Below, one piece after another: positions 1-6,261 of a stretch of 6,261 nt of DNA. The notes beneath the pieces are model-generated. The model worked only from the letters and a program-made list of their open reading frames with translations, ran no database searches and had not been told where the DNA came from. Position 1 is the stretch's first letter, and each line of letters opens with the position of its first letter. Origin of the DNA: Burkholderiales bacterium (GTDB lineage Bacteria > Pseudomonadota > Gammaproteobacteria > Burkholderiales > Burkholderiaceae); the NCBI GenBank assembly GCA_903643055.1, contig CAHJWV010000339.1:1-6261 (forward strand), in the 5' to 3' direction. The translations under genes and the position numbers were made by a program.

Positions 1-315
1 GCTTTGCGGAAGTGGCGTTCCAGTAGCCCGGGGCTGAGAGTGCGCAGGCCTTTGGCCGATCGGTATGGTCAGGGCCTGCGCCATCGTTCAGGCCGATCCG
101 TGAACTGCGCGCTCAAAAATCGGCACACCTGCGTCGCGGCAGTCAGAGATCTGCAACTCTTCACCAAGACCGCTGCTTATGACGACCACGTCTCCGCCGG
201 CTTCAAGCGTTTCGGTTGAAACGCTTGAAGCGGTGGCCAATGCGCGGCGTGGTTCACGGCCAAGCCCCATCACCCTTCAAATACCGCCTTTGTTGCACCG
301 GAATATCATCGAGAC
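1..315. other. Left-edge region with no recognised gene
   Basis: I see no gene I can name here. On the - strand, one reading phase is open from the ATG at 270 to the window edge, broken only by a TGA at 88-90. It would encode a 60-aa piece (GTG/ATG start at 273/270) and then a frame from an ATG at 84 running off the edge. The same codon phase is also open on the + strand to 219, so the openness may only reflect high GC. A perfect 14-bp inverted repeat at 200-231 lies inside both frames, which argues against coding. A weak sigma70-like pair (TTCACG 253-258, 18-bp spacer, TCAAAT 277-282) could drive the + strand gene at 316, but it is low quality. Confidence 0.4.
200..231. repeat. Perfect 14-bp inverted repeat with 4-nt loop
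   Basis: The left arm GCTTCAAGCGTTTC (200-213) is exactly complementary to the right arm GAAACGCTTGAAGC (218-231), with the loop GGTT between them. No T-run follows on either strand, so it does not look like an intrinsic terminator. It sits about 85 bp upstream of the start of the cysteine-rich gene at 316 and upstream of its weak candidate promoter. It could therefore be an operator dyad, an RNA hairpin, or a remnant of a repeated element. The symmetry is seen directly; the role is unknown. Confidence 0.85.
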
Positions 316-597
316 ATGCGCAAGTTGATTGCCGTCCTCGTGGTGCTGCTCGGCTGCCTAACCTTTGTTGGGCAGTCGGTCGCGAGCGTTTCAGCCGGCT
401 ACAGTGATTGCTGCCTTCAGGGCTGCAAAGGCATGGCCCATTGCGTGAGCGCGACCTGCCAGACCTGTGCGATGCCTCAGCTGGCGCCCATGCCAGAACG
501 TTTGATCAGTGAGCCTGCGGACACGCCAGGCTGGTTGTCGACGGAAAGCCGTTTCGACGCAGGGCCGCTCAGCGGGCCGTGGACGCCCCCGGATTAG
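316..597 (+). CDS. Small exported cysteine-rich protein (unrecognised)
   Basis: This encodes a 93-aa protein that I cannot assign to a named family. It begins with a short basic N-terminus (MRK) and a hydrophobic stretch (about residues 4-20), with possible signal-peptidase sites after SVA (residue 23) or VSA (27). The exported part opens with a dense cysteine block: C32, C33, C37, C43, C48 and C51, with H42 and M40 among them. The C-terminal 40 residues are Pro-rich and lack Cys. A thiol block like this suggests metal(loid) binding or disulfides in the periplasm. CzcI-like small periplasmic proteins near metal-efflux genes are a loose comparison only. The sequence LLGC (11-14) resembles a lipobox but comes too early. 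The Shine-Dalgarno is weak (GAG, 4 nt before the ATG). The 42-aa cysteine-rich peptide follows after 45 bp on the same strand, so the two are probably one transcript. Confidence 0.7.
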   Translation: MRKLIAVLVVLLGCLTFVGQSVASVSAGYSDCCLQGCKGMAHCVSATCQTCAMPQLAPMPERLISEPADTPGWLSTESRFDAGPLSGPWTPPD

Positions 598-642
598 GTC
601 GATGTCTTACGTCACCCACTCATCAACATTCCAAGGACATCC

Positions 643-771
643 ATGAAATCCAAGCTCATCAAGATCAGCGCGGCCATCGTGCTGCTGGGCGGCTCGGCCG
701 CTGCGTTCGCCGCTCAGGCGTGCTGTGGCGACCTTGCCTGCTGTATCCAACACCTTCTGTGCTGCCTCTAA
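643..771 (+). CDS. Tiny exported peptide with three CC pairs
   Basis: This 42-aa ORF has a good Shine-Dalgarno (AAGGA 633-637, 5 nt before ATG). Residues 1-23 form a classic signal peptide: MKSKLIK basic end, hydrophobic core, AFA cleavage motif. The predicted mature peptide is AQACCGDLACCIQHLLCCL, 19 residues with six cysteines in three pairs (C27-C28, C33-C34, C40-C41) and one His (H37). The pairs recur every 6-7 residues, so in a helix they would fall roughly on one face. That suits thiolate binding of a soft metal or As(III), or several disulfides. The function is inferred and I do not recognise the family. The stop TAA is followed directly by a hairpin and then an intrinsic terminator, as expected for the last gene of a short operon with the gene at 316. 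Its base use matches the neighbours. Confidence 0.75.
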   Translation: MKSKLIKISAAIVLLGGSAAAFAAQACCGDLACCIQHLLCCL

Positions 772-791
772 GGTCTCACTGAATTGAGACC
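772..791 (+). repeat. Hairpin directly after the 42-aa peptide gene
   Basis: GGTCTCA (772-778) and TGAGACC (785-791) form a perfect 7-bp stem with a 6-nt loop. It starts at the first base after the TAA stop and abuts the terminator hairpin. It may protect the 3' end of the small mRNA; that role is inferred. Confidence 0.6.
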
Positions 792-792
792 G

Positions 793-817
793 GGCCGGCG
801 CAATGCGCCGGCCTTTT
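793..817 (+). terminator. Intrinsic terminator of the cysteine-rich gene pair
   Basis: GGCCGGCGC (793-801) pairs perfectly with GCGCCGGCC (805-813) around a 3-nt loop, and TTTT (814-817) follows on the + strand. This is a strong GC stem with a short U-tract, placed 21 bp after the stop of the 42-aa peptide gene. On the - strand no T-run follows the stem, so it would not obviously terminate the convergent ars operon, for which I see no clear intrinsic terminator. Confidence 0.8.
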
Positions 818-908
818 GCTTTGAAGTTGCCGTGCTTCACGCGATGGCCGTGAACGCTGTGGGCACCCTTGGCAGGTGATCTCAGGCTGAACCGCCACCC
901 GCCCAGAT

Positions 909-1640
909 TCATATCGAACCCTGGTTCACGCGTTTGGACAGTTCATCGGCGCTCTCCTTGCGCTCGCTGTAGCGGTCCACCAGGTAGGGACCGAGGTCGC
1001 GCGTCAGCAACGTGAACTTGAAGAGTTCTTCCATCACGTCGACAACGCGGTCGTAGAACGACGACGGCTTCATGCGGCCATCTTCATTGAACTCTGCGAA
1101 GGCCTGGGCTACCGATGACTGGTTGGGGATCGTCAGCATGCGCATCCAGCGGCCAAGCACGCGCAGCTGGTTGACCGCATTGAACGACTGTGAGCCGCCC
1201 GACACCTGCATCACGGCCAATGTCTTGCCCTGTGTGGGCCGCACCGAGCCCGATGACAGCGGAATCCAGTCGATCTGCGCCTTCATGATGCCCGTCATGG
1301 CGCCGTGGCGCTCCGGCGAGCACCACACCATGCCTTCGGACCAAGCGGCCAGCTCGCGCAGCTCCTGCACCTTGGGGTGGCTTGCAGGGGCGTCATCAGG
1401 CAAGGGCAAGCCGCTCGGGTTGAAGATGCGCACCTCGGCACCCATGGCTTCCAGCAGGCGGGCGGCTTCGAAGGTCAGCAGGCGGCTGTAGGAGCGTTCG
1501 CGCAAAGAGCCGTAAAGCATCAGCAAACGCGGCCGGTGCTGGGACGGGGCCGGCCTCGTCAGGCGGTCCTGGGTCGGCACGTCGAAAAGGTCTGCGCGCA
1601 GCGCCGGCAAGCTGGCGTCGGGAAACAGCCGCTCAGACAT
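909..1640 (-). CDS. arsH: ArsH, FMN-dependent organoarsenical oxidase
   Basis: This encodes a 243-aa flavodoxin-fold protein of the NADPH-dependent FMN reductase superfamily. ArsH enzymes oxidise trivalent organoarsenicals to less toxic pentavalent forms and can reduce flavin, in the cytoplasm. Visible hallmarks are the FMN-phosphate loop [10 protein letters not shown] (residues 44-53), the family signature [20 protein letters not shown] (108-127), and the SGGSQSFN segment (147-154). Length fits the family. I chose the ATG at 1640. An in-frame GTG at 1652 is possible, but a GGTGAGG stretch that can act as ribosome binding site lies just before the ATG. The start overlaps the end of the aquaporin gene by 8 nt (ATGTCTGA), indicating translational coupling. 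It is the last gene of the operon. Confidence 0.95.
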
Positions 1641-2322
1641 GGTCAGCCTCACCAGGCGCCCGGCCTGTGGTCTTGGCCGTCGACGCCGACAGCAGGTGCT
1701 GCACGCCGACCGCCAGCGCGGCGCCGATCAGCTCGGCGATCACGAAACCAGGGGCGCTCACCGGCGCGATGCCCGCGAAGCTTTCGCTGAACATGCGGCC
1801 GAAGACCGCGGCGGGGTTCGCGAACGACGTGGACGCCGTGAACCAGTAGGCTGCGCCGATGTAGGCCGCCACCATCGCAGCCACACGCGAGGGCGGCGCC
1901 CGCAGGATCACCAGCAACAGCCCGAAGGTCGCCACGGCCTCGGCAATCCACTGCCCGGTACCGCTGCGCAGATGGGTCGAGAACTGCAGGATGCTCATGT
2001 CGAACATCGCATGGGACAGCCAGGCACCGAGCATGGCGCCGAATAACTGGGCGGCGATGTACGGCAGCAGCGCGGCCAGTGGCAGCTCGCCCCGCCAAGC
2101 CATGACGGCGCTCACCGCCGGGTTGAAGTGGGCGCCGCTGACGGGGCCAAACACCTCGATCAGCACGTAGAGCCCACCGACGGTGGCCAGCGTGTTGGCC
2201 AACAACGCGACAGCGACATTGCCGCCGGACAGGCGCTCGGCCATGACGCCTGAACCGATCACGACCGCCAGTAGCAGCGCGGTGCCCAGGCCTTCGGCGA
2301 GAAGCTTGCGGGGCAGGCTCAT
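1633..2322 (-). CDS. aqpS: AqpS-type aquaporin, arsenite channel
   Basis: This is a 229-aa MIP-family channel in the inner membrane with about six hydrophobic segments. It has both pore motifs: HFNPAVS (NPA at residues 67-69) and [11 protein letters not shown] (NPA at 169-171). Its place between arsC and arsH matches the AqpS role known from Sinorhizobium meliloti. There arsenite made by ArsC leaves the cell by downhill flow through the channel, with no pump needed. The residue directly after the second NPA is Ala172, not the Arg that narrows the filter of most aquaporins; this fits a wider metalloid-permeable pore (inference). The start at 2322 lies 2 nt after the arsC stop. The frame is open further upstream inside arsC, but translation from there would add a low-complexity tail unlike any MIP protein. 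The 3' end overlaps arsH by 8 nt. Confidence 0.93.
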
Positions 2323-2324
2323 GC

Positions 2325-2828
2325 TCAGCTCTTGCCAATCTCGATCAGAGCCTGCTGCAGCTCGCTCTTGCTCAGGTCCTCCAACGGCAATTGCAGAAGC
2401 TGCAGCATGCGGTAGCCGACGGCCTGGCGCGTCAGCTCGAATGCGCGGCGCTTGCTTTCGTCGCCACCCTCGGCGTTCGACGGATCCGGATAGCCCCAAT
2501 GCACCTTGACCGGCTGGCCGTTGCCGCCAAAGAAGACCGGGCATGGCTCGGCTGCGGCGCTATCGCAGACGGTGATGACGATGGACAGCGGCGGCGCACC
2601 GTCCTGGCTGAACCGGTCCCAGCTCTTGCTGAAGTAGCCGCTGGTGTCGATGCCGGCGTTCTGCAGCGCTTCGACGGCAAAGGGGTTGATGCGGCCGCTC
2701 GGGGCGCTGCCGGCGCTGTGCGCCTGCACGTCCTTGCCGAGCTTCTTCGCCCAGTGGTTGAGCATGCCTTCACTGAGGACGCTGCGGGCGGAGTTGTGCG
2801 TGCAGAGGAAGAGAACGTGTGTCGTCAT
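2325..2828 (-). CDS. arsC: Arsenate reductase, LMW-phosphatase type
   Basis: This 167-aa protein reduces arsenate to arsenite in the cytoplasm. It has the low-molecular-weight phosphatase anion loop CTHNSARS (C9 to R15/S16), the family-typical TVCDSAAAEPCP with candidate redox cysteines C88 and C96, and D115 in the YPDPS segment as likely general acid. The three-cysteine layout resembles thioredoxin-coupled enzymes such as plasmid pI258 ArsC; whether thioredoxin or glutaredoxin is the partner cannot be told from sequence alone. The ATG at 2828 has no visible Shine-Dalgarno (GACCCCTCGCA precedes it). A small open frame ends 9 nt upstream, so arsC may rely on translational coupling. The aquaporin gene starts 2 nt after its stop. 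Confidence 0.95.
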   Translation of the reverse strand: MTTHVLFLCTHNSARSVLSEGMLNHWAKKLGKDVQAHSAGSAPSGRINPFAVEALQNAGIDTSGYFSKSWDRFSQDGAPPLSIVITVCDSAAAEPCPVFFGGNGQPVKVHWGYPDPSNAEGGDESKRRAFELTRQAVGYRMLQLLQLPLEDLSKSELQQALIEIGKS

Positions 2829-2837
2829 TGCGAGGGG

Positions 2838-2949
2838 TCAGCGAGTGCCGATTTGTTGAGTCTCGTGCTGGATGGCGAAGGGCTCCAGCTGGGTGATGGC
2901 CGTGCCCGCAGCAGCTCTATGCAGCGCCGTTGGGGGTGTTGTCGAGCAT
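2838..2949 (-). pseudogene. Possible frameshifted small ORF between arsR and arsC
   Basis: The 139-bp gap between arsR and arsC is not featureless. On the - strand an ATG at 2949 has a good Shine-Dalgarno (GAGG, 5 nt before it), but its frame stops after 10 codons (MLDNTPNGAA) at 2917-2919. Removing one C from the C5 run (2932-2936) would give a continuous 36-aa frame ending TQLEPFAIQHETQQIGTR at the TGA at 2838-2840, only 9 nt before arsC. The same end frame is also open without any shift from a GTG at 2978 that overlaps arsR, giving 46 aa. It may be a broken small gene, a slippage site, a sequencing error, or chance. I do not recognise the peptide. Confidence 0.22.
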
Positions 2950-2967
2950 GGGAACCTCGGGTGGGAG

Positions 2968-3294
2968 TCAGCAAGCACAGGAAGCGGCGCTGCTCTCGAC
3001 AACGCAAGCCTCGCCCTGGCAGCAGTTCTGGGTCAGGTAGCCGAGCAGCGCGTTCATCCGCTCGTAGTTGGCGCGGTAGATCAGGTTGCGGCTGACGCGT
3101 TCCTGCGTGACAAGGCCGGCGTTGACGAGTTCCTTCAGGTGGAAGGACAGCGTCGCTGGCGGCGTGCCCAGCGCCTCTTGGATGGCGCCCGGGGTCAGAC
3201 CGGGCGCTCCGACCACCACAAGCGCACGAAAAACCTGCAGACGCAAAGGCTGCGCCAATGCAGTAAGGCCGTTGATGACTTCTTTATCTTCCAT
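2968..3294 (-). CDS. arsR: ArsR-family As(III)-responsive repressor
   Basis: This 108-aa winged-helix dimeric repressor has a typical length. The recognition-helix region is TPPATLSFHLKELVNAGLV (about 44-62), preceded by the ALAQPLRLQVFRAL helix. It lacks the classic CVC motif in the alpha3 helix seen in R773 ArsR. Instead it has C91, C92 and C97 near the C-terminus, the arrangement of the Acidithiobacillus ferrooxidans-type As(III) site, plus a tail with C106 and C108. The ATG at 3294 was chosen because the frame upstream runs through the operator palindrome. No Shine-Dalgarno is visible, and the predicted transcription start coincides with the ATG, so the mRNA may be leaderless. It heads the arsC-aqpS-arsH operon and should repress it, releasing DNA when As(III) binds. 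Confidence 0.93.
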   Translation of the reverse strand: MEDKEVINGLTALAQPLRLQVFRALVVVGAPGLTPGAIQEALGTPPATLSFHLKELVNAGLVTQERVSRNLIYRANYERMNALLGYLTQNCCQGEACVVESSAASCAC

Positions 3295-3295
3295 A

Positions 3296-3321
3296 ATTTC
3301 ATTATTCTGGAATAATGAAAT
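3296..3321. promoter_or_regulatory. ArsR operator, perfect 26-bp palindrome
   Basis: ATTTCATTATTC (3296-3307) and GAATAATGAAAT (3310-3321) are exact reverse complements around a 2-bp centre. The palindrome ends 2 bp before the arsR ATG and overlaps the -10 box and most of the spacer of the predicted promoter. A bound dimer would therefore block RNA polymerase. The AT-rich imperfect dyad is typical of ArsR/SmtB operators; this one is perfect. Autoregulation by the adjacent arsR product is the natural inference. Confidence 0.85.
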
Positions 3322-3329
3322 ATATGCAA
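3301..3329 (-). promoter_or_regulatory. Predicted sigma70 promoter of the ars operon
   Basis: On the - strand, TTGCAT (3329-3324) is followed by a 17-bp spacer and AATAAT (3306-3301), a 5-of-6 match to TATAAT. The expected transcription start, about 7 bp further on, is the A of the arsR ATG at 3294, which implies little or no leader. The -35 box matches only 3 of 6 positions, as is common for regulated promoters. The location inside the operator supports the call. Confidence 0.55.
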
Positions 3330-3442
3330 GTCGCGGTGGGGCTGTGGCCTGTCGCAAAGTTCAACCCACGGTCACCGGCTGGGTGGGCGTGGGGATCATC
3401 CTTTTCGGGCCTCGGTTTGCGGCAGGCCGGAATCGGCGGCTC

Positions 3443-4624
3443 TCAAGGCGTCAGCGCATCGACCTGCTGCTGGGCCTCGTTGACGTCTTTGCTCAGCTCG
3501 GTGAGATAGCGATCGCGTTCCTCGCTGCGCCATTCGGCATCGGAAAAACTGGCCAGCGCATAGGTCTGGCTGGTGTGAATGATGCCGGCCTGGCGGGCCA
3601 TCATCGAACGGTCGGGATAGCGGTCGGGCAGCAGCAGAAAGCCCTGCACATCACGCAGGCTCAGCGGAAATCCCGGCTTGCCGTCACGCACCAGCTTGCC
3701 AAACAGCGGCAGGCGAAACTCCTGCATGCCCGCCGGCATTTCGTCATTGAAGTTCAACAGCGCAAATGGCTTGCCAGTGGCGTCGTCCACCCGGGCGCTG
3801 ATGACATAACGGCCCGCCTGAGTGATCTTGGCTTTCAGGTAGAAATTGAGCGAGCCGGCCTCCAACGCCTCGCGCACGCCGGCCCATTCCGCAGGAATCT
3901 GCGGGTTGTAGACGACGTCGAAGTACACATTGCCGAGCTGCCCGTTCTGGTTCAGATAGACCTGGGTTCGGATCGTGCCGGCAAAGTCGGCGAAGCCTGC
4001 GGTCGCGGGCTGCAGCGTGGCACTCAACACATGGTCGGGCGAACCGCTGTCGATGAAGCTCACCACCGCCTGCGGCCTGCCGATCACCTGGCGCGGGTCG
4101 GGTAAATCAAACGCCGAAGCACGGGTGGCCAGCAATGGCAGCGGGGCGCCGTTGTCATCGACGGCCCGCACGGTGAAGCTCACGGTCTCGCTGCCGCCGG
4201 CAAAAATGCGGTCTTGTGTGGTGCGGATTCGAACGCCTTTGACCGGCTCGCCACCGGGGGAGCGCAGCGGCATGCTTTCAGCGACAGGATCGAAGGGCCG
4301 CTGCTGATCGGAATGTTCAGCGATCGGGCGCGCCTCAGGGGGATAACGCGTCGAAGCCTTGTAGCTCTCAAGCGTGTCTTGTGCGCGGACCAGCCGGTCT
4401 TTCCAAATCACCCGTTGCTCTTGCCGGCGACGCACCGCTTCATCGTTATAGGGAGCGCGACTTTCGGTGTGCGGCACCGATGCGGCCGGGGCTCGCGCAG
4501 ACGCTGCCGCGACAGGCTCGTCTGCAGGCGCGGCCCGGCCGGTCAGCAGCACACCCAACACCACTGCAACCGCCACGATGCCCAACACCGTCGCGGCCGC
4601 CGTTGACTTCCCGGGCTTCTTCAT
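3443..4624 (-). CDS. Membrane-anchored beta-rich envelope protein (unknown)
   Basis: I do not recognise this 393-aa protein. Residues 1-10 are basic, 11-28 form a single hydrophobic signal-anchor, and 31-58 are an Ala/Pro-rich linker, so the bulk should lie in the periplasm. Next come a charged helix-like stretch (61-88), a conspicuous Pro-rich segment STRYPPEARPIAEHSDQQRP (91-110), and two beta-rich parts (about 128-240 and 255-335) with Ig-like strand patterning (VSFTVRAVDDNGAPLP, GRYVISARVDDATG). It ends in a charged C-terminal helix (361-392). There is no cysteine, unlike its upstream neighbour. The Shine-Dalgarno AGGAG lies 9 nt before the ATG. It starts 78 bp after the stop of the hydrolase-like gene on the same strand, so the two are probably co-transcribed. 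The next gene downstream is arsR, 148 bp away with its own promoter, so a link to arsenic is not implied. Confidence 0.8.
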   Translation of the reverse strand: MKKPGKSTAAATVLGIVAVAVVLGVLLTGRAAPADEPVAAASARAPAASVPHTESRAPYNDEAVRRRQEQRVIWKDRLVRAQDTLESYKASTRYPPEARPIAEHSDQQRPFDPVAESMPLRSPGGEPVKGVRIRTTQDRIFAGGSETVSFTVRAVDDNGAPLPLLATRASAFDLPDPRQVIGRPQAVVSFIDSGSPDHVLSATLQPATAGFADFAGTIRTQVYLNQNGQLGNVYFDVVYNPQIPAEWAGVREALEAGSLNFYLKAKITQAGRYVISARVDDATGKPFALLNFNDEMPAGMQEFRLPLFGKLVRDGKPGFPLSLRDVQGFLLLPDRYPDRSMMARQAGIIHTSQTYALASFSDAEWRSEERDRYLTELSKDVNEAQQQVDALTP

Positions 4625-4654
4625 GCACTCAATCTCCTGGCCCCAAGAGGCGAA

Positions 4655-4678
4655 CGCCCCAGGCTCGATGCCGGGGCG
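4655..4678 (-). repeat. Intergenic hairpin between the two envelope genes
   Basis: Read on the - strand, CGCCCC-GGC (4678-4670) pairs with GCC-T-GGGGCG (4664-4655) around a 5-nt loop: nine pairs with one bulged T. No T-run follows, so it is not a standard intrinsic terminator. It lies 30 nt before the downstream start and could tune mRNA stability or expression of the second gene relative to the first. Confidence 0.5.
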
Positions 4679-4702
4679 ATGTCTTGCGCCGGCCCGGGCG
4701 CC

Positions 4703-5593
4703 TCAACGGGCGTAGGTTTGCATGTCGGCGCGAACCTTCGACGTGACACCTTCCCACTTCTGGTTGGTGCGGTGGCTGAAGGCTTCGGCATCGTCACGGA
4801 ATTCAACCGAGTGCCAGCTCCACTTCGACGTACCGTTTTCGTTTTTCGCGGTGCCCAGCGTCAGGTCGTTGCACAACCAGTTGCCTGGGTTGCAGTAGTT
4901 GCCACCCGATGAGCCGGAAACACCACCGCTGGAGTGATAGGCCACGGCCTCGTCATCCTGGCCGGGCAGCACGAACGAATAGGCCGTGCCCTTGGCACCC
5001 GCGTACATGTAGAACCAGGTCGAACGGGTATTGTTGTGGTCGTACAAGGCCCGTGCGGTACTGGTCTTCAGATCCGACACCAAAGGCTCCGACACCGCCC
5101 AATCGCCCACATCCGACAGTTCGCTGCCCCCGCCCGCACCTGCAGCCACCCGCACCCATTTGATGTTCCAGCCGGTCTGCGTACCACCGTCACTGTTCGA
5201 ACACTCACCATTCGAACCCGCTACCGGATTCTTCTTGTAGCGGGCGGTGCCGCCATACAGCGACAGCGTATAACCGATCATCAGATCGCCAGCGCTGTGC
5301 GCCGCCACGTAACACCAGTTCGGGCCGGTGCAGTGGCAATCGAGTGCATTGCGAACCAAATAGTTCTGGTCGGCAATGTGGCTGACGCCATCCCAGTTGA
5401 CCGACTTCTTGTTGACACCGGCTTCGGTGCCCGCAGGGCCCCAATAGGTGAAGTCGGCATAGTTTCCGGCGACACCGCTTTTGCTGGTACGACCATTGAT
5501 CCACAGCGAATAGTTGGTGGCCAGCGCCGCCGTGGCCAGCGTGACCAGCACACCACCGAACATCCAAAAACCAACGCGAACGGATGGACGCAT
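4703..5593 (-). CDS. Secreted six-cysteine protein, possible alpha/beta hydrolase
   Basis: This encodes 296 aa with a signal peptide (MRPSVRVGFW..., core to about residue 22, cleavage likely after ALA at 25). The mature protein has six cysteines (C86, C88, C94, C131, C234, C241), pointing to disulfides outside the cytoplasm. The segment CYVAAHSAGDLMIGY (94-108) looks like a lipase/esterase nucleophile elbow, with S100 in A-H-S-A-G. NYSLWINGRTSKSG (27-40) could supply an oxyanion-hole strand, and D213/D214 with H220 in GQDDEAVAYHSSGG could complete a Ser-Asp-His triad. This is a motif-level inference: the usual first Gly of GxSxG is Ala, and I cannot name a family. It is rich in Gly, Ser, Asn and Trp. 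A strong Shine-Dalgarno (AGAGGAG, about 7 nt before ATG) fixes the start. The anchored protein gene follows 78 bp downstream. Confidence 0.8.
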   Translation of the reverse strand: MRPSVRVGFWMFGGVLVTLATAALATNYSLWINGRTSKSGVAGNYADFTYWGPAGTEAGVNKKSVNWDGVSHIADQNYLVRNALDCHCTGPNWCYVAAHSAGDLMIGYTLSLYGGTARYKKNPVAGSNGECSNSDGGTQTGWNIKWVRVAAGAGGGSELSDVGDWAVSEPLVSDLKTSTARALYDHNNTRSTWFYMYAGAKGTAYSFVLPGQDDEAVAYHSSGGVSGSSGGNYCNPGNWLCNDLTLGTAKNENGTSKWSWHSVEFRDDAEAFSHRTNQKWEGVTSKVRADMQTYAR

Positions 5594-5676
5594 GTCGTTC
5601 TCCTCTTTCTATGTTTGAGCCTGGACAATCTTCTGATACACACCCGGGCCAGGCACCCCGTGGTCTCGAGCCCCAC

Positions 5677-5705
5677 AGTATGTCCATCGAAGTGCACCGA
5701 GACAA
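5677..5705 (-). promoter_or_regulatory. Candidate promoter for the secreted-protein pair
   Basis: On the - strand, TTGTCT (5705-5700), a 17-bp spacer and CATACT (5682-5677) each match the sigma70 consensus at 4 of 6 positions. A start near 5670 would give a leader of about 76 nt before the ATG at 5593. Moderate match only; other promoters are possible. Confidence 0.3.
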
Positions 5706-5712
5706 TTGGCGT

Positions 5713-5736
5713 TCACCGGTGACCCTATGCCGGCAT
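5713..5736. repeat. Two adjacent 10-bp palindromes upstream of promoter
   Basis: TCACCGGTGA (5713-5722) and ATGCCGGCAT (5727-5736) are each perfect palindromes, separated by 4 bp. They lie just upstream of the candidate -35 box at 5700-5705. The position suits binding of an activator or repressor of the secreted-protein gene. No family-specific operator is recognised, and single 10-bp palindromes occur by chance every kb or so. Confidence 0.4.
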
Positions 5737-6261
5737 GACCTTTTCTGAGCATCGCCCGAACCTTTGATACAAGTCGCTCGCCGCTAAGCCATGCGGTCAG
5801 CGGCCATGGCCACTGGGCCGTCAAGTGCGCAGTGCCACCAAACAGTCACCGATCTCATGCCCGTGGACGCATGCGCGTTGAAACAATGCAATGTTTCGTA
5901 AGTTCAACGCAGATGGCCAATCCGAGCAACAGATTGGTGGGCAACGGGCTGTCAATACCGAGTTCCGTGCGCCGTTGGATTTGATGCGATCACTTATTGG
6001 GTTAGCAATGTTCACTGGGCTTCGCTCGTCTCGTCGGTCGGCCATTGACAAAGCTTGAGTGTCGGTTCAAGACGGCTGTGGGAAGCCAGATCGATACCTG
6101 TTCAATATCAACAGATTCCAATTGAAGCTCAGAAGGACCACAGAAGCGACCGTGACGAGAAGAGATCTTCATCCAACCGAAGCAGCCGATTCACCCACTC
6201 CCGAAAGTGCCATGAATTCGCTTGAGGCCCTGCCGACGCCGAATTAAATTGAGGTCAAACC
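5737..6261. other. Lower-GC region without a convincing gene
   Basis: I see no recognised gene in these 525 bases. Bases 5881-6180 are about 50% GC by hand count, clearly below the ars operon. On the + strand one phase is open from 5882 to the TAA at 6245-6247 except for one TGA at 6056-6058. It would give a 55-aa peptide from the ATG at 5891 and then 62 aa from a GTG at 6059. Neither part has a convincing ribosome binding site or a known motif. A 77-codon frame on the - strand (6051-5821) overlaps it and looks no better. The drop in GC suggests acquired or decayed DNA. A 6-bp stem (CCAATC 5917-5922, GATTGG 5932-5937) is also present. Confidence 0.45.

What the first reader, a model, noticed from the sequence alone, without database searches (positions are those of the whole stretch)
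643..771. A 19-residue exported peptide with three CC pairs
Seen: a 42-codon ORF with a good Shine-Dalgarno, a clear signal peptide, and a mature part in which 6 of 19 residues are Cys, arranged CC-x4-CC-x5-CC with one His. It is below the length cut-off of most gene callers. Inference: the pairs could line up on one helix face as a thiolate site for As(III), Cu or a similar soft metal, or form a compact disulfide peptide. A secreted metallothionein-like peptide of this size would be unusual.
Basis: partly seen in the sequence, partly recalled or inferred. Interest (0 to 1): 0.72.

Follow-up and report, generated by a model that had tools for sequence, protein, structure and literature searches.

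The report
Exported CC-pair peptide with sensor-like uORF
A real, conserved 42-residue exported peptide whose three cysteine pairs are kept in over a hundred relatives is nearly always made from a tiny two-gene unit whose first gene looks like a metal sensor that works while it is being translated, so this is probably a very small, self-regulated system for binding a toxic thiol-loving metal or metalloid outside the cell.

Summary
The 42-codon ORF (643-771) is real. Relatives occur in Roseateles/Pelomonas, Ideonella, Aquabacterium, Aquincola and Duganella. The three CC pairs are kept in 117 of 119 database proteins and 54 of 55 loci, and the mature part is under purifying selection. No Pfam or NCBIfam family claims it.

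In 50 of 55 loci the ORF just upstream (window 316-597) encodes a second exported-looking Cys-rich protein with a C-terminal WxPP (WxPPD-stop in 41 of 50). A cysteine lies 36-41 residues before that Trp in all 50, although the linker is only 15-26% identical. A -10-like box sits 5-7 nt before its ATG in 32 of 48, with almost no Shine-Dalgarno, so its mRNA is probably leaderless. In many loci a hairpin follows its stop codon. This is the architecture of CutF/CruR copper-sensing uORFs, without detectable homology to DUF2946.

Best reading: a nascent-chain thiol-metal sensor controls an exported metal(loid)-binding peptide. The metal is unknown: arsH lies within about 5 kb in 6 of 56 loci scanned, window included; published precedent is copper. 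CutF-style unmasking of the Shine-Dalgarno is not supported. Nothing was tested at the bench.

The parts
304..309 (+). -10-like box TATCAT, six bases before the uORF ATG; predicts that transcription starts at the A of the ATG (leaderless mRNA)
   Evidence: Such a box 5-7 nt before the ATG in 32 of 48 loci (27 at exactly 6 nt) against 22 of 3429 background ATGs (start choice favoured a box where several ATGs were possible)
316..597 (+). uORF: 93-residue exported-looking Cys-rich protein, sensor-like, ends WTPPD-stop
   Evidence: Directly upstream in 50 of 55 loci; uORF-first search: 8 of 8 places have a CC peptide next
409..468 (+). Cys cluster of the uORF, CC-x3-C-x5-C-x4-C-x2-C (residues 32-51), putative metal site
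   Evidence: A Cys lies 36-41 residues before the Trp in 50 of 50; C33 and C48 invariant in A3
580..594 (+). C-terminal WTPPD, putative translation-arrest motif
   Evidence: W, P, P invariant in 38 aligned uORFs (they were picked for W.PP); WxPPD-stop in 41 of 50
598..627 (+). Intergenic hairpin position (arms 598-604 and 621-627; one C.A mismatch in the window) between uORF stop and SD
   Evidence: 40 loci: mean MFE -5.84 against -3.65 in shuffles, 0 of 300 reach it; covariation in a five-member Duganella-type subset
601..641 (+). Alternative, more stable fold in the window: 601-608 pairs with 634-641 and covers the SD (excludes the hairpin)
   Evidence: -7.0 against -2.6 kcal/mol; ensemble calculation shows only a small effect of blocking it, SD unpaired 0.51 to 0.56
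633..637 (+). Shine-Dalgarno AAGGA of the CC peptide
   Evidence: Sequence; SD-like in 52 of 55 loci before the peptide, 4 of 48 before the uORF
643..771 (+). CC peptide, 42 codons; signal peptide 643-711, mature 712-768 (cleavage by eye)
772..817 (+). Double hairpin and T run, terminator of the two-gene unit
   Evidence: z -5.1
909..1628 (-). arsH, convergent neighbour (not part of the unit; same arrangement in G725 and G709)
   Evidence: TIGR02690 411.7 bits, cut-off 292

Best explanation
Positions 304-817 are a self-contained two-gene unit. A short promoter starts a leaderless mRNA at the ATG of a 93-residue uORF. Its product is threaded out through Sec while its last residues (WTPPD) are still in the ribosome; the Cys cluster, about 40 residues upstream, then emerges outside the membrane or in the translocon. 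Binding of a thiophilic metal or metalloid by that cluster changes how long the ribosome stays on PPD-stop, and so sets how often the mRNA goes on to yield the second product. That product is the CC peptide, exported and cleaved to about 19 residues, whose three vicinal Cys pairs bind the same metal in the periplasm or outside. Shown: both ORFs, their linkage, the nearly constant spacing, the WxPPD end, the promoter-like box, the hairpin signal and the purifying selection. Inferred: export, leaderless start, arrest, metal sensing, metal binding, and that metal increases peptide output. How the stalled ribosome acts on the second gene (reinitiation past the intergenic hairpin, Rho, or SD release) is open. 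Metal: As(III) or Cu(I), undecided.
For: Linkage in both directions: uORF in 50 of 55 peptide loci, and a CC peptide after 8 of 8 uORF places found by a uORF-only search, one of which, L090, is a divergent peptide met only through its uORF. Neighbour clustering over 55 loci (25 synteny groups) puts the uORF first with 6 groups; no other gene reaches more than 3. Sensor-to-end spacing nearly fixed (36-41) while the linker is 15-26% identical, the property found and tested in CruR (45 residues, within one or two) and noted in CutF (45). PPD was found only among pausing PPX motifs in one E. coli ribosome-profiling study. Different initiation signals for the two ORFs. Hairpin signal. In L057 and L075 no uORF is seen and a -10-like box lies directly before the peptide's own RBS (by eye), as expected if the uORF is a cis-regulator and the peptide the effector. 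CC pairs are the conserved part of the peptide.
Against: Masking the 14 bases from the uORF stop does not free the SD: mean P(unpaired) 0.474 to 0.494 over 49 loci, more open by over 0.1 in 7, less open in 3, and only 0.51 to 0.56 in the window, so CutF's published mechanism is not reproduced. Five of 55 loci lack the WxPP uORF (L013, L035, L038, L057, L075). No homology to DUF2946/CruR. Nine of 50 uORFs end otherwise than WxPPD-stop, some with up to 11 more residues. The hairpin is not universal: 17 of 40 loci have z below -1.5. Most neighbours are not metal genes. One peptide copy (L007) has lost its third CC pair, though an intact copy is in the same genome (L022).
Confidence: 0.55

Rival explanations
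1. The upstream protein is not a regulator but a working periplasmic partner, for example a chaperone that loads or folds the CC peptide; the two act together as a secreted metal-handling pair.
For: Co-linear in 50 of 55 loci; both exported-looking and Cys-rich.
Against: Linker of nearly constant length but little sequence conservation, and W-x-P-P-D at the stop codon, fit an arrest peptide better; L057 and L075 have the peptide without it; no known family.
Confidence: 0.2
2. The CC peptide is a disulfide-bonded secreted peptide (bacteriocin, signal or toxin-like) rather than a metal ligand.
For: Six cysteines in three pairs with a signal peptide would suit a disulfide peptide.
Against: No recurrent immunity, export or processing gene seen beside it; vicinal Cys pairs with varying linkers are poor templates for one disulfide pattern (inference); mature sequence conserved, not diversifying.
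Confidence: 0.12
3. A bufferin-like RiPP: cysteines are modified before export by an MNIO enzyme encoded elsewhere and chelate copper.
For: Sec signal plus conserved Cys is the bufferin layout (PMC12452194, passages); MNIO genes exist in 73 of 74 Duganella-type genomes.
Against: MNIO not seen beside the module; the nearest in the listing was about 10 kb away in one genome (G777); MNIO is as common without the module (41 of 42) as with it (32 of 32); no DUF2282 match.
Confidence: 0.08
4. Cys-codon attenuator: the CC-rich ORF is a leader whose translation senses charged tRNA-Cys and controls the terminator right after it.
For: Tandem Cys codons followed at once by hairpins and a T run; leaderless polycysteine sORFs act this way in mycobacteria (recalled; only listed papers holding the word, none read).
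Against: The next called gene lies on the other strand in 35 of 55 loci and differs from locus to locus; conserved signal-peptide-like N-terminus; strong own SD.
Confidence: 0.05

Closest known systems
CutF of Rhodobacter capsulatus and CutF-like proteins (PMC9973294)
   Same: Small Sec-exported Cys protein encoded just upstream of an exported product, proline-rich C-terminus, about 40-45 residues between Cys motif and end, stem-loop between the two genes
   Different: Target is a 42-codon CC peptide, not CutO; motif WxPPD at the stop; larger Cys cluster; probably leaderless; masking test does not show SD release
CruR / DUF2946 (PF11162; PMC9426467)
   Same: Exported uORF with Cys motif at a fixed distance from a C-terminal PP motif
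   Different: No profile match, no RAPP, intergenic 45 nt in the window and 22-62 in other loci instead of 162; CruR has a transcript start 45 bp before its start codon
Bufferins (MNIO-modified copper-binding RiPPs; PMC12452194)
   Same: Small Sec-exported Cys peptide proposed to buffer metal outside the cytoplasm
   Different: MNIO gene not seen beside it and DUF2063 beside one locus only, shorter mature part, vicinal CC pairs, no DUF2282
Bacterial metallothioneins
   Same: Very high Cys content (6 of 19) in a tiny chain
   Different: Exported; no sequence relation found in Pfam, NCBIfam or PDB sequences

Membership tests
CutF-like proteins (rule-based class of PMC9973294), for the uORF | under 150 aa, PP within the last 15 residues | tested here: met
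   93 aa, WTPPD end; PP within the last 15 residues in all 50 uORFs, which were picked for W.PP
CutF-like proteins | N-terminal Sec signal peptide | tested here: inconclusive
   Hydrophobic N-terminus seen in the alignment; no predictor run
[quoted passage not shown]
   45 nt in the window; 22-62 nt in loci (one 247 nt value there was a parsing error)
CutF (mechanism) | stem-loop that shields the SD of the next gene and is opened by the stalled ribosome | tested here: not met
   Hairpin signal present but SD accessibility barely changes on masking, over 49 loci and in the window; the window MFE fold does cover the SD
CutF (mechanism) | copper-dependent expression of the downstream product | not testable with these tools
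   needs reporter fusions
DUF2946 / CruR | match to PF11162 profile | tested here: not met
   none of 38 uORFs at E <= 1; hhalign probability 0.6% against 11 DUF2946 proteins
DUF2946 / CruR | C-terminal RAPP | tested here: not met
   WxPP instead
Bufferin | adjacent MNIO (PF05114) and DUF2063 genes | tested here: not met
   nearest-neighbour scans of 44 of 53 upstream and 50 of 55 downstream genes (each shows its top 25 of 45 and 57 families): MNIO not shown, DUF2063 in one; MNIO in 73 of 74 genomes but not linked
Metallothionein-like metal-binding peptide | binds thiophilic metal through Cys | not testable with these tools
   CC pairs conserved; binding needs the peptide
Cys-responsive attenuator | co-directional downstream gene controlled by the terminator | tested here: not met
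   next called gene on the opposite strand in 35 of 55, as in the window; families not recurrent

The most novel reading that the evidence does not exclude
The smallest regulated metal(loid)-buffering system I know of: a leaderless mRNA with just two tiny ORFs, in which a co-translationally exported thiol sensor with a new arrest motif (WxPPD-stop) controls an exported 19-residue three-CC-pair peptide, possibly an arsenite ligand. If the sensor answers arsenite, it would be an arsenic-sensing nascent chain; I know of none, but looked only through searches.
Probability: 0.35. Interest if true: 0.8.

Novelty: new variant of a known kind. Interest (0 to 1): 0.62.

Why it matters
It gives a compact, testable case of metal sensing by a nascent exported chain, with many natural variants (different arrest tails, divergent linkers of nearly fixed length, apparent deletions of the uORF). 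Its target would be a secreted peptide rather than an enzyme or transporter. It also shows that a conserved exported peptide of about 42 codons, absent from Pfam and NCBIfam, can be recognised by its partner uORF, so the class is likely under-counted.

Tried and rejected
Plasmid and phage collections: no match for the peptide, nor in plasmids for window 1-900. Window genome: none held. Rfam on window 250-900: nothing near a family's cut-off (one chance match on the terminator). PDB sequences: no match. NCBIfam and Pfam matches of the peptides are weak, none below E 0.003, and were set aside as chance or signal-peptide resemblance. PHROGs and PADLOC were not scanned.

Copper-only reading: left as unproven, since the neighbours do not point to one metal. 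ars genes as the defining partner: rejected as general. arsH lies within 5 kb in only 6 of 56 loci. Four of the six (L115, L117, L119, L120) fall into one synteny group, which the window joins through its shared genes; L114 stands apart. Presence of arsH in 29 of 32 module-bearing against 31 of 42 module-free genomes is not significant (Fisher p 0.08). Helix-face model: rejected because linker lengths vary and the model is poor. SD-unmasking: not supported, with 110 bases of upstream context, gave the window SD 0.24 unpaired, so the value depends on the stretch folded.

Whole-intergenic folding gave only a weak signal (mean z -0.53, 15 of 49 below -1.5). The stronger result (40 of 43 deredundant loci, three too short) leaves out the stop codon and the last 13 bases, a choice made. 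The five sequences and their helix were chosen after seeing folds; the measure 'pairs with a change on both sides' was not unusual there (2, reached by 173 of 500 shuffles). A second alignment of six sequences was made but not scored. Literature searches that gave nothing on this pair (listings only); the first bufferin search matched 'buffering'.

Cautions on counts: the 55 loci include the window, two copies in each of two genomes (L002/L006 and L007/L022), and close relatives. Database hits were drawn with profiles that contain the CC pairs. The uORFs were recognised by W.PP plus Cys within 450 bases. In the script the uORF start was chosen, where several ATGs were possible, to favour a TA...T box, which may inflate the 32 of 48. 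The SD scan looked 3-16 bases before the uORF and 3-18 before the peptide. L040's start was misassigned; L081's uORF was missed and recovered. The two genera sampled were chosen because they hold the module. In the order, family and phylum samples the first look scored at most 18-24 candidates per genome, so absence is weak.

Full report
WHAT IS THERE. Right after its stop come two hairpins, the second with a T run. Neither it nor 32 relatives match a Pfam or NCBIfam family above chance level, and no PDB sequence matches the profile.

IT IS CONSERVED. A single-sequence search gave three relatives; with a four-sequence profile it gave 18, including those three, and with a 33-sequence profile 112. 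One scan of the species-level genome collection gave 14 loci in 13 genomes or MAGs: Ideonella azotifigens, Pelomonas sp. Root405 (two copies), Roseateles violae, Aquabacterium parvum and commune, Aquincola tertiaricarbonis, Duganella aceris and guangzhouensis, and five MAGs (that these genera are all Burkholderiales is recalled). Of 119 database proteins fetched, 117 keep three CC pairs; the spacing is 4/5 in 53, 5/5 in 31, 4/6 in 22, and other values in 11. In 55 DNA loci, 54 keep them; the exception, L007, lost the third pair, and the same genome has an intact copy (L022). The linkers diverge: CCGDLACC, CCGSIECC, CCVAGAACC, CCDGDDCC. Among seven ungapped relatives the mature part has pN below pS in all 21 pairs, with dN/dS from about 0.03 to 0.6; the six pairs with the window give about 0.03 to 0.2 (window versus L002: dN 0.07, dS 0.95). 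The signal peptide is less constrained. Sampling found the peptide in 4 of 20 genomes of the Pelomonas-type genus and 32 of 74 of the Duganella-type genus, both chosen because they hold it; in 18 of 299 of the family at a lax cut-off, 11 of them credible; in 6 of 399 of the order, one of them not a real relative; and in 3 of 398 of the phylum, one only a signal peptide.

THE PARTNER. Each of the first 15 loci (window and L001-L014) has a second Cys-rich exported-looking ORF just upstream. In the window it is 316-597, 45 bases before the peptide. Over 55 loci, 50 have such an ORF with a C-terminal W-x-P-P. Exceptions: L013 (Cys part kept, tail lost), L035, L038, L057 and L075. Searching 150 family genomes with the uORF profile alone gave 8 places in 7 genomes; 6 were loci already known to hold a CC peptide next, and the other two (L090, L092) have one as well. 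L090 is a divergent peptide met only this way. Flanking genes otherwise differ: among 44 of 53 upstream and 50 of 55 downstream nearest genes the commonest Pfam families reach 2 and 4, and clustering of genes around 55 loci puts the uORF first with 6 of 25 synteny groups while no other gene exceeds 3. So the unit is two genes with their own terminator, set in many different places.

ANATOMY OF THE uORF. 41 of 50 end exactly in WxPPD-stop; the other nine have WxPP followed by other residues. A Cys lies 36-41 residues before the Trp in 50 of 50. Within the three commonest spacings (47 uORFs) the linker is 15-26% identical and the Cys segment 28-48%. That is expected when distance in the ribosome tunnel and translocon matters. 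In CruR the Cys-to-RAPP distance is 45 residues, conserved within one or two, and lengthening it by five strongly reduces copper control (PMC9426467, passages). In CutF the distance is 45 (PMC9973294, passages and sections 10-12). RAPP-type arrest in CruR has since been shown in vitro (PMC12992588, passages). PPD occurs only among the pausing PPX motifs in an E. coli ribosome-profiling study (PMC4140641, passages). The uORF matches no Pfam or NCBIfam family above chance and, by profile comparison, not DUF2946 (probability 0.6%), although the seven genomes tested carry DUF2946 genes.

START AND INTERGENIC REGION. A TA..[AC]T box lies 5-7 bases before the uORF ATG in 32 of 48 loci, 27 at exactly six, against 22 of 3429 background ATGs; an SD-like motif precedes the uORF in 4 of 48 but the peptide in 52 of 55. 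This predicts a leaderless uORF; the choice of start codons leaned towards the box in ambiguous cases. No -35 element stands out. Between uORF stop and peptide SD, 40 deredundant loci fold better than shuffles (mean -5.84 against -3.65, sd 0.29, 0 of 300; 17 of 40 with z below -1.5), while the window itself is unremarkable (z -0.57 over the whole intergenic stretch). A five-member Duganella-type subset, chosen after seeing folds, shows compensatory changes (covariation score 0.371 against 0.187, reached by 2 of 500 shuffles). Yet blocking the 14 bases that a ribosome at the stop would cover does not free the SD, in general (0.474 to 0.494) or in the window (0.51 to 0.56). In the window the most stable fold pairs 601-608 with 634-641 and covers the SD (-7.0 kcal/mol), in competition with the hairpin (-2.6), so a halted ribosome would sit on the 5' arm; but the ensemble calculation gives this little weight.

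WHICH METAL. The window carries an ars cluster (arsR, an arsC-like gene, a MIP-family channel gene, arsH) convergent with the unit. An ArsH homologue also lies within about 4.2 kb in five of 55 other loci scanned, some with short flanks (L114, L115, L117, L119, L120). In the Duganella-type genus arsH is nearly single copy per genome (60 of 74 genomes), so roughly 0.05 such cases would be expected by chance among 32 module-bearing genomes (my arithmetic, ignoring kinship). Two of these (G725, G709) have the same convergent order as the window. Against this, four of the five fall into one synteny group, and most loci lack ars genes. A few other neighbours look metal-related: a SCO1/SenC protein (one upstream gene, by eye that of L004), a MerR regulator beside L002, and by eye P-type ATPases near L002 and L043. 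I therefore leave As(III) and Cu(I) open.

CONCLUSION. Works like: CutF/CruR-type nascent-chain metal sensing, with an exported Cys peptide as target. Member of: the rule-based CutF-like class on most of its sequence rules (signal peptide not checked by a predictor); not of DUF2946, not of bufferins. The peptide family is unnamed in the libraries searched, and no paper on this pair was found in searches.

Noticed in passing
window 909-3294 (-): Compact ars cluster arsR, arsC-like, MIP-family channel, arsH; the ArsR ends in a Cys-rich tail (NCCQGEACVVESSAASCAC). Resembles aquaporin-type ars operons (recalled).
   Followed up: partly
L057 and L075, upstream of the peptide: Peptide gene without a detectable uORF; by eye a -10-like box lies directly before its own RBS, as if the uORF had been deleted.
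   Followed up: partly
L108:1492-1851 (-): A DUF2946 (CruR-family) gene with TATAAT exactly six bases before its ATG, i.e. possibly leaderless too; not checked systematically in other DUF2946 genes.
   Followed up: no
L060:692-1033 (+): Gene upstream of the module encodes a small Cys-rich protein resembling a four-helix copper storage protein (recalled resemblance).
   Followed up: no
L013:6745-6975 (+): uORF keeps its Cys cluster but has lost the WxPP tail; natural test of whether the tail matters.
   Followed up: no
window 3443-5593 (-): Two long ORFs with N-terminal hydrophobic stretches (393 and 296 aa) and no family above cut-off.
   Followed up: no
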